Source: Gluconobacter vitians (GTDB lineage: Bacteria > Pseudomonadota > Alphaproteobacteria > Acetobacterales > Acetobacteraceae). From it: a stretch of DNA of 64,000 bases. Numbering within the stretch: the first letter of the stretch is position 1; every line of letters begins with the position of its first letter. The notes below the pieces were generated by a model that was given only the letters and a program-made list of their open reading frames with translations, did not search any database and had not been told where the DNA came from. Both the position numbers and the translations under genes were made by a program. Positions 1-64,000 of the stretch are shown here, piece by piece. The stretch is from NCBI RefSeq assembly GCF_015244565.1, contig NZ_JABCQG010000004.1, forward strand, positions 124,001-188,000. Reading direction: 5' to 3'.

Positions 1-1012
1 CCACGGCCAGAAGCGTTGTCAGACGACTGGTCGCATTTCTTTCAGGCGTGATGTCCTGAATCGTGCCAATCAGCCGGATGGGGCGTCCATCCTCGTCACG
101 ATCCAGCACGCCCTGACGCAGGATCCAGCGTTCCTTCAGATCGTCCGCCCGGATAATACGGTATTCCAGCTTCAGCGGTGCAGATCCATCCAGCAGCTGC
201 GCCAGAACCGGAATCTGCGGCCTATCCTCCTCATGCACGCACATGACCCACTCGGCTGCCGTCACGATCTCCCTGACAGGCATCCCGATGATCCGGCAGA
301 CTTCCGGAGAAACGGTAATGTCCCCGCTGCCCAGGTCATATTCGAAAATCCCCACGCCACCGGCCGCGCCCGCAGCCTGCTGGATGGCGTATTTTTCGAC
401 CGCCCGGCGCCGTGCCGCATCGGCCTGCCGTGCCTGTCGCGTGGCGCGTTCGCGGCGGATCTGCTGGGCGGCCAGACGCCGCTCCTGCGCCACCGTCTCC
501 CGACGCATCCCCATAAGGCGCATGGCCTGCCGTGCCAGAGCCCCCAGCCCGTTATGTTCCTGCGGCGAAAGGCCTTCGGGACGTGTCTCAAGGTCCACGA
601 CACACAGCGTGCCAAAAATGTCGTTCTCGGCCGTAAACAGCGGATATCCGGCATAGAACCGCAGACCTGGCACGCCGCAGACAAGACCGTTCTTCCGCGT
701 GTCAGGATCCGCCATCATGTCCGGGATCACAACCGGCGCCCTGAGCGCAATCACTGCGGCACAGCCGGAATTGGCAAGCGCACCTCTTGGCTGGTCAGTT
801 CCGAACCGCGCGGAAAACCAGAGCTGGTCCCCATCCAGAATACTGACGAGCGCAATCGGCGCCCGGCAGAGTGCCGCCGCGGCAACGGCAATATCGTCGA
901 GATCGAGATCCGAAAATGCCTGCAGATCCCCGTATGCAGTCGGATCAGTCGGAACGTCCGATGGAAGCACTGTCTTCAAATTCTTTTTCTGAATGGAATC
1001 CGTGCTCTGCAT
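1..1012 (-). CDS. GAF/PAS-domain signalling protein (3' end cut off by the window)
   Basis: The frame runs from ATG 1012 to the window edge without a stop, giving at least 337 residues; the C-terminus is missing. Residues about 25-165 read as a GAF domain, with the characteristic segments DGDQLWFSARFG and FYAGYPLFT followed by GTLCVVD. A charged Ala/Arg/Gln-rich helix (about 165-205) links it to a PAS domain (about 210-325) with GIFEYDLGSGDITVSPE and the PAC-like ending LIGTIQDITPERNA. Such GAF-PAS proteins usually continue into a histidine kinase or GGDEF module, but that part lies outside the window, so the output cannot be named. It has no signal peptide or membrane segment and is probably cytoplasmic. 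It is divergent from the aquaporin-like gene, with about 250 bases between the two starts. Confidence 0.75.
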   Translation of the reverse strand, partial: MQSTDSIQKKNLKTVLPSDVPTDPTAYGDLQAFSDLDLDDIAVAAAALCRAPIALVSILDGDQLWFSARFGTDQPRGALANSGCAAVIALRAPVVIPDMMADPDTRKNGLVCGVPGLRFYAGYPLFTAENDIFGTLCVVDLETRPEGLSPQEHNGLGALARQAMRLMGMRRETVAQERRLAAQQIRRERATRQARQADAARRRAVEKYAIQQAAGAAGGVGIFEYDLGSGDITVSPEVCRIIGMPVREIVTAAEWVMCVHEEDRPQIPVLAQLLDGSAPLKLEYRIIRADDLKERWILRQGVLDRDEDGRPIRLIGTIQDITPERNATSRLTTLLAV

Positions 1013-1263
1013 GGCACGAACATAGCGTTATTTCATCCTTGCACAATCCAGCGTGAACCGACCAGTGGAATATGTTCCGGAATCATAACATATAACCATT
1101 ATCAATTGGCTCTTATAACGACCAAATCTCGCACATCGTCACGTCATCGTGACCCAAATAGACGCAAAGTGCTCCTACATATCAGAGAGACGCCGCGAAG
1201 AGTTCCGCAATGGATGTCATGTGTTTTCGCGCATCGCATCGCCACGAATACATGGACGAGGTC

Positions 1264-2352
1264 ATGTCAGAACAGAAATCCGTTCCGGAAGAGGAAGAAA
1301 GCACTCGGGAGACACATCACCCCCATCTGCACCTTCCCCACTTCCATCTTCCACACATCAAGATCCCGCAGATCCACTGGCCGCATTTCCATATTCATTT
1401 CCACGACCGTCCCCTTGCCGGTGATCCCCATCCCGAACGCCCGTTCCACTGGAATCTTTACGGATGCGAGGCGCTCGCCACGGCCATCCTGATGATTGCG
1501 GGCCTGACCTGCGTGATCTTCCTGTCTGCACCGGGCACATTCTTCAGCACCCTTCTCGCGCCCTATCCCACCTTGCAGACCGCCCTGTGCGGTCTCTGCT
1601 TTGGTTTGGCGGGCACGGTCGCCGCCATGACGCCCTTCGGAAAAGTCAGCGGGGCCCATCTCAACCCCTCCGTCACCCTTGCCTTCATGCTATCGAAGAA
1701 AATCGTCTGGATCGACGCGCTGGGCTACATTATCGCACAGATCCTGGGTGCCGCACTCGGAACCGGCGCCGTCTATGCTTTCGGCATCATCTTCAAGCCC
1801 TGGCACCTGTTCTCGACAGAAGTGCATTACGGAGCGACCGTTCCCTATACCGATATCTCGATCTGGTATGCGCTCGGCTCCGAAATCCTCGTGACCGGCC
1901 TGCTCATCATGATGCTGTACTGGCTGGCGGCCCATCCCCGCTACAAATGGATCACGCCCTGGATCGGCGGCCTGTTCTTCTTCGTCATGAACCCGATCAC
2001 CGCCTGGATGTCCGGTAATAGCGCCAATTTCGCCCGAAGCTTCGGCCCGGACCTGTTTGCCGGCAACTGGAACGGATTGTGGATCTATCTTTTCGGACCG
2101 TTCATCGGTTCATCGCTCGCCGTCCTGCTGATCCAGTCCGACATTCTGGGCAAAGTGCACCTGCTCGAAGCCCGTCTGGTCAATTTCGGCCATCATGGAC
2201 GCGTCCCGCACCTCGAAGACCCCGATTTCAGACACGCTGCCCCTGAACATTACGATGCCTATCGTGCCCATCTGGAAGCCCTCGCACGCAAACAGGCCCC
2301 TGACGCCACAGGCGATCTCCAGCCCGGCGACATAGAAAACGGGCCGGCCTGA
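1264..2352 (+). CDS. MIP/aquaporin-family channel with His-rich N-terminus
   Basis: This is a membrane channel of the major intrinsic protein family, expected to pass water or small neutral solutes. Six hydrophobic segments follow a long soluble N-terminus. The first half carries SGAHLNPSVT, an NPS version of the first NPA box (Asn about residue 134). The second half carries SANFARSFGP, an NFA version of the second box (Asn about 255), and keeps the selectivity-filter Arg. Residues about 17-47 are packed with His, Pro and aromatic residues in a roughly five-residue rhythm (LPHFH, LPHIK, IPQIH, WPHFH). I chose ATG 1264 because GACGAGG lies just upstream; an in-frame ATG at 1210 would add 18 residues. 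Family membership is clear; the solute is not. At 362 residues it is much longer than the usual 230-280. Confidence 0.8.
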   Translation: MSEQKSVPEEEESTRETHHPHLHLPHFHLPHIKIPQIHWPHFHIHFHDRPLAGDPHPERPFHWNLYGCEALATAILMIAGLTCVIFLSAPGTFFSTLLAPYPTLQTALCGLCFGLAGTVAAMTPFGKVSGAHLNPSVTLAFMLSKKIVWIDALGYIIAQILGAALGTGAVYAFGIIFKPWHLFSTEVHYGATVPYTDISIWYALGSEILVTGLLIMMLYWLAAHPRYKWITPWIGGLFFFVMNPITAWMSGNSANFARSFGPDLFAGNWNGLWIYLFGPFIGSSLAVLLIQSDILGKVHLLEARLVNFGHHGRVPHLEDPDFRHAAPEHYDAYRAHLEALARKQAPDATGDLQPGDIENGPA

Positions 2353-2372
2353 ACAATCAGACCGGCCCGTTT
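2337..2372. terminator. Bidirectional hairpin terminator between convergent genes
   Basis: AAACGGGCCGG at 2337-2347 pairs perfectly with CCGGCCCGTTT at 2362-2372 around a 14-base loop that contains the aquaporin stop codon. It lies between the convergent aquaporin and WD40 genes and has short T/A flanks on both sides, so it can serve both directions. Confidence 0.75.
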
Positions 2373-2395
2373 CTTCGTAACGTCAGTTCCGACAA

Positions 2396-3436
2396 TCAGT
2401 CCGCACTGGACAGATCGATCGCCGCCAGAACGCCGTCTTCCGTCCCGAAAACCAGAGATCCGCCCTGCGGCGTGAAGCCGAGCGACGTGACCTTGCCACG
2501 CTTCGTATCCTGTCCGGAGCACAGCGGCAGGACGCGCTGGTCATTGCTCCCGATTTCCGCGAGCACAACCGTCCCGTCCTCATAGCCCGCCGCGATGATG
2601 TCTTCCTTGGGGTTCGGACAAACCGCACTGACGAACAGCCCCGGCAGGCGTGCCAGCTCGGCCGGAGCCTTGCCCATTGGCCCGCCGCCAAAGAACGGCC
2701 ACAGGATGATCGCATCCGCACCGGCCGTCGCCAGCCAGCGGCCATTGCGCGTAAACGCCAGCGATTTCACCTGTTTCGGATAGCCGCTCATGCGCATGTT
2801 GTGCCCGTCCGACAGGCGCCAGCCATGCAGATCATTTTCCTGCATGGACGTCACCAGCGCCTCGCCGCCCGGATGGATGGCAATCGCGATATGGCTGCCC
2901 TTCCACTCAAACGGCCGCACTGTATCGACCTTGGCCTGCACAAACCACATCGACGCACCATTATAGTGGGACGCCGCAATCCGCTTGCCCTTCGCATCGA
3001 ACACGATGCCGGTCACGGTCGAAGGATGCTCCAGAACCTTGAGCGTCTCGCGCCCTTCCGCCGTGCGGACCTCGATCTGCTTGCCCGTCGAGAACGCCAG
3101 ATGGTCCGGCGTGCTCGCCACACAGTCGATCCAGCGCCGACCTTCATGCAGGGTTTCGCTCCGCCCGTCGGCAAAAGTCTGGACGAGCCTGCCGTCCTCG
3201 CCGCCCGACAGGAACGCATCCGGAGCACAATCCTGGGCCAGACACAGCCCGCCATCATGCGCTGCAACAACCGTCCAGCTTTCCGGATCCCGCAGACGGT
3301 CCCGGGGGATCAGCACAAGCTCCCCGTCCGCCGTCAGCGCCGCAAAGCTGTTGCCATCCCGTGCGGAAACCACATGCACGACCGGGCTCTCGAACCGGCG
3401 CTCTCCGCCCCGGTCCGTCAGAAGATCGCCCATCAT
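2396..3436 (-). CDS. WD40-repeat protein coupled to CobW
   Basis: The 346-residue protein has repeated WD40-like blades, for example SLAFTRNGRWLATAGADAII and TSLGFTPQGGSLVFGTEDG. It probably folds into one beta-propeller that acts as a binding scaffold. No signal peptide or membrane segment is visible, so it is likely cytoplasmic. Its ATG overlaps the TGA of the upstream CobW-type GTPase in a four-base ATGA arrangement (3433-3436), which points to translational coupling and a shared task. That task is unknown; by association it could be metal handling. Confidence 0.75.
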   Translation of the reverse strand: MMGDLLTDRGGERRFESPVVHVVSARDGNSFAALTADGELVLIPRDRLRDPESWTVVAAHDGGLCLAQDCAPDAFLSGGEDGRLVQTFADGRSETLHEGRRWIDCVASTPDHLAFSTGKQIEVRTAEGRETLKVLEHPSTVTGIVFDAKGKRIAASHYNGASMWFVQAKVDTVRPFEWKGSHIAIAIHPGGEALVTSMQENDLHGWRLSDGHNMRMSGYPKQVKSLAFTRNGRWLATAGADAIILWPFFGGGPMGKAPAELARLPGLFVSAVCPNPKEDIIAAGYEDGTVVLAEIGSNDQRVLPLCSGQDTKRGKVTSLGFTPQGGSLVFGTEDGVLAAIDLSSAD

Positions 3437-4431
3437 TCCGCAATGCAGCTTTCAAAGCCGCGACGAAGCTGCGGACGGTTGAGATTGCGCCCAATGAACA
3501 CCAGACGGGATTCCCGGCTCTCGCCCTCACGGAACGGACCGATGAAGTCGCCATCCGCCATCATGTGCACGGCCTGGAACGCAAAGCGGTCCTTCTCGCC
3601 CTTGAAATGCAGGATGCCCTTGGCCCGCAGGATGTCCGCGCCCTGCTCCTGAAGGATCGCCCCGATCCAGGCCTGAAAACGACGCTGGTCGATCAGGTCC
3701 TTGATGCTCAGGGAAATGCTGGTGATGCCTTCCTCATGCGAGTGATGCTCGTTCTCCAGAAAATCCGGCATCGTCTTGAGCGCACGCGTCAGATCGAAGC
3801 CGCCACGGTCCAGAATATCCGTCAGCTTCACGCCGCCATGCTGCGCCTCATGGATCTGCGCCACCGCATTGATCTTGCGCAGACGCGCCACGATCTCCTT
3901 GCGGCGTTCTTCATCCGCAAGATCAACCTTGTTGAGCACGATCACATCCGCAAACGCGATCTGGTTCACCGCCTCGGGGCTTTCATCCAGCGTTTCCATG
4001 ACGTTGAACGCATCCACAACCGTCACGACCGCATCCAGACGGGCCTTCTCACGCAGGTTCTCGTCCACAAAGAACGTCTGCGCGACCGGCGCCGGATCGG
4101 CCAGTCCTGTGGTCTCGACGATGATGCCATCAAAGCGGTTCCGCCGGCGCAGCAGACTGCCCAGAATGCGGATCAGATCCCCGCGCACCGTGCAGCAGAT
4201 GCAGCCGTTGTTCATCTCAAACACTTCCTCGTCGGCATCCACCACGAGGTCGTTGTCGATCCCGAGTTCGCCGAACTCGTTCACGACAACCGCATATTTG
4301 CGGCCATGCTCGGCCGTCAGGATATGATTGAGAAGCGTCGTCTTGCCGGCGCCGAGAAAGCCGGTGAGAACCGTCACGGGAACGGTTCCGGTCCGTGCCG
4401 GGGTCGCAGTAGTGTCAGGGGTGCTGGACAT
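3433..4431 (-). CDS. CobW/COG0523-family GTP-binding metallochaperone
   Basis: This is a G3E-family P-loop GTPase of 332 residues. The Walker A motif GFLGAGKTT is at residues 24-32. The metal-binding CxCC motif appears as NNGCICCTVRGDL near residue 77, followed by ETTGLADP and the guanine-specificity segment VLNKVDL. The C-terminus has the CobW_C domain (about 230-325, ILHFKGEKDRFAFQAVHMM). Family members insert or deliver Zn, Co or other metals to client proteins, with GTP hydrolysis driving transfer; the metal and client are not evident here. ATG 4431 is preferred because GGAGG lies five bases upstream, whereas the frame extends 21 codons further without a good site. It is translationally coupled to the downstream WD40 gene and starts 19 bases after the ligase gene ends, so these may be one transcript. 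Confidence 0.9.
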   Translation of the reverse strand: MSSTPDTTATPARTGTVPVTVLTGFLGAGKTTLLNHILTAEHGRKYAVVVNEFGELGIDNDLVVDADEEVFEMNNGCICCTVRGDLIRILGSLLRRRNRFDGIIVETTGLADPAPVAQTFFVDENLREKARLDAVVTVVDAFNVMETLDESPEAVNQIAFADVIVLNKVDLADEERRKEIVARLRKINAVAQIHEAQHGGVKLTDILDRGGFDLTRALKTMPDFLENEHHSHEEGITSISLSIKDLIDQRRFQAWIGAILQEQGADILRAKGILHFKGEKDRFAFQAVHMMADGDFIGPFREGESRESRLVFIGRNLNRPQLRRGFESCIAE

Positions 4432-4450
4432 AAAGCCTCCGTAATCTGCC

Positions 4451-5743
4451 TTACGATATAGGCCGGTCCCTGCCCGCTTGAAACCCGTCCCCACCCCGGA
4501 ATGTCCGATAGGCCAGCGCCAGCCCCAGAAGCAGGAAACCCCATCCGCTCAGGGGCAGGTTCAGGAAGTCCGACGAGGATGCGATCGGCCATTCCTGAAT
4601 GAACACTGCCGCAAACAGTCCGATTGAAATCGCAGCACCATTCCGCCCCGGCCAGATCGCCTTCAGCCAGGTCGCGATCATCAGCACGAACAGGATAAGC
4701 CCCGGCACCCCCGCATTAACCAGCGCCTGAAGGTAATGGTTGTGCGGATGCTGCACACACAGATCCAGCCACCCCTTCTCCGGCACAGCTTCAGACAATC
4801 CAGAAATCCCATGGAACGTGGCCGGATCCGAACAGAAATGCCGGTAGGCGTCATAACCCTGCCCGATCCACGGATGCGCCTGCGCCATCACAACCGCATG
4901 GGTATAGATTTCTCCATAGGGCGACTGGCCGAAATGCGTGAGCTGCTGCCGTGCCAGCGTTACGAGATGAAAGAAGCTGCCCGGCGAGAACACCCGCGCC
5001 ACCAGCACCAGAACCGGCAGCATCGCCGCAGCCGCCAGTGCCGCCGGACGCATCGGCCGATAGAGCAGCGCGCACACGCCAATCCCCAGCAGGGACAATG
5101 CAAGCGGCATCCGCTGTCCGGCCAGAACCATAATCCCGACCGCCAGAACCGTTGCTGCACAAAGCCCCAGCGTCCGCACTATACGGCTGCGCGCCCCTTC
5201 CGCCGCCGCACACCCGACCATCAGCAGCGGCAAAATCAGCCGCGACAGCGGTGCCGCAGCCCGCGGATGTGCATACGGCCCCGTCAGCGTTCCGTCATGA
5301 AAGCGCGGAATCCCGAATAGATTGCGCCCGAACACTGCCTGAATCAGCATCTGCAACGCGATATAGACCCCGCACGCACAGGTCAGCCACAGCACACGCC
5401 GGCGCCAGACCGCATCCTTCAACACCCAGCAGCCCAAAGCGGCGGCCGCGAGTGGAAAACGGATCGCCAGCAGCGACTGGGTCAGCGCCCCATGCCCCGG
5501 CGCCACCCAAAGCGTGCACAGCACCTGCCAGCCCCACCAGCAGAACGTGGCCACGACCCACGGTTCCCGAAACCAGTCCCATCCGCCCTGGCGCCGCCCG
5601 GTCAGGCCCGAATGCAGCAGAAGCAGCACGGCCAGAAGATCAAGATCGGCCTCACCCGCCACGCGCACATGCGTCAGGGCCAGAGGCAGGACCACGGCAG
5701 CCCAGCGGCCGATCCGGGTCAGGACGGAAGGAGAGAAACGCAT
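4451..5743 (-). CDS. O-antigen ligase/polymerase-family membrane protein
   Basis: The 430-residue integral membrane protein has about ten to twelve hydrophobic segments and the large loop typical of the O-antigen ligase (WaaL/Wzy-like) family near residues 270-340. The signature HPHNHYLQALVNAGVPG lies at the end of that loop, preceded by WIGQGYDAYRHF. Such proteins transfer lipid-linked glycans to lipid A core or polymerise repeat units at the periplasmic face of the inner membrane. Ligase and polymerase cannot be told apart by sequence alone. It fits functionally with the polysaccharide locus at 10-25 kb and the glycosyltransferase at 6.8 kb. It is divergent from the aldo/keto reductase. Confidence 0.8.
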   Translation of the reverse strand: MRFSPSVLTRIGRWAAVVLPLALTHVRVAGEADLDLLAVLLLLHSGLTGRRQGGWDWFREPWVVATFCWWGWQVLCTLWVAPGHGALTQSLLAIRFPLAAAALGCWVLKDAVWRRRVLWLTCACGVYIALQMLIQAVFGRNLFGIPRFHDGTLTGPYAHPRAAAPLSRLILPLLMVGCAAAEGARSRIVRTLGLCAATVLAVGIMVLAGQRMPLALSLLGIGVCALLYRPMRPAALAAAAMLPVLVLVARVFSPGSFFHLVTLARQQLTHFGQSPYGEIYTHAVVMAQAHPWIGQGYDAYRHFCSDPATFHGISGLSEAVPEKGWLDLCVQHPHNHYLQALVNAGVPGLILFVLMIATWLKAIWPGRNGAAISIGLFAAVFIQEWPIASSSDFLNLPLSGWGFLLLGLALAYRTFRGGDGFQAGRDRPIS

Positions 5744-5833
5744 CTGGCGTGGATGAAAGGTTTCACGATTTCATGCAACCACTTCCGGCGCGATACGCTT
5801 TTTCGTTACTGTCCATTTCAAGTGGAGACACTC

Positions 5834-6832
5834 ATGGCTTCCGACACCATCCGCATCCCCGGCATCGACACCCCCCTTTCCCGCGTCGCCCTCGGCACCT
5901 GGGCCATTGGTGGCTGGATGTGGGGCGGTCCCGATGATGACAATGGCGTCCGCACCATCCACGCCGCCATCGACGAAGGCATCAACCTGATCGATACGGC
6001 CCCGGTTTACGGCTTCGGCCATTCCGAGGAAATCGTCGGCCGCGCCTTGGCTGAAAAGCCCAACAAAGCGCACGTCGCCACAAAACTCGGGCTGCACTGG
6101 GTTGGCGAAGACGAAAAGAACATGAAGGTCTTCCGGGATTCCCGCCCGGCCCGCATCCGCAAGGAAGTCGAGGACTCGCTGCGTCGTCTGCGCGTTGAGA
6201 CGATCGATCTCGAACAGATTCACTGGCCCGACGACAAAACCCCGATCGACGAGAGCGCCCGCGAACTCCAGAAGCTTCATCAGGAAGGCAAGATCCGCGC
6301 CCTCGGCGTGAGCAACTTCTCGCCCGAGCAGATGGACATCTTCCGCGAGGTCGCCCCCCTCGCCACGATCCAGCCGCCGCTGAACCTTTTCGAACGCACC
6401 ATCGAAAAGGACATCCTGCCCTATGCCGAAAAGCATAACGCCGTCATTCTCGCCTATGGCTCGCTGTGCCGTGGCCTGCTGACAGGCAAGATGAACCGCG
6501 ACACGACCTTCCCGAAAGACGATCTGCGCTCGAACGATCCGAAGTTCCAGAAACCGAATTTCGAGAAGTATCTCGCCGCCGTCGAGGATTTCGAAAAGCT
6601 GGCCCAGAAGCGCGGCAAGTCCGTCATGGCCTTCGCCGTCCGCTGGGTTCTGGATCAGGGCCCTGTCATCGCCCTGTGGGGTGCCCGCAAGCCGGAGCAG
6701 GTCTCAGGCGTGAAAGACGTCTTCGGCTGGTCCCTGACCGATGAGGAAAAGAAGGCCGTTGACGAAATTCTGGCCCGTCACGTCCCGAACCCCATTGACC
6801 CGACCTTCATGGCCCCTCCCGCCCGGGACTGA
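5834..6832 (+). CDS. Aldo/keto reductase, AKR11B4-like (glycerol dehydrogenase/aldehyde reductase type)
   Basis: This is an NADPH-linked TIM-barrel oxidoreductase of 332 residues. The AKR catalytic tetrad is visible: Asp and Tyr in DTAPVYGFGHSEE, Lys in HVATKLGLHW, and His in LEQIHWPDD. From memory the sequence is almost the same as the Gluconobacter oxydans AKR11B4 enzyme (Gox1615), which acts on glycerol/L-glyceraldehyde and other carbonyls; this was not checked by search. ATG 5834 has a GGAG about seven bases upstream, and the protein then starts MASDTIRIPG as in that family; the longer open frame upstream lies over the divergent ligase gene. It is monocistronic, and its stop is only five bases from the convergent glycosyltransferase. 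Confidence 0.9.
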   Translation: MASDTIRIPGIDTPLSRVALGTWAIGGWMWGGPDDDNGVRTIHAAIDEGINLIDTAPVYGFGHSEEIVGRALAEKPNKAHVATKLGLHWVGEDEKNMKVFRDSRPARIRKEVEDSLRRLRVETIDLEQIHWPDDKTPIDESARELQKLHQEGKIRALGVSNFSPEQMDIFREVAPLATIQPPLNLFERTIEKDILPYAEKHNAVILAYGSLCRGLLTGKMNRDTTFPKDDLRSNDPKFQKPNFEKYLAAVEDFEKLAQKRGKSVMAFAVRWVLDQGPVIALWGARKPEQVSGVKDVFGWSLTDEEKKAVDEILARHVPNPIDPTFMAPPARD

Positions 6833-6837
6833 AGCCA

Positions 6838-7926
6838 TCAGGACTGCGGCGCGCGGTGAGCAAACGCAATTGCCTCCCGCCGCAGTTCCCCAAGTCGCGT
6901 CCGGGCTGCCCCGATATCAAACAGGGCAGCCCGTTCCCGGCCTTTCGCTCCCAGCCGCTCTCTCAGACGATCATCATCCATCAGACGGCTCAGAGCCTGC
7001 TCCAGCGCGCCTGGTTCATCAGGATCCGCCAGGAGTGCCGCATTCCCAACCAGATCCGGCAATGCCCCCCTAGGTGACGCCACGATTGCCGCGCCACATC
7101 CCATGGCTTCCAGTGCCGTCATACCGAACGGTTCCTGCCAGCGGCTCGGCACCACAACAATGGCAGCCTCGGCCATGGCTTTCAGCACTTCATCGTGAGG
7201 CACATATCCCGTCATCATAACCCCTGCCGTCGCAGCAAGCGGCCGCAGCTTTTCCAGATAGGGCGTTTCCGGCGAGTCAGGTCCAAACCGGTCTGCTCCC
7301 ATAATAACAGCCCGCCATTCCGGATGAGCTGCACGAACTGCATCCCAGGCCCTTACAAACCCATCCACACCCTTGTCCGCGACGACCCGCCCCGCAAATA
7401 GGATCGTCTTCTGTCTTTGGGCAAAGGGCCTGTATGGCAAGGCCGACAGACTGATGCAGTTGGACTGCACTTCAGTCCGGATCGAACCACAGCCCTCACG
7501 GAAACGCTGGGTAACCCACTCCGAAACACCACAGACCAGAACATGCCGCGCAAGTTCCTCCCGCTGCCGGACCGAGCGCGCACCGCGCATCGTGCAGGGA
7601 TCATTGTGCAGAACCAGTCTGACAGGCCCGAATCGCGCCAGAAAACGCGCCAGATCAGGCCGGTTGTGAATTTCCGTCAAAGCAGGCTGGCAGGAGCGCA
7701 TCATTGCCACACACGCCAGACGCAGACGCCATCCTGACGGCAAAGGAATGCGAGGCAGAATTAACGGAAAATACCGGCCACCCGGCAAAGGCGTTCCAAT
7801 CCGTCCCAGTCCCGCCACCACATCCGAAACACATGCAATCCGGCTGACAAGCAGCGAAATTGCGCCTGCATGACCAACCTCATAGCGCTCACGGGGCGGC
7901 AGAATGGTCAACACTTCGTAACTCAT
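6838..7926 (-). CDS. Glycosyltransferase family 4 (GT-B)
   Basis: This is a predicted GT-B retaining glycosyltransferase of 362 residues. The C-terminal domain shows the nucleotide-sugar binding pattern VVVPSRWQEPFGMTALEAM with the EX7E glutamates, followed by GCGAAIVASPRGALPDLVG. The linker contains KTILFAGRVVADKGVDGF. The N-terminus (PPRERYEVGHAGAISLLV) matches the GT4 acceptor domain. It transfers a sugar from an NDP donor to a growing glycan at the cytoplasmic face; donor and acceptor are unknown. ATG 7926 is preferred over an in-frame start nine codons upstream because AAGG/GGGA lies before it and MSYEVL is the natural start of the fold. It is divergent from the EAL gene. Confidence 0.85.
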   Translation of the reverse strand: MSYEVLTILPPRERYEVGHAGAISLLVSRIACVSDVVAGLGRIGTPLPGGRYFPLILPRIPLPSGWRLRLACVAMMRSCQPALTEIHNRPDLARFLARFGPVRLVLHNDPCTMRGARSVRQREELARHVLVCGVSEWVTQRFREGCGSIRTEVQSNCISLSALPYRPFAQRQKTILFAGRVVADKGVDGFVRAWDAVRAAHPEWRAVIMGADRFGPDSPETPYLEKLRPLAATAGVMMTGYVPHDEVLKAMAEAAIVVVPSRWQEPFGMTALEAMGCGAAIVASPRGALPDLVGNAALLADPDEPGALEQALSRLMDDDRLRERLGAKGRERAALFDIGAARTRLGELRREAIAFAHRAPQS

Positions 7927-8137
7927 TTTATCCCGACCTTCCCTATGAAACATTTTGTTTCATTTGGAGTGTTTCCTGACTGTCCGACATTTCCAGTTTC
8001 TTAACAGAAACCGGGTCATCCTTCCCGCAGACAGAGGGACAGAAACAATCGTGAATATTCCTGGAAAAAGCAGTCAGAAAGGGGGACGATCCTGTGCGGA
8101 CGACCGCCTTCCGAAGCCTGCGCTCCGGGAAAACGTC

Positions 8138-9736
8138 ATGGCCCTCTTTCCCATTCACCATCTCGCCGATGCCGCCAGCGAAGGGCTGGCCGTTCTGTAT
8201 CAGGGCCGGATCATCGAGGCCAACAGGCCGCTCCTTTCCTGCATCGGAACCAGTCTGCAGAACTTCCCTGCCCTGCGCGACATCCTTCCCGGCGCTCTCA
8301 AGGCCTCACCAGACAACAGTTATCGTCCCGGTGTGCTCAGAACCCTGGAAGGACAGACCCTTCATGTCCAGTTCAGACTAACGCCCCTGCGCCGTCCAGA
8401 CCAGGATTGCCTGGCCCTGGCCATCATGTTCCCCCATGCCATGGCTGCCCTTTTCGAGGCCTCCGCTCTAGACACCGCGACAAGCCTGTGCGGAAAAGAC
8501 GAGTTCCGGAAAAGTCTCGCAGCCCTCTTTGGAAACGGCACAATCCGGCAGCCCGCAGGCATCCTCCTGCATGCCAACATCAACCGCTTCCACACGATCA
8601 GCGAACGTTACGGTACACTGGTCGCCGGTCAGGTCCTGACTGAACTGGGACAGCGGCTGAGGACGTTCCTGACCGATGACTGTATCATCGCGCGGTTGGA
8701 CAATGATGAATTCGGTATTTTCTGCCCCTTCCCCTATGCGCATCCGGCTCAGGCGACCCGCTGGGCCCAGATCATCCGCGATGTTTTTCACACGACCCTG
8801 TCAGTCGCAGGACACAGGATCCATGTGACGGCCAGTATCGGCTGCTGTGTCATTCCGTTTGATACCTATCGCTTTGAGACGGCATGCCATTACGCCGAAC
8901 TGGCCCTGAACGAGGCCCGCCGTCTCCAGTCATCAGACTGGGTGAGATTCAATCCGGTCATGCAGGCAGACATCCAGCATCGTTCCGAACTGGAACATGA
9001 CCTGCAACGCGCGCTTGAGACGAACCAGTTCTTTCTGGAATTTCAGCCGCTCATCTGCCTCAAGACCAATACAGTTGAATGTGTTGAAGCTCTTCTGCGC
9101 TGGCAGCATCCTGTAAAAGGAGTGATCTCTCCGAACGAGTTCATCCCTATTGCAGAAGAAAGCGGCCTTATTGTCCCGATCGGCCGCTGGGTTCTGCTTG
9201 AGGCCTGCGCACAGGCAAGCAGACTGCCGGAGCATATCAGGGTCGCCGTCAATATTTCTGCCGTCCAATTCCTGCATGATGACATGTATGCTGCCGTGAT
9301 CCAGACATTGTTCCAGACAGGTCTGGCCGCGAACCGGCTTGAACTTGAACTGACGGAAAGCATCTTTCTTGATGCCGTCCAGCGCAATCTGGAAACCATG
9401 AGCAAGATCCGTGCCCTTGGCGTCAAGATCGTCATGGATGATTTCGGGATCGGCTTTTCGAGCCTCAATTACCTGCGGAGTTTCCCGTTCGACCGGATCA
9501 AGATCGACCGGTCCTTCATACGGGACATGCTGAACGATCCACAGGCCGAAAGCATCGTCAGCGCCATCATGACACTGGGCCACGCCATGTCGATGGAGGT
9601 GGTCGCCGAAGGTGTGGAAACTGCTGCACAACTCGATATGCTGCGCCATACGTCCTGCAGTACGGCACAAGGTTTCCTGATGGGACGTCCCGCTCCGCTT
9701 GCCGATCTGACGGCTCTTCCGGGCATGAACGGCTAG
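8138..9736 (+). CDS. Cyclic-di-GMP phosphodiesterase with degenerate GGDEF and intact EAL domain
   Basis: The 532-residue cytoplasmic regulator has an N-terminal PAS-like region (about 1-105), a GGDEF domain (about 110-270) and an EAL domain (about 285-530). The GGDEF signature is DNDEF near residue 188, so diguanylate cyclase activity is unlikely. The EAL core is complete: EALLRW (about 317), the Asn in VNISAVQF, the ELTES glutamate, DDFGIGFSSL (about 434), the Lys in RIKIDRSF and the Glu in AEGVET. It should therefore hydrolyse c-di-GMP, with the degenerate GGDEF as a possible GTP-sensing module. ATG 8138 follows GGGA; the frame is open from 7955. In acetic acid bacteria c-di-GMP controls cellulose and exopolysaccharide production, which would fit the neighbouring glycan genes, but no direct link is shown. 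Confidence 0.88.
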   Translation: MALFPIHHLADAASEGLAVLYQGRIIEANRPLLSCIGTSLQNFPALRDILPGALKASPDNSYRPGVLRTLEGQTLHVQFRLTPLRRPDQDCLALAIMFPHAMAALFEASALDTATSLCGKDEFRKSLAALFGNGTIRQPAGILLHANINRFHTISERYGTLVAGQVLTELGQRLRTFLTDDCIIARLDNDEFGIFCPFPYAHPAQATRWAQIIRDVFHTTLSVAGHRIHVTASIGCCVIPFDTYRFETACHYAELALNEARRLQSSDWVRFNPVMQADIQHRSELEHDLQRALETNQFFLEFQPLICLKTNTVECVEALLRWQHPVKGVISPNEFIPIAEESGLIVPIGRWVLLEACAQASRLPEHIRVAVNISAVQFLHDDMYAAVIQTLFQTGLAANRLELELTESIFLDAVQRNLETMSKIRALGVKIVMDDFGIGFSSLNYLRSFPFDRIKIDRSFIRDMLNDPQAESIVSAIMTLGHAMSMEVVAEGVETAAQLDMLRHTSCSTAQGFLMGRPAPLADLTALPGMNG

Positions 9737-11143
<1,407 letters not shown>

Positions 11144-11154
11144 GCGGCCGGATC

Positions 11155-12057
11155 GTGCGTCTACTGATCACGGGTCTTGGCGGCTTTGTCGGGCAACACC
11201 TGAAGTCCCGGCTTGAGATGCGCTTTCCCGATTGCGAGATCCTGCCGGGCATTCCTGACATCAGGGATGCCCGCGCGGTCAATGACAGCATCGCAGATGG
11301 CCGGCCGGAATGCTGCATCCACCTCGCAGCCATTTCGACCATCGGAAAAGCCCGGCAGTCGCCCGATGATACCTGGGCCGTCAATCTGCAGGGCACGCTC
11401 AACCTAGCGCGTGCCATGCTGCAACATGTCCCGGACGGTACGTTTCTCTTCGCTTCTACAGCGGAGGCCTATGGCACGACGTTCCAGCGCAACACTCCCC
11501 TTGATGAGAACGCCGTCCTTTCGCCAGCCAACACTTATGCTGCCACCAAAGCTGCTGCCGACCTGGCTCTGGGCGCCATGGCGCGGGACGGATTACGGAC
11601 CATCCGGATGCGTCCCTTTAATCATACGGGCCCTGGCCAGTCCCCGGATTTTGTCGTCCCGGCATTCGCCTCGCAGATTGCACGAATTGCAAAAGGTCAG
11701 CAGAAGCCTCAGATCCATGTGGGCAATCTTGATGCCGAGCGGGACTTTCTGGACGTCAGAGACGTCTGCGATGCTTATCTGGACGTTGTGGAACATCGCC
11801 TGTCTCTTCAGCCAGGCGCGATCTTCAACGTCTGTTCCGGACAGACCCGCTCCATCCGTTCCATTCTGGATAATTTGCTGCGTCTGAGTGGTGTGCAAGC
11901 GGAAATTACGATCGACCCTGCCCGGCTGCGTCCTTCAGACATCCCTGTTGCCGCCGGAGATGCATCACGTTTCAGAACTGCGCTGGGCTGGACGCCCCGG
12001 ATTTCATGGAACCAGACGCTGAACGATATCTACGAAGATCGTCTGAAGTCCGTTTAA
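11155..12057 (+). CDS. rmd: NAD(P)-dependent sugar reductase, probable GDP-4-keto-6-deoxy-D-mannose reductase
   Basis: This is an extended SDR of 300 residues with GLGGFVG at residues 7-13 and the catalytic Tyr128/Lys132 in TYAATKAAAD. NHTGPGQSPDFVVPAFA and ERDFLDVRDVCDAYL match Rmd-type reductases. Next to gmd, the most likely reaction is reduction of the 4-keto intermediate to GDP-D-rhamnose. A GDP-L-fucose synthase is less likely because the fold starts as in Rmd and no epimerase-type extension is visible. The start is a GTG at 11155, 11 bases after the gmd stop, without a strong ribosome site, which suggests translational coupling. Confidence 0.85.
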   Translation: MRLLITGLGGFVGQHLKSRLEMRFPDCEILPGIPDIRDARAVNDSIADGRPECCIHLAAISTIGKARQSPDDTWAVNLQGTLNLARAMLQHVPDGTFLFASTAEAYGTTFQRNTPLDENAVLSPANTYAATKAAADLALGAMARDGLRTIRMRPFNHTGPGQSPDFVVPAFASQIARIAKGQQKPQIHVGNLDAERDFLDVRDVCDAYLDVVEHRLSLQPGAIFNVCSGQTRSIRSILDNLLRLSGVQAEITIDPARLRPSDIPVAAGDASRFRTALGWTPRISWNQTLNDIYEDRLKSV

Positions 12058-12088
12058 GCCAACTTCGATCTTTCGGCTTTCAGGACAG

Positions 12089-12121
12089 GAAACCAGTTCC
12101 GGATTTACCAGAACCGGTTTC
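12089..12121. terminator. Hairpin between convergent rmd and glycosyltransferase
   Basis: GAAACCAGTTC at 12089-12099 pairs with GAACCGGTTTC at 12111-12121 with one mismatch, which becomes a G-U pair in the minus-strand transcript. The position between two convergent operons supports a terminator role; the T-tract is weak. Confidence 0.6.
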
Positions 12122-12146
12122 TCTCGTTCCGTAATGACGGGAAGAT

Positions 12147-15100
12147 CTAGAGCTTGCGGGCTTCAAGAACCCACAGTTCTTTCTGGTCATATGCCGGCAT
12201 CGCCACCTTGTGCGACGAAACGTGCAATCCGGTCTGGCGCAGCTCACCTGCTTCCATCGTCGGATCGTCCATAACCGTCAGAATATAACGGCCACCGGTC
12301 TTGAGAAGCTCGTGCGCTCTGGACGGTGCGAGCCTGCTGTCATCTGCCGCCAGCAGCAGATCCAGACTGCCCGGTCGAAGCGACTTTTCTCCCATCCCGT
12401 CAGCGTGACTGTATCCCCTGAGCCTAGACAACTCGGAAGAGAGAGCTTCCGAATTGTCCAGTTCATGGATGTGCAGGTCCTGAAGATAAAAAAGGGCCTC
12501 ATGCACCGTATTGACGCGCTGGCGACGCCACGGCGTTATCATGGCCTGTGCTACGGCCCCGACACGATTATCCGCCCCACAGTTCAGGCAGTAGATCCCC
12601 TTTCTCCAGTCATCGCGCGCCTGTTTTTCCTGACGCGGCCGACTTCCACAAACTGAACAGACGCCATCACCCAGAACATTCTGCAAGATCTGCCGGGCAC
12701 GGCTGGCGGAAAAGCGCGTCCGGACCACATTGGCACCGGAACGGATCAAGGTATGGCAAAGGCTTTCGTCATCCAGCAGACGGTTGACCGCATCCGCGAT
12801 CCCTGTGGACGTATCCGCAATCAGGGCTTCTTCCCCGTCGACAAGCTGGATACCTTCATTACCGCAGGACGTTGTCACAACCGGAATACCGGCCTGCAGG
12901 GACGTCACGATCTTGCCCTTTACGCCGGCACCATAGCGCAGCGGATTGACCGACACCCTGGCATGCTCGAAGTAGGGTTCCAGTTCCGGCACGAAACCCG
13001 TGACCTTGATGCGTTCACCCGCCAAGGCCTTTACGCTGTCAGGCGGCACATTACCGACAATCCAGAGTGTGCTGTCAGGATGTGTTTTCCAGACCAGAGG
13101 CATGATTTCCTGCCCAAGCCACAACGCAGCATCCACATTCGGCGTGTGATCAAAGCCACCGACGAAGATCAGGTCCTTCCTGTTCCCGAAATCAGCCGGA
13201 GCATCGACCAAGTCCGTATCCCCAAACAGGTAAGGCGGAACCACGGTCACATTCGCGTAGGGGACTTCTTCGAGAATATCCTGCTTTTCTTCCCCACTCG
13301 GCGTCAGAACGTGATCGACAACATCAAAAATCTTGAGCTCCAGAGGTTTGAGACGCTGTGATTCCTGCAGCGCCCAGATGCTTCCCTCCAGCTCGTAACG
13401 TCTCATCTCACGCAGATAGTGCAGATCGTGCGTATAATAGAGAATTGTCGCGCCCGTATGCTTGCGCAGCAATGGCAGGATCGGGAACGTTACATCCGGA
13501 CGCGCCGTCCAGATGAAATCAACATGAAGTCCGTATGTGCACAGCCAGTAATCAAGACGATCCGGCGCACAGAGGACTTCGACGCCCATCTGCTGCAAAG
13601 CGCTCGTATAGGGTTCAAGCGGCTTTCCATCCTGAGGCGCGTAAATGACCCGCAGTCCCAGTTCCCGCATCAGTCGCAGATACTGAAAGAGCGTTACTGC
13701 GCCTGCATGCTTGTCGTATTCCGGCACCTTGTCATCAATAACCAGAATGATGCCGCGTGAAGACGGCCGCTCACGACTGAGAAACGACGCCATGTCCGGT
13801 GCAGGCTGGGTTGCCAGAAGCGTCTGCCACTTGCGGCAGAATGTCGCATGGTTTTTCAGGGTCTGCCGGTCGCGGACTTCTGTTCCGTAAGACGCGCTGC
13901 CGTGATGAAACACTTCGCTGGCAGGCTGATAAACAACACGATACCCCGCATCGCGGATACTTGTCGCCAGATCAAACTCTTCATAGAAAGCCGGGGCATA
14001 ACGACTGTCGAACCCTGCCATTTCTTCAAACAGGCGCCGCCGCACAAGGAAACAGGCCCCCGTTACGACATCGACATCACGAACATAATTGTAGCAGCCC
14101 CGGTCAGGCCGGTCATTCTTGCCGAACGGATCTCCCCAGCCCGTGCCGTAAATGATGCCGCCCGCTTCCTGAACAGTGCCATTACCATTCAGCAGCTTGC
14201 AGCCGACAACACCGACCCGCGTGTCTGAATTCATGACGGACATCAGAGGTGCCAGCCAGTTCTTGCAGACCGTCGTATCGTTATTCAGGAACAGTATTTC
14301 GCGCCCACTGGCCTGACGTGCAGCAGTATTGCTGTTGGCCAGAAAGCCGAGATTTTCCTTGTTGATGATCAGTTTTGCACCATGAAGCCCAAGCTTTCTG
14401 GCAATCGGCCGTGCAGGCCGGTCATCCGCAATAATGACCTCATAAGCGGTTTTCCGCGTCATTAACATAACGGACGCCAGACAGCGCCAGGTGTCATAAT
14501 AATGACCGTACACCGGAATGATGATTGAAACTTCCGGGTTCTTTTCTTCAGGAAAAGTCAGGGTAAATGGCAGGGCAAGCTGCGGGTCTGCAAAGCGCTC
14601 CATATGCAGCGAGCAGGGCACGCCTTTTGCACAGCGCGCCTCCCGCAGATAGTGAGCCAGTGCGCCGAACTCGACCGAACCAGGATTGCGGGCGGCATAC
14701 CAGGCGGGATCAAACAGAGGATGCGGCCAGAAATTGGCCTGTTCACCATCCGATGCATAATGGGCCAGCGGATTGACGCCGTCCTTCAGAGCGGCCGCAT
14801 ATTCCTCCTGATAGGCCACCGGATCGAAAACAGCATTCGGCTTCAGACCGCCCTGCGGATCGCTGGCGAGAAAATGCTCGAGAGGGGTCTGCCGCTCCGC
14901 AATTTTTCCCGCCTGTCTGGAATAAAATGCCGTATCGAATAACGGATGGGGATCAGGCGTCCCGCGTCCGTTATGCGTGATATAATGCACAAGCGGATTA
15001 ACAGTAGCTTCTACTGGCAGGGCGGACATGTACCAGCTGCTGCTGAACAGGGGATGCGGGTCCAGTCCCTGTGCCGCGCCGGTCCAGTAATAATGCGCGA

Positions 15101-15644
15101 CCAGATCCGTGTCCGGCTGCAAGAGATGCGCATAGCGCGTGCGATACCAGTCCGCATCAAACAGCGCAGAGTCCCTGAGCAGGCCAATCCCGCGCTTTGC
15201 ACCCTGCCGCACCTGCACACGGGACCACAGACGCATGGTCAGCGTCCAGTAGGCCAGCTTGGCGGCACGACGCATGTGCTTGGCAAAAGTCGGATGACGG
15301 CTTGCAATCGCCCGGACACGCCGCCCCACTCTCCATGCCGTGGACTGCAGAAGGATGCGGTGCTCGCTCTGGATCTGCTCAAGCTGACGGCGGAGGTCGG
15401 CGTTCGTCACGGAAAGCGCCTGCATGTCCTCATCGGCTCGCGGGACATTTGCGACGATCTGTTCGAGATGACGTGCGTGCTCTTCACACTGATACGCACG
15501 ATGCATGGCATGGCCCAGCTGATCTTCGATCAGCGTGCGGACATGCTTTTCCACCTTTGCTTCACTGAGCCGCCATCCGGTCTTCACACCTGCTTCCGGT
15601 TCCTGCGGCGTCGGGACTGCTGTCTTTTCGTTCAGCTCAGCCAT
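12147..15644 (-). CDS. Large multidomain glycosyltransferase (repeats + GT2 + GT4 + zinc-ribbon-like tail)
   Basis: The 1165-residue protein is modular. Residues 25-100 form a coiled-coil-prone region. Residues about 160-335 hold five degenerate repeats built on LFD..WY, (NP)LxHY and a Gly-Pro-His-Pro ending. A GT2 domain (about 371-600) starts with EVSIIIPVYGH and has LFLNNDTT, VTGACFLV and EEFDLATSIRDAGYR. A GT-B/GT4-type domain (about 630-975) ends with YGAGVKGKIVTSLQAGIPVV. The tail (about 990-1165) has a Cys pattern C996-x2-C999-x19-C1019-x2-C1022, then a methyltransferase-like segment without a clear SAM motif. It probably adds two sugars to a surface glycan. The gene is last in a minus-strand operon and overlaps the kinase gene by 13 bases. 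Confidence 0.85.
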   Translation of the reverse strand: MAELNEKTAVPTPQEPEAGVKTGWRLSEAKVEKHVRTLIEDQLGHAMHRAYQCEEHARHLEQIVANVPRADEDMQALSVTNADLRRQLEQIQSEHRILLQSTAWRVGRRVRAIASRHPTFAKHMRRAAKLAYWTLTMRLWSRVQVRQGAKRGIGLLRDSALFDADWYRTRYAHLLQPDTDLVAHYYWTGAAQGLDPHPLFSSSWYMSALPVEATVNPLVHYITHNGRGTPDPHPLFDTAFYSRQAGKIAERQTPLEHFLASDPQGGLKPNAVFDPVAYQEEYAAALKDGVNPLAHYASDGEQANFWPHPLFDPAWYAARNPGSVEFGALAHYLREARCAKGVPCSLHMERFADPQLALPFTLTFPEEKNPEVSIIIPVYGHYYDTWRCLASVMLMTRKTAYEVIIADDRPARPIARKLGLHGAKLIINKENLGFLANSNTAARQASGREILFLNNDTTVCKNWLAPLMSVMNSDTRVGVVGCKLLNGNGTVQEAGGIIYGTGWGDPFGKNDRPDRGCYNYVRDVDVVTGACFLVRRRLFEEMAGFDSRYAPAFYEEFDLATSIRDAGYRVVYQPASEVFHHGSASYGTEVRDRQTLKNHATFCRKWQTLLATQPAPDMASFLSRERPSSRGIILVIDDKVPEYDKHAGAVTLFQYLRLMRELGLRVIYAPQDGKPLEPYTSALQQMGVEVLCAPDRLDYWLCTYGLHVDFIWTARPDVTFPILPLLRKHTGATILYYTHDLHYLREMRRYELEGSIWALQESQRLKPLELKIFDVVDHVLTPSGEEKQDILEEVPYANVTVVPPYLFGDTDLVDAPADFGNRKDLIFVGGFDHTPNVDAALWLGQEIMPLVWKTHPDSTLWIVGNVPPDSVKALAGERIKVTGFVPELEPYFEHARVSVNPLRYGAGVKGKIVTSLQAGIPVVTTSCGNEGIQLVDGEEALIADTSTGIADAVNRLLDDESLCHTLIRSGANVVRTRFSASRARQILQNVLGDGVCSVCGSRPRQEKQARDDWRKGIYCLNCGADNRVGAVAQAMITPWRRQRVNTVHEALFYLQDLHIHELDNSEALSSELSRLRGYSHADGMGEKSLRPGSLDLLLAADDSRLAPSRAHELLKTGGRYILTVMDDPTMEAGELRQTGLHVSSHKVAMPAYDQKELWVLEARKL

Positions 15645-16720
15645 GTCTCGGCTCCTTCCGCAACAAGATGCACGCCACTGGCCTGCGCGCCTGAGGTATT
15701 CAGACTTCGGATGACCTGTACACGCCGGTCAGGTGGAACAATGAACATCATGAAGCCACCGCCTCCCGCACCCGAGACCTTCCCGCCAATCGCCCCGTCC
15801 TTCATGGCCTGGGTATAGAGCGATTCAATCAGCGGATTGGAAATGCCACGTGCCGTGCTCTTTTTCGCTTTCCAGGAGCGATTGAGAATTTCAGCCATCT
15901 GCACGACATTGCCCTGCAACAGCGCATTCTTCATGTCATGGGCGTCCTGCTTGAGACGATGCATGTTGCGCATGGTCTCTTCCGTCACCTGAATCAGGCC
16001 CGAACGCTGCTCCGCAATAATGTCGGCAGAAGCCCGAGAGACGCCGGTAAACGCAATGACAAGCGAGGTCTCGACCTCGTTTCTTATCCCGTCCGAAATC
16101 CGGAGCGGGTTCACAATCACACGGTCATCGGCGAGAAACTCGATGAAATTCGTGCCGCCGAATGTTCCTGCATACTGGTCCTGCTTGCCACCCTGCAAAC
16201 CAAGATCCACACGCTCGATTTCGTAGGCCAGATGAGCCACGTCATAAGGGCCGAGCGGCAGATGCAGCAGCCTGACAAAGGCCTCCACAAGCGCCACAAC
16301 CAGCGCGGAAGACGACCCAAGTCCTGAACCAGGAGGCGCATCCACAAAGGACGTGATGCGCCACGGCTCTACCGGCACATTGAAGCGGCGGCTGATCCCC
16401 ACCAGAACGCCGGCATGAAGCTTCAAATTGGCCTGTTTCGGCACATCTTCATTGATCTGATCGACTGCAAATGCCTCATCCAGTTCCACATCTGGTGCGA
16501 CGAAATGCACACAGCCGTCCTGGGAGCGCTCAATGAACGCATAGGCATAGCGGTCAATCGTCGTGTTGAGCACGGCACCGCCAAAATCGTCACAATACGG
16601 ACTGAGATCCGTTCCACCGCCTGCAAGTCCAAGGCGCAACGGAACACGCGCACGAACAACGTCCCGCGTCCCGATAACAGAGCGCGCATGGGACGGGCGG
16701 GTATGAAACTCGATGTTCAC
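15632..16720 (-). CDS. hddA: GHMP-family sugar kinase, D-glycero-D-manno-heptose 7-phosphate kinase-like
   Basis: The 362-residue GHMP kinase has the N-terminal RARVPLRLGLAGGGTDLSPY, the ATP-binding motif PPGSGLGSSSAL at residues 129-140, and the C-terminal KVSGAGGGGFMMF. This layout matches HddA, which phosphorylates D-glycero-D-manno-heptose 7-phosphate at C1 in the GDP-heptose pathway. A fucose/fucosamine-type kinase is the main alternative. The neighbour upstream fuses the next two enzymes of the same pathway, which strongly favours HddA. The GTG start overlaps the upstream stop codon in a GTGA arrangement (16717-16720). Confidence 0.85.
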   Translation of the reverse strand: MNIEFHTRPSHARSVIGTRDVVRARVPLRLGLAGGGTDLSPYCDDFGGAVLNTTIDRYAYAFIERSQDGCVHFVAPDVELDEAFAVDQINEDVPKQANLKLHAGVLVGISRRFNVPVEPWRITSFVDAPPGSGLGSSSALVVALVEAFVRLLHLPLGPYDVAHLAYEIERVDLGLQGGKQDQYAGTFGGTNFIEFLADDRVIVNPLRISDGIRNEVETSLVIAFTGVSRASADIIAEQRSGLIQVTEETMRNMHRLKQDAHDMKNALLQGNVVQMAEILNRSWKAKKSTARGISNPLIESLYTQAMKDGAIGGKVSGAGGGGFMMFIVPPDRRVQVIRSLNTSGAQASGVHLVAEGAETWLS

Positions 16721-17934
16721 GGAAAGTCTTTCGTTTTAGAGATCAGCTCGGCAAGAGATGCAGGCCCCACCAGGATACCCCTGATGCCTGCGGCAGACGC
16801 GGCCTGCATGTCTGAAGGCTGATCACCATACAGCACGCAGTGTTCGGGCTTTATTTCCCAGCGTTTGAGAAGATCCAGGATCATGCCGGGTTCCGGCTTC
16901 CGGTCTGGACTATGCCCACGGTACTGCGGGAGTTTGGCGTCCGGATGGATCGGACAGTACCGCCAGTCCTCGATCGTGCCGCCATGTTCACGGACAGTCT
17001 CGATTACCCAGTCCATGAGTTGTGTCAGATCGGCTTCGGAGTAAAACCCGCGGGCGATCCCAGACTGGTTCGTCACAACAAACACATGATGGCCGCTATC
17101 GGTCATGCGCGCGATGGCCGAAAGTACGCCATCCTCCCACTCAAACCGCTCGCGTGTTCCGACCCAGCCGTGATCCCGGTTGATAACGCCGTCCCGGTCA
17201 AGGAAAACCGCAGGCCGCAGAAGGACTTCAGGCAGTTCCTGACCAGCCGCAACCAGATCATCGGGAAGTCCGATATCCCGGAAATATCCGGTCAGGCACA
17301 CACCGCGCAGTGCCTTCTCCTGCGCCAGTTTGGGAAGAACATCCTGTTCCAGGGAGCAGTTCGGCGTCAGGTGATCAAAGACCGAGTGGTCGAACAGGTA
17401 GATCCCGCTGTTGATAAGCCCTGACCGACCAGCCTGCTCCGCCTTGGGATGAAAGGACGCAACACATTCCCCGTCACTTTCCAGACGGACCTCACCATAG
17501 CGGTCCAGATCGTCAACTTCGCGCAGCAGCATCCAGTTTCCGCTGCGGGCCCTGGAGAGAAAACGCGAGAGATTGCAGGAAAATATGGAATCCCCATTAC
17601 ACAGGAGAAACCGCTCCTGCAGGTGTTCCCGCGCATGATAGAGCGCACCACCTGTGCCGGCCCGGAAAGGCTCGACACTGATCGTGATCTTCGCAGGCTT
17701 CGGCAGAAAGAGACGGATCTGTTCAACAGCCCGCTCGATTTCATGCGAAAGATGCCCTGCCAGAAGGACGAATTCCTCCACACCGAAGCGCTGCATTTCG
17801 CGCATCAGCCAGGCAAGAAACGGCCTGTCTCCACAGGTCATGAGCGGCTTGGGAAGCGACTGCGTCAGCGCGCCCAGCCGTGTCCCCAGACCGCCTACAA
17901 GAATGGCGCACTGCCGCACTGTTACACCGCTCAT
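16717..17934 (-). CDS. Bifunctional heptose-1-phosphate guanylyltransferase / heptose-bisphosphate phosphatase (HddC-GmhB fusion)
   Basis: The 405-residue protein joins two enzymes. Residues 1-235 are a nucleotidyltransferase with the pyrophosphorylase motif ILVGGLGTRLG, SLPKPLM and CNGDSIF; by context it is HddC, making GDP-heptose. Residues 240-400 are a HAD phosphatase of the GmhB/histidinol-phosphatase type, with FLDRDGVINRD (about 244-254), TNQSGIARG (288-296), RKPEPGM and GDQPSDMQAA (370-379). GmhB enzymes usually carry a Cys/His zinc loop; here CPIHP is present but the second Cys pair is absent (YRGHSPDRKPEPG). ATG 17934 is preferred because AAGGTGG lies just upstream; a GTG nine bases earlier is also possible. 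Translationally coupled to the kinase. Confidence 0.87.
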   Translation of the reverse strand: MSGVTVRQCAILVGGLGTRLGALTQSLPKPLMTCGDRPFLAWLMREMQRFGVEEFVLLAGHLSHEIERAVEQIRLFLPKPAKITISVEPFRAGTGGALYHAREHLQERFLLCNGDSIFSCNLSRFLSRARSGNWMLLREVDDLDRYGEVRLESDGECVASFHPKAEQAGRSGLINSGIYLFDHSVFDHLTPNCSLEQDVLPKLAQEKALRGVCLTGYFRDIGLPDDLVAAGQELPEVLLRPAVFLDRDGVINRDHGWVGTRERFEWEDGVLSAIARMTDSGHHVFVVTNQSGIARGFYSEADLTQLMDWVIETVREHGGTIEDWRYCPIHPDAKLPQYRGHSPDRKPEPGMILDLLKRWEIKPEHCVLYGDQPSDMQAASAAGIRGILVGPASLAELISKTKDFP

Positions 17935-18012
17935 GGCAGCCACCTTTTCGGGCCGTCACAGGGAAGCGGCAGTATGGAAAAAAACATTCTCATCACTTCA
18001 GAAATCAGACAG

Positions 18013-20184
18013 TCACAGTTCGGCAGAGCGCAGTCCCCGGGTGGCGGGGCCCGATCTTATATAAGCAGGACGCTGCCGCCACGCTTTTTTCACCCGCGGA
18101 GGAGTGGCCAGAATCAGGTCGTGATCTGTCGCCAGGAGATTGTCATTGAGGAACGGATCCTGGGTCATGACCTTCTCCCATTTCTGAAGCAGCCGCCCGA
18201 CATCCATGCAGGCATCAAGGATATTACGGGGAGAATAATCCCGCCCTCTCGTGCCGCCATCGACATGCATCAGTGACGCATGTGGCGTCCACATCACCCG
18301 CAGCCCGCGCTGACGAACCCGCAGGCAGAATTCCACGTCATTGCAGGTCAACGGGAAGCTTTCATCAAACCCGCCAAGTTCGGTGAACACAGTCCGGGAA
18401 ACCAGCATACATGCACCCGTGACAGCCATCAGGTCACGGGCCAGAACCAGCTGCCCCAGATATCCCGGATTATCGTCATGTGCACCGCGCAGGATATGTT
18501 TGGCTCCCTTGGGAGTCATCACCATCCCGGCATGCTGGATCGTCTCATCTGCATAGAAAAGACGCGCCCCGACAACGCCTACCTTGTCCTGGCTGATCTG
18601 GCGCACCATTTCCGTCAGCCAGTCGGCCTCAAGGATTTCGGTATCGTCGTTCAGAAACAGCAGCAGGTCTCCACGAGCCTGCCGAGCCATGCGGTTATTG
18701 ATGGCTGACCAGTTGAACGGCTCGGCAATCCGCGTCACCGAGACACGGTCATCGCGATCAAGCCGCCGCAGAAGTTCAAGCATTTCCGGCCGCGTACTGC
18801 CATTATCGGCCAGAAGAACCTCAAAACGCGGATAATCCGTCACGTTCAGAAGACTGGAAACACACCGCGCCAGGAAAATGTCCTTGTTCTTCGTCGGGAT
18901 AATAATCGACACAAGAGGAACATCTGCCGGCAGGGGAGCGACAAACCGCGGCCAGACATTGCCGCCAATATAGACGTCCTCAAGCGTGCAGCCGGGACGA
19001 CTGTTCTGAAGATGCCGCAAAGCCACGCGCCGGATTTCAGGATGCTGCGCCGTTGTGCGCACCAGCGGAAATGTCAGCGGCAGACCCGGCATCCGCCCGC
19101 GATGGAACAGAACACGGGACAGATGGCAGATCCGGGATGATTCCAGTCCCTCCGTAATCCTGAGCACCAGATCGTAGCGCGTGAAAGCGCCAACGTCTTC
19201 GCGGATACCACCTGCAGCGAGCGCAACATCCTTGCGGAACATCGCAAGCTGACCCACCACGTCACCGGCATAGATCAGCTCCGGACTCCACGCCGTCTTG
19301 AAGCATGCGGCACAGCGCTGTCCGTCACTGCCCAGACGATCTTCATCGCAATAGATCAGCGCAAGTCCAGGCTTGTCCTCAACAGCCACCGCGAATTCAT
19401 AAAGAGCCGTCGCGGCAAGCTGGTCACCCGGCTCCAGGAACCCGAAAAAGGTCCCGTCGGCCTTCATCATGGCCTGCTGCCAGCGTTCTTCCACGCCCAT
19501 ATAGGATGGAACTTCCACCCCCACGATCCCTGGAACCCGCTTGATGACTTTCTGCAGGCATTGCTGTGTCCCTGCCTGCAGATCATCAGGATAGACCGCG
19601 ATCAGCGTCCACTCCGGATAGATCTGGTTTTCCAGCGACGCGACCGTCTCCTCAAACAGGTCGATACGGTGGTGATTGACCTGGATCAGAAGAGAAAAAC
19701 GAGTCCGGGACTTCATTCCGTTATCAATATGACGACCAATGGTCAGACGTTCCGTCGTCGAGATACGATCGTAACGCAGGAGCCATGCCCGGTAAGCCAG
19801 ATCATCCTGTGGAGACGCACCATCGGGATAGAGCAGACCGAAAAGATCCGTCCTCGTCCTGGCCTCATCAGAACCTGCCACTACAACCAGCGCATCACCC
19901 CGATTCGGGGTGGAAAGAAGGTTTGCCTCACCCTGGGGATCCGGATCCCGGCCCAGTCCATTGCGGTACAGGAATGTAACATACTCCCTGTCGCAGACAT
20001 CTTCCGCGCCGTGCAACTGCCGGAACTCCGCGGAACCCGCGATGGCATGTGCCACATCACGGAACGTTGCTCCGTTTTCCAGCAGAGTCGCAAAATGCGT
20101 TATTGCAGAGAGCTCGGGACGCCGTCCAAGACCTGCCCGAAACAATTGAACAATATCGGCGACTTTTTCGGCAGGAAATGGCAT
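18013..20184 (-). CDS. Large glycosyltransferase with two GT2-type domains and a DUF4214-like N-terminus
   Basis: The protein has 723 residues from ATG 20184. Residues about 1-110 contain two linker-like helical units, including FRAGLGRRPELSAITHF and FLYRNGLGRDPDPQGEANL, which resemble the DUF4214 repeat found in secreted and glycan-associated proteins. A first GT2-like domain (about 160-340) is partly degenerate (IYCDEDRL). A second, canonical GT2 domain (about 420-650) has VSIIIPTKNKDIFL, FLNDDTEI (DxD-type), VTGACMLVSR and NDVEFCLRVRQRGLRV. It probably extends a rhamnan- or heptose-type glycan. The next gene, hddC-gmhB, starts 78 bases downstream on the same strand. A TTG at 20247 would add 21 residues; neither start has a strong ribosome site. 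Confidence 0.85.
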   Translation of the reverse strand: MPFPAEKVADIVQLFRAGLGRRPELSAITHFATLLENGATFRDVAHAIAGSAEFRQLHGAEDVCDREYVTFLYRNGLGRDPDPQGEANLLSTPNRGDALVVVAGSDEARTRTDLFGLLYPDGASPQDDLAYRAWLLRYDRISTTERLTIGRHIDNGMKSRTRFSLLIQVNHHRIDLFEETVASLENQIYPEWTLIAVYPDDLQAGTQQCLQKVIKRVPGIVGVEVPSYMGVEERWQQAMMKADGTFFGFLEPGDQLAATALYEFAVAVEDKPGLALIYCDEDRLGSDGQRCAACFKTAWSPELIYAGDVVGQLAMFRKDVALAAGGIREDVGAFTRYDLVLRITEGLESSRICHLSRVLFHRGRMPGLPLTFPLVRTTAQHPEIRRVALRHLQNSRPGCTLEDVYIGGNVWPRFVAPLPADVPLVSIIIPTKNKDIFLARCVSSLLNVTDYPRFEVLLADNGSTRPEMLELLRRLDRDDRVSVTRIAEPFNWSAINNRMARQARGDLLLFLNDDTEILEADWLTEMVRQISQDKVGVVGARLFYADETIQHAGMVMTPKGAKHILRGAHDDNPGYLGQLVLARDLMAVTGACMLVSRTVFTELGGFDESFPLTCNDVEFCLRVRQRGLRVMWTPHASLMHVDGGTRGRDYSPRNILDACMDVGRLLQKWEKVMTQDPFLNDNLLATDHDLILATPPRVKKAWRQRPAYIRSGPATRGLRSAEL

Positions 20185-20474
20185 GGCAATAATGATTCTC
20201 AATAATAGGTTACCAAGATACAGACTGAGATAATCAGTCACATCCAAGAAGAGTCTGTCATATAATCTCCCGAACTTCTACCATCCCGCGAAAAAACAGT
20301 TCCCGGAACTGGTCTTTTCCAAAAGGACATTCGGGTCATTTTTCCCGCCAGGACATGCCAGGTCATGTTCGCAACGCCCTTGCCGGGACGGGGTCAGTCA
20401 TTCTAGACAGGCCCAACAACGAAATCCTGACCTCCCCTCCCCTTCGTCGGTTATTTTGAAGTTGGCTTGGACAT
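20185..20474. promoter_or_regulatory. Divergent promoter region between glycosyltransferase operons, with a palindrome
   Basis: This 290-base gene-free stretch separates two divergent glycosyltransferase operons and must hold both promoters. A perfect 7-bp inverted repeat CAGTTCC-C-GGAACTG lies at 20297-20311, flanked by an A-run on the left and CTTTT on the right. It could be an operator or a small terminator-like hairpin. No convincing -35/-10 pair stands out. No gene is visible. Confidence 0.45.
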
Positions 20475-21941
20475 ATGAGTAAAGACTACACCATCTGGAT
20501 CGACGTCGAGGATATCTTCCAATATTTCCAGAACAATTCCCGTCCAAGTGGAATACAACGCCTCGTCTTTGAAATATTGTGCGTTATCCGCAAGCAGGCC
20601 GCTGCAAGACCTGACATTGGCCGCATTGTTCTGACGCGCCGCGCGCAGGAAGACGGGTCCGAAAACCATCTGCCGACATCCGTTTCCTTCGAGGAACTCG
20701 AGGCGCTTTTTGCCGCGCGTACGGAAGAAAAGAACGTCTCCGGCACCATCCTCCAGCCGGACGCCCGGCCCTCCCGTGGTCCGCTCGTCCAGCGTCTCCG
20801 CCATAGCGTAATCCGGCGTCTGGAAAGCCTGCCCCCCGAACTGGCACGCCCTCTCCTGAACATAGCCGTCAACCAGTTGCGTGCGATCAGGCTGCTCCGG
20901 CGCTATATCCGCACGCGCACCAGCCGCAGGACACATTTCAATCCTGCTCCCACGCCCCAGGCGCCCGTTGCTTCGTCTGCATCCGCAGCCTCTTCGACGC
21001 TTACACCAAAGACAGGCGATATCTTCCTGATCCTTGGCGCGGCCTGGTCCGAGCCGGATTTTGGCGATCGTCTGGCCCATATGCGCAAGACATACGGCGT
21101 CCAGCCCGTTCTGCTGCTCTATGATCTCATTCCGGCTGTCCGTCCGGAATGGTGTGCCCTGTCCCTGATCCGGGACTTCCGTCACTGGCTCGACACGACG
21201 CTTCCCCAGTGCGGGCGCCTCCTGGCCATCAGCCATGCAACGGCTGACAGTGTCGAAACCTATGCACGCCAGCAGCGGCTGAAGCTGTCTGCCCCGGTCC
21301 AGACAATCCCGATCGGAAGCGGCTTCGGACCTCCGAGGCTGATCAACGGGGAACGCCCGAGAGGCCTGCCCGCAAAAGACAGCTATGTCCTGTTCGTCTC
21401 GACCATCGAGGCGCGCAAGAACCATCTTCTTGCGTTCCGCATCTGGCGTCGCCTTGTTGCCGACCTGCCGCGCGATCAGGTTCCGACCCTCGTCTTCGCC
21501 GGTCGTGTCGGATGGCTCGTCTCCGACCTGATGCAGCAGCTCGAAAATACGGAATGGCTTCGCGGCAAGATCCGTCTTCTGCAGAACCCGACAGATGATG
21601 AACTCGCCCATCTCTATGATGGCTGCATGTTCACGCTGTTCCCCTCTCTTTATGAGGGCTGGGGCCTTCCCGTGACGGAAAGCCTCGTGAACGGCCGTCC
21701 CTGCATTGCCTCGAACTCGACATCCATTCCCGAGGCCGGCGGCCCGCTGACCCGCTATTTCGACCCTGAAAATCTTGATGAAGCCTACCGGGTCGTCCGG
21801 GACACGATCGAGGACCGTCCCGGCCTGAAAAAATGGCAGGAAGAGGTGCGTACCGAATTCAAACCCGTCCCCTGGGAACGGAGCGCGGACGCAATTCTCG
21901 ATGCCTGTCATGCTGCCTATCTGAACAGACAGACATCATGA
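20475..21941 (+). CDS. Glycosyltransferase family 4-like protein, copy 1 of 3
   Basis: The 488-residue protein begins with KDYTIWIDVEDIFQYF and SRPSGIQRLVFEI, a start shared by all three tandem genes. The C-terminal GT-B domain has VSTIEARKNH, LVFAGRVGWLVSDL, and FPSLYEGWGLPVTESL with the EX7E pattern, then IASNSTSIPEAGG. It is a predicted cytoplasmic sugar transferase; the sugar is unknown, but mannose, rhamnose or heptose donors would fit the locus. The middle (about 145-185) is a low-complexity Pro/Ala/Ser/Thr linker. Its stop overlaps the next ATG in an ATGA arrangement, so copies 1 and 2 are translationally coupled. It is the most divergent of the three. Confidence 0.85.
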   Translation: MSKDYTIWIDVEDIFQYFQNNSRPSGIQRLVFEILCVIRKQAAARPDIGRIVLTRRAQEDGSENHLPTSVSFEELEALFAARTEEKNVSGTILQPDARPSRGPLVQRLRHSVIRRLESLPPELARPLLNIAVNQLRAIRLLRRYIRTRTSRRTHFNPAPTPQAPVASSASAASSTLTPKTGDIFLILGAAWSEPDFGDRLAHMRKTYGVQPVLLLYDLIPAVRPEWCALSLIRDFRHWLDTTLPQCGRLLAISHATADSVETYARQQRLKLSAPVQTIPIGSGFGPPRLINGERPRGLPAKDSYVLFVSTIEARKNHLLAFRIWRRLVADLPRDQVPTLVFAGRVGWLVSDLMQQLENTEWLRGKIRLLQNPTDDELAHLYDGCMFTLFPSLYEGWGLPVTESLVNGRPCIASNSTSIPEAGGPLTRYFDPENLDEAYRVVRDTIEDRPGLKKWQEEVRTEFKPVPWERSADAILDACHAAYLNRQTS

Positions 21942-23308
21942 TCTTCTGGATCGACATTGATGATCTGATGTTTCATCTGCTCCATCACGGACGGCCCAGC
22001 GGCATCCAGCGCGTGGTGTTCGAAATTGGAGCAGCCCTGCGTGCGCTGTACGGCAATAACGTCCAGTTCGTGCATCGTGGTTCCAATCCGGCAGATCCCC
22101 GAGATTTCCGGACCCTTGACTGGACCATGGTTGAAGCGGCGTTCCGTCACATCATGGGAAATGCCGGCTCCAGTTCCGCGAGTACCGCAAAATCCGTGCC
22201 GGTCACGCCGCAGGCGGCAGGTGACATCGCCTCGAACGCTGCCCTTTCGACATTTTTCGAGTCCGAGAGCCGCGTTCTGAGCGAGTTGGGAGACCTGACC
22301 AGAATCCTTGGTCGGATGGGTCTTGACGCCGTGCGGAACCGGGTGACGAAACGCCGCTCCCAGACGCCCCGGATGGAATTTGCGGAAGGCACAAAACTGG
22401 CCGACGCTGCCAGCCCCGGCGATGTCTTCCTGACACTGGGCGCCCCCTGGCATCATCGTCATTACATCCACACCATCCGCTGGATGCGTGACGATCTGAG
22501 GATGCGTTTCGGGCTCCTGATGCACGATCTCGTTCCGATCCGCTGCCCGGAATGGTGCGATCGCGGCATCATCACGACATTCAAGTCCTGGCATCAGGCC
22601 ATTCTGCCGCTCGCCGATGTGATCTTTGCGAACAGCCAGGCCACGGCGCGGGATGTGGAAAGCTACCTGAAAGAACAGGGCATCGACACGCCCGTTCAGG
22701 CCATCCCGCTGGGCACAGGCTTCGGCCTTGCCGAGACCGCCACGGCCTCCGAAGCCCTGGTGGACGAACCCTATGCCCTGTTCGTCTCAACCATCGAGGC
22801 CCGCAAGAACCACGCCCTCCTCTTCCGTGTCTGGCGGCAGCTGCTCGAGGACATGCCGGCTGAGCAGGTTCCAACCCTGGTCTTTGCCGGTCGCGAGGGA
22901 TGGCTCGTCTCCGACCTCATGCAGCAGCTGGAAAACTCCCGCTGGCTGAATGGCAAGATCCGTTTCATCCAGAACCCCACGGATGGAGAACTGCGCCGCC
23001 TCTATGCCGATTGCAGTTTCACGCTCTTTCCATCCTTCTTCGAAGGCTGGGGTCTGCCGGTCACGGAAAGCCTCTCGATGGGACGCCCCTGCATCGCTTC
23101 GAACACGACCTCTATCCCCGAAGCCGGGGGAAGCCTTGGGCGGTATTTCAATCCCTGCAGTCTGAAAGAGGCCTACACCGTCATCCGACAGACCATCGAG
23201 GACCCCGAAGGCCTTACCGCATGGACGCAGCAGGTCCGTACGGAGTTCAAACCCAGGCCATGGACCGAAAGCGCAAAGACAATTCTCACGGCTTTCGAAC
23301 CCGTCTGA
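21938..23308 (+). CDS. Glycosyltransferase family 4-like protein, copy 2 of 3
   Basis: The protein has 456 residues from ATG 21938, which overlaps the stop of copy 1. It starts MIFWIDIDDLMFHLLHH and then has the shared RPSGIQRVVFEIG. A variable linker (about 65-150) separates it from the GT-B core, where GDVFLTLGAPWHH, LMHDLVPIRCPEWC and FEGWGLPVTESLSMG are clear. The last ~215 residues are almost the same as copy 3: only one residue differs between them over the shared 654-base stretch (Pro here, Leu there). Predicted cytoplasmic sugar transferase. It is followed 46 bases later by copy 3. Confidence 0.85.
   Translation: MIFWIDIDDLMFHLLHHGRPSGIQRVVFEIGAALRALYGNNVQFVHRGSNPADPRDFRTLDWTMVEAAFRHIMGNAGSSSASTAKSVPVTPQAAGDIASNAALSTFFESESRVLSELGDLTRILGRMGLDAVRNRVTKRRSQTPRMEFAEGTKLADAASPGDVFLTLGAPWHHRHYIHTIRWMRDDLRMRFGLLMHDLVPIRCPEWCDRGIITTFKSWHQAILPLADVIFANSQATARDVESYLKEQGIDTPVQAIPLGTGFGLAETATASEALVDEPYALFVSTIEARKNHALLFRVWRQLLEDMPAEQVPTLVFAGREGWLVSDLMQQLENSRWLNGKIRFIQNPTDGELRRLYADCSFTLFPSFFEGWGLPVTESLSMGRPCIASNTTSIPEAGGSLGRYFNPCSLKEAYTVIRQTIEDPEGLTAWTQQVRTEFKPRPWTESAKTILTAFEPV
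22633..23286 (+). repeat. Direct repeat, copy A (3' half of GT copy 2)
   Basis: These 654 bases align without gaps to 24155-24808 at an offset of 1522 bases. A hand comparison found about 25 mismatches, all but one synonymous. Confidence 0.9.
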
Positions 23309-23354
23309 TCCGTTTCCTTCCCTCCTGCCCCATGTTCTAACAGCAGTAAGACCG

Positions 23355-24830
23355 ATGACGCTCTGGATCGATATTGACGACCTGCTCACCTACCTGGCTC
23401 ATCACAGCCGTCCCAGTGGCATCCAGCGCGTCGTCTACGAAATATCTGGCGCCCTGCATCACCTTGGCGGGGGGACAGTCCGTTTTGTCCGGCGCGGAGA
23501 GAACTGGCGGGATCTGCGCGTCGTCGACTGGTCTTTCGCACAGGCCCTCTTTGACCGCATGACCTTCACGCCGGTGGACAGGAAAAGCCCCGAGAGGGCT
23601 CCGGCCGCTCAGACTCCTGACGAGCCGGAGACCGAAGCCTCAGGCCTTTCGTCGCAGCTGCCGGCTTTCGTCGTACCTGCGTCCGATAGCACCGTCTCCA
23701 ACGACAGTCTGCTGGGTGAACTGCTCCAGATCCAGAAGGGGACCCTGAAGCAGGCCCTGAGTGTTCCGGGTGGTTTTGTCCGGGTCACCGAACGTCATGT
23801 CTCGACATCCCTCAAACGCAGTCGCGATATCTGGCAGACAAAGCGCGACCAGCGCAAAGAACAGGCTGCGCAGAAGAAAGCTCAGCAGACACGGATTGTC
23901 CTTCCGCCCGGCGCACCGCTGACGGAAGCAGCAGGTCCCGGCGATATCTTCCTCACGCTGGGTGCGCCCTGGCATCATGCCGATTATGCGACCATGGTCC
24001 GCTGGATACGGGACGTTCTGCGGATGTCCTATGGTCTGCTCATGTATGATCTGGTTCCGATCCGTCACCCCGAGTGGTGCACACGCGACATGATCCAGGA
24101 TTATACGGACTGGCATCAGGCCATTCTGCCGCTCGCTGACCGGATTTTCGCCATCAGCCAGGCCACGGCGCGGGACGTGGAGAGCTATCTGAAAGAACAG
24201 GGCATCGACACGCCCGTTCAGGCCATCCCGCTGGGCACAGGTTTCGGCCTTGCCGAGACCGCCACGGCCTCCGAAGCTCTCGTGGACGAACCCTACGCCC
24301 TGTTCGTCTCGACCATCGAGGCCCGCAAGAACCATGCCCTCCTCTTCCGCGTCTGGCGGCAGCTGCTCGAGGACATGCCGGCTGAGCAGGTTCCAACCCT
24401 GGTCTTTGCCGGACGCGAGGGATGGCTCGTCTCCGATCTCATGCAGCAGCTGGAAAACTCCCGCTGGCTGAATGGCAAGATCCGTTTCATCCAGAACCTC
24501 ACGGATGGCGAACTGCGCCGCCTTTATGCCGATTGCAGTTTCACGCTCTTCCCGTCCTTCTTCGAAGGCTGGGGCCTGCCGGTTACGGAAAGCCTCTCGA
24601 TGGGACGCCCCTGCATCGCCTCGAACACGACCTCTATCCCCGAAGCCGGGGGAAGCCTGGGACGGTATTTCAATCCCTGCAGTCTGAAAGAGGCCTATAC
24701 CGTCATCCGACAGACCATCGAGGATCCCGAAGGCCTTACCGCATGGACGCAGCAGGTCCGTACGGAGTTCAAACCCAGACCATGGACCGAAAGCGCAAAG
24801 ACAATTCTGGCAACGCTCGAAACACTCTGA
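23355..24830 (+). CDS. Glycosyltransferase family 4-like protein, copy 3 of 3
   Basis: The 491-residue protein starts MTLWIDIDDLLTYLAHH with the shared SRPSGIQRVVYEI. The middle (about 80-200) is a variable, charged insert with coiled-coil character (SRDIWQTKRDQRKEQAAQKK), longer than in copy 2. The C-terminal GT-B core matches copy 2 almost exactly. The difference between copies therefore lies in the N-terminal, presumably acceptor-recognising, half, while the donor-binding half is kept the same. Predicted sugar transferase at the cytoplasmic face. It ends the three-gene run; a strong hairpin follows at 24867. Confidence 0.85.
   Translation: MTLWIDIDDLLTYLAHHSRPSGIQRVVYEISGALHHLGGGTVRFVRRGENWRDLRVVDWSFAQALFDRMTFTPVDRKSPERAPAAQTPDEPETEASGLSSQLPAFVVPASDSTVSNDSLLGELLQIQKGTLKQALSVPGGFVRVTERHVSTSLKRSRDIWQTKRDQRKEQAAQKKAQQTRIVLPPGAPLTEAAGPGDIFLTLGAPWHHADYATMVRWIRDVLRMSYGLLMYDLVPIRHPEWCTRDMIQDYTDWHQAILPLADRIFAISQATARDVESYLKEQGIDTPVQAIPLGTGFGLAETATASEALVDEPYALFVSTIEARKNHALLFRVWRQLLEDMPAEQVPTLVFAGREGWLVSDLMQQLENSRWLNGKIRFIQNLTDGELRRLYADCSFTLFPSFFEGWGLPVTESLSMGRPCIASNTTSIPEAGGSLGRYFNPCSLKEAYTVIRQTIEDPEGLTAWTQQVRTEFKPRPWTESAKTILATLETL
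24155..24808 (+). repeat. Direct repeat, copy B (3' half of GT copy 3)
   Basis: Partner of 22633-23286, the same length and in the same frame. The one replacement difference is in FIQN(P/L)TDGE, Pro in copy A and Leu here. Confidence 0.9.
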
Positions 24831-24866
24831 GCAGGGTTTTTCTGACACTCCGGGACTGTTTGCTGT

Positions 24867-24891
24867 CCGGGGCCTTGAGTTGAGGCCCCGG
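24867..24891 (+). terminator. Hairpin after the glycosyltransferase run
   Basis: CCGGGGCCT at 24867-24875 pairs perfectly with AGGCCCCGG at 24883-24891 around a 7-base loop. There is no T-run, so it is either an intrinsic terminator of the tail-less type or an mRNA-protecting hairpin. It lies between the glycosyltransferases and mtnA. Confidence 0.55.
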
Positions 24892-24946
24892 ATCACGCAC
24901 ATGCAGAGGCATCCCCGCCGCCTGGTCCCGACAAGGAGCGTCACAC

Positions 24947-26053
24947 TTGAAAATCAACGGCATTTCCTATCGCAGCCTCTGGCGCCCGTCCGATGACGAT
25001 CGCAGCATCCGGATCTTCGACCAGACCCGCTTTCCCTGGAACGTGGAGATCCTGGAACTCCGGGACGCAGACGCCGTCGCCGAAGCCATTACCACCATGC
25101 AGGTCCGCGGAGCACCGCTGATCGGAGCCGTCGCGGCCTATGGTCTGGTTTTCGCGCTGCAGGATGACGCCTCCGACGAAGCACTGGACAAGGCAGCGGC
25201 TTTCCTGATCGCCACCCGCCCGACGGCCATCAATCTGCGCTGGGCCATCGAGCGCATGGTCGCACATCTCAAGGCCGTTCCCGCAGATGAACGCGTCGCC
25301 GCAGGTTACGCTGAAGCCGATGCGATCTGCGACGAAGACGTACAGACCAACGAAGCCATCGGCCGTCACGGGCTGGAACTGATCCGTGAGATCTGGGAGC
25401 GCAAGGGCAAACAGGGACAGGTAAACCTGCTGACGCATTGCAATGCCGGCTGGATCGCGACCGTGGACTGGGGCACGGCCCTCGCCCCGATTTACATGGC
25501 CCATGACGAGGGCATCCCCGTGCATGTCTGGGTGGACGAAACACGCCCCCGCAATCAGGGCAGCCTCCTGACCGCATGGGAGCTCGGCAGCCATGGCGTG
25601 CCGCATACCGTCATCGCCGACAATGCCGGTGGCCATTACATGCAGGCCGGGCGTGTGGACATGGTCATCGTCGGCACCGACCGCGTGACTGCTCAGGGCG
25701 ATGTCGCCAACAAGATCGGCACGTATCTCAAGGCGCTGGCGGCCCATGACAACAATGTCCCGTTCTGGGTGGCGCTACCGTCCTCGACGATCGACTGGCG
25801 TGTGCGCGACGGCGTGAAGGACATCCCGATCGAGGAGCGCAGCGCGGATGAAGTCCTGTTCATGACGGGGCTCGACAGCAACGGGGAAGCCGGCCGCGTC
25901 CGGATCGCTCCGCTCAACAGCCCGGCAGCCAACCCGGCCTTTGACGTCACGCCCGCACGCCTCATGACGGGTCTCATCACCGAACGCGGCCGCTGTGATG
26001 CATCCGAGGCCGGGCTGCAGTCCCTCTTTCCCGAGCAGACGAAAGCCCACTGA
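24947..26053 (+). CDS. mtnA: S-methyl-5-thioribose-1-phosphate isomerase
   Basis: The enzyme isomerises methylthioribose 1-phosphate to methylthioribulose 1-phosphate in the methionine salvage pathway. The 368-residue protein shows the family motifs MQVRGAPLIGAVAAYG, TRPTAINLRWAI, LTHCNAGW (catalytic Cys), WVDETRPRNQG, ADNAGGHYMQ and IVGTDRVTAQGDVANKIGTY (catalytic Asp). The start is a TTG at 24947 with AAGGAG nine bases upstream; the protein then begins MKINGISYRSL as in homologues. No other salvage gene is nearby, so the pathway is dispersed or the enzyme serves another route. A small membrane protein gene follows at once. Confidence 0.95.
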   Translation: MKINGISYRSLWRPSDDDRSIRIFDQTRFPWNVEILELRDADAVAEAITTMQVRGAPLIGAVAAYGLVFALQDDASDEALDKAAAFLIATRPTAINLRWAIERMVAHLKAVPADERVAAGYAEADAICDEDVQTNEAIGRHGLELIREIWERKGKQGQVNLLTHCNAGWIATVDWGTALAPIYMAHDEGIPVHVWVDETRPRNQGSLLTAWELGSHGVPHTVIADNAGGHYMQAGRVDMVIVGTDRVTAQGDVANKIGTYLKALAAHDNNVPFWVALPSSTIDWRVRDGVKDIPIEERSADEVLFMTGLDSNGEAGRVRIAPLNSPAANPAFDVTPARLMTGLITERGRCDASEAGLQSLFPEQTKAH

Positions 26054-26056
26054 GGA

Positions 26057-26506
26057 GTGTCCTCCTGCCAGGACCTGGACTGCGCAACACCACCTCCTGT
26101 TCCGGTCTCCGTGGAACCGCCTGCGGCCTTCCTTCCGATGTGGTTCTGCATCATACGGGGCTTCCTGATGGCCAACGTCATTGCCGGAATGGTCGCGAGC
26201 GTTTTTCTTCCCGGTATCGGGCTCGGCGCTGGCATGGCCCTGTCCAGCCCGGACAACGAGCCGCTTTTCGGATGGTGCCTGCTTTTCTATCTCCTGCTCC
26301 TGCCGGTCATCTGCACCGTGACAGCCATCCTTCTCTTCAGGGCGGCGTCCCCCTCCCGGATGCGGATGATCGTGAACACGCTGGTTTCGACAGTTCTGCT
26401 CGGCATCTGGTTCCTTCCCACGGGCGTGTCACTGCTTGATAAAGCCTGTACGAAAATCATGGCGACCCATGCGGGCAGCCATGCCCCTCTGAGCGCCCGT
26501 CCTTGA
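26057..26506 (+). CDS. Small membrane protein of unknown function
   Basis: The 149-residue protein has three likely membrane segments (about residues 37-57, 71-93 and 108-126) and a Cys/Pro-rich N-terminus. I recognise no family. The assigned start is a GTG three bases after the mtnA stop, but its GAGGA is too close to be a normal ribosome site. A later ATG at 26138 (MWFCIIRG) would give a 122-residue protein and is about as likely. Co-transcribed with mtnA by position. Confidence 0.55.
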   Translation: MSSCQDLDCATPPPVPVSVEPPAAFLPMWFCIIRGFLMANVIAGMVASVFLPGIGLGAGMALSSPDNEPLFGWCLLFYLLLLPVICTVTAILLFRAASPSRMRMIVNTLVSTVLLGIWFLPTGVSLLDKACTKIMATHAGSHAPLSARP

Positions 26507-26567
26507 CGCCCCGGTCGTCTTGGCCCTTCATTCAGCCTGGGAAACAGATCCCCCAACGAGGATAACA

Positions 26568-27482
26568 GTGCCAGATTCGCATATTTTCAGGCGAGCAGCT
26601 GCTACGGCCGCCCTGCTCGCACTGGCTGGATGTTCCAGCCAGCAGAGTGTCCGCCCGTACCCGGCCCGCACGCCGAACGCCCAGTATGCGAACGGAACCA
26701 CTGGTCCGGTGGGCTATGACAGCCATGTCCCGGATTTCGCCACCCGCAATTTCGAACCGTTCAACCGGCAGGATGTCGCCGCCATTGCCCTGCGCGAATG
26801 GCGGATGTTCGGCTCACCCGTCTCGGACGATGATCCCGAAGACCGCCCAGAACCCACCGATGCCGCACTCAAACCCGAACGCCTCCCCGGCCTGTGGCAG
26901 CGCGTTGGCGAATACTGGTGGATCGGACAGGATCCGTACGAGACGGAAGTCGGCTGGACGGGCAAGACGGACTCCCAGGGCACACGCTTCGAGATCGAGC
27001 ATGATGGCCATTACGCCTGGTCCGCGGCTTTCATTTCCTATGTGATGCGGGTCGCCGGAGCCAATGACCGCTTCCCGTATTCGCCCAATCACTCGACCTA
27101 CATCAACGCCGCCGCCAGCGGACAGTCCAGCGGCGTTACGGCGCATGATCCGGGGACCTATGCCCCGAAGATCGGCGACCTGATCTGCGTCGGCCGCGGC
27201 CGCAGCAAGACCGTCACCTTTTCCATGCTGCCCACCAGCTACGGCTTTCCGGCCCATTGCGGCATCGTCTCCGCCACGAACCAGAACGCCCAGCCCTTCG
27301 GTCATGAGCTGAGCATCGTGGGCGGTAACGTGGATGATGCCGTGGCCCTCACCCATGTTCCCACGGACGCCAACGGCATGATCGCCGATGGTTCAGGCCA
27401 CAGCTATGACAGCCGCTATCCCTGGTGCGCCGTGCTGGAAGTCCATTACGACGCGGATCAGGAACCCGACAGCGGCATGTGA
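26568..27482 (+). CDS. DUF2272-family lipoprotein
   Basis: The 304-residue protein starts at GTG 26568, with GAGG seven bases upstream. It has an N-terminal signal with the lipobox LALAGC (Cys near residue 24), so it is a predicted lipid-anchored envelope protein. The central and C-terminal part matches DUF2272: HYAWSAAFISYVMRVAGA, SPNHSTYINAAA, KIGDLICVGR, FPAHCGIVS and SIVGGNVDDAV. The Cys/His arrangement and fold suggest an NlpC/P60- or CHAP-like cysteine hydrolase acting on the cell wall, but this is inference. An in-frame ATG at 26520 would put the signal out of position and is rejected. Its 3' end overlaps the convergent rhodanese gene by 25 bases. Confidence 0.8.
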   Translation: MPDSHIFRRAAATAALLALAGCSSQQSVRPYPARTPNAQYANGTTGPVGYDSHVPDFATRNFEPFNRQDVAAIALREWRMFGSPVSDDDPEDRPEPTDAALKPERLPGLWQRVGEYWWIGQDPYETEVGWTGKTDSQGTRFEIEHDGHYAWSAAFISYVMRVAGANDRFPYSPNHSTYINAAASGQSSGVTAHDPGTYAPKIGDLICVGRGRSKTVTFSMLPTSYGFPAHCGIVSATNQNAQPFGHELSIVGGNVDDAVALTHVPTDANGMIADGSGHSYDSRYPWCAVLEVHYDADQEPDSGM

Positions 27483-27874
27483 GTGGATGGCAGGCCGCTG
27501 GCACGCCAGCCCTTGTCCGGACCATGCTGGTCCTCGAATCCGTCCACGATATTGCTGACATCCGCATAACCGGCATTTTCCGCCAGAACTGCGGCATGAT
27601 GTGACCGCATCCCCGACCGGCACAGGAACAGCAGCGGAGTCTGCTGGTCGGGAACAGCCTCGACCAGAGCTTCCACGAACTCCCGCTGCCGGTCCGGCTG
27701 CCAGGTCAGACACAGGAGCGGCGCCGTCATTGCCGATGCATCCGGCAGCCCCACATGTACCCATTCCGGCCGGGTTCGGACATCCACGAGAATGGGAACA
27801 GGCGCTTCCGGAGCCTGATTTTCGGGTTCTTTTTCAAGCATGTCCCATGCCTGTCTTGCCGTCAGAACCTTCAT
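27458..27874 (-). CDS. Rhodanese-like domain protein
   Basis: The 138-residue single-domain rhodanese has the family motifs ILVDVRTRPEWVHVG and the active-site loop FLCRSGMRSHHAA, with the catalytic Cys near residue 84. It is a small cytoplasmic sulfurtransferase, probably passing sulfane sulfur to an acceptor. ATG 27874 has GAGGAAG eight bases upstream. It is divergent from a cysteine synthase gene with only 57 bases between the starts, which suggests a shared sulfur-related role. The frame stays open upstream over several genes without meaning. Confidence 0.85.
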   Translation of the reverse strand: MKVLTARQAWDMLEKEPENQAPEAPVPILVDVRTRPEWVHVGLPDASAMTAPLLCLTWQPDRQREFVEALVEAVPDQQTPLLFLCRSGMRSHHAAVLAENAGYADVSNIVDGFEDQHGPDKGWRASGLPSTHMPLSGS

Positions 27875-27901
27875 GCTCTTCCTCATCCTTCCAAAACGCG
27901 T

Positions 27902-27929
27902 TCTATAATTCACCCAGCACAGGAGTGAA
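27902..27929. promoter_or_regulatory. Overlapping divergent promoters for rhodanese and cysteine synthase
   Basis: A perfect TATAAT lies at 27904-27909 on the plus strand, about 23 bases before the cysteine synthase ATG; its -35 is poor. On the minus strand TTCACT (27924-27929) and TATAGA (27902-27907) are 16 bases apart and would drive the rhodanese gene. The two -10 elements overlap, so the polymerases would compete. Confidence 0.5.
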
Positions 27930-27931
27930 CT

Positions 27932-28987
27932 ATGACTGACATCTCCCCGAACCGCCAAACCGTCTCCCCGGCCACCACGCCTGGATGGCAGACCACTTCC
28001 CCGGGCATGACCGCCGCAATCGGGGGCACACCCCTGATCCGCCTCAGACGCGCCTCCGAGGAAACGGGCTGCGACATCTACGGCAAGGCCGAGTTCATGA
28101 ACCCGGGCGGCTCGGTCAAGGACCGTGCAGCCCTGGCCATCATCGAGAACGCTCTGAAGACCGGCGCCCTCAAGACCGGCGGAACCGTCGTGGAAGGCAC
28201 GGCCGGCAATACGGGCATCGGCCTCACACTGGTCGCCCATGCTGTCGGCTGCAAGGCCGTGATCGTCGTGCCGGAAACACAGAGCCGCGAGAAACTGGAC
28301 TTCCTGCGCATGATCGGCGCGGATCTGCGTCTCGTTCCCGCCAAGCCGTATCGCGATCCGGGAAACTATGTCCATGTCTCGCGCCGTCTGGCCGAAGAGA
28401 TCGGCGGATTCTGGGCCAACCAGTTTGACAACACCGCCAACCGCGAAGGCCACCGCGCCACCACGGCCCGCGAGATCTGGGAACAGACGGGCGGCAACGT
28501 CGATGCATTCACCTGCGCCTGCGGCACCGGCGGCACACTCGCCGGCACTGCGCTCGGCCTGCGCGATCAGGCCAAGGCCGCAGGAAAAGCGGCCCCGCGC
28601 ATCGTTCTCGCCGATCCAGAAGGCTCCGCGCTCTACGGCTGGGTCAAGTCCAACGACCTCACCGCCACCGGCAACTCCATCACCGAAGGCATCGGTCAGG
28701 GCCGTGTGACGGCGAATCTCGAAGGCTCTCACCCCGACGACGCCGAACGCATCCCCGACGCCGAAGCGCTGGAGCAGATTTTCTCCCTGACATCGGAAGA
28801 AGGCCTCTCCGTCGGCGGTTCGTCCGGCATCAATGTCGCCGCCGCGATCCGGACAGCACGCAGGCTCGGTCCCGGACATACGATTGTTACAATTCTGTGC
28901 GACGGTGGCGCCCGATATCAGTCCAAGCTGTTCAACCCGGAGTTCCTGCGTGCGAAAAACCTGCCTGTTCCCCCCTGGCTGGCATAA
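27932..28987 (+). CDS. Cysteine synthase family PLP enzyme
   Basis: This is a fold-type II PLP enzyme of 351 residues that normally makes cysteine from O-acetylserine (or O-phosphoserine) and sulfide. The PLP Lys is in NPGGSVKDRAA (Lys63), the substrate loop is TAGNTGIGL, and the phosphate-binding loop is CGTGGTLAGTA. The C-terminus has LSVGGSSGINVAAA. The N-terminal extension of about 25 residues and the ending LFNPEFLRAKNLPVPPWL fit the CysK2/CBS-like branch rather than E. coli CysK, so a cystathionine beta-synthase-like role is possible. AGGAG lies six bases before the ATG. Divergent with the rhodanese. Confidence 0.9.
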   Translation: MTDISPNRQTVSPATTPGWQTTSPGMTAAIGGTPLIRLRRASEETGCDIYGKAEFMNPGGSVKDRAALAIIENALKTGALKTGGTVVEGTAGNTGIGLTLVAHAVGCKAVIVVPETQSREKLDFLRMIGADLRLVPAKPYRDPGNYVHVSRRLAEEIGGFWANQFDNTANREGHRATTAREIWEQTGGNVDAFTCACGTGGTLAGTALGLRDQAKAAGKAAPRIVLADPEGSALYGWVKSNDLTATGNSITEGIGQGRVTANLEGSHPDDAERIPDAEALEQIFSLTSEEGLSVGGSSGINVAAAIRTARRLGPGHTIVTILCDGGARYQSKLFNPEFLRAKNLPVPPWLA

Positions 28988-29006
28988 CATCGCTCCCATC
29001 CACACC

Positions 29007-29034
29007 CTGTCCGGAAACGTCGTTTTCCGGACAG
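29007..29034 (+). terminator. Hairpin after cysteine synthase
   Basis: CTGTCCGGAAA at 29007-29017 pairs perfectly with TTTCCGGACAG at 29024-29034 around six bases. It lies 20 bases after the stop. No T-run follows, so termination would be of the tail-less type. Confidence 0.55.
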
Positions 29035-29086
29035 ACGGCATGAGCAGTCCGAACGCGGTCACAGCATTCCCGAAAGGCCTCTGGTC

Positions 29087-29812
29087 ATGAGCACGGAAAC
29101 CCTGCCCCATCTTCTGGTCGTGGATGATGACCGCGAAATTCGCGAACTGCTGAGCCAGTTCCTCGAGCGCAACCATTTCCGCGTCACGGCCGCTCGTGAC
29201 GCCCGCGAGGCTCGCAAGGCCTGGGCTAACGGGCATTACCAGCTCGTGGTGCTGGACCTGATGCTGCCCGGTGAAAGCGGCCTTGAAGTCGCGCGCTGGC
29301 TGCGCTCGCAGGACAACGTCCCCATCATCATGCTCACCGCCATGAGCGATGAAACCGACCGTATCATCGGCCTCGAATTCGGTGCGGACGATTATGTCGC
29401 CAAGCCATTCAACCCTCGCGAACTCCTCGCCCGCATCCGCGCCGTCCTGCGCCGGACGGTCGATGTCGAGGACAAGCGTCAGGCCTCCGACACCCGCAAG
29501 ATCCATTTCGCCGGCTGGTGCCTCGACCCCGTGCGTCGCCGTCTGCTGAATCCGGACGGTGCCGAAGTCTCCCTCACGGGCGGCGAGTACGACCTGCTCA
29601 TGGCCCTGCTGGAGCGTGCCAACCGCGTCCTGACGCGTGACATGCTGCTCGAACTGCTCCGCGGCCGTCAGGCCGGACCGTTCGACCGCGCCATCGACGT
29701 CGCCATCAGCCGCCTGCGCCGCAAGCTCGAGGATGACGGCCGCAATGCACAGGTCATCAAGACGGTCCGTGGCGGTGGCTACGTGCTCGCAGCGGAAGTG
29801 GAGCGTCTCTGA
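29087..29812 (+). CDS. OmpR/PhoB-family response regulator
   Basis: The 241-residue protein has a receiver domain (about 8-120) with the acidic pocket VVDDD, the phosphoacceptor Asp57 in VLDLMLPGESG, the conserved Thr in MLTAMSDE and the Lys in DDYVAKPFN. The C-terminal winged-helix (about 140-235) has VSLTGGEYDLLMALLE and RAIDVAISRLRRKLE plus VRGGGYVL. It is the DNA-binding partner of the histidine kinase that starts five bases downstream. Closest in type to OmpR. The target genes are not evident. Confidence 0.93.
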   Translation: MSTETLPHLLVVDDDREIRELLSQFLERNHFRVTAARDAREARKAWANGHYQLVVLDLMLPGESGLEVARWLRSQDNVPIIMLTAMSDETDRIIGLEFGADDYVAKPFNPRELLARIRAVLRRTVDVEDKRQASDTRKIHFAGWCLDPVRRRLLNPDGAEVSLTGGEYDLLMALLERANRVLTRDMLLELLRGRQAGPFDRAIDVAISRLRRKLEDDGRNAQVIKTVRGGGYVLAAEVERL

Positions 29813-29817
29813 ACCCG

Positions 29818-31437
29818 ATGCACATCCTGCCACGCTCTCTCGTCGCCCGGACCAGCCTGCTGCTGATCGTGGGCCTTGCGGTCGTGGAAGCGGCGGGGCT
29901 CGGAATCCACGCGCTGGACCGCTTCGATCTGGAAGAACGCAGTCAGGTCCATGAAGAACAGGTTCAGGTCTTTTCGATCTATCGCACGGTCGCGGAAGCC
30001 AAACCCGCCGACCGACACGATGCGATCGACGACCTGCACATCCCCTCCAACGTCACGGTGCTGCTGATCAAGGAGCCGGACCCGCTGATCGAGGGGCATG
30101 AAATCCCGTTCCCGGCGATGGCATCGCCGTCTTTCCTGCACCGCCTGCATGACGATCCATCAGGCCATGAGGGCTTTCCGCCTCCCGGTCCGATGGATCC
30201 GGGCATGCCGCGTCCCGGCCCCGATATGGGAGGCCCGGGCTTCCCCGGCCCGATGGGACCACCTGGGGGGCCACTGGGCGGCCCACCGGGCGGACCGGAG
30301 TTCCACTTTCCTCCCGAACATCCCGATGGCGAACATCCGGATGCCGAGCACCTGAACGGAGAGCCACGCTTTCCCGGCACCATACGCCGCCGCGACATGC
30401 CGCCCTTCATGCGCTGGGCGCTCCTGCCGTCCTCGCTCTATCCGCGCAAGGTCCTGATCGGGCAGAAAATGCGCACGCATTCGACCTCGATCCTCCTGCC
30501 GGACCGGGACTGCTGGCTCGTGGTACGTTTCGTCACCCCCCTGCCCAATCCGTTCGGCTCCCCAACCTTCATGATCGCCTTCCTCGTCATGTCGATTGCC
30601 GGGAGTGCGATGATCGTCTGGGCCACACAGCGCCTGATCGCGCCTGTCAGAACGCTGGCCAATGCCGCCGAAGCTTTGGGCCGGGACGTCCATACAGCCG
30701 CCCTGCCCGAGAACGGCCCCTCCGAAATCCGCCGCGCCGCCATCGCCTTCAACACGATGGCCCTGCGCATCCGCCGTTTCGTGACGGACCGCACGCTCAT
30801 GCTGACCGCCATCGGCCATGACCTGCGCACGCCCATCACACGCCTGAAGCTCCGCGCCGAATTCATTGACGACGAGGAACTGCGCAACAAGGTCCTGGCC
30901 GATCTCGACGAGATGGAAGCCATGGTCTCCGCCACGCTGGCCTTCGGGCGGGACAGCGCGTCCGCCGAACCCATCGTCTCGCTCGACCTGCGCGCCCTGC
31001 TCCAGACCATCATGGACGAGGCGGCCGAAAGCCTGCCGGACAAGGCCGACGACCTGTTCTACGAGCCACCCCATGTCCCCGTCCGGATCAAGGCCCGTTC
31101 GGTGGCGCTCAAACGGGCCCTAAACAACCTGATCCTCAATGCCCTGAAATATGGTGGCAACGCACATGTCACGCTCATTCCCGCCACCCATCCGGGCGAG
31201 AAGGGCAACGTGGTCAAGATCCTGATCGAAGATAACGGCCCCGGCCTGCCCGAAAGTGAGCTGGACCGCGTGTTCGAGCCCTTCGTCCGCATCGAAAGCA
31301 GCCGCAACCGCGAAACCGGCGGCAGCGGTCTGGGCCTCTCAATCGCCCGCACCATCCTGCACGGTCAGGGCGGCAATGTCCGCCTCGAAAACCGGCCGAG
31401 CGGTGGGTTGCGCGTTATCGTAACACTGGCCCCGTAA
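29818..31437 (+). CDS. EnvZ-type sensor histidine kinase with Gly/Pro- and His-rich periplasmic region
   Basis: The 539-residue membrane kinase has TM1 at about 10-30 and TM2 at about 250-270, enclosing a periplasmic domain of about 220 residues. Residues 121-161 are a collagen-like Gly/Pro stretch and residues 162-180 are His/Pro/Glu-rich. After TM2 come a HAMP domain (RLIAPVRTLANAAEALGRD), the H-box with phosphoacceptor His334 (IGHDLRTPITRLKLR), the N-box NNLILNALKYG (436-446), the G1 box DNGPGLP and the G2 box GGSGLGLSIA (501-510). It phosphorylates the upstream response regulator. The unusual insert suggests binding of metal ions or of cell-wall polymers, which is only inference. Confidence 0.92.
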   Translation: MHILPRSLVARTSLLLIVGLAVVEAAGLGIHALDRFDLEERSQVHEEQVQVFSIYRTVAEAKPADRHDAIDDLHIPSNVTVLLIKEPDPLIEGHEIPFPAMASPSFLHRLHDDPSGHEGFPPPGPMDPGMPRPGPDMGGPGFPGPMGPPGGPLGGPPGGPEFHFPPEHPDGEHPDAEHLNGEPRFPGTIRRRDMPPFMRWALLPSSLYPRKVLIGQKMRTHSTSILLPDRDCWLVVRFVTPLPNPFGSPTFMIAFLVMSIAGSAMIVWATQRLIAPVRTLANAAEALGRDVHTAALPENGPSEIRRAAIAFNTMALRIRRFVTDRTLMLTAIGHDLRTPITRLKLRAEFIDDEELRNKVLADLDEMEAMVSATLAFGRDSASAEPIVSLDLRALLQTIMDEAAESLPDKADDLFYEPPHVPVRIKARSVALKRALNNLILNALKYGGNAHVTLIPATHPGEKGNVVKILIEDNGPGLPESELDRVFEPFVRIESSRNRETGGSGLGLSIARTILHGQGGNVRLENRPSGGLRVIVTLAP

Positions 31438-31450
31438 CCCCGGTCCGGAC

Positions 31451-31482
31451 AGGCCCGCACCTTGATCAATGGTGACGGGCCT
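31451..31482 (+). terminator. Hairpin after the two-component operon
   Basis: AGGCCCGCACC at 31451-31461 pairs with GGTGACGGGCCT at 31471-31482 with one bulged A, around a 9-base loop. It follows the kinase stop by 13 bases; no T-run is present. Confidence 0.5.
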
Positions 31483-31526
31483 TCCATGCTGGGGGCTTCT
31501 CCCCATTTTCTGATCAGGTCTTTCTT

Positions 31527-32573
31527 ATGAAACAGCGTGAACTTGGCCGCACCGGCATTGCCGTCAGCGAAATCTGCCTCGGCACCATGACCTTCGGTCA
31601 GCAGAACACCGAAGCCGAAGGCCACGCCCAGCTCGACATGGCGCTGGACCACGGCATCAACTTCATCGATACGGCCGAACTCTATTCCATCCCGCCCCGC
31701 GCCGAGACGCAGGGCTCAACCGAAACGATCATCGGAAGCTGGCTGAAAGCCCGCGGTGGCCGTGACCGCCTCGTCATCGCCAGCAAGGTCGTCGGACGCA
31801 CCGCCATGCCGTGGTTCCGGCCCGATGGCGAGGAAGCCCGCCTGATCCCGCGCCAGATCCGCTACGCCCTCGAAGGCTCCCTGCGCCGCCTTGGCACGGA
31901 CTACATCGACCTCTATCAGCTCCACTGGCCGGACCGGAAAATCGGCCTGTTCGGCGCAGGCGGCACGACTTTCCGCGATCTGCCGGAAGAAACCTCCGTC
32001 CCCATCGAAGAAACGCTCGGTGTCCTCGGCGACCTCGTGACCGAAGGCAAGATCCGCCATGTCGGCCTCTCCAACGAGACGGCCTGGGGTGTCTCGAAGT
32101 TTCTGGAAGTCTCCCGCACCGGTCTGCCCCGCGTGGCGTCCATCCAGAACGCCTACAACCTGATCAACCGGACGTTCGAGATCGGGCTGGCGGAAATGGC
32201 GCTTCAGGAGAAGGTCGGGCTGCTGGCTTACTCGCCGCTGGCTCAGGGCTATCTGACCGGAAAGTATCTCAACGGCGCCCGTCCTGCTGGCGCACGCACC
32301 ACATTGTTCGATCGTGGCCAGCGCTACCAGAAGCCCGGCGTTGATGAAGCCGTCACGGCCTATCACGCTCTCGCCCGCGAGGAAGGGATCGACCCCGTCC
32401 AAATCGCCATCGCCTTCGTGACCTCACGGCCCTTCGTGACGTCCAACATCATCGGCGCCACCAGCCTGGACCAGCTCCGCACCATCCTCGGCGCGGAAAG
32501 CGTGACCATCACGCCCGAGCTGGAAGAGAAGATCAACGCCATCCATCAGGTCCATTCCAACCCCGCTCCCTGA
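31527..32573 (+). CDS. Aldo/keto reductase, Tas/YajO-like
   Basis: This is an NADPH-linked aldo/keto reductase of 348 residues. It starts MKQRELGRTGIAVSEICLG, typical of the potassium-channel beta-subunit/Tas branch. The catalytic tetrad is visible: Asp and Tyr in FIDTAELYSIPP, Lys in VIASKVVGR, and His in LYQLHWPD. The cofactor region SNIIGATSLDQLRTIL is near the C-terminus. Relatives reduce aldehydes and sugars; the substrate here is unknown. It is not closely related to the enzyme at 5.8 kb. The gene is probably monocistronic, converging with the rRNA methyltransferase. Confidence 0.9.
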   Translation: MKQRELGRTGIAVSEICLGTMTFGQQNTEAEGHAQLDMALDHGINFIDTAELYSIPPRAETQGSTETIIGSWLKARGGRDRLVIASKVVGRTAMPWFRPDGEEARLIPRQIRYALEGSLRRLGTDYIDLYQLHWPDRKIGLFGAGGTTFRDLPEETSVPIEETLGVLGDLVTEGKIRHVGLSNETAWGVSKFLEVSRTGLPRVASIQNAYNLINRTFEIGLAEMALQEKVGLLAYSPLAQGYLTGKYLNGARPAGARTTLFDRGQRYQKPGVDEAVTAYHALAREEGIDPVQIAIAFVTSRPFVTSNIIGATSLDQLRTILGAESVTITPELEEKINAIHQVHSNPAP

Positions 32574-32583
32574 GGCGGAGCAT

Positions 32584-32616
32584 CCGGCATCGGGGCTTAT
32601 GCGCCCCTGATGCCGG
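32584..32616. terminator. Hairpin between convergent genes
   Basis: CCGGCATCGGGGC at 32584-32596 pairs with GCCCC-T-GATGCCGG at 32603-32616 with one bulge. It sits between the aldo/keto reductase and the convergent methyltransferase and can act in both directions. Confidence 0.55.
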
Positions 32617-32622
32617 GCGACA

Positions 32623-33975
32623 TCAGACCTTGATCAGTCGCGCGGCAAAAAATCCGTCCATGCCGCCAAGCTCGCTCCACAGACCCGGATGGGTGCGGAA
32701 CATCCCATCCCAGGTCCGCGCAACAGCCATATCGGCCAGCTCGGCTTCCGAGAACGGATCGAACTTCCAGCTACCACGCGCAATCGCGGCCTTGATCCGC
32801 TCCGGACCTTCCTCGTCCTGAAGCGAGCATACGGCGTAAAGCAGGACGCCGCCCGGTTTGAGCATCTCGTGTGCCGCGTCGATCAGCGCATCCTGACCTT
32901 CCGCCAGTGCCGTCACATCGCGCGGCCGCTTGATCCACAGCACATCCGGATGGCGCCGCAGTGTCCCTGTCGCGGAACACGGCGCATCGAGCAGAACCAT
33001 GTCCACCGGCGTTTGCGGACGCCATGTCGCAGCATCCGCCACGACCGTCTTCGCCGAAAGCTTCAGACGCGCAATGTTTTCTTCAAGCCGCTTGGCCCGC
33101 GCTTCCTCACGCTCGACCGCCACGACCTGCGCACCCGCCGTCGCAAGCTGCGCCGTCTTGCCGCCCGGCGCCGCGCAGAGATCCACGACGGTCTTGCCCG
33201 CCACGTCTCCCATGAGCTTCACCGGCATCGTCGCAGCCACATCCTGCGCCCAGAACGCGCCGTCCTCGAACCCTTCCAGAGCCGTGATCCGCGTGCCGGC
33301 CGGATAACGGACGGAGCCGGTTGGCAGCACCTCGCCACCTTCCGGCGCAACAGCCCCCGGACGCAGCGTCAGATCCAGCGGCGCCTCACGATGCAGGCCG
33401 CGCGAAATCGCCCGCGCCCGCTTGCCCCATGCGCTCCACAGCCAGGGCGGCACATCCAGCCGGTCCTCGTCCAGACCCTCCAGCAGATCATGCCCTTCCC
33501 GCGACACACGCCGCAGCACCGCATTGGCCAGCCCCGCAAACGGTGCAAGACCACGACGACGCAGCAGATCCACGATCGTCCCCACAGCCGCATGAGGCGG
33601 CGTTTCCAGATGCAGCAGCTGCGCCACCCCCATGAGCAGCGCACAGCGCACCGGCTCGGGCGGCTCGCGTCGCAGCATCGGCTGAAGCAGTTCGGTCATG
33701 CTGCCCAGATGACGCAGGGTGGTCGCTGCCAGACGATGGGCGGACGCACGGTCACGCGGATCCATCGGTCCCGCACGATCCAGCGTCGTCTCCAGCATCC
33801 GGCGATGCTCGACCACACCGCAAACGATATCGAACGCCAGATCCCGCGTCGGATCCGGCGCGGGACGGCGCTCCTGCGTCCTGCCCTGCGAAGGGCCCCG
33901 CGAACGGCGTGAACCACCGCTCCGGTTTCCGGAGGCTGGATTACGGGGCGACGGATTGGAAGGCTTCTGGGTCAT
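32623..33975 (-). CDS. RsmB/NOP-family RNA (cytosine-5-)-methyltransferase
   Basis: The 450-residue protein has an N-terminal basic, Pro/Ser-rich tail (about 1-45), a NusB-like helical domain (about 45-180), and a C-terminal SAM-dependent methyltransferase domain. SAM binding is seen in VVDLCAAPGGKTAQLA. The two catalytic cysteines are in LDAPCSATGTLRRHPD and LYAVCSLQDEEG. The architecture matches RsmB, which methylates C967 of 16S rRNA, though other RsmB-like enzymes modify other positions. It is divergent from the YggS-like gene with 57 bases between starts. Confidence 0.92.
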   Translation of the reverse strand: MTQKPSNPSPRNPASGNRSGGSRRSRGPSQGRTQERRPAPDPTRDLAFDIVCGVVEHRRMLETTLDRAGPMDPRDRASAHRLAATTLRHLGSMTELLQPMLRREPPEPVRCALLMGVAQLLHLETPPHAAVGTIVDLLRRRGLAPFAGLANAVLRRVSREGHDLLEGLDEDRLDVPPWLWSAWGKRARAISRGLHREAPLDLTLRPGAVAPEGGEVLPTGSVRYPAGTRITALEGFEDGAFWAQDVAATMPVKLMGDVAGKTVVDLCAAPGGKTAQLATAGAQVVAVEREEARAKRLEENIARLKLSAKTVVADAATWRPQTPVDMVLLDAPCSATGTLRRHPDVLWIKRPRDVTALAEGQDALIDAAHEMLKPGGVLLYAVCSLQDEEGPERIKAAIARGSWKFDPFSEAELADMAVARTWDGMFRTHPGLWSELGGMDGFFAARLIKV

Positions 33976-34032
33976 GACTGGCTATCGGTCTCTCGCATCC
34001 TGCCGAAATCGCATCTTGCGGCCACGGACGCA

Positions 34033-34731
34033 ATGGCGTCTTCTCCAGACATGTCCGATCTTATTGCCCAGAACCTCGCCACCATCCGTCACCGCATCGC
34101 CCAGGCCTGCGAAAAGGCCGGACGTGCAGAGACGGATGTCTCCCTCGTCGCCGTCAGCAAGTTCCACCCGATCGAGAGCGTTGAAGCCGCCCTGAAAGCC
34201 GGCCAGCGCCTGTTTGGCGAGAACCGCGTGCAGGAAGCGGCCTCCAAGTTTCCGGAACTCCGCAAAAGCTTCCCGGACCTGCGCCTGCACATCATCGGCG
34301 GCCTGCAGACCAACAAGGCCACCGATGCCTGCCAGATCGCCGACATGATCGAAAGCCTCGACCGCCCGTCCCTGTCCGATGCCATCGAGAAGGGCGTACA
34401 GAAGGCCGGTCGCCTTCCCGAGCTTCTCGTTCAGGTCAATACGGGCGACGAACCGCAGAAATCCGGTGTTCCGCGCGAAGAGGCTGATGCTTTCATCGAA
34501 GCCTCGCTCGAAAGATTCGGAGCGAAGATCCGCGGCCTGATGTGCATTCCCCCCGAAGACGAAGACCCTGCCCCCCATTTCCGTCTGCTGCGCGACATGA
34601 GCGAGCGGCACGGCCTGCCAGTGCTCTCGATGGGAATGTCCGCTGATTTTGAAACCGCCATTGCCGAAAATGCGACGCTGGTCCGGGTCGGGACCGCCAT
34701 TTTCGGAGCCCGCCCCGCGCCACAATCCTGA
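34033..34731 (+). CDS. YggS/PLPBP-family PLP-binding protein
   Basis: The 232-residue single-domain TIM-barrel protein resembles the N-terminal domain of alanine racemase. The PLP Lys is in VAVSKFHPIE (Lys43), and the family motifs FGENRVQEA, HIIGGLQTNKA and LSMGMSADFETAI are present. Family members keep vitamin B6 and amino-acid pools balanced and have no catalytic racemase activity. ATG 34033 is used; ATG 34051 (MSDLIAQNL) is an equally good alternative, and neither has a strong ribosome site. Divergent from the RsmB-type gene, upstream of kup by 115 bases. Confidence 0.92.
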   Translation: MASSPDMSDLIAQNLATIRHRIAQACEKAGRAETDVSLVAVSKFHPIESVEAALKAGQRLFGENRVQEAASKFPELRKSFPDLRLHIIGGLQTNKATDACQIADMIESLDRPSLSDAIEKGVQKAGRLPELLVQVNTGDEPQKSGVPREEADAFIEASLERFGAKIRGLMCIPPEDEDPAPHFRLLRDMSERHGLPVLSMGMSADFETAIAENATLVRVGTAIFGARPAPQS

Positions 34732-34846
34732 CACGCGGCTTGCGTCCGCCGCAGAAATCTTGTCATGAGGGACAGTTGCCCTGATGCGGAGCCGCGCTTG
34801 AGAAGCGCTGTGACAGTAGACAGCGGCACTCTATTGACGCCCGTAA

Positions 34847-36874
34847 ATGGAACCAGCAATGCCTGAACATGACGGTGACCACGCCTCCAACCCTCCTCAT
34901 GGCGTAGGGATTCCCAGCGACTCCGGTGAAGTCGTCCAGACGATCGAGCAGGCCCGCTCGGAGGGACATACCCACGAAATTGGCGGCGAAGAGGATGGCT
35001 CCGGCCATGAGCGTCCCGTTGGCATGGGTGCCCTGCTCGCGGTTCTGGGCGTGGTCTATGGCGATATCGGCACAAGCCCGCTCTATGCGCTGCAATCCTC
35101 GGTCAGCATTGTCAGCTCCCCCAAGGCCCCGGCCCAGCCCTGGGAGATCATGGGTCTTGCGAGCCTGACCTTCTGGGCGCTGATGCTCATCGTCACCATC
35201 AAATACGTCATCCTCATCATGCGGGCCGACCATGATGGCGAAGGCGGCATCATCGCGCTCATGTCCCTGGCCCAGCGCGTCTGCAAGTCGCAGCATTTCC
35301 GATGGCTTTTCGGCCTCGTGGGCATTGCAGGCACCTGCCTGTTCTTCGGCGACAGCATCATTACCCCCGCCATTTCCGTGCTCTCAGCCGTGGAGGGCAT
35401 CGAAACCTCCGTGCCCTCTGCCAGCCACATCATCATCCCGCTGGCGATGGTCGTGCTGGTCGGGCTGTTCTCGGTTCAGGTGCTGGGAACCGGCAGGATC
35501 GGCAAGGCTTTCGGGCCGATCATGGTCTGCTGGTTCAGCGTGCTCGCCATTCTCGGCATCAAGGGCATTTTCCTCTATCCGCATATCCTGCTCGCCCTGT
35601 CCCCGACCTTTGCGCTCGAATTCATCATCATGCACGGCTATCTGTCGTTCATCGCACTGGGTTCGGTCGTGCTCTCCGTGACGGGTGCGGAAGCGCTTTA
35701 CGCCGATATGGGCCATTTCGGCCGTGCGCCCATCCGCAAGGCCTGGCTGTTCTTCGTCCTGCCGTCCCTGACGCTGAACTATTTCGGACAGGCCGCCCTG
35801 CTGATCCACGATCCGCACGCCCTGTCCAACCCGTTCTATCTGCTGGTGCCGCACTGGGCGCAGATCCCGATGCTGATCCTCGCAACCTTTGCGACCGTCA
35901 TCGCCTCGCAGGCCGGCATCTCGGGCAGCTTCTCCCTGTGCCGCCAGCTCATCCAGCTTGGCTACCTGCCCCGAACCCGCATCGTACACACCAATGCCTC
36001 CGAAGAAGCGCAGATCTACCTGCCCTCCCTCAACTGGATCCTCGCCTTCGGCGCACTGGTACTGGTTCTGGCCTTCCGCTCCTCCTCGGCCCTGGCCGCG
36101 GCCTATGGCATCGCCGTGACCGGCACGTTCCTGTGCACCTGCGTTCTGGCCATGGTGGTGTTCCGCCGCGTCTTTGGCTGGAAATCCGCCACGGTCGGCA
36201 TCGTCTTCGGCTTCTTCTTCATCGTGGACAGCATCTTCTTCTCCGCGAACGTACTCAAGATCCCCGATGGCGGCTGGGTCCCGCTTGCAATCGGCATCAT
36301 CAGCACCATCATCATGACCACCTGGAAGCGCGGACGCAGCCTCATCGCCGCCCGCCAGCAGGCGGATTCCATGCCGATGGGCTCCTTCCTCGCCCGCCTG
36401 CCGCAGTCCCGCACGATCCGCGTCCCGGGTCTGGCCGTCTTTCTGACCGCCAATCCGGATGTCGTGCCGAACTCGCTGTTGCATAACCTCAAGCACAACA
36501 AGGTCCTGCACGACCACATCCTGTTCGTGACGGTCGAAAACCTCGACAAGCCGGAAGCCGAGCGCGGCCACCGCGCCATCGTTCAGGAACTCGCACCCAA
36601 CATCCACCGCGTCATCGTCCGCTACGGCTTTATGGAGATGCCCAATCTTCCCCGCGCCCTGCTGGAACTGAATGCGCTGGGCGTAGCCTTCGACGCCATC
36701 CAGGCCTCGTACTTCACGTCGCATGAGCTCGTCGTGCGCTCCCGCGTGCCGAAGATGCAGCTCTGGCGGATGTGGATCTTCCTTCTTCTCCTGCGCAATG
36801 CCGCCTCCACGACAGAGTTCCTGCGTATCCCGCCTGACCGCGTGGTGGAGTTCGGCGTCCGGATCGCCATTTGA
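34847..36874 (+). CDS. kup: KUP-family potassium uptake protein
   Basis: This is a proton-coupled potassium importer of the inner membrane, 675 residues long. After a soluble N-terminus of about 55 residues come twelve membrane segments with the family motifs VYGDIGTSPLYAL, GEGGIIALMSLA and FGDSIITPAISVLSAVEG, and a cytoplasmic C-terminal domain of about 165 residues (IRVPGLAVFLTANPDVVP onward). The N-terminal extension is longer than in E. coli Kup and mildly charged. ATG 34847 is used; ATG 34859 is possible. The stop overlaps the TTG start of hemW, so the two genes are translationally coupled, although they have no obvious shared role. Confidence 0.93.
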   Translation: MEPAMPEHDGDHASNPPHGVGIPSDSGEVVQTIEQARSEGHTHEIGGEEDGSGHERPVGMGALLAVLGVVYGDIGTSPLYALQSSVSIVSSPKAPAQPWEIMGLASLTFWALMLIVTIKYVILIMRADHDGEGGIIALMSLAQRVCKSQHFRWLFGLVGIAGTCLFFGDSIITPAISVLSAVEGIETSVPSASHIIIPLAMVVLVGLFSVQVLGTGRIGKAFGPIMVCWFSVLAILGIKGIFLYPHILLALSPTFALEFIIMHGYLSFIALGSVVLSVTGAEALYADMGHFGRAPIRKAWLFFVLPSLTLNYFGQAALLIHDPHALSNPFYLLVPHWAQIPMLILATFATVIASQAGISGSFSLCRQLIQLGYLPRTRIVHTNASEEAQIYLPSLNWILAFGALVLVLAFRSSSALAAAYGIAVTGTFLCTCVLAMVVFRRVFGWKSATVGIVFGFFFIVDSIFFSANVLKIPDGGWVPLAIGIISTIIMTTWKRGRSLIAARQQADSMPMGSFLARLPQSRTIRVPGLAVFLTANPDVVPNSLLHNLKHNKVLHDHILFVTVENLDKPEAERGHRAIVQELAPNIHRVIVRYGFMEMPNLPRALLELNALGVAFDAIQASYFTSHELVVRSRVPKMQLWRMWIFLLLLRNAASTTEFLRIPPDRVVEFGVRIAI

Positions 36875-38049
36875 CAACCACATCACAACCCGGGCCCCTC
36901 TCCCTCTATATCCACTGGCCCTTCTGTCTGGCGAAGTGCCCCTACTGCGATTTCAATTCCCATGTCCGGGAGGTGATCCCGCAGAAGCGCTTCGCCGAGG
37001 CCCTGCGCCGCGAACTGGCGCATGACGCTGCCCGCCTGACCCACGATGGCGTCAAACGCCCCCTGCGTTCGATCTTTTTTGGCGGGGGCACGCCCTCACT
37101 CATGGCGCCCGAAACCGTTGCCGCCCTGATCGAGGACGCGCATCGCCTGTTCGATGCGGAAGATGATCTCGAAATCACGCTCGAAGCCAACCCAACCAGC
37201 GTCGAGGCCGGAAAATTCGCCGCTTTCCGTCAGGCGGGCGTCAACCGCGTCTCGCTCGGCGTGCAGAGCCTGCGGGACGATGCCCTGCACAAGCTGGGCC
37301 GCGAACACTCCGCCACACAGGCCATTCGTGCGCTCGAAACCGCCCGAACCCTGTTTCCACGCATTTCCTTTGACCTGATCTACGCCCGGCCCGGTCAAAG
37401 CGACGCCGACTGGACGGACGAACTCACCACCGCGCTCGACCTCGTGGCCGATCACCTGTCGCTCTATCAGCTCACCATCGAGCCCGGCACGAAGTTCGAA
37501 GCCATGCACCGTCGCGGCGAACTCACCCTCCCCGACGAAGACACTGCCGCGCGTCTGTATGACCTGACCGGCGAAATCGCGGCCCGTCATGCTCTCCTGC
37601 CTTACGAAGTCTCGAACTATGCCCGCCCCGGTGCCGAAAGCCGGCATAACCTCACCTACTGGCGCTATGCGGACTATATCGGCATCGGTCCCGGCGCTCA
37701 CGGACGCCTCACGCTGGATGGCGAACTCTACGCCACCCGCCGCCATCGCGCGCCGGAGCCCTGGGCCGAGCGCGTCGAAAAGACAGGCTCCGGCAGCACG
37801 GAGGAAACGCTCCTCACTCCGGAAGAAAAGGGTCGCGAGGCGCTGCTGATGGGGCTTCGTCTATCCGAAGGGATCGACGAAGCCCGCTTTGCTGCCCGCA
37901 CGGGACGAGCGCTCATGGACTGTGTGGACCCGGCCCTGCTCGAAGCCTGCATTGAGGAAAACTACCTTGAGCGGGACAACGGCATTCTGCGCGCGACGGG
38001 CGAAGGACGGCTCCGGCTTGAAGCAATACTGGCGCGTCTCGTCACTTGA
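36871..38049 (+). CDS. hemW: HemW-type radical SAM protein (heme chaperone)
   Basis: The 392-residue protein has the HemW-type radical SAM cluster motif with Cys19, Cys23 and Cys26 (FCLAKCPYCDFNSH). FFGGGTPSLM, ANPTSV and LGVQSL follow in the barrel, and the C-terminal HemN_C domain is present. HemW binds heme and delivers it to target proteins; unlike HemN it lacks the extra N-terminal residues needed for coproporphyrinogen oxidase activity. The start is a TTG at 36871 that overlaps the kup TGA (TTGA). The next ATG is too far inside to give the N-terminal strand, so the TTG is preferred. Confidence 0.92.
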   Translation: MTTTSQPGPLSLYIHWPFCLAKCPYCDFNSHVREVIPQKRFAEALRRELAHDAARLTHDGVKRPLRSIFFGGGTPSLMAPETVAALIEDAHRLFDAEDDLEITLEANPTSVEAGKFAAFRQAGVNRVSLGVQSLRDDALHKLGREHSATQAIRALETARTLFPRISFDLIYARPGQSDADWTDELTTALDLVADHLSLYQLTIEPGTKFEAMHRRGELTLPDEDTAARLYDLTGEIAARHALLPYEVSNYARPGAESRHNLTYWRYADYIGIGPGAHGRLTLDGELYATRRHRAPEPWAERVEKTGSGSTEETLLTPEEKGREALLMGLRLSEGIDEARFAARTGRALMDCVDPALLEACIEENYLERDNGILRATGEGRLRLEAILARLVT

Positions 38050-38085
38050 AGGCATGATCCGGTCTTAATCCATCTGGAAGAGACC

Positions 38086-39186
38086 ATGCGCCGACCCATT
38101 CTCTCTGCCCTTCTGGCCGCCTGCACCGTGCTGGCCCCGTTTGCCACTGCGAACGCTGCTCCTGCCTCGAACCCCGCTCCGAACTATGTCGTACTCGACA
38201 ACGACTTCCTCGGCCCGGGCGGCTCCAACATCCAGTCCATCATTCCGCTGCTCAACCGCCCCGGTGTGACGCTGCTGGGCCTGACCTCTGTCATTGGCGA
38301 TGACTGGGAAAACGCGGGCACGGCGCATGCCCTCCGCTTTCTGGAAATCGCCCGCCAGACGCAGATCCCCGTGGCTGACGGTGCCACCACGCCGCTGGTC
38401 AACACGGTGGCCGAGACAAAGCTGCGCGAACAGCAGTTCGGCATCATTCCGTGGAAGGGCGCCTGGGGCGGTCTCGGCTCCATCGAGCACGTACCGGCCA
38501 CACAGCCCGCCGTCGGCAAGCTGCCGGAAGGTGCGCCGCATACCGCCGCCGATCCGCTCCCGGCCGCCATGTTCCTGATCCGCGAGGTCCACGCCCATCC
38601 GCATCAGGTCACGGTTATCGCCGCCGGTCCGCTGACGAACCTAGCCTTGGCCATCCGCATCGACCCGACCTTTGCCGCGACCGCAAAACAGCTCGTTTTC
38701 ATGGGCGGCCTGCTCGATGCCAGCATGATGTCCGTCACCGGCAATGCCGATTTCGCGTCCGACTTCAACATGATCATGGACCCCGAAGCCGCCCGCATCA
38801 CCCTGACCGCACCCTGGGCCTCCATCACCTGCGTCGGCAACGTCTCGAACGACATCATGATGACGCCCGAACTCGCGAACCGCATCGATGAAAAGCACAA
38901 CGCCGTCACGGATTATCTGAAAAAGTACCAGGCCCCTCTGCCCCTGTGGGATGAACTGACCTCCGCCATCGCCGTTGATCCCACACTGGTCACGAAATCC
39001 GTTACGGCCGTCATGGACATTAACATCGAACACGGCATGGATTACGGCCACGCCCATATCTGGCCGGACTCCACGGCGCCGAAGGCCATGGGCCTGCGCA
39101 AGGTGAAGATCGTGCAGTCTATCGACAAAACGCGCTTCATCAACGATTTCGTCTCGCAGTCCCAGAACGCTCTGGGCAGGCACTAA
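38086..39186 (+). CDS. Secreted nucleoside hydrolase-family protein
   Basis: The 366-residue protein has an N-terminal signal peptide (LLAACTVLAPFATANA, cut near residue 24-26) and is likely periplasmic. It belongs to the inosine-uridine nucleoside hydrolase family: LLGLTSVIGDDWENAG, GPLTNLALAIRIDP, MGGLLD and DFNMIMDPEAA are recognisable. The calcium-binding N-terminal motif, usually DTDxGxDD, reads DNDFLGPGGSN here, so two acidic ligands are missing. This may be a divergent subfamily with altered metal binding or substrate. Reaction expected of the family: hydrolysis of the nucleoside N-glycosidic bond. Confidence 0.85.
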   Translation: MRRPILSALLAACTVLAPFATANAAPASNPAPNYVVLDNDFLGPGGSNIQSIIPLLNRPGVTLLGLTSVIGDDWENAGTAHALRFLEIARQTQIPVADGATTPLVNTVAETKLREQQFGIIPWKGAWGGLGSIEHVPATQPAVGKLPEGAPHTAADPLPAAMFLIREVHAHPHQVTVIAAGPLTNLALAIRIDPTFAATAKQLVFMGGLLDASMMSVTGNADFASDFNMIMDPEAARITLTAPWASITCVGNVSNDIMMTPELANRIDEKHNAVTDYLKKYQAPLPLWDELTSAIAVDPTLVTKSVTAVMDINIEHGMDYGHAHIWPDSTAPKAMGLRKVKIVQSIDKTRFINDFVSQSQNALGRH

Positions 39187-39209
39187 CCCAAGGAGGGCAC
39201 CCGACACAC

Positions 39210-39629
39210 ATGCTGAACATCATCAAGCTGGCCGTCGGCTGCCCGAGTATTGAAGTCCTGCGCGAACGGCTGAACAACTACCGAGTCAACGGCCACGCCA
39301 CCGTCCAGACCCGCACCATGCCCAAACGGGCCGAAGAGGTGCTGGACGGCGGCTCGCTGTACCGCGTGATGGACGGCATGATCCTGTGCCGCCAGCCGAT
39401 CATCGGGCTGGAAAGCTGCCAGCGCATGGATGGCAGCACGGGCACGCTGATTGTCGTATCTGACGAAATCATCCCCGTCCAGCCACGCCCCATGCGCCCG
39501 TTTCAGGGCTGGCGTTATCTGGAACCCAAAGATGCCCCGCCCGATCTCGGCAACAGTCTCGGTGACGATGGCATCGCCGAGCTTCCACCCCAGCTTCGTC
39601 GCGAGCTGGCCGAACTCGCCCTGATCTGA
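39210..39629 (+). CDS. DUF1489-family protein
   Basis: The 139-residue cytoplasmic protein matches DUF1489 at LNIIKLAVGC and the RPMRPFQGWRYLEPKDAP segment near the C-terminus. The family is common in alphaproteobacteria and has no assigned function. AAGGAGG lies about a dozen bases before the ATG. It starts 23 bases after the nucleoside hydrolase stop, so they may share a transcript. Confidence 0.8.
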   Translation: MLNIIKLAVGCPSIEVLRERLNNYRVNGHATVQTRTMPKRAEEVLDGGSLYRVMDGMILCRQPIIGLESCQRMDGSTGTLIVVSDEIIPVQPRPMRPFQGWRYLEPKDAPPDLGNSLGDDGIAELPPQLRRELAELALI

Positions 39630-39791
39630 AGCCTTCCGGACCCAGCCATCCTCATTTTCGCTGCATTCCGGGAACGGTATGAGACATGAAACGTCATGCT
39701 CCTATTCCGGGGAACCACATGACGTTCCCCCTCCGCCCTGCCAACGCCCAAATGGTGCTCCGCGCAGGCCCGAACAAAAAGGAGTGCCGCC

Positions 39792-40736
39792 TTGCCCCCC
39801 TTTCCCCGTCCTTCCCGAGCAGGCACGGCTGCCGTTACGCTCTCGGCGGCCCTTTCCATCGGCCTCGGCCTGACGGCCGCCGCACCCGCCGCCCATGCCC
39901 AGACGACCGATACCCAGCCCGCAGCGGCCACCAGCGCGCCCGTCCTGCCCGGCAAGATCGTCTACGCCCAGCTCACGACACCCGATCTGACCAGGGCCAA
40001 ATCCTTCTATGGCAGTCTTCTGGGCTGGACCTTTCAGGACCGCCCCGTCTCGCGCGGCCATTACGCCGAAGCCCTCGTGAACGGCCATGTTGTCGCCGGG
40101 CTTGTCGAGCGTCCCCTGCCCGATACCGCCAACCCGCCCCACCCGATCTGGCTCCCCTTCATTTCGGCGCCTGACGTTCCGGCTCTGGCAAAATCATCCC
40201 GTCAGTGGGGTGCCAAGGTCGTCTTCCGTCCGACGATGATCCAAGGCCGCGGCGAACAAGCCATCATCGCCGATCCGCAGGGCGCCCTGTTCGCCACCCT
40301 GCGCGCGCCGCAGGGTGATCCGAACGATACGGACGCCACCGCACAGGGTGACTGGATCTGGAACGCCCTCCTGACCTCCACACCTTCGGCCAGCGCCGGG
40401 TTCTACCAGAAACTCTTCGGCTATCAGGTCGAGGCCGCCCCGGCCCCCGACACCAACCAGCGCTACATCCTTGAATCCCAGTCCGTAGCGCGCGCAACCG
40501 TCAATCCCCTGCCTCCGCGCCTGCCATCCAACGCACGAGCCCGCTGGCTCAGCTTCGTGCAGGTGGACAGTGTGGGCAGTGCCGCCGAAAAAGCCGTGCA
40601 GCTCGGCGGCCGCGTTCTGGTCGAGCCGCATCTCGATCATCAGAACAGCATGATCGCCATCCTTGCCGATCCGGCAGGCGCCGCTTTCGGCGTCATGGAA
40701 TGGCATGATCCCATCGCGGCAGGAGACGCGAAATGA
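39792..40736 (+). CDS. Exported VOC-superfamily (glyoxalase/bleomycin-resistance-like) protein
   Basis: The 314-residue protein begins with a signal peptide ending APAAHAQ (cut near residue 36). Two VOC modules follow (about 50-175 and 185-305): VYAQLTTPDLTRAKSFYGSLLGW and the second-module SAGFYQKLFGYQVEAA. Such exported tandem-VOC proteins are known in alphaproteobacteria but have no set function; metal-dependent isomerase, lyase or binding roles are possible. The start is a TTG at 39792 with AAGGAG eight bases upstream. Its stop overlaps the ATG of the Gly-rich lipoprotein gene (40733-40736), so the two are translationally coupled. Confidence 0.8.
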   Translation: MPPFPRPSRAGTAAVTLSAALSIGLGLTAAAPAAHAQTTDTQPAAATSAPVLPGKIVYAQLTTPDLTRAKSFYGSLLGWTFQDRPVSRGHYAEALVNGHVVAGLVERPLPDTANPPHPIWLPFISAPDVPALAKSSRQWGAKVVFRPTMIQGRGEQAIIADPQGALFATLRAPQGDPNDTDATAQGDWIWNALLTSTPSASAGFYQKLFGYQVEAAPAPDTNQRYILESQSVARATVNPLPPRLPSNARARWLSFVQVDSVGSAAEKAVQLGGRVLVEPHLDHQNSMIAILADPAGAAFGVMEWHDPIAAGDAK

Positions 40737-41173
40737 CCCGTCGGACAACGAAGACCTTCGCCCGCATTGGCGGTGCGCTCTGCCTGCTCGGCATGCTGTC
40801 CGGCTGCGTCGGTTATGACGGATACGGTTATGATGGTTACGGCGGCTATGGCGGCGGTGGCTATTATGGCGGTTACGACACCGGCTGGGGTGGTGGCTGG
40901 GGCGACGGCTGGGGCGGCGGCTACGGCGTCGGCCCCTATCGTGGACGTGGCCCCGGCGGTCGCGGCCCCGGAGGACGTGGACCGGGAGGACACGGGTTCG
41001 GTGGCGGACCCGGTGGTCATGGTGGCCCCGGAGGCATGGGCGGACATGGTGGACCGGGCGGCGGGCCCGGTAGAGGCCATGGCGGTCCGGGCGGAATGGG
41101 TGGCCACGGTGGCGGACCGGGTGGCGGTGGCCATGGCGGAGGTGGCGGTCATGGTGGCGGCGGCCATCACTGA
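40733..41173 (+). CDS. Gly-rich lipoprotein
   Basis: The 146-residue protein has an N-terminal signal with lipobox LGMLSGC (Cys near residue 25), so it is a predicted lipid-anchored envelope protein. The mature part is low complexity: first Gly/Tyr/Asp repeats (DGYGYDGYGG type), then Gly/Pro/His/Met repeats (GPGGRGPGGRGPGG, GGHGGPGGMGG) and a final run of Gly/His. No folded domain is expected. His residues could bind metal. Translationally coupled to the VOC gene; a strong terminator follows. Function unknown. Confidence 0.7.
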   Translation: MTRRTTKTFARIGGALCLLGMLSGCVGYDGYGYDGYGGYGGGGYYGGYDTGWGGGWGDGWGGGYGVGPYRGRGPGGRGPGGRGPGGHGFGGGPGGHGGPGGMGGHGGPGGGPGRGHGGPGGMGGHGGGPGGGGHGGGGGHGGGGHH

Positions 41174-41200
41174 CATCCTTCCCGACCAGTCCGCGTAAAA

Positions 41201-41232
41201 AAAGCCGGAGACGACATCCCGTCTCCGGCTTT
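41201..41232. terminator. Strong bidirectional rho-independent terminator
   Basis: AAAGCCGGAGACG at 41201-41213 pairs perfectly (13 bp) with CGTCTCCGGCTTT at 41220-41232 around six bases. A-runs on the left and T-runs on the right serve both the lipoprotein gene and the convergent FUSC gene. Confidence 0.9.
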
Positions 41233-41247
41233 TCCTGTTTTCAGGCC

Positions 41248-43242
41248 CTAGCTGCCTGACGAAGCCGAATTACGCCCCGCCCGCTCCAGCGCCGCAATCT
41301 CGGCCATGACCTCACCATTCTCGATCTTTCGGGCAATATCCGACAGTGACGCCCCAGCCTCAAGTGACGCCGCTGTGACACGCCACCGCTCCCCGGCCTC
41401 GGCATCGCCGTCACACAGACCAGCCGAAATATCGAACCGCAGCAGTGTCGCCTCTCCGCTCAGACGCCGCAGGGCCCGCAACAGCGCATGAGCCTGCGTC
41501 GCACGCTCCCCGACAGCCGAGACACCACCAAGGATGGGCAGCGAGCCACGGGCAAACTCCGCCCGGGTCGTGTCGATCCCGGCCTGGCGCTGGATCCTGT
41601 CCGTGACAACCGGATCATCGCGGGTCAGCACAGCCGCCAGATAGCGCAGATTTCCGACCGCCGCCGTCTGGAGCAGACCGTCCATGTCCTGCCCGCGCCG
41701 CTGCGGACAGACCATGAAGGCACAGAGCAGCCCGATCACGCTGCCAAGCGTGTTATCGAGCATCCGCATCCAGGCCACACCCTGCGACGGCATGATCATT
41801 TCCGTCACGACAATGAACTGCGCGCTGATGAACACAACAAGCATGGTATAATTCACCGCCCGCATGGCGATGGCCCCGATCACGAACACCGCCACCGCCG
41901 CCAGCATCTGCGCCGAACCCGGCAGGAACGGTGTCAGCAGCAGCGCCAGCACGCCACCGCCCACAGTCCCGAGCACACGCTCCAGCGCCCGCACCAGCGT
42001 CGTCTGCCCGGAAGGCTGGATCACCAGTAGCACCGCCACCAGCGCCCAGAACCCGTAATCCAGCCCGAGCCACCAGCTCGTCATGTAAGTGGCCAGCAGC
42101 CCTACGACGAGCCGGAGCGTATGCTGCCAGATCGCCGGCGTCAGGCGCACCACATGCCGGGGCAGTTCGGCATCAAGCGGCAGCCGTGCCTTCTGTGCCA
42201 GACCTTCGGCCAGCGTTCCCAGCGTCCGCGCACTGGTGGCCACCAACTCCCCGATCGGACCAGCCGTCGCAGGAATGCTCTCCGCCAGCGCAAGCCCTTC
42301 CGACGCCAGACGTTCAAGATCCGGCGTGGGCTCAAGTGCCGCGTCACTGGCATGCTGGCACAGCGCGGAAAAAGCGGCGAGCGTGCCCCGAGCCTCGAAA
42401 TCCAGCCCGCGCGTCTCGACCAGATGCTCCACCGCCAGCATGGCTGTGAACAGACGCTCCGCCCCGGCCAGAGACGCAATCAGGCGCCCGCGCATGCCAT
42501 AGCTGGCGTGCCCGGCATCAATCTGGAGCGCCAGACCGCGCGCGCGCTCGATAGCGGTGCGTACATTCTGCCGATGAACCGTTTCCTGAAGACGCCCCGC
42601 CGCGATCTCGCCCGCCATGACCGAAAGCAGCCGGTAACAGCTCCCCACGGCCCGCCTGGCTGGCGCATAGGGATGCAACGGCCAGATGACGAGGCACAGA
42701 AGCATGGCCCAGACGCCACCTCCGCCGAACGCCAGGGCAATGACGAACGCGTCCTGCAATCCATGCGCCGGAAACCCCGTTCCCGCCAGCATGACGCAGC
42801 CCAGCAGCGCGCAAAGCAACGCCATGGACGGCGTGAGCGCCCGCGCCATGCCTGTCAGCAGACCCGTCAGCACCAGCCAAGGCAGCACACCCCACAGCGG
42901 ATAATCCGCGACAATGGAGGTCACCCCCCCCAAAATCGCGCCGCCTACCGTGAAAAGTCCAAGAATGCGGAACTGCTCGCGCGCCGTCCCGCCCGGCTCG
43001 ATCAGGCAGCTCCAGAACGCCGCAAAGGCAGCCCAGGCCAGCACGGCCTGCTGTTCGTAAAGCGCGGGAAGCAGCGCCATGACGGTTGCCACCGCAGCCC
43101 GGCTTCCCTCGGCCGGAGCAATCTGCTCCGGACTGACAGGCACGGAATGTCGCGCCAGAAACTGCGTCAGAAAGTCGAACGGCCTGCCCCTGTTGGGGGC
43201 AGGCCGGGACGACGGACCAGTAGCAAGAGGATCGCGGACCAT
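41248..43242 (-). CDS. FUSC-family (aromatic acid/fusaric acid efflux-type) membrane protein
   Basis: The 664-residue inner-membrane protein has two blocks of about six membrane segments each (about 50-190 and 380-520), with a helical cytoplasmic stretch between them and a C-terminal cytoplasmic tail. This is the layout of the FUSC/AaeB/YccS family. Segments such as WWLGLDYGFWALVAVLLVIQPSGQTTLVRALERVLGT (split over about 390-425) match the second block's conserved entry. Family members export aromatic acids or similar toxic compounds; no HlyD-type partner is seen here. It begins a few bases after the nitronate monooxygenase-like gene and is probably its operon partner. Confidence 0.85.
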   Translation of the reverse strand: MVRDPLATGPSSRPAPNRGRPFDFLTQFLARHSVPVSPEQIAPAEGSRAAVATVMALLPALYEQQAVLAWAAFAAFWSCLIEPGGTAREQFRILGLFTVGGAILGGVTSIVADYPLWGVLPWLVLTGLLTGMARALTPSMALLCALLGCVMLAGTGFPAHGLQDAFVIALAFGGGGVWAMLLCLVIWPLHPYAPARRAVGSCYRLLSVMAGEIAAGRLQETVHRQNVRTAIERARGLALQIDAGHASYGMRGRLIASLAGAERLFTAMLAVEHLVETRGLDFEARGTLAAFSALCQHASDAALEPTPDLERLASEGLALAESIPATAGPIGELVATSARTLGTLAEGLAQKARLPLDAELPRHVVRLTPAIWQHTLRLVVGLLATYMTSWWLGLDYGFWALVAVLLVIQPSGQTTLVRALERVLGTVGGGVLALLLTPFLPGSAQMLAAVAVFVIGAIAMRAVNYTMLVVFISAQFIVVTEMIMPSQGVAWMRMLDNTLGSVIGLLCAFMVCPQRRGQDMDGLLQTAAVGNLRYLAAVLTRDDPVVTDRIQRQAGIDTTRAEFARGSLPILGGVSAVGERATQAHALLRALRRLSGEATLLRFDISAGLCDGDAEAGERWRVTAASLEAGASLSDIARKIENGEVMAEIAALERAGRNSASSGS

Positions 43243-43246
43243 GTCC

Positions 43247-44665
43247 TCAGCGACCGGTCAGGATACGCTCCACGAGCTGGCCGACCGTCGGGACAAAGCC
43301 GTTCGCGTAGAACGGATCCGTGCCGAAGCGCCACGCATTCGTGCCGCCGAACATCAGATTATGGTCCATGACCACATCCTCATCCGCACCGGGCGGAATG
43401 TGGGAAATGGTCTGAAGCGTCTTCTGGATACAGAACGACCGGGGGTCAGCTTTCTGACCTGTCGTGTACGGCTCTTTCTGCATCCAGTTGGAGAAGCGGC
43501 ACTGCGACAGGCAGCCCATGCAGGCCGTCTGGTCCGCAAGGATTTCCCGCGAGCTTTCCGGCGTCACGAACACCAGCGTATCATCCGGCGTGCGCAGTGC
43601 TTCCGTGAAGCCCGCTGCCTCCCATTCCGCAATGCGCGGACGGTCAGCCGCCGGCACGAACACCTCGCGCTTGCGGGCACCAACGCCATAGGACGCTTCA
43701 TATCCGTCGCCAGATTCCTGACTGTACGGCACCTGACGCTCGGAGCGCTCGCGAAGGTCGTTCAAGAAGCTGTTCTTGACGGCTGATGAGTAAAACCCGG
43801 TCGGGGAGAAGCGGTTCAGATACACATCCCCCTTCTTCAGCGTCAGAAGGCGACGCTTCCAGGCATCGGGGATCGGGCTTTCCTGCGTCAGCAGCGGACG
43901 GGTTCCGAACTGGAAGGCGATCGGCCCCAGTTCCGGATTGCCGATCCAGTCCTGCCATTCTTCAAGATGCCAGACACCACCGGCCATGATGATCGGCGTC
44001 TCGTCCAGACCGTAATTGCGCATGACGCGGCGCAGTTCGAGAACGCGCGGATACGGATCTTCCGGAGACAGCGGATTTTCCGTGTTGGACAGGCCGTTAT
44101 GACCGCCCGCACGCCACGGATCCTCATAGACCACGCCACCCAGAAGTTCGGGCGCCTTGCTGTAAGCACGCCGCCACAGGGCATTGAACGCGCGTCCCGA
44201 GGAGATGATCGGATAATACGGAATCCCGAAACGGACCGCGATGTCCGACAGGCGATACGGCATGCCCGCGCCACAGGTCAGACCATGCACAAGGCTAGGA
44301 GCGCCTTCGAGGATGCCCGTGATGACTTCCTCGGCTCCGCCCATTTCCCACAGGATATTGACGTTGATCCGGCCTTTGCCGCCCGAAATATCGTGGGCGA
44401 TCTTCGCCTGGGCGATGCCACCATCAATGGCGTAGCGGATCAGTTCCTGCTGACGCTCACGACGGGTCCGGCCATGGTAGATCTGCGGAATGGGCTTGCC
44501 ATCCTGATCGTAGCTGTCCGCATTGACGGCCGAGATGGTTCCGATCCCGCCGGCGGCAGCCCAGTGTCCGGCCGAAACGCCCGTGGAGACGGAAACACCT
44601 TTGCCCCCTTCGATCAGAGGCAGCACATCCTGACCACCAAAACGGAGGGTATCAATAGATTTCAT
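43247..44665 (-). CDS. Nitronate monooxygenase-family FMN protein with Cys-rich C-terminal region
   Basis: The 472-residue TIM-barrel flavoprotein has NMO/2-nitropropane dioxygenase features: GVSVSTGVSAGHWAAAGGIGTIS, HGLTCGAGMPYRL, and later GGVW and AFQFGTRPLLTQESP. FMN-dependent NMO-like enzymes oxidise nitronates or act as enoyl-type reductases. The C-terminal ~150 residues are an extension with C-x2-C-x3-C in TACMGCLSQCRFSNW, which resembles a metal or Fe-S site. ATG 44665 is preferred because the fold begins at MKSIDTLRFGG; the upstream open frame covers the pnp terminator. It is followed four bases later by the FUSC gene. Confidence 0.8.
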   Translation of the reverse strand: MKSIDTLRFGGQDVLPLIEGGKGVSVSTGVSAGHWAAAGGIGTISAVNADSYDQDGKPIPQIYHGRTRRERQQELIRYAIDGGIAQAKIAHDISGGKGRINVNILWEMGGAEEVITGILEGAPSLVHGLTCGAGMPYRLSDIAVRFGIPYYPIISSGRAFNALWRRAYSKAPELLGGVVYEDPWRAGGHNGLSNTENPLSPEDPYPRVLELRRVMRNYGLDETPIIMAGGVWHLEEWQDWIGNPELGPIAFQFGTRPLLTQESPIPDAWKRRLLTLKKGDVYLNRFSPTGFYSSAVKNSFLNDLRERSERQVPYSQESGDGYEASYGVGARKREVFVPAADRPRIAEWEAAGFTEALRTPDDTLVFVTPESSREILADQTACMGCLSQCRFSNWMQKEPYTTGQKADPRSFCIQKTLQTISHIPPGADEDVVMDHNLMFGGTNAWRFGTDPFYANGFVPTVGQLVERILTGR

Positions 44666-44691
44666 GGGGACTGGCTGTCTCCGATACTCAG

Positions 44692-44722
44692 AAAAAAAAG
44701 GCGGGGCCTTGCGAGCCCCGCC
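44692..44722 (-). terminator. Rho-independent terminator of pnp
   Basis: On the minus strand GGCGGGGC and GCCCCGCC (44700-44707 and 44715-44722 on the plus strand) form an 8-bp stem with a 7-base loop, followed by eight Ts (44692-44699). It starts eight bases after the pnp stop. Confidence 0.92.
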
Positions 44723-44729
44723 CCAACAC

Positions 44730-46880
44730 TCATTCGGCGTCGCGACGGGGCGGACGGCCCGGCTTGGCCCCCACACTCTCCGTAATATCGGCGCCCGTGG
44801 CCTGATCGACAACCCTCATGGAGAGCTTGACCTTGCCGCGGTCGTCAAAACCGATGACCTTGACCTTCACGGCATCACCCTGCTTGACGACATCGGTCGT
44901 CTTCGCAACGCGGCCTTCAGCCAGTTCGGAGATGTGAACCAAGCCATCACGCGGGCCGAGGAAGTTCACAAACGCACCGAAATCGGCGGTCTTAACAACC
45001 TTACCATCATAGATGCGACCGATTTCCGGCTCGGCAACGATGCCTTCGATGCGGGCGATGGCCCTCTGGGCCTGCTCGTCGTTCGAAGCAGCAATCGTCA
45101 CGGTGCCATCGTCACCGATATCGACCTTTGCACCCGAATACTCGACGATCTCGCGGATCACCTTGCCGCCGGAGCCGATCACATCACGGATCTTTTCCTT
45201 CGGCACGGAGATCGTGGTGATCTTCGGAGCATTGCCCGAAACATCCGAACGGCCTTCCGTCAGGGCCTTGGCCATTTCGCCAAGGATGTGGATACGGCCT
45301 TCACGGGCCTGCTCCAGGGCGATCTTCATGATTTCCGGCGTGATGGACGTGATCTTGATGTCCATCTGCAGCGCGGTCACGCCGTCAGCCGTACCGGCCA
45401 CCTTGAAGTCCATGTCGCCGAGGTGATCTTCATCACCCAGGATATCGGACAGCACGGCGTAGCCACGGTCTTCCTTGATCAGGCCCATGGCGATGCCGGC
45501 AACCGGACGCGGCAGCGGAACGCCGGCATCCATCAGGGCGAGCGAGGAGCCGCAGACGGTTGCCATGGAAGACGAACCGTTGCTTTCCGTGATCTCGGAA
45601 ACCACACGCATCGTGTACGGGAAGGCTTCCTTGCTCGGCAGCAGCGGGTGGATTGCGCGCCATGCCAGCTTGCCGTGACCGATTTCACGACGGCCCGGGG
45701 AGCCCATGCGGCCACACTCACCAACCGAGTACGGCGGGAAGTTGTAGTGCAGCATGAAGTTGGAACGGTATTCACCTTCCAGCGCGTCGATGATCTGCTC
45801 GTCCTGACCCGTGCCGAGCGTTGCGACCACGAGGGCCTGCGTCTCGCCACGCGTGAACAGGGAAGACCCATGAGCGCGTGGCAGGATGCCGACTTCGGCC
45901 AGGATCGGACGGACCGTCTTCAGGTCACGGCCATCGATACGGATGCCCGTCTTGAGGATGGAGCCGCGAACGACCTGTGCCTCAAGCTCCTTGAGCATTG
46001 GCTTGGCCAGTTCGACGTCCAGACCTTCCTCGGCCAGGATCTCGTTGATCCGGTCCTTGGCTTCGGCGACCTTCTTGTAACGGGCCTGCTTCTGACGCTC
46101 CTTGTAGGCATCCGCCATCAGCTTGTTGCCGACCTTCTCGACGCGCTTGCGAAGGGCGATTTCTTCCTTCGTCAGCGACGGCAGATCCCACGGAGCCTTC
46201 GCAGCGTGCTCGGCGAGCGCGATGATGGCATCGATGACCGGCTGGAAGGACGTGTGACCCAGCGTGACGGCTTCGAGCATCGTCTCTTCCGAAAGCTCGC
46301 TGGCTTCGGATTCAACCATCAGTACGCCTTCGGCCGTACCGGCGACCATCAGGTCGAGCGTGCTATCCTTGATCTCGTCATGCGTCGGGTTCACGACCAG
46401 CTTGCCGTCGATGCGACCGATGCGCGCACAGGCGACCGGGCCGAAGAACGGAATACCGGAGAGCGTCAGCGCAGCCGAGCAGCCGATCAGCGACACGAGG
46501 GCCGGATCGTTCTCGTTGTCGTAGCTCAGAACCGTTGCGGTGATCTGGACTTCGTTGCGGAAGTTCTCCGGGAACAGCGGACGGATCGGACGATCGATCA
46601 GACGTGCGTTCAGGACTTCGGCTTCGGACGGACGACCTTCACGCTTGAAGAACCCACCCGGGATCTTGCCGGCGGCATAAGCCTTTTCCTGGTAGTTGAC
46701 CGTCAGCGGGAAGAAGTCCTGTCCCGGCTTGACCGTCTTGGCACCAACAGCGGTGCAGAGGACGACCGTGTCGCCATATGTGATCATGACCGCGCCGTCT
46801 GCCTGGCGTGCGACCTTGCCGGTCTCCAGGATCAGGGGGCGTCCGGCCCATTCGATTTCCTTACGGAAATAATCAAACAT
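44730..46880 (-). CDS. pnp: Polyribonucleotide nucleotidyltransferase (PNPase)
   Basis: This is the 3'-5' phosphorolytic exonuclease and degradosome component, 716 residues, a normal length. The first RNase PH domain starts with [19 protein letters not shown], and the second has the catalytic segment [19 protein letters not shown]. The KH domain ([20 protein letters not shown], about 565-625) and S1 domain ([19 protein letters not shown], about 630-700) follow. It is the last gene of the rimP-to-pnp operon, 196 bases after rpsO, with a perfect hairpin in the gap that may control its expression. Confidence 0.97.
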
Positions 46881-47044
46881 GCATGTTTTCCCAAATTAAG
46901 GATGAAACCATCCCCGGGCGTCCGGCAGGTGGCGGAGCAGCGTTTCGGACGGCATGGCGGTGATGGCGGGAAGCCCCCGACATGACACCATGTGGCCTGA
47001 AACGCCGGTCGCGCACCCGCACCGCCGGACAGGCGATGGCGGGA

Positions 47045-47068
47045 TGTCCGGGAGCAGGCTCCCGGACA
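47045..47068 (-). promoter_or_regulatory. Perfect hairpin between rpsO and pnp
   Basis: TGTCCGGGAGC at 47045-47055 pairs perfectly with GCTCCCGGACA at 47058-47068 around only two bases (four if the closing pair opens). It starts nine bases after the rpsO stop in transcript sense and has no T-run. It may be an attenuator or RNase III-type processing site controlling pnp, as in E. coli. Confidence 0.6.
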
Positions 47069-47076
47069 GATCTAGC

Positions 47077-47346
47077 TCAGCGACGCAGGCCGAGACGCTC
47101 GATCAGGCTCTGGTAACGGGCCTGGTCCTTGCGCTTCAGATAGTCCAGCAGGCTACGACGCTGACCGACCATCATCAGAAGACCACGACGGGAGTGGAAG
47201 TCCTTCTTGTGGGTCTTCAGGTGCTCGGTCAGGTTGACGATACGCTCGGACAGGATTGCAACCTGCACTTCCGGCGAACCCGTATCCGTCTCGCTCTGCT
47301 TGTACTCAGAAATCAGCGCCGTACGGCGTTCTGCGGTAATCGACAT
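47077..47346 (-). CDS. rpsO: 30S ribosomal protein S15
   Basis: The protein has 89 residues, the normal S15 length. It shows [40 protein letters not shown] and [12 protein letters not shown], the 16S rRNA central-domain contact helices. ATG 47346 has GGAG seven bases upstream. The start lies inside the 3' end of truB: the two coding regions overlap by 41 bases, so their translation may be coupled. pnp follows downstream. Confidence 0.98.
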
Positions 47347-48307
47347 CGTGTTCTCCAAAAAACTCGTGGTTTTCCAGCATCCGCGCTGCCCTGAGCCGCC
47401 CATGACGGACATGACACAGACCCAGCACGTGCTCTCCGATCATCGCGCGCCACAGATGGTCTTCCCCCTGCGACGATGCCGGCAGAGGATGCACAAGGTC
47501 CGCGGGGTCTATCGACTGCCCCCAGACAAGCATCCTTCCCTCCGCATCGGTGACGGCCAGCGCCGGGATGTCGACCAGCGCGGTCGCCGCATCCAGCAGA
47601 GGAGCCGGAAGAGCATCGGCCTTGTCCACAGTTTGAGTCGATTTGTCCAGTGATATCTGATCGATCGTCAGGGCGTGGCTCAGATCGAACGGCCCGCACT
47701 TCATCCGCCGCAGCACCGAGATATGCCCGATCGTTCCGCAGGCTAGCGCGATGTCACGCGCGAGCGCACGCATATAGACGCCCTTGCCAGACTGCACGTC
47801 GAATACGGCCGTATCCGCGTCCGGACGTTCCACCAGCGTTATCGAATCGATCCGCGCCGGACGTGGCGGAAGTTCAGGCGGACGGCCGGCCCGCGCCATG
47901 TCATAGGCCCTCTCGCCCCCGACCCGAAGCGCTGAAAAAACGGGCGGCACCTGCATGACATTTCCGGTGAGCGCGGGCAGAACAGCACGGATCTGGTCAT
48001 CGGTCGGGCGGTTGGGAGATGTCGCCAGAACCTCGCCTTCAAGATCATCCGTCGTCCGGCTTTCACCAAAAGTCAGGGTGAAACGGTAACGCTTTGTCGC
48101 GTCCATGATGTAGGGAATGGTCCGCGTGGCCTTGCCGAACGCGATCGGCAGGACGCCCGAAGCCAGCGGATCGAGCGTTCCACCATGACCGGCCTTTTTC
48201 GCATCAAAAGCCCATCGCAGCTTATTGACCATATCCGTGGAGGTCGGCCCCAGCGGCTTGTCGAGAATCAGCCACCCGTCGATATCGCGTCCACGTTTCC
48301 TGCCCAT
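47306..48307 (-). CDS. truB: tRNA pseudouridine synthase B
   Basis: The 333-residue enzyme makes pseudouridine 55 in tRNAs. The catalytic motif [19 protein letters not shown] holds the nucleophilic Asp. [29 protein letters not shown] and [12 protein letters not shown] are other family markers. ATG 48307 ([12 protein letters not shown]) matches the usual start of alphaproteobacterial TruB; the frame is open 19 codons upstream but overlies the terminator region. Its last 13 codons lie inside rpsO. Confidence 0.95.
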
Positions 48308-48362
48308 ACATCCCGTCCTTGCTTTTGAAGGCCGCTGATAGACCAGCAGGGGGCCGGAATGC

Positions 48363-48397
48363 AAAAACGCCCCTCACCGGAAGTGAGAGGCGTTTTT
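48363..48397. terminator. Bidirectional terminator between rbfA and truB
   Basis: An A/T-flanked stem pairs 48363-48377 with 48383-48397 around a 5-base CGGAA loop, with one C-A mismatch. T-runs flank it in both directions. It follows the rbfA stop by nine bases and should cut off much of the transcription into truB-rpsO-pnp unless it is read through. Confidence 0.8.
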
Positions 48398-48405
48398 TAA
48401 AAAAG

Positions 48406-48834
48406 TCACTCGGGCTTGGAGTTCAGATCCCGCTGGACTTCCGGAGACCGCATGATCTCGTCGAGTTCCATGGCGTTATCCAGCGCCGTATCAGGCTGGA
48501 AGTGGATCTCCGGCACCGTCCGGAGATTGAGAGCCTTGGAAAGCCCCGTTCTCAGGAAAGGTGCCACCCGCTTCAGGGCTGGCAGGAGAACCTCCACATC
48601 GCTCCGTCCCAGACGCGTCACGAAAGCCGTGGCATGTCTGAAATCCGGAGAGATACGGACTTCCGTCACCGTAATCCGCACATCCAGCAGTTCCGGATCG
48701 CGGAATTCGGTCCGGGCAAACAGCTCCGCCAGAACCCGGCGAACCTCTTCGGCCACCCGGAGCTGGCGGGTGCTGGGCCCGTGAGCGGAGACGCCCGCGG
48801 GACCTTTCACGTCATGTCTGGAACGGGAGCTCAA
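48406..48834 (-). CDS. rbfA: Ribosome-binding factor A
   Basis: The 142-residue protein binds the 30S subunit and helps 16S rRNA 5' end maturation. The family KH-like fold shows [31 protein letters not shown], and the C-terminal [22 protein letters not shown]. The ATG overlaps the infB stop in an ATGA arrangement (48831-48834). An N-terminal tail of about 20 residues precedes the fold, which is common in alphaproteobacteria. Confidence 0.95.
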
Positions 48835-51587
48835 GCCGGGATCACTTCCATTTCATAGCACTCGACCATGTCGCCTTCGCGCAGGTCATTGTAACCCGCG
48901 AAGGACAGACCACATTCGTAACCGCGTGCCACTTCCTTGACGTCATCCTTGAAGCGCTTGAGCTGGCTCAGCTCGCCCTCATGAATAACCACGTTGTCAC
49001 GCAGCAGACGCACGCCACAGCCGCGCTTGACGAGACCTTCGGTGACATAGCAACCCGCGACCTTGCCGGTCTTGGTGATGTTGAACACCTGACGGACCTC
49101 TGCGTAGCCGAGGAACTTCTCGCGATGCTTCGGCGCAACCTTACCCTTGACCAGCTGCTCCACGTCATCCGCCACCTGGTAGATGATGGAGTAGTAGCGG
49201 ATGTCCACACCCTCGCGCTGGGCCAGTTCACGGGCCTGCGTGGTGGCACGGACATTGAAGGCCACGATGATGGCGTCGGAAGCCTTGGCAAGCTGGATGT
49301 CGCTTTCCGTGATCTGACCGACACTGGCGTTCAGAACGCGGACAGCAACTTCCTCATGGGCCAGCTTCTGCACGGTCGTGGAAATGGCTTCCGCCGAACC
49401 CTGCACGTCAGCCTTGATGAGAAGGGCAACTTCCTTCTGCACACCGGCCTGGATCCGGGCCAGCATCTGATCGAGCGTTCCACGGGCCGCAACCTGCGAC
49501 GCCGCTTCCTTCTCCTTGATCTTCCGCTGACGGAACTCGCTGATCTCACGGGCCCGCGCATCGTTTTCGACAACGACGAACGGCTCACCCGCACCCGGCA
49601 CACCCGTCAGGCCGAGCACTTCGACCGGCATGGACGGACCGGCTTCCTTGACCTGACGGCCACGGTCATCGAGCACCGCACGGACACGGCCCCATTCGGC
49701 ACCGGCCACCACGATGTCACCCCGGCGCAGCGTGCCCTTCTGGACGAGAACGGCGGCAACGGGGCCACGCCCACGATCCAGACGGCTTTCGATCACCACA
49801 CCTTCGGCCACGCGATCCGGATTGGCCTTCAGATCCAGCATTTCGGACTGGAGCAGGATGCACTCTTCGAGCTTGTCCAGACCGATCCGCTTCAGAGCCG
49901 AAACCTCGACGTCCTGGGTGTCGCCACCCATTTCCTCGACCACAATCTCGTGGTTCAGCAGTTCCTGACGCACGCGGTTCGGATTGGCACCCGGCTTGTC
50001 GATCTTGTTGATCGCCACGATGATCGGAGCATTGGCCGCCTTGGCGTGCTTGATGGCTTCGATCGTCTGCGGCATCACGCCGTCATCCGCAGCCACCACC
50101 AGCACCACGATATCCGTCACCGATGCACCGCGGGCACGCATGGAAGTGAAGGCCTCATGACCCGGCGTGTCGATGAAGGTGATCTTCTTCCCGGACGGCG
50201 CCGTGATCTGATACGCGCCGATATGCTGCGTGATGCCACCGGCTTCACTTGCAGCCACATCCGTGGTGCGAAGCGCATCGAGCAGGGAGGTCTTGCCGTG
50301 ATCGACATGACCCATGACCGTGACGACCGGAGCACGTGGCTTCAGATCGGTTTCGCTGTCCTCGACACCCTCGATACCGATTTCAACATCGCTCTCGGAA
50401 ACACGCTTGATGCGATGGCCGAATTCCTCGACCACGAGCTCGGCGGTATCGCCATCAATGCTCTGCGCGGCCGTTGCCATGACGCCCATCTTCATGAGTG
50501 CCTTGATGACTTCACCCTGACGGGCGGCCATACGGTTGGCCAGTTCGGCGACCGTGATGGTTTCCGGAACAATGACGTCACGGACGACGCGGACCTGATC
50601 GGAACGCAGACGCTCCAGCTCGGCCTGACGACGCTCGCGGTCACGCTGGCGACGGACCGAAGCCAGCGAACGCGTCTTGTCGTCATCACCTTCGATTGCA
50701 GCACGGACGTCGATACGGCCTGCACGGCGATCGCTGCCGCCACCCTTGCGGGATGGTGCGGACGGACGGCGCTGCGGTGTAGCAGCAGCCCCCGGACCAC
50801 TGCGGCGCGGTGCGGGACGACGCTCGTCATCGCCACCAGCGGCGCCGGAACGCAGATGAAGCGTTTCGTTGTTACGGGCAGGTGCAGACGCAGACGCTGC
50901 CGGACGCGACGGCTGAACCGGACGAGGCGGCATGATCGCACGCTCGGCCAGAGGACGCAGACGCTGTACCGGAGCCGCCAGCTGAACACCGCCGGTCGAG
51001 TGGCTGCGCGGATCGAGCGGAGCCGTACGTGCAGCTTCCTCGGCTTCGCGTGCTGCTGCTTCAGCAGCAGCCTGTTCGGCAGCGCGTGCCGCAGCTTCAG
51101 CCGCAGCCTGTTCACGGGCAGCCTGCTGCTCGCTTTCCTTCAGGGCGGCGATTTCCGCAGCCTTCTGTTCGCTGATCAGACGCTCTTCCTCGGCAGCGCG
51201 ACGCGCAGCCTCGGCAGCCGACATGATCTGGATCTTTTCTTCCTCGCGCCGCGCAGCCTCTTCAGCAGCCGCCTTGCGCTGCCCCTCAAGGGCGCGCTGG
51301 CGGGCTGCCAGTTCGGCTGCCGTCAGGGCACGTCCACCCGCACGGCCACCACGGGCCGCCGCACCGGCACCCGGGCCGGACGCATTGCGCTTGGGCTTGC
51401 GGACCTCAACCTGCACGACCTTGGAACGGCCATGGCTGAAGCTCTGACGTACGGATCCGGCATCCACAGTACGCCCGACCTCCTGACGTCCAGCAGGGCG
51501 AAGCGACAGGCGGCTGCTTCTGGTCTGTTCGCCGCCCTGTGATGGGGTGTTGTTTCCGTCCTGGTTGCGCTCGTTGCCGTCGCTCAT
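48831..51587 (-). CDS. infB: Translation initiation factor IF-2
   Basis: The 918-residue factor delivers fMet-tRNA to the 30S P-site and hydrolyses GTP. It has a long N-terminal region (about 1-330) with an Ala/Glu-rich coiled coil ([20 protein letters not shown] region), an IF2_N domain around 340-390, and a G domain with GHVDHGKTS (about residue 425), IDTPGHEAF and NKIDKPGAN. The C-terminal beta-barrels carry the fMet-tRNA-binding C2 module. ATG 51587 overlaps the upstream ylxR-like stop in an ATGA arrangement. Confidence 0.97.
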
Positions 51588-52258
51588 AGTTCCGCCTGTT
51601 CCTTACTGACCCCTGCGGGGTCTGGGAGCGGACGTCCTGCCACTCCCGAAAATCTCTCATGTTCGGCGATCAGGCGCTGTGCCAGCGCTCCTGGCGCCAT
51701 CACCGCATAGACCGCCCGGTCCCGGCTGAACGCCGATTCCAGGACCCGATCGGGAACTGTCACCACCGGCAGAGAACGCCGGCCCGACACCAGTCTGGAG
51801 AACTCGTCCGGGCTTGCACTTTCCGAACGGATCACCACCCCTACCCTGCCTGAAGTGAGCCACTCCCGGCATTTCTGAAACCCACAGACCGTCTGACCCG
51901 CTCTCCGGGCCAGGCTGACTGCGTCCAGCATCCGCTGCACCAGCGCGGCCTCGACCAGATCGGCCAGGCCATCCGGTACGATCACCTGGGCTTTTGCCGC
52001 TCTGGCAAAAGCCTGTCGTGTGCGGGCGCTATCTAACACATCCCGGCTGGCACTCAACCACATTCCCCGGCCCGGAAGTTTTCCGGCGAGGTCGGGCACA
52101 ACCCGGTTATCCGGGCTGACCACGAAACGGATCATGCCTTCAGGCGGCTTCTGCTCTCGTGTAACGATGCATCGCCGCTCCGAGCCGCGACGCCCTAGAG
52201 CACCACGAACGGGACCATTATCAGTATCAGAAATATCAGACGTCGGTCGACTCCTCAT
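51584..52258 (-). CDS. YlxR-family RNA-binding protein fused to an L7Ae-like domain
   Basis: The 224-residue protein starts with a YlxR/DUF448 domain (about 15-95): [25 protein letters not shown] and [10 protein letters not shown]. An L7Ae/L30e-like domain follows (about 105-200; [21 protein letters not shown], where the nusA-linked RNA-binding fold is typical). The order nusA-ylxR-infB is conserved. The assigned ATG 52258 overlaps the nusA 3' end by 23 bases; the frame is open 35 codons further upstream, but that part lies inside nusA and reads like coding shadow. It probably binds RNA. Confidence 0.88.
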
Positions 52259-53789
52259 CACCGTTTTCGGGCTTTGCCGAGTCGGCTTCTTCACCATCGA
52301 ACCAGTGCGCACGGGCTGCCATGATGATCTCGTTGGCGGCATCCTCGTCGATGGCATCCTCACCGAGGATCTCCACCAGTTCGTCGCCGGCCAGATCCGC
52401 CAGATCGTCGAGCGTCTTCACGCCCTTCTCACCCAGCGTCACCAGCATCTGGTTCGTGAAGGTTCCCAGCTCGGCCACATCATCCGTGACACCCAGCGCC
52501 TTGCGCTGATCGTCCAGGGCCTGCTCCTTGCTGGCCAGATAGTCGTTGGCGCGATGCATGAGCTCTTCAGCCACGCTCTCGTCAAAACCTTCGATATCGT
52601 TCAGCTCGCCCGGATCGGTGTAGGCCAGTTCCTCGATCGTGTGGAAGCCTTCCGTCACCAGCAGGCCCGCGATCACGTCATCGACGTCCAGCGCCTCAAC
52701 GAACTGCGAGGAGCGCTTGCGGAACTCTTCCTGACGACGCTCCGATTCCTCGGCCTCCGTCAGAATGTCGATGTCCCAGCGCGTCAGCTGGCTGGCCAGA
52801 CGCACGTTCTGACCACGGCGACCGATGGCGAGCGAAAGCTGCTCGTCCGGCACCACGACCTCAACACGGCCTGCTTCCTCATCCATCACCACCTTGCTGA
52901 CTTCAGCCGGGGCCAGCGCATTGACGACGAACGTCGCAGCCTGCGGACTCCAGGGGATGATATCGATCTTCTCGCCCTGCAGTTCGGCCACAACGGCCTG
53001 AACGCGGGAGCCGCGCATACCAACGCAGGCACCAACCGGATCAATCGCCGCATCGCGGGAAATCACGGCCATCTTGGCGCGCGATCCCGGATCACGGGAC
53101 ACAGCCTTGATCTCGATGATACCGTCGTAGATTTCCGGCACTTCCTGCGCAAACAGCTTGGCCAAAAAGGCCGGATGCGTACGGGACAGGAATATCTGCG
53201 GGCCACGCGGCTCGTCACGCACATCATAGATGTAAGCGCGGACGCGATCAGAATTGCGGAAGGACTCGCGGGGGATCAGCTCGTCGCGACGCAGCAGGGC
53301 TTCCGTATGGCCGATCTCGACCATGAGGTTGCCGTACTCGGTGCGCTTGACCGTGCCGTTGACGATCTCGCCCACGCGGTCCTTGAACTCGTTGTACTGG
53401 CGCTTGCGCTCATATTCACGCACACGCTGCACGATGACCTGCTTGGCCGTCTGCGCTGCGATACGACCGAAATCGATCGGCGGCAGCGGATCAACCAGAT
53501 GCTCGCCGGCCTGGATTTCCGGCTGGAACTTGCGGGCGATGTGCAGCGGGATCTGGGTGTCCTCGTTCTCCACATGCTCGACCGCTTCGGTCCAGCGGCT
53601 CAGACGGACTTCGCCGCTCTTGCGGTCGATCGTCGCGCGGATGTCCTTTTCATGCCCGTACTTTGCACGGCCAGCCTTCTGGATGGCCTGCTCCATGGCT
53701 TCGAGCACTTCCTCGCGGTCGATGTTCTTCTCGCGGGAAACTGCATCTGCAACCAGCAGCAGTTCGGGACGTGTAACAGACGTGTCCAT
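52236..53789 (-). CDS. nusA: Transcription termination/antitermination protein NusA
   Basis: The 517-residue protein has the N-terminal RNA polymerase-binding domain (about 1-125), the S1 domain (about 130-200; VGEIVNGTVKRTEYGNLMVEIGHTEALL), two KH domains (about 205-345; SRDPGSRAKMAVISRDAAIDPVGACVGMRG) and C-terminal acidic helix-hairpin repeats (about 365-510). It modulates pausing, termination and antitermination. It lies between rimP and the ylxR-like gene as in most bacteria. Confidence 0.97.
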   Translation of the reverse strand: MDTSVTRPELLLVADAVSREKNIDREEVLEAMEQAIQKAGRAKYGHEKDIRATIDRKSGEVRLSRWTEAVEHVENEDTQIPLHIARKFQPEIQAGEHLVDPLPPIDFGRIAAQTAKQVIVQRVREYERKRQYNEFKDRVGEIVNGTVKRTEYGNLMVEIGHTEALLRRDELIPRESFRNSDRVRAYIYDVRDEPRGPQIFLSRTHPAFLAKLFAQEVPEIYDGIIEIKAVSRDPGSRAKMAVISRDAAIDPVGACVGMRGSRVQAVVAELQGEKIDIIPWSPQAATFVVNALAPAEVSKVVMDEEAGRVEVVVPDEQLSLAIGRRGQNVRLASQLTRWDIDILTEAEESERRQEEFRKRSSQFVEALDVDDVIAGLLVTEGFHTIEELAYTDPGELNDIEGFDESVAEELMHRANDYLASKEQALDDQRKALGVTDDVAELGTFTNQMLVTLGEKGVKTLDDLADLAGDELVEILGEDAIDEDAANEIIMAARAHWFDGEEADSAKPENGDEESTDV

Positions 53790-53823
53790 CAGATCGGACC
53801 TCCAGCCAGCATGAGACGGGTCA

Positions 53824-54435
53824 TCACTTCTTTCCCGGCTTCTTCGGATTCAGTTTGGGCGCCTGGCGCGCTTCCCCGCCATCTTCCCCTTCAGAGTCCA
53901 GCCCTGCAAGGGCTGCACTCGCCTCGATCAGCGCATCCGTCAGGACCAGACGTGCCTTGCGGATATCCACCAGCGGCAGAACCGCCTCGGTTCCATCATC
54001 CAGCCGGATGATGGCATTGTCATCCCGTGCCCCCATAACGGTGCCCGAGAAACGGCGACGGCCATTGAGCGGAACATCCAGCTCGGCTTTTGCCAGATGG
54101 CCGGCGAATCGTTCCCAGTCCTTGGCGCGCGTCAGCGGCCGGTCGATCCCTGCGGACGAGACCTCCAGCATCCACGCACCGGGGATCGGATCATCAACGT
54201 CCAGAATGGCACCCACGGCGTGGCTGATCTGTTCGCAGTCTTCCACCGAGATCAGGGAGCCGTTCGCACGGTCCGCCATGATCTGGATCGTCGGGGTATC
54301 GCGTCCCAGCACGGACAGACGCACGAGCTCATAGCCCAGATCGGCAAGCGTCGGCGCAATCCGCTCCGCAATGCGGGCTTCCAGCCCCGTGAGATGGGGC
54401 AGTTCGATGTCGGAAGAGGCGTTCTGCTGAGACAA
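53824..54435 (-). CDS. rimP: Ribosome maturation factor RimP
   Basis: The 203-residue protein has the RimP N-terminal alpha/beta domain (about 15-85) and the SH3-like C-terminal domain (about 95-170). [25 protein letters not shown] is the family hallmark. It is needed for 30S subunit maturation. The C-terminus is Lys/Pro-rich (NPKKPGKK). It is the first gene of the minus-strand operon; the promoter must lie in the 216-base gap up to 54651. Confidence 0.95.
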
Positions 54436-54651
54436 GACAAAAAAGGCGGCCCGTCAGGGCCACCCCCCAAATGAGCGGAAGATGAATGGAATATGCCCTA
54501 TGTAAGTCACCTCCCCACCAGACGCAAGAGGAACGCAAATCCCTTTGATCCGGAAGCTCTTATTCATTGGGCGAGTCGAAAGATTTGTTTACATTCCTAT
54601 GCCGCGAAAGCCCTTGTCTTTGGACGCCGTCGGGAGTGAGATGGTTTCGAA

Positions 54652-55263
54652 ATGACTGTCCAGCCAGAGCCCCGTCCAGAACCGAGCCCGCAGCCCCTGC
54701 CATCTGAACCCGCGTCCAGAAGCCGGGCGCTGTGGGGCGGAGGCGGGCTGATCGCGGCCCTGACGGTCGGGGCCGGTGCCTTTTTCTATACCCATAACAC
54801 GACCACACCACCTGCCCCGGCAATTGCCCCTCCGGCCCAGAACACCCCGGCCGTTCCTGCCGCGCAGACCGCCGCCGTCCAGCTGTCCATGCTCTCTCCC
54901 GCGAAGGCCCCTTCCGCCCTTGCCAAAAGCGGCTTCAGCCCGGCCGACCGCGCCCGCATCCTTGCGGCGATCAAAGATGGCAAGATGCGCCTGGTGGAAA
55001 TGCCGGTTCTGGACGCTTCCGGCGCTGTGGGGCAGACGATCGATGTCACGGTCTCGGGCCTGACGCAGCGTGTCATCCTGACGGGCAAGTTCCAGCATCT
55101 GGTTATTCCCATTGTTGAAGCCGGACAGATCCTGATTGCTCCCGTCAGTATGCCCCATGCACCGGCCCTGACCATCGGCGCGCTGACGGCACTTGGTCCG
55201 CAGGCCCTGCCCGCCCTGACGACGCTTGACCAGCGCGTCCTGCTTAACGTGATCGTCCAGTAA
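54652..55263 (+). CDS. Membrane-anchored protein of unknown function, first gene of AAA+ cassette
   Basis: The 203-residue protein has a Pro-rich basic N-terminus, a single membrane helix at about 27-46 (LWGGGGLIAALTVGAGAFFY), a Pro/Ala linker, and a conserved-looking domain at about 90-203 (SGFSPADRARILAAIKDGKM, then beta-rich). Positive charges before the helix predict the C-terminal domain outside the cytoplasm. I recognise no family. Its stop is 12 bases before the AAA+ ATPase start. Confidence 0.7.
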   Translation: MTVQPEPRPEPSPQPLPSEPASRSRALWGGGGLIAALTVGAGAFFYTHNTTTPPAPAIAPPAQNTPAVPAAQTAAVQLSMLSPAKAPSALAKSGFSPADRARILAAIKDGKMRLVEMPVLDASGAVGQTIDVTVSGLTQRVILTGKFQHLVIPIVEAGQILIAPVSMPHAPALTIGALTALGPQALPALTTLDQRVLLNVIVQ

Positions 55264-55275
55264 GGAACCGCCCCG

Positions 55276-56550
55276 GTGTTCAAGTCCCTCGTTCCCATGC
55301 TCAACCGGGCCATGCCGCTGATGATGGCGGCCTTCCTCATTCTGGCAGTGATTCAGGTTGCGGTCATGCTACACCTGTCGCTGAACGGGCTGTGGGCCGC
55401 CATCGAATGGGGACGGCGTTTCTATCTTCCGCTGGCAGGCATCAGCGCCCTTCTGGCAGTCACGGGACTGGCGTATGAAACGTCAGCCGAAAAACTGGCG
55501 CGTCGCGGACTGCGCCGCAGGAAAGGTCTCATCATGGATGTTCTCAGCCGTCTGACAAACCGCGGAGCCCTTGAAGAGCTCATGGCCCGCGAACAGCGTG
55601 AAACCGTCATCGACGCCGACGAACTGGCCGCTTCCCTCCGCGCCCGCGTCATCGGACAGGACCAGGTTTGCGAGGACATCGCCCAGCAGATGCGCCGTCG
55701 CCTGGCCCTGCAGGTCCGCGGCAAGCCTGTCGGCATCTTCCTGCTCGCCGGCCCTCCGGGCACCGGCAAGACCTATCTGGCCAAGCAGATGGCCAAGCAG
55801 ATGGAACGCCCGCTGCTGCATTTCGACATGACACAGATGTCCAGCGCTCATGCCGCGACCCAGCTTTTCGGCTCCCCCAAGGGTTATGTGGGGTCCGATA
55901 CCTTCGGCAAACTGACAGGTGGCCTCAAGGACAAGCCGGATGCCGTGGTCCTGCTCGATGAAATCGAAAAGGCCCATCCAGACGTCTTCAAGAAGTTCCT
56001 CACCGCTTGGAACGACGGTCACGTCACCGAAGCCTCCACGGGGGAACAGGTCTCCACGACCCGCGCGATCTTCATGCTGACGTCCAATGTCGCGACCGAA
56101 GCCCTGACCGAAATCGCCGACCGCCTCGTCAACGAGCCCGAAAAGATGCGCGCCGAGTCGGTCGAAGCCCTGCGCAAGTCCGGCTTCGCGCCCGAAGTTC
56201 TCAACCGTCTGGACCGCATTTTCATCTTCCGCCCCCTGCGTGGACTGGACCTCGCCCGCGTTGCAGCTCTCGAAATCGAAGCCATGATCGAAGGCTACGG
56301 CCTGCATGTGGAAACAGGCGGTATCGATGCCGGTGTCCTGTTTCAGGTCATGGTCAAACAGAAGAACCTCGGTACCGGGGCCAGCGCGCGTGATCTTGTC
56401 CGCTCCATTGAGGACATGGTCAGCGAAAGCCTCATCGTGGCCCGTCAGCAGGGTGCCAAGCGCGTCCGGCTCGTTACGCAGGAGGACGGCACCGTTATCA
56501 CCGAAATCGCAAACGACACCGAAACCCAGCTCGGCCGGATGAGCCACTGA
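55276..56550 (+). CDS. Membrane-anchored AAA+ ATPase of the ClpA/ClpB-D2 type
   Basis: The 424-residue protein has two N-terminal membrane helices (about 12-32 and 49-67), then a single AAA+ module of the HCLR/Clp-D2 type (about 118-400). Visible parts are VIGQDQVCEDIAQQM (start of the module), Walker A GPPGTGKT (159-166), pore loop KGYVG (202-206), Walker B VVLLDE (224-229), sensor 1 TSN (269-271), Arg finger in NRLDR (310-314) and sensor 2 GASARDL (about 368-374). No N-domain, D1 ring, coiled-coil M-domain or IGF/IGL ClpP-binding loop is seen. It should be an ATP-driven unfoldase or remodeller at the inner membrane, facing the cytoplasm. The start is a GTG; its neighbours are both anchored proteins. 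Confidence 0.85.
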   Translation: MFKSLVPMLNRAMPLMMAAFLILAVIQVAVMLHLSLNGLWAAIEWGRRFYLPLAGISALLAVTGLAYETSAEKLARRGLRRRKGLIMDVLSRLTNRGALEELMAREQRETVIDADELAASLRARVIGQDQVCEDIAQQMRRRLALQVRGKPVGIFLLAGPPGTGKTYLAKQMAKQMERPLLHFDMTQMSSAHAATQLFGSPKGYVGSDTFGKLTGGLKDKPDAVVLLDEIEKAHPDVFKKFLTAWNDGHVTEASTGEQVSTTRAIFMLTSNVATEALTEIADRLVNEPEKMRAESVEALRKSGFAPEVLNRLDRIFIFRPLRGLDLARVAALEIEAMIEGYGLHVETGGIDAGVLFQVMVKQKNLGTGASARDLVRSIEDMVSESLIVARQQGAKRVRLVTQEDGTVITEIANDTETQLGRMSH

Positions 56551-56553
56551 CCC

Positions 56554-57483
56554 ATGACGGCATTCGGACGGCTCTGGCGGCGCGCGCCCCTGTGGCGCAC
56601 AAGCGTGATCGTAACGGTAGGCGCGCTGGGCATGGCCGCCTTCTATCCCACTCCGGCACTCAAGAAAGCCATGCCATGGCTGCCGGGGCACCTGCCCGGC
56701 GCAGCGCCAGCAGCCGGACAGCAGGCCGACCAGACTGCTGCCGGACCCGGCGGCGCACCCGGAGCAGGAGACCAGATCGGCGTCCCTGATCCCGGCATCG
56801 CGCAGCACGGAAGCATCATGATCGCCGGACGCACCCTCCCGCTTCCGGCCGGTGACTGGCACCCGATCCTGACTGCCCGGAGCGGCGCTCATGGTGAACT
56901 GTCCCAGCAGATTCTGGCCCGCACCGATCGTGGCGTCGTCTCCGGCGTCATCGTGGTGCGTGCCACGCAGCAGCCCGTCCCGGCCGAACTCGCCGAACAG
57001 CTCGAAACACCGTGCCATGACGACCGCGACTATGCGGCTCATATTTCCGAACAGCCCGGGGTTTCGCAGGAATGCAGCTACACCAGCAATGCCGTCCTCG
57101 AAAACCAGAGCGTCAGCACCGATCCGTTCATCACGGCCGCATTTTCCCGGATGCGCACGCTCGGCTTCCCGATCCCGAGCCTAATGATCAATGTTGGGTG
57201 GTATCATGCGGCCGTGGCCGGCAAGAACACCGCCCATATCGAAACGGTGGAAACGCTCGTCGCCCCGATCGAACATGGCTCACGCCAGTTGCTCGCCCCG
57301 CCGCAATACTGGAACAAGGCTTCGGTTCACAAGAACCCGGACGCCGCCCAGTTCATCGACACGCTTGACCGCTGGATGATCGGCTGGTCCCGCGTCCTGC
57401 GTCAGGGATTTGACGGCACGCTGGACACGGCAACGCTCGTCCCGCCCCTGATCAACGACCCCTCCGCTCCCCGTCCGGCCTGA
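56554..57483 (+). CDS. Membrane-anchored protein of unknown function, third gene of AAA+ cassette
   Basis: The 309-residue protein has one N-terminal membrane helix at about 16-32 after basic residues, a Gly/Pro/Ala/Gln-rich linker (about 45-80), then a folded domain (about 85-300). Two cysteines (in TPCHDDRDYAAHI and SQECSY) could form a disulfide if the domain is periplasmic, as the charge pattern predicts. Other segments: INVGWYHAAVAGKNTAHIET and DTLDRWMIGWSRVL. I recognise no family. It starts three bases after the ATPase stop. Confidence 0.7.
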   Translation: MTAFGRLWRRAPLWRTSVIVTVGALGMAAFYPTPALKKAMPWLPGHLPGAAPAAGQQADQTAAGPGGAPGAGDQIGVPDPGIAQHGSIMIAGRTLPLPAGDWHPILTARSGAHGELSQQILARTDRGVVSGVIVVRATQQPVPAELAEQLETPCHDDRDYAAHISEQPGVSQECSYTSNAVLENQSVSTDPFITAAFSRMRTLGFPIPSLMINVGWYHAAVAGKNTAHIETVETLVAPIEHGSRQLLAPPQYWNKASVHKNPDAAQFIDTLDRWMIGWSRVLRQGFDGTLDTATLVPPLINDPSAPRPA

Positions 57484-57502
57484 ACATGGCCGAGCACCCT
57501 AT

Positions 57503-59032
57503 TCAGTGATGCCCGGTTCCTGAAAACCCACGGCCCAGCCGCCGCTCCGCCATCCGCGCCAACCGCACAAACGGCAGCCCGAGCAGCAGATAGGCCAGAC
57601 CGACCATGATCCCCGTTCCGAAATAATCGTAATATGTAGACGACAGCCGCACATAGGTCTGGCTCAGCTCCGTCAGTGTAATGACGGAGACGAGCGAACT
57701 GTCCTTGAGCAGCGAAATAAAGTCATTGGTCATGACCGGCACAACCGTCCGGAACGCCTGTGGCACGATCACCAGCCGCAGCGCCTGCCAGTGCGTCATG
57801 TTCAGCGCAATCGCCGCTTCCATCTGCCCCCGTGGCACGGAGAGCAGGCCGGCGCGGTAGTTTTCCGCCTCATAGGCCGCGTAATTCAGGCCCAGCGACA
57901 GCACACCCGCCATGAACGGCGACAGACGGATGCCGAAAGCCGGCAGTCCATAGAAGATAAACAGCACCTGAATCAGCAGCGGTGTACCGCGCACCACTTC
58001 GACATACACGCCCGCCACGAAACGCAGCGGCGCTGCGCCGTAATGCCGGGCCAGCGCCAGCAAAAGCCCGAGTGCCACGGCCAGAACCATAGCCAGCGCC
58101 GACACCGCCAGCGTCATGAGCGCCGCCTGCCCAATCAGCGGCAGGAAACTCACATAGCGCCGGACCAGAACATGCCAGCCGCTGCCGGTCGTGTTCGCCA
58201 TGGCCTGCCGGTAATGGTCCCATTCCGTCGGCGCGATATCCGGCTGGCTGTTGTCGCCCGTGTAGTTCGCCATCAGGGGCGTCCACAGGTTCCAGCGCGC
58301 CAGAATGCGGTGCAATGTCCCGTCCTGAATGATTTCGCCCAGCGCCGCATCTACCTGATCACGCAGCGCACGGTTCTCCGGTGAGAACGCGATCCCGTAT
58401 TCCATGCTGCCGATCGGCTCGCCCACGAGCTTCATGTCCGGCGAGATGCTGCCATAATACAGGGCAATCGGCGCATCGAGCAGGATCGCATCCAGCCGCC
58501 CGTTCCGCAGATCCGAGAACGCATTCGTCTCTTCTTCATAAGAGCGCACGTTAGAGCCGCCCTGCCTGCGCAGCATCCGCTCGGCCGTGGTGTCCTTGAT
58601 CGTCCCGACCGTATGCCCCTTGAGGGCGTCCATCGTATCCAGACCGCTCTGGTCATGCCGGACGATGATGCGCTCGCTCGTCACATAATAGGGGCGCGAG
58701 AACAGCACGGCGGCCTTGTGCTCCGGCGTCATCTCGATGCCGTCCAGCACCATCCCGTACAGTCCGCGTGACAGGCCGGGGATCAGGCCGTCCCAGTCAT
58801 TCTGGATGAACTTCGCCTTCCGGTGCATCCGTGCGGCGATCTCGTTGACCAGTTCGTACTCGAAGCCGGTCATTTGGGATTCATGGGCCGGGTCGTGGAA
58901 GACGTAAGGCACATTCGCCTCACCGTCCGACGCCCAGAGCAGCTCCTGCGATGCAGCGGGCGCGTCTGCCAGCGCGATGGAAACGGGGCTGATGGCAAGC
59001 GCTAGCAGAAGTACGAAAAGTTTTTTCATCAC
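57503..59032 (-). CDS. Polar amino-acid ABC transporter: fused substrate-binding protein and permease
   Basis: The 509-residue protein has a signal sequence (about 1-22), a family-3 solute-binding domain (about 30-250; GFEYELVNEIAARM, LDGIEMTPEHKAAVLFSRPYY) and a HisM/GlnP-type permease domain (about 285-500) with four or five membrane segments. The permease EAA loop is GQMEAAIALNMTHWQALRLV. The binding protein is thus tethered to the translocator. The ATPase gene lies immediately upstream and overlaps by four bases. Substrate: an amino acid or similar cation, not identifiable here. Confidence 0.9.
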   Translation of the reverse strand: MMKKLFVLLLALAISPVSIALADAPAASQELLWASDGEANVPYVFHDPAHESQMTGFEYELVNEIAARMHRKAKFIQNDWDGLIPGLSRGLYGMVLDGIEMTPEHKAAVLFSRPYYVTSERIIVRHDQSGLDTMDALKGHTVGTIKDTTAERMLRRQGGSNVRSYEEETNAFSDLRNGRLDAILLDAPIALYYGSISPDMKLVGEPIGSMEYGIAFSPENRALRDQVDAALGEIIQDGTLHRILARWNLWTPLMANYTGDNSQPDIAPTEWDHYRQAMANTTGSGWHVLVRRYVSFLPLIGQAALMTLAVSALAMVLAVALGLLLALARHYGAAPLRFVAGVYVEVVRGTPLLIQVLFIFYGLPAFGIRLSPFMAGVLSLGLNYAAYEAENYRAGLLSVPRGQMEAAIALNMTHWQALRLVIVPQAFRTVVPVMTNDFISLLKDSSLVSVITLTELSQTYVRLSSTYYDYFGTGIMVGLAYLLLGLPFVRLARMAERRLGRGFSGTGHH

Positions 59033-59823
59033 AGCAGCGTCCGCAGGAACCGGCGCGTCCGTCCCTCCTGGGGGTTGGCGAACATCAGGTCCGGATCACC
59101 GCTCTCAACGATTTCCCCGCCCTCGACAAACAGAACACGATCCGAGGCCGCGCGCGCGAAACGCATGTCATGCGTCACGACTAACTGCGTCATGCCCTCA
59201 TCATCCAGCGCACGCATGACGGACAGCACTTCCTCGGAGAGTTCGGGGTCCAGCGCGGATGTCGGTTCATCATACAGCATCACGGACGGCTTCATCGCCA
59301 GAGCGCGCGCAATGGCGGCGCGCTGTTTTTGACCGCCCGAAAGACTGTCCGGATACCGGTCCTTCACACCTGCAAGCCCGACCTTCGCCAGAAGTTCGCA
59401 GGCAATGGACTGAGCCTCGTCACGCGACATTTTCTTGACCTGGATCGGCGCCATCATGACGTTGTCCAGCACCGTGCGATGGGGGAACAGGTTGAAGGCC
59501 TGAAACACCATGCCGACATGCGACCGCAGCTTATGGGCCTCGGCCTCGTTGGCGCGGCTCCAGTGCTTCCCCGTGCACGCGACCGTCACATCCTCGATCC
59601 GGACAGAGCCCGCATCCGGATGTTCCAGAAAATTGAGGCAGCGCAGAAACGTGGACTTGCCACATCCCGAAGGCCCGATCATCGAGATCAGTTCGCCGCG
59701 CTCCACGTCGAGCGACAGGCCCTTCAGAACCTCGTTCCCACCAAAGGACTTGGCGATACCACTCGCCTGCAGCACCAGATCAGCCAGTTCCGGAAACCCT
59801 CGAAAAAAGAGACGCACGATCAC
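59029..59823 (-). CDS. Polar amino-acid ABC transporter ATPase
   Basis: This is an ABC ATPase of 264 residues with Walker A GPSGCGKS, Q-loop MVFQAFNLFPHRT, signature LSGGQKQR, Walker B VMLYDEPTSALDPEL and the H-loop VVTHDMRFA. This is the GlnQ/HisP subtype that partners with the fused permease. The assigned start is a GTG at 59823 without a strong ribosome site; a later GTG (VLQASGIAKSF) could be the true start. Divergent from ccmA. Confidence 0.9.
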   Translation of the reverse strand: MIVRLFFRGFPELADLVLQASGIAKSFGGNEVLKGLSLDVERGELISMIGPSGCGKSTFLRCLNFLEHPDAGSVRIEDVTVACTGKHWSRANEAEAHKLRSHVGMVFQAFNLFPHRTVLDNVMMAPIQVKKMSRDEAQSIACELLAKVGLAGVKDRYPDSLSGGQKQRAAIARALAMKPSVMLYDEPTSALDPELSEEVLSVMRALDDEGMTQLVVTHDMRFARAASDRVLFVEGGEIVESGDPDLMFANPQEGRTRRFLRTLL

Positions 59824-60012
59824 ATGACCGCGCAGCCCTCATAACGGACCTGCGCCAGTGTATCGAGACCTTAATACAGCACGCACCACAATTCATACGA
59901 TCATCATATTCCGCCCAACCGGAGCCCGGCCCTTGCGAAGCACGTCCGCAGGGTCTCTAAAACAGAAAGACACACACCGGGACAGAGCCGAACCCGCGCA
60001 TGAGACCCTTTG

Positions 60013-60648
60013 ATGACCAGCCCGTCTGACTTCCCCACGCCCCCCGTTCCCGGACGATTGCTCGATGTCGAGGACGTCACGGTGTTCCGTGGAGACCGGC
60101 TGGTGCTTGATGGCGTGTCGCTGACGCTGGATGCCGGGGATGCCATGATCCTGACAGGCCCGAACGGGGCCGGAAAATCCACCCTCCTGCGCACGATTTC
60201 CGGCCTGCGTCGCCCCGATTCAGGGGAAGTCATCCGCTATGGCGACCTGGCGTGGCTCGGCCATCAGGATGCGCTCAAGCCCGGACTGACACTGGCGCAG
60301 AACCTGGCTCTGGCTGAAAAGCTCGGCACGAACAGTCTGTCTGACGCACTTGAAGCGCTGGACCTCACCCATCTGACCGATCTTCCGGCACGCCTCCTGT
60401 CTTCCGGGCAGAAGCGCCGCGCCGCTTTCGCCCGCGTCATGCTCTCGGGCGCGCCGCTCTGGCTGCTCGACGAACCGACCGTCGGGCTGGATGTCGCCAG
60501 CATTGAACGTCTCGGTGCCGTCATGGCAGCCCATCGCGCCAAGGGTGGTGCCATGATCGTCACGACGCATGTCCCGCTTCCCCTAGACAACACCCGCTCG
60601 CACGAGCTGCCCTCGCTCGCGCATGTAGAGTCCTTCTGGCTGTCATGA
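60013..60648 (+). CDS. ccmA: Heme exporter ATPase CcmA
   Basis: The ABC ATPase of the cytochrome c maturation system, 211 residues from ATG 60013. It has Walker A GPNGAGKST, LSSGQKRRAAFARVML as the signature region, Walker B LWLLDEPTVGLD and the H-loop region TTHVPL. The CcmA-type sequence GRLLDVEDVTVFRGDRLVLDGVS is clear. It pairs with CcmB, whose ATG overlaps its stop (60645-60648). The rest of the ccm genes are not in the window. Confidence 0.9.
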   Translation: MTSPSDFPTPPVPGRLLDVEDVTVFRGDRLVLDGVSLTLDAGDAMILTGPNGAGKSTLLRTISGLRRPDSGEVIRYGDLAWLGHQDALKPGLTLAQNLALAEKLGTNSLSDALEALDLTHLTDLPARLLSSGQKRRAAFARVMLSGAPLWLLDEPTVGLDVASIERLGAVMAAHRAKGGAMIVTTHVPLPLDNTRSHELPSLAHVESFWLS

Positions 60649-61310
60649 CTGCTTTTCTTGCCCTGATCGACCGTGACCTCCGTCTGGCATTCCGCTTCGG
60701 CGCCGACACGCTGGCCTCTCTGCTGTTCTTTATCTTATGTGGCAGCCTGTTCCCGCTGGCACTTGGCCCTTCGCCGGACCTGCTGCGACACATGGGGCCA
60801 GGTATCATCTGGGTCTGTGCCCTGCTTGCCTGCCTGCTCCCGCTGGACCGGTTGTTCGGAGCGGAACTTGAGGACGGCTCCCTCGACCTGCTGATGCTGA
60901 CCGGCCCGGCCCCGGCCGCCGTGGCCTTTGCCAAGATGGCGGCACACTGGCTGACGACCGGCCTGCCGCTGCTGATCGCCAGCATCCCGCTCGGCATCAT
61001 GCTCGGTGTCAAAGGCTCGGAACTTCCGCTCCTGCTGCTCGGCCTTGCGATGGGCACGATGTCCCTTTCGCTTCTGGGCGGCATGGCAGCCTCGATCGTG
61101 CTTGGCGCGCGGCGTGGCGGCGTGCTGCTGCCACTTCTGGTCCTGCCGCTTGCAACGCCTGTGCTGATCTTCGGCGCGGCCTCGTCCTATGCCGGACAGC
61201 TTGCAACATCACCTGCTGCCAGTCTGGATCTGCTGGGAGCGTGCCTCTTCGCCTGCCTGCCGCTGTGCCCTCTTGCTGCCGGACAGGGCCTTAAGGCTGC
61301 CGTGGGCTGA
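60645..61310 (+). CDS. ccmB: Heme exporter membrane protein CcmB
   Basis: The 221-residue protein has about six membrane segments and starts FLALIDRDLRLAFRFGADT, the CcmB N-terminus. LACLLPLDRLFGAELEDGSLDLLML is the family hallmark. It forms the CcmAB part of the complex that releases holo-CcmE for cytochrome c assembly. Translationally coupled to ccmA. Confidence 0.92.
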   Translation: MTAFLALIDRDLRLAFRFGADTLASLLFFILCGSLFPLALGPSPDLLRHMGPGIIWVCALLACLLPLDRLFGAELEDGSLDLLMLTGPAPAAVAFAKMAAHWLTTGLPLLIASIPLGIMLGVKGSELPLLLLGLAMGTMSLSLLGGMAASIVLGARRGGVLLPLLVLPLATPVLIFGAASSYAGQLATSPAASLDLLGACLFACLPLCPLAAGQGLKAAVG

Positions 61311-61369
61311 AGGACGTGTCATACCTTAACAGGTTGTCATCCGCAGGCCTTTGACGACATGACTCCTTT

Positions 61370-61398
61370 GTGAAACGACTGGACCATATTCGTTTCAC
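61370..61398 (+). promoter_or_regulatory. Inverted repeat upstream of the tricorn-type gene
   Basis: GTGAAACGA at 61370-61378 and TCGTTTCAC at 61390-61398 form a perfect 9-bp inverted repeat with an 11-base spacer, 15 bases before the ATG. It could be an operator or a hairpin in the leader close to the ribosome site. Confidence 0.55.
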
Positions 61399-61413
61399 AT
61401 CGAGATCATCACC

Positions 61414-64000
61414 ATGCCCCAACGCCCGTCGCTCAGAAGCTCCCTTTTGTCCTGCGCAGCCCTGATGGGCTTCAGTCTCGGCATTGCTCAGGCCGAGCCG
61501 GGCTATCTGCGTGAACCCTCGATTTCCGGCCAGACCGTCCTGTTCAATGCCGAACAGTCCGTCTGGAGCGTCCCCCTCGCGGGCGGGCAGGCCCAGCGCC
61601 TGACAACCGTCCCGCAGGGGGCCAATGCCATTGATCCGCACCCCGTCATTTCCCCGGACGGCACCCAGACCGCATTTGCCGCCAATTTCGACGGTCCGAC
61701 CGAAATCTATGTCATGCCCCGCAGTGGCGGCACACCCCGGCGCCTGACATTCGAGAACGTTGCCCGCCTGAAGATCATCGGCTGGGACGCCCATGCCGGC
61801 ATCCTCTATGCTGCCCCCGCCGCCACGGGGCCATATTACACCCAGACCGTCACCGCCATTGATCCGAAGACCAGCGCAAAGCACGTCTTTCCGCTCTCCG
61901 GCGTCAATGATACTGCCCTCAGCCCGGACGGACGCTGGCTCTATGCGGTCCGCTTCGGCCTCGCCACGACCGGCGATCACATGCGCGCCTATCGCGGTGG
62001 CGCCCTGTCCCAGCTCTGGCGTTTCGATCTTCAGAACGGCAAGGAAGCCGAGCGCATCGGCACGCATGACGCCAACCTCATCCGCCCGATGCCCTGGCGC
62101 GACCGGCTGATTGTCATTTCCGACGAGAACGGCCGTTACAATCTGTGGAGCCTCGCCACGGACGGCACGGACGCAAAGCAGCTTACCCATTTCACGGATT
62201 ACAGCGTCCTCGAAGCCTCCATTTCCGGCGACCATATCGTGATGCGCAAGGGCGCGGACCTGTTCGATTTCAATCTGGCGAGCGGCGCGACCACCCCCAT
62301 CAAAGTGGACCTGACCTCCGACAACCTGCCCCGCAGCCCGTACTGGCTGGAAAAGCCCACGCGCTTCCTGACGGCCTCGGCCATTTCCCCCAAAGGTGAG
62401 ACCGCAGCCTTCACCATGCGCGGACATGTCGTTGTCGCAGGCGCTTCGCCGCGCCGCGTCGTCGTCCTCGCTACCCCGGACAATGTGCGCCTGCGCCTCG
62501 CCCAGATCACGCCGGACGGCAAATCCGTCATCGCCTTCAGCGACGTCAACGGCGATTCCGCCCTGTGGCACTTTGCAGCGGATGGCAGTGGCAAGGGCGA
62601 AGCCATCAGCCAGCCGTCACCGACTGAACCCGTGATCCTTTCGCTTTCGCCGGACGGAAAATACGCAGCCCATACCGATCTTCTGGGCCGGCTGTGGCTG
62701 ACGGACCTCTCCACGAAGGCCGACAAGCTCGTCGATAACGCCACACAAGACGGCACCAACGTCTTCGACTCCCTGTCATGGTCCTCGGACGGCCATGTTC
62801 TGGCTTTCGTGCGCACCCGTGGTGCAAACCTGCGTCGTCAGATCGCACTCTACGTTCCCGCCACCGGCCAGACGAACTGGGTCACGGACGGGCGCTACGA
62901 ATCCTATACGCCGAGCTTCTCTCCGGACGGGAAATGGCTGTGGTTCCTTTCAGACCGCACCTTCTCGCTGTCCAATGGTTCACCCTGGGGTGACCGCAAT
63001 ATCGGCCCGGCCTTCCCGAAACGGACCGGCATTTATGCCCTGGCCCTTCAGGCTGGCGAACGCTTCCCGTTCCAGCCCGCCACCGAGCTGGACACGGCGG
63101 ACAAAAAGCCTGACGCCGACAAAAAGGATGCCAAGAAGAAGGATACAGACAAAAAGAAGCCCCTTCCCGCCATCGAATGGGCTGGCCTTACAATGCGTCT
63201 GTATCAGGCTCCGGTTCCGGCCGGGGACTATAGTGGTCTTGGCGTCTCTGACGACTATCTGTTCACCATCGACAGCTCCGGTTCAGGCGATGGTCCGGGC
63301 GATCTGAAGTCGATCCATATCGACAATAACGAACACAAGATCGAAACCTACGCCGCGAAGATATCGGATTTCGACATCACGCCCGACGGCAAGACCCTGT
63401 TGACCCTCAGCCGCAAGGGAAAGAACGCTCCTGACCTGCTCCTGACGCCGGCAGGCGAAAAGCAGCCCAAGGAACTGGCCGGCAAGAAGATCGAACTCGA
63501 CCATCTGCGCCTGCGGATCGACCCCGGACAGGAGTGGTCGGACGAATTCGTGGATGCCTGGCGTCTGCACCGCGATCATTACTATGACCGCGACCTGCAC
63601 GGCGTGGACTGGAAAGCCGTGCGCGCCCATTTCGCGCCCTTCGTGGATCGTCTCGGGGACCGTGCGGATCTCGACGATCTGCTCGGCCAGATGGTGGCGG
63701 AAATCGGCGCCATGCACTCGCAGCTCCACGCGCCCACGACCGTCGATCAACCAGCCTCCAGCCTCATCGCGGGTCTTGGCGCGCATCTGACGCATGAGGA
63801 TAACGGCTTTCGCATCGACCACATCTATCAGGGCGACCGCGACCTCCCGGACCAGCAGTCCCCACTCGCCGCCCCCGGCGTGGACGCCCGTGATGGAGAC
63901 CTGATCGTCGCCGTCAACGGACAGCCCACGGCCGGACAGCCCGATCTGGGTTCGCTCCTTGCCGATCAGGCCGGAAAGCAGGTTCTCCTGACGCTCTCGC
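61414..64000 (+). CDS. Tricorn-type S41 peptidase (3' end cut off by the window)
   Basis: At least 862 residues are in the window. A signal peptide (about 1-27, ending IAQAEP) is followed by two beta-propeller blocks (about 35-560) with repeated ISPDGT/LSPDGR/FSPDGK blades, a Lys/Asp-rich linker (about 559-585), more propeller strands, the helical C1 domain with the catalytic His in EIGAMHSQLH (His768), and a PDZ domain beginning near 800. The nucleophilic Ser and the rest of the active site would lie beyond the window. The family degrades peptides; the signal sequence suggests the periplasm. Starts 15 bases after an inverted repeat. Confidence 0.9.
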   Translation, partial: MPQRPSLRSSLLSCAALMGFSLGIAQAEPGYLREPSISGQTVLFNAEQSVWSVPLAGGQAQRLTTVPQGANAIDPHPVISPDGTQTAFAANFDGPTEIYVMPRSGGTPRRLTFENVARLKIIGWDAHAGILYAAPAATGPYYTQTVTAIDPKTSAKHVFPLSGVNDTALSPDGRWLYAVRFGLATTGDHMRAYRGGALSQLWRFDLQNGKEAERIGTHDANLIRPMPWRDRLIVISDENGRYNLWSLATDGTDAKQLTHFTDYSVLEASISGDHIVMRKGADLFDFNLASGATTPIKVDLTSDNLPRSPYWLEKPTRFLTASAISPKGETAAFTMRGHVVVAGASPRRVVVLATPDNVRLRLAQITPDGKSVIAFSDVNGDSALWHFAADGSGKGEAISQPSPTEPVILSLSPDGKYAAHTDLLGRLWLTDLSTKADKLVDNATQDGTNVFDSLSWSSDGHVLAFVRTRGANLRRQIALYVPATGQTNWVTDGRYESYTPSFSPDGKWLWFLSDRTFSLSNGSPWGDRNIGPAFPKRTGIYALALQAGERFPFQPATELDTADKKPDADKKDAKKKDTDKKKPLPAIEWAGLTMRLYQAPVPAGDYSGLGVSDDYLFTIDSSGSGDGPGDLKSIHIDNNEHKIETYAAKISDFDITPDGKTLLTLSRKGKNAPDLLLTPAGEKQPKELAGKKIELDHLRLRIDPGQEWSDEFVDAWRLHRDHYYDRDLHGVDWKAVRAHFAPFVDRLGDRADLDDLLGQMVAEIGAMHSQLHAPTTVDQPASSLIAGLGAHLTHEDNGFRIDHIYQGDRDLPDQQSPLAAPGVDARDGDLIVAVNGQPTAGQPDLGSLLADQAGKQVLLTLS

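Follow-up and report, generated by a model that had tools for sequence, protein, structure and literature searches.

HSP100 rings are known mainly as soluble two-ring unfoldases, and the locus described here raises the question of what a one-module relative, predicted to be tied to the membrane, might act on. Within the window (the whole stretch of DNA analysed, 64,000 nucleotides from contig C4 of a 3.16 Mb genome), three plus-strand open reading frames (ORFs) encoding P1, P2 and P3 lie 12 and 3 bases apart (Table 1). The original prediction saw in them a tightly spaced three-gene cassette with a Clp-D2-like ATPase in the middle and unrecognised proteins on either side. The ORF coordinates confirm this arrangement, and neither P1 nor P3 matches a Pfam or NCBIfam family at an E-value of 1. 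Beyond P3, on the minus strand (57503-59032), one polypeptide combines the solute-binding domain and the permease of an amino-acid type ABC transporter, and the gene for its ATPase follows at 59029-59823.

Table 1. Positions of the three genes and of their features in the window
Feature	Position	Strand	Description or basis
P1 (203 aa)	54652..55263	+	ORF; C-terminal beta domain joined by a Pro/Ala linker to a weakly hydrophobic segment and N-tail
P1 candidate membrane segment, residues 27-45	54730..54786	+	hydropathy 1.52, marginal; no helix in model
P1 folded beta-rich domain, residues 71-203	54862..55260	+	AlphaFold model, blocks from residue 71 at pLDDT 77-96
P2 (424 aa)	55276..56550	+	ORF; predicted membrane-anchored single Clp-D2 AAA+ ATPase
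P2 hydrophobic stretch 1, residues 5-43	55288..55404	+	hydropathy peak 2.49
P2 hydrophobic stretch 2, residues 49-67	55420..55476	+	hydropathy peak 1.64
P2 AAA+ alpha/beta core, residues 120-308	55633..56199	+	alignment to ClpA/ClpB D2; conservation
P2 Walker A, residues 159-166	55750..55773	+	motif, conserved in homologues
P2 aromatic pore loop GYVGSD, residues 203-208	55882..55899	+	motif, conserved in homologues
P2 Walker B LLDEIEK, residues 226-232	55951..55971	+	alignment and conservation
P3 (309 aa)	56554..57483	+	ORF; conserved N-tail, one membrane helix, then a disordered linker to a predicted periplasmic domain (candidate Mog1/PsbP-like fold)
P3 N-tail motif RLWRRAPLWR, residues 6-15	56569..56598	+	conservation; also beside Microvirga P2
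P3 folded domain, residues 74-300	56773..57453	+	structure model; invariant Cys154, Cys174

The ATPase and its two partners

P2 matches Pfam AAA_2 with 128.9 bits, and its best NCBIfam match is ClpB, to which residues 86-399 align over positions 533-843 of the 853 in the profile (TIGR03346), i.e. over D2 only. With the HSP100 proteins ClpB and ClpA it shares all D2 catalytic motifs, the GYVG pore loop and the LNR Arg finger, and is 33-42% identical to five Clp ORFs over 223-332 residues. The window P2 and all 80 named homologues keep K165 and T166 (Walker A), Y204 (pore), D228 and E229 (Walker B), N271 (sensor 1), R311 (Arg finger) and R372 (sensor 2). In contrast to ClpB and ClpA, P2 has two N-terminal hydrophobic stretches and two dedicated partners; no N-domain, D1 or M-domain was found in it, and its alignment to ClpA of the same genome has no counterpart to the stretch holding the IGF motif, which we take to be the ClpP loop. 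In 78 of 81 P2 sequences the AAA core comes after at least two hydrophobic stretches (cut 1.4). The two membrane helices, the single D2 module with a full motif set and the lack of N-domain, D1 ring and ClpP-binding loop had all been predicted from the window, and each is upheld by these comparisons. The other P2 matches within its own genome are ORFs of 871, 793 and 854 aa, and the window P2 shares 99% identity with its counterpart in Gluconobacter roseus NBRC 3990.

Membership of a well-studied family was considered case by case. The Walker A and B motifs, GYVG pore loop, sensors and Arg finger place P2 in the HSP100 D2 class of AAA+ proteins. The scores reject a ClpB disaggregase (172.3 bits against a cutoff of 1232.1, D2 only) and ClpV/TssH of type VI secretion (148.9 against 884.95, D2 only), and the absence of an IGF/IGL loop from the alignment rejects a ClpP-partner unfoldase (ClpA/C/X). 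FtsH is a membrane-anchored AAA+ protein with two N-terminal helices, an anchoring also predicted for P2, which reaches just 18.1 bits where the family cutoff is 600 and has no M41 zinc protease or other protease domain among the 25 of 40 Pfam matches listed. A PspF-like protein was rejected by the NCBIfam comparison and a Torsin by a Pfam score of 25.6 bits, narrowly below the cutoff of 27, together with the presence of the pore loop. PADLOC gave partial AAA matches only (best PDC-M37B, 1.1e-24 over residues 113-279) and none to P1 or P3, which rejects a known anti-phage defence system. P2 thus falls outside the FtsH, ClpV and PspF-type families, as had been anticipated, and on these tests it forms a new HSP100 D2 branch, distinct from ClpB, ClpA, ClpV, FtsH and Torsin. 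A literature search found no paper describing a P1-P2-P3 system, most subscription papers lying outside the searched library.

P1 is modelled as a plain beta sandwich that is not AAA-like and is closed by an invariant C-terminal Gln; PHROGs gave it a single weak match (E 0.013). Each flanking protein had been assigned one N-terminal membrane helix. This held for P3, whose hydropathy peaks at residues 18-36 and which has a hydrophobic stretch above 1.5 near the N-end in 29 of 38 sequences. For P1 the evidence is weak: the AlphaFold model has no helix at residues 27-45, and hydropathy there is slightly exceeded by that of residues 149-168 (1.62), inside the folded domain. A stretch above 1.5 occurs near the N-end in 25 of 33 P1 sequences, and frames often open far upstream, leaving start sites uncertain in those loci. 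The P1 helix is the least secure part of the first observation. At two loci (L137 6297-6835, in genome G101, and L073) P1 is split over two overlapping frames next to an intact P2.

The P3 model has an overall pLDDT of 86.8, and its folded domain is a candidate fold match to Mog1/PsbP-like proteins (PsbP, DcrB, LpqN, Tsi3). In the N-tail, L7, W8, A11, P12, W14 and R15 are invariant across 38 sequences. In L133 (G126), L157 (G220) and G181:C1 P2 is intact, yet P3 is interrupted or spread over more than one frame; either P3 is dispensable there or these are assembly errors.

Distribution of the trio

A scan for P2 with one genome per species returned 116 relatives, of which the best 80 were kept. 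All 80 loci are in Acetobacteraceae genera, which we take to be acetic acid bacteria. P1 adjoins P2 in every one of them, and P3 lies beside P2 in every one as well, with 79 closed ORFs and one frame that leaves the contig end (L121). The genes share one strand throughout; P1 and P2 are at most 14 bases apart or overlap in 73/80 loci (starts set from the alignment), and P2-P3 spacing is 3-157 bases in the 79 loci with a closed P3 ORF. The cassette lies by rimP-nusA and an ABC transporter, and by different genes in the basal genomes inspected.

Genome-wide searches gave the same picture. Among 150 genomes of the family, P3 was found in 38, P1 in 34 and P2 (1e-60) in 34; after removal of three P1 matches with E ~0.001 and three decayed P2, the identical 31 genomes carry P1 and P2. 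Among 250 genomes of the order, P3 was found in 122, P2 (1e-55) in 115 and P1 in 111, and the identical 110 carry P1 and a P2 above 540 bits (lists compared by eye). The remaining P1 match (G151) is weak, at 5e-4, in a genome without P2, and one genome (G169) has an intact, divergent P2 (387 bits) and a divergent P1 overlooked by the order-wide P1 search. P3 accompanies all 115 P2 of the order. Seven P3 matches lack a P2 at 1e-55: G070 has a decayed P2, in G049 P3 sits at a contig start, G156 is weak, in G063 the domain lies behind another domain, and G176, G295 and G297 are other proteins carrying the domain. In G063 (L129 3671-5053) the domain ahead of the P3-like one has no Pfam match and is, we presume, ClpP-like. 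Several small genomes of the family (1.7-2.5 Mb; G155, G040, G122, G150-G153 and G066) lack any trio gene, the exception being the weak P1 in G151.

Searches of 277 other genomes of the class, where only three ClpB-length ORFs matched at 1e-44, and of 199 other genomes of the phylum (1e-60) turned up no P2-type gene. Only one of 72,556 plasmid records, Microvirga sp. VF16 pMVF16-3, covers at least 80% of P2, with 43% identity over 92% and all motifs intact. The annotated protein upstream of this homologue matches neither P1 nor P3, and a six-frame HMM search found no P1 in the 25 kb stretch. Ten bases after it lies an unannotated 64-codon ORF (L174 13220-13411) with an RLWxxAxxWR motif and a hydrophobic stretch, without the P3 domain; it scores 25.6 bits, whereas none of 300 shuffles exceeded 4.1, and may represent either a genuine small protein or a truncated gene. 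Judging from this stub, what stays constant is probably the link of P2 with the P3 N-tail and membrane helix. The P3 domain without P2 occurs in 9 of 288 other genomes of the class, several of these matches being weak, and such proteins often start with a signal-like segment (by eye). In L146 (551-3642) such a gene has a FecR-domain gene on one side and a ShlB-type two-partner secretion gene on the other; in L150, judged on the start of the sequence only, one lies beside a ShlB-type gene.

The proposal that the three genes co-occur in Acetobacteraceae therefore passed its check. Because co-occurrence is near absolute, the reading of the trio as one functional unit in the family is well supported by these gene counts. 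The original prediction as a whole is partly supported: one envelope complex whose cytoplasmic motor acts on or through the membrane would be a further step, and the parts are separable, as seen in Microvirga, in P3 domains elsewhere and in decayed P2.

Decayed motors in genomes that have lost P1

Seven genomes (G234, G257, G203, G116, G061, G136 and G070) carry a P2 that has retained an open frame beside P3, and none of the seven keeps the complete set of K165, T166, Y204, D228, E229, N271 and R311. K165 is kept and D228 or E229 is changed in all seven; Y204 is lost in 6/7, N271 in 6/7 and R311 in 4/7, and decay is mildest in G234 and G257. P1 is absent both beside the decayed P2 and genome-wide in all seven (all candidates scored, best E 0.047), none of them has a second P2, and all retain other Clp ORFs above 770 aa. 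P3 is present in 7/7, with the N-tail motif retained in the three aligned rows from these genomes, which are small (1.9-2.4 Mb). The split P1 of G101, a genome from the genus of G234 and G257, is possibly an intermediate or a sequencing error.

Compared with the window P2, the AAA core of five intact relatives is 80-87% identical and that of G169, distant but intact, 59%, whereas the decayed proteins reach 28-51%. For the N-terminal part it is 27-63% intact vs. 35-45% decayed, and for the lid 47-66% vs. 32-50%. A NusA tree of 40 rows places at least three changes to the decayed state on strong branches, four being the simplest count.

G234 and G257 are the one measurable decayed pair, G061/G136 being saturated. 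Their P2 has a dN/dS of 0.057 (core 0.039, from 5 non-synonymous and 37 synonymous changes), compared with 0.058 for P3 and 0.034 for nusA and rimP. Intact P2 cores have a median of 0.015 over 92 non-independent pairs with dS 0.15-0.45, 12% of which are at or above 0.039. On the basis of these values, the decayed P2 of G234/G257 is under constraint, less so than most intact P2. Decayed G203 against intact G190 gave 0.20, and the intact pair G046/G126 gave 0.246; in G126, perhaps an error-rich genome, P3 is broken and the N-end of P2 is odd. The joint loss would divide the trio into a motor branch (P1 and catalysis) and a platform branch (the P2 shell and P3).

A candidate inner-membrane machine and its rivals

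The reading that we tentatively favour, with somewhat less than even confidence, is that the trio encodes a single inner-membrane machine of Acetobacteraceae, with P2 as motor, P3 as standing partner and P1 as moving part or client. P2 would form a ring ATPase of the Clp-D2 type, anchored in the membrane through its two N-terminal helices, with a cytoplasmic pore. The cytoplasmic N-tail and membrane helix of P3 would dock on this P2 platform and display the putative Mog1/PsbP-like domain in the periplasm. The pore loops would grip a short unstructured cytoplasmic tail of P1 and pull, extracting P1 or transmitting force to its periplasmic domain. We infer ring formation, topology, physical contacts, threading of the P1 tail and the periplasmic roles; threading would be the simplest mechanism because the aromatic pore loop is intact. 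The intact motor motifs, the near-absolute co-occurrence, the joint loss of P1 and motor residues and the survival of P3 with the P2 shell all speak for the model. Since the Microvirga stub has the N-tail motif without the P3 domain, the N-end of P3 is probably tied to P2. The same plasmid shows that an intact motor is possible without P1, so that outside the family P1 is not needed for one; this weakens a client role for P1 about as much as the stub supports P2-P3 docking.

The joint loss could also reflect an obligatory activator. The main rival, though an unlikely one, makes P1 an activator or adaptor, as LAP1/LULL1 are for Torsin, with the motor acting on another substrate. Torsin resembles P2 in being a membrane-linked single Clp-clade AAA+ module with membrane-anchored partners: it is placed in the ClpA/B clade and works with membrane-anchored LULL1 (PMC4999309), and LAP1 is described as having an atypical AAA+ fold that lacks nucleotide-binding motifs (PMC4358337). 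Unlike LAP1, neither P1 nor P3 has an AAA-like model, and the P2 AAA domain is predicted to be cytoplasmic whereas the folded domain of P1 is predicted to be periplasmic. Torsins are lumenal and eukaryotic, and they lack the pore loop consensus (PMC4999309); its presence in P2 would lead one to expect threading.

A role of P2 as a general disaggregase or dislocase, bound to the membrane and serving many membrane proteins while P1 just travels along, is rather improbable. The D2 module is nearest to ClpB, ClpA and ClpE, and Microvirga has an intact P2 without P1; however, a quality-control ATPase should keep its motor after P1 loss, and co-occurrence within the family is near absolute. We hold it no more probable that the decayed loci mark a pathway on its way out in small genomes, in which case co-loss would be uninformative on function. 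The size of these genomes fits, and so does the finding that none of the three genes is present in G155, of 1.7 Mb, or in the listed g41 genomes (apart from the weak P1 in G151). Against this, all seven frames are open, dN/dS in G234/G257 is 0.057 against 0.034 for nusA and rimP, and separate lineages reach one end state, with P1 and motor gone and P3 kept. A Bcs1- or secretion-like motor that carries polymers or folded proteins through the membrane would suit an anchored ATPase whose two partners, as receptors, have predicted periplasmic domains, but it is very improbable, no cargo gene being evident among the neighbours in either setting.

Returning to the inner-membrane machine with P1 as client, its fullest form is more doubtful than the model as a whole: a so far undescribed machine of the envelope, whose HSP100 D2 motor, relocated to the membrane, would pull P1 from a P2-P3 platform, and in which repeated loss of the client would have left a conserved pseudo-ATPase with a structural role beside P3. 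A membrane-tied, D2-only HSP100 protein with fixed partners across acetic acid bacteria would give this class of motor a place in the cell envelope. That P1 and the catalytic residues have been lost together more than once amounts to a natural experiment; it points to the client or activator of the motor and makes the choice between these two roles testable in Gluconobacter.
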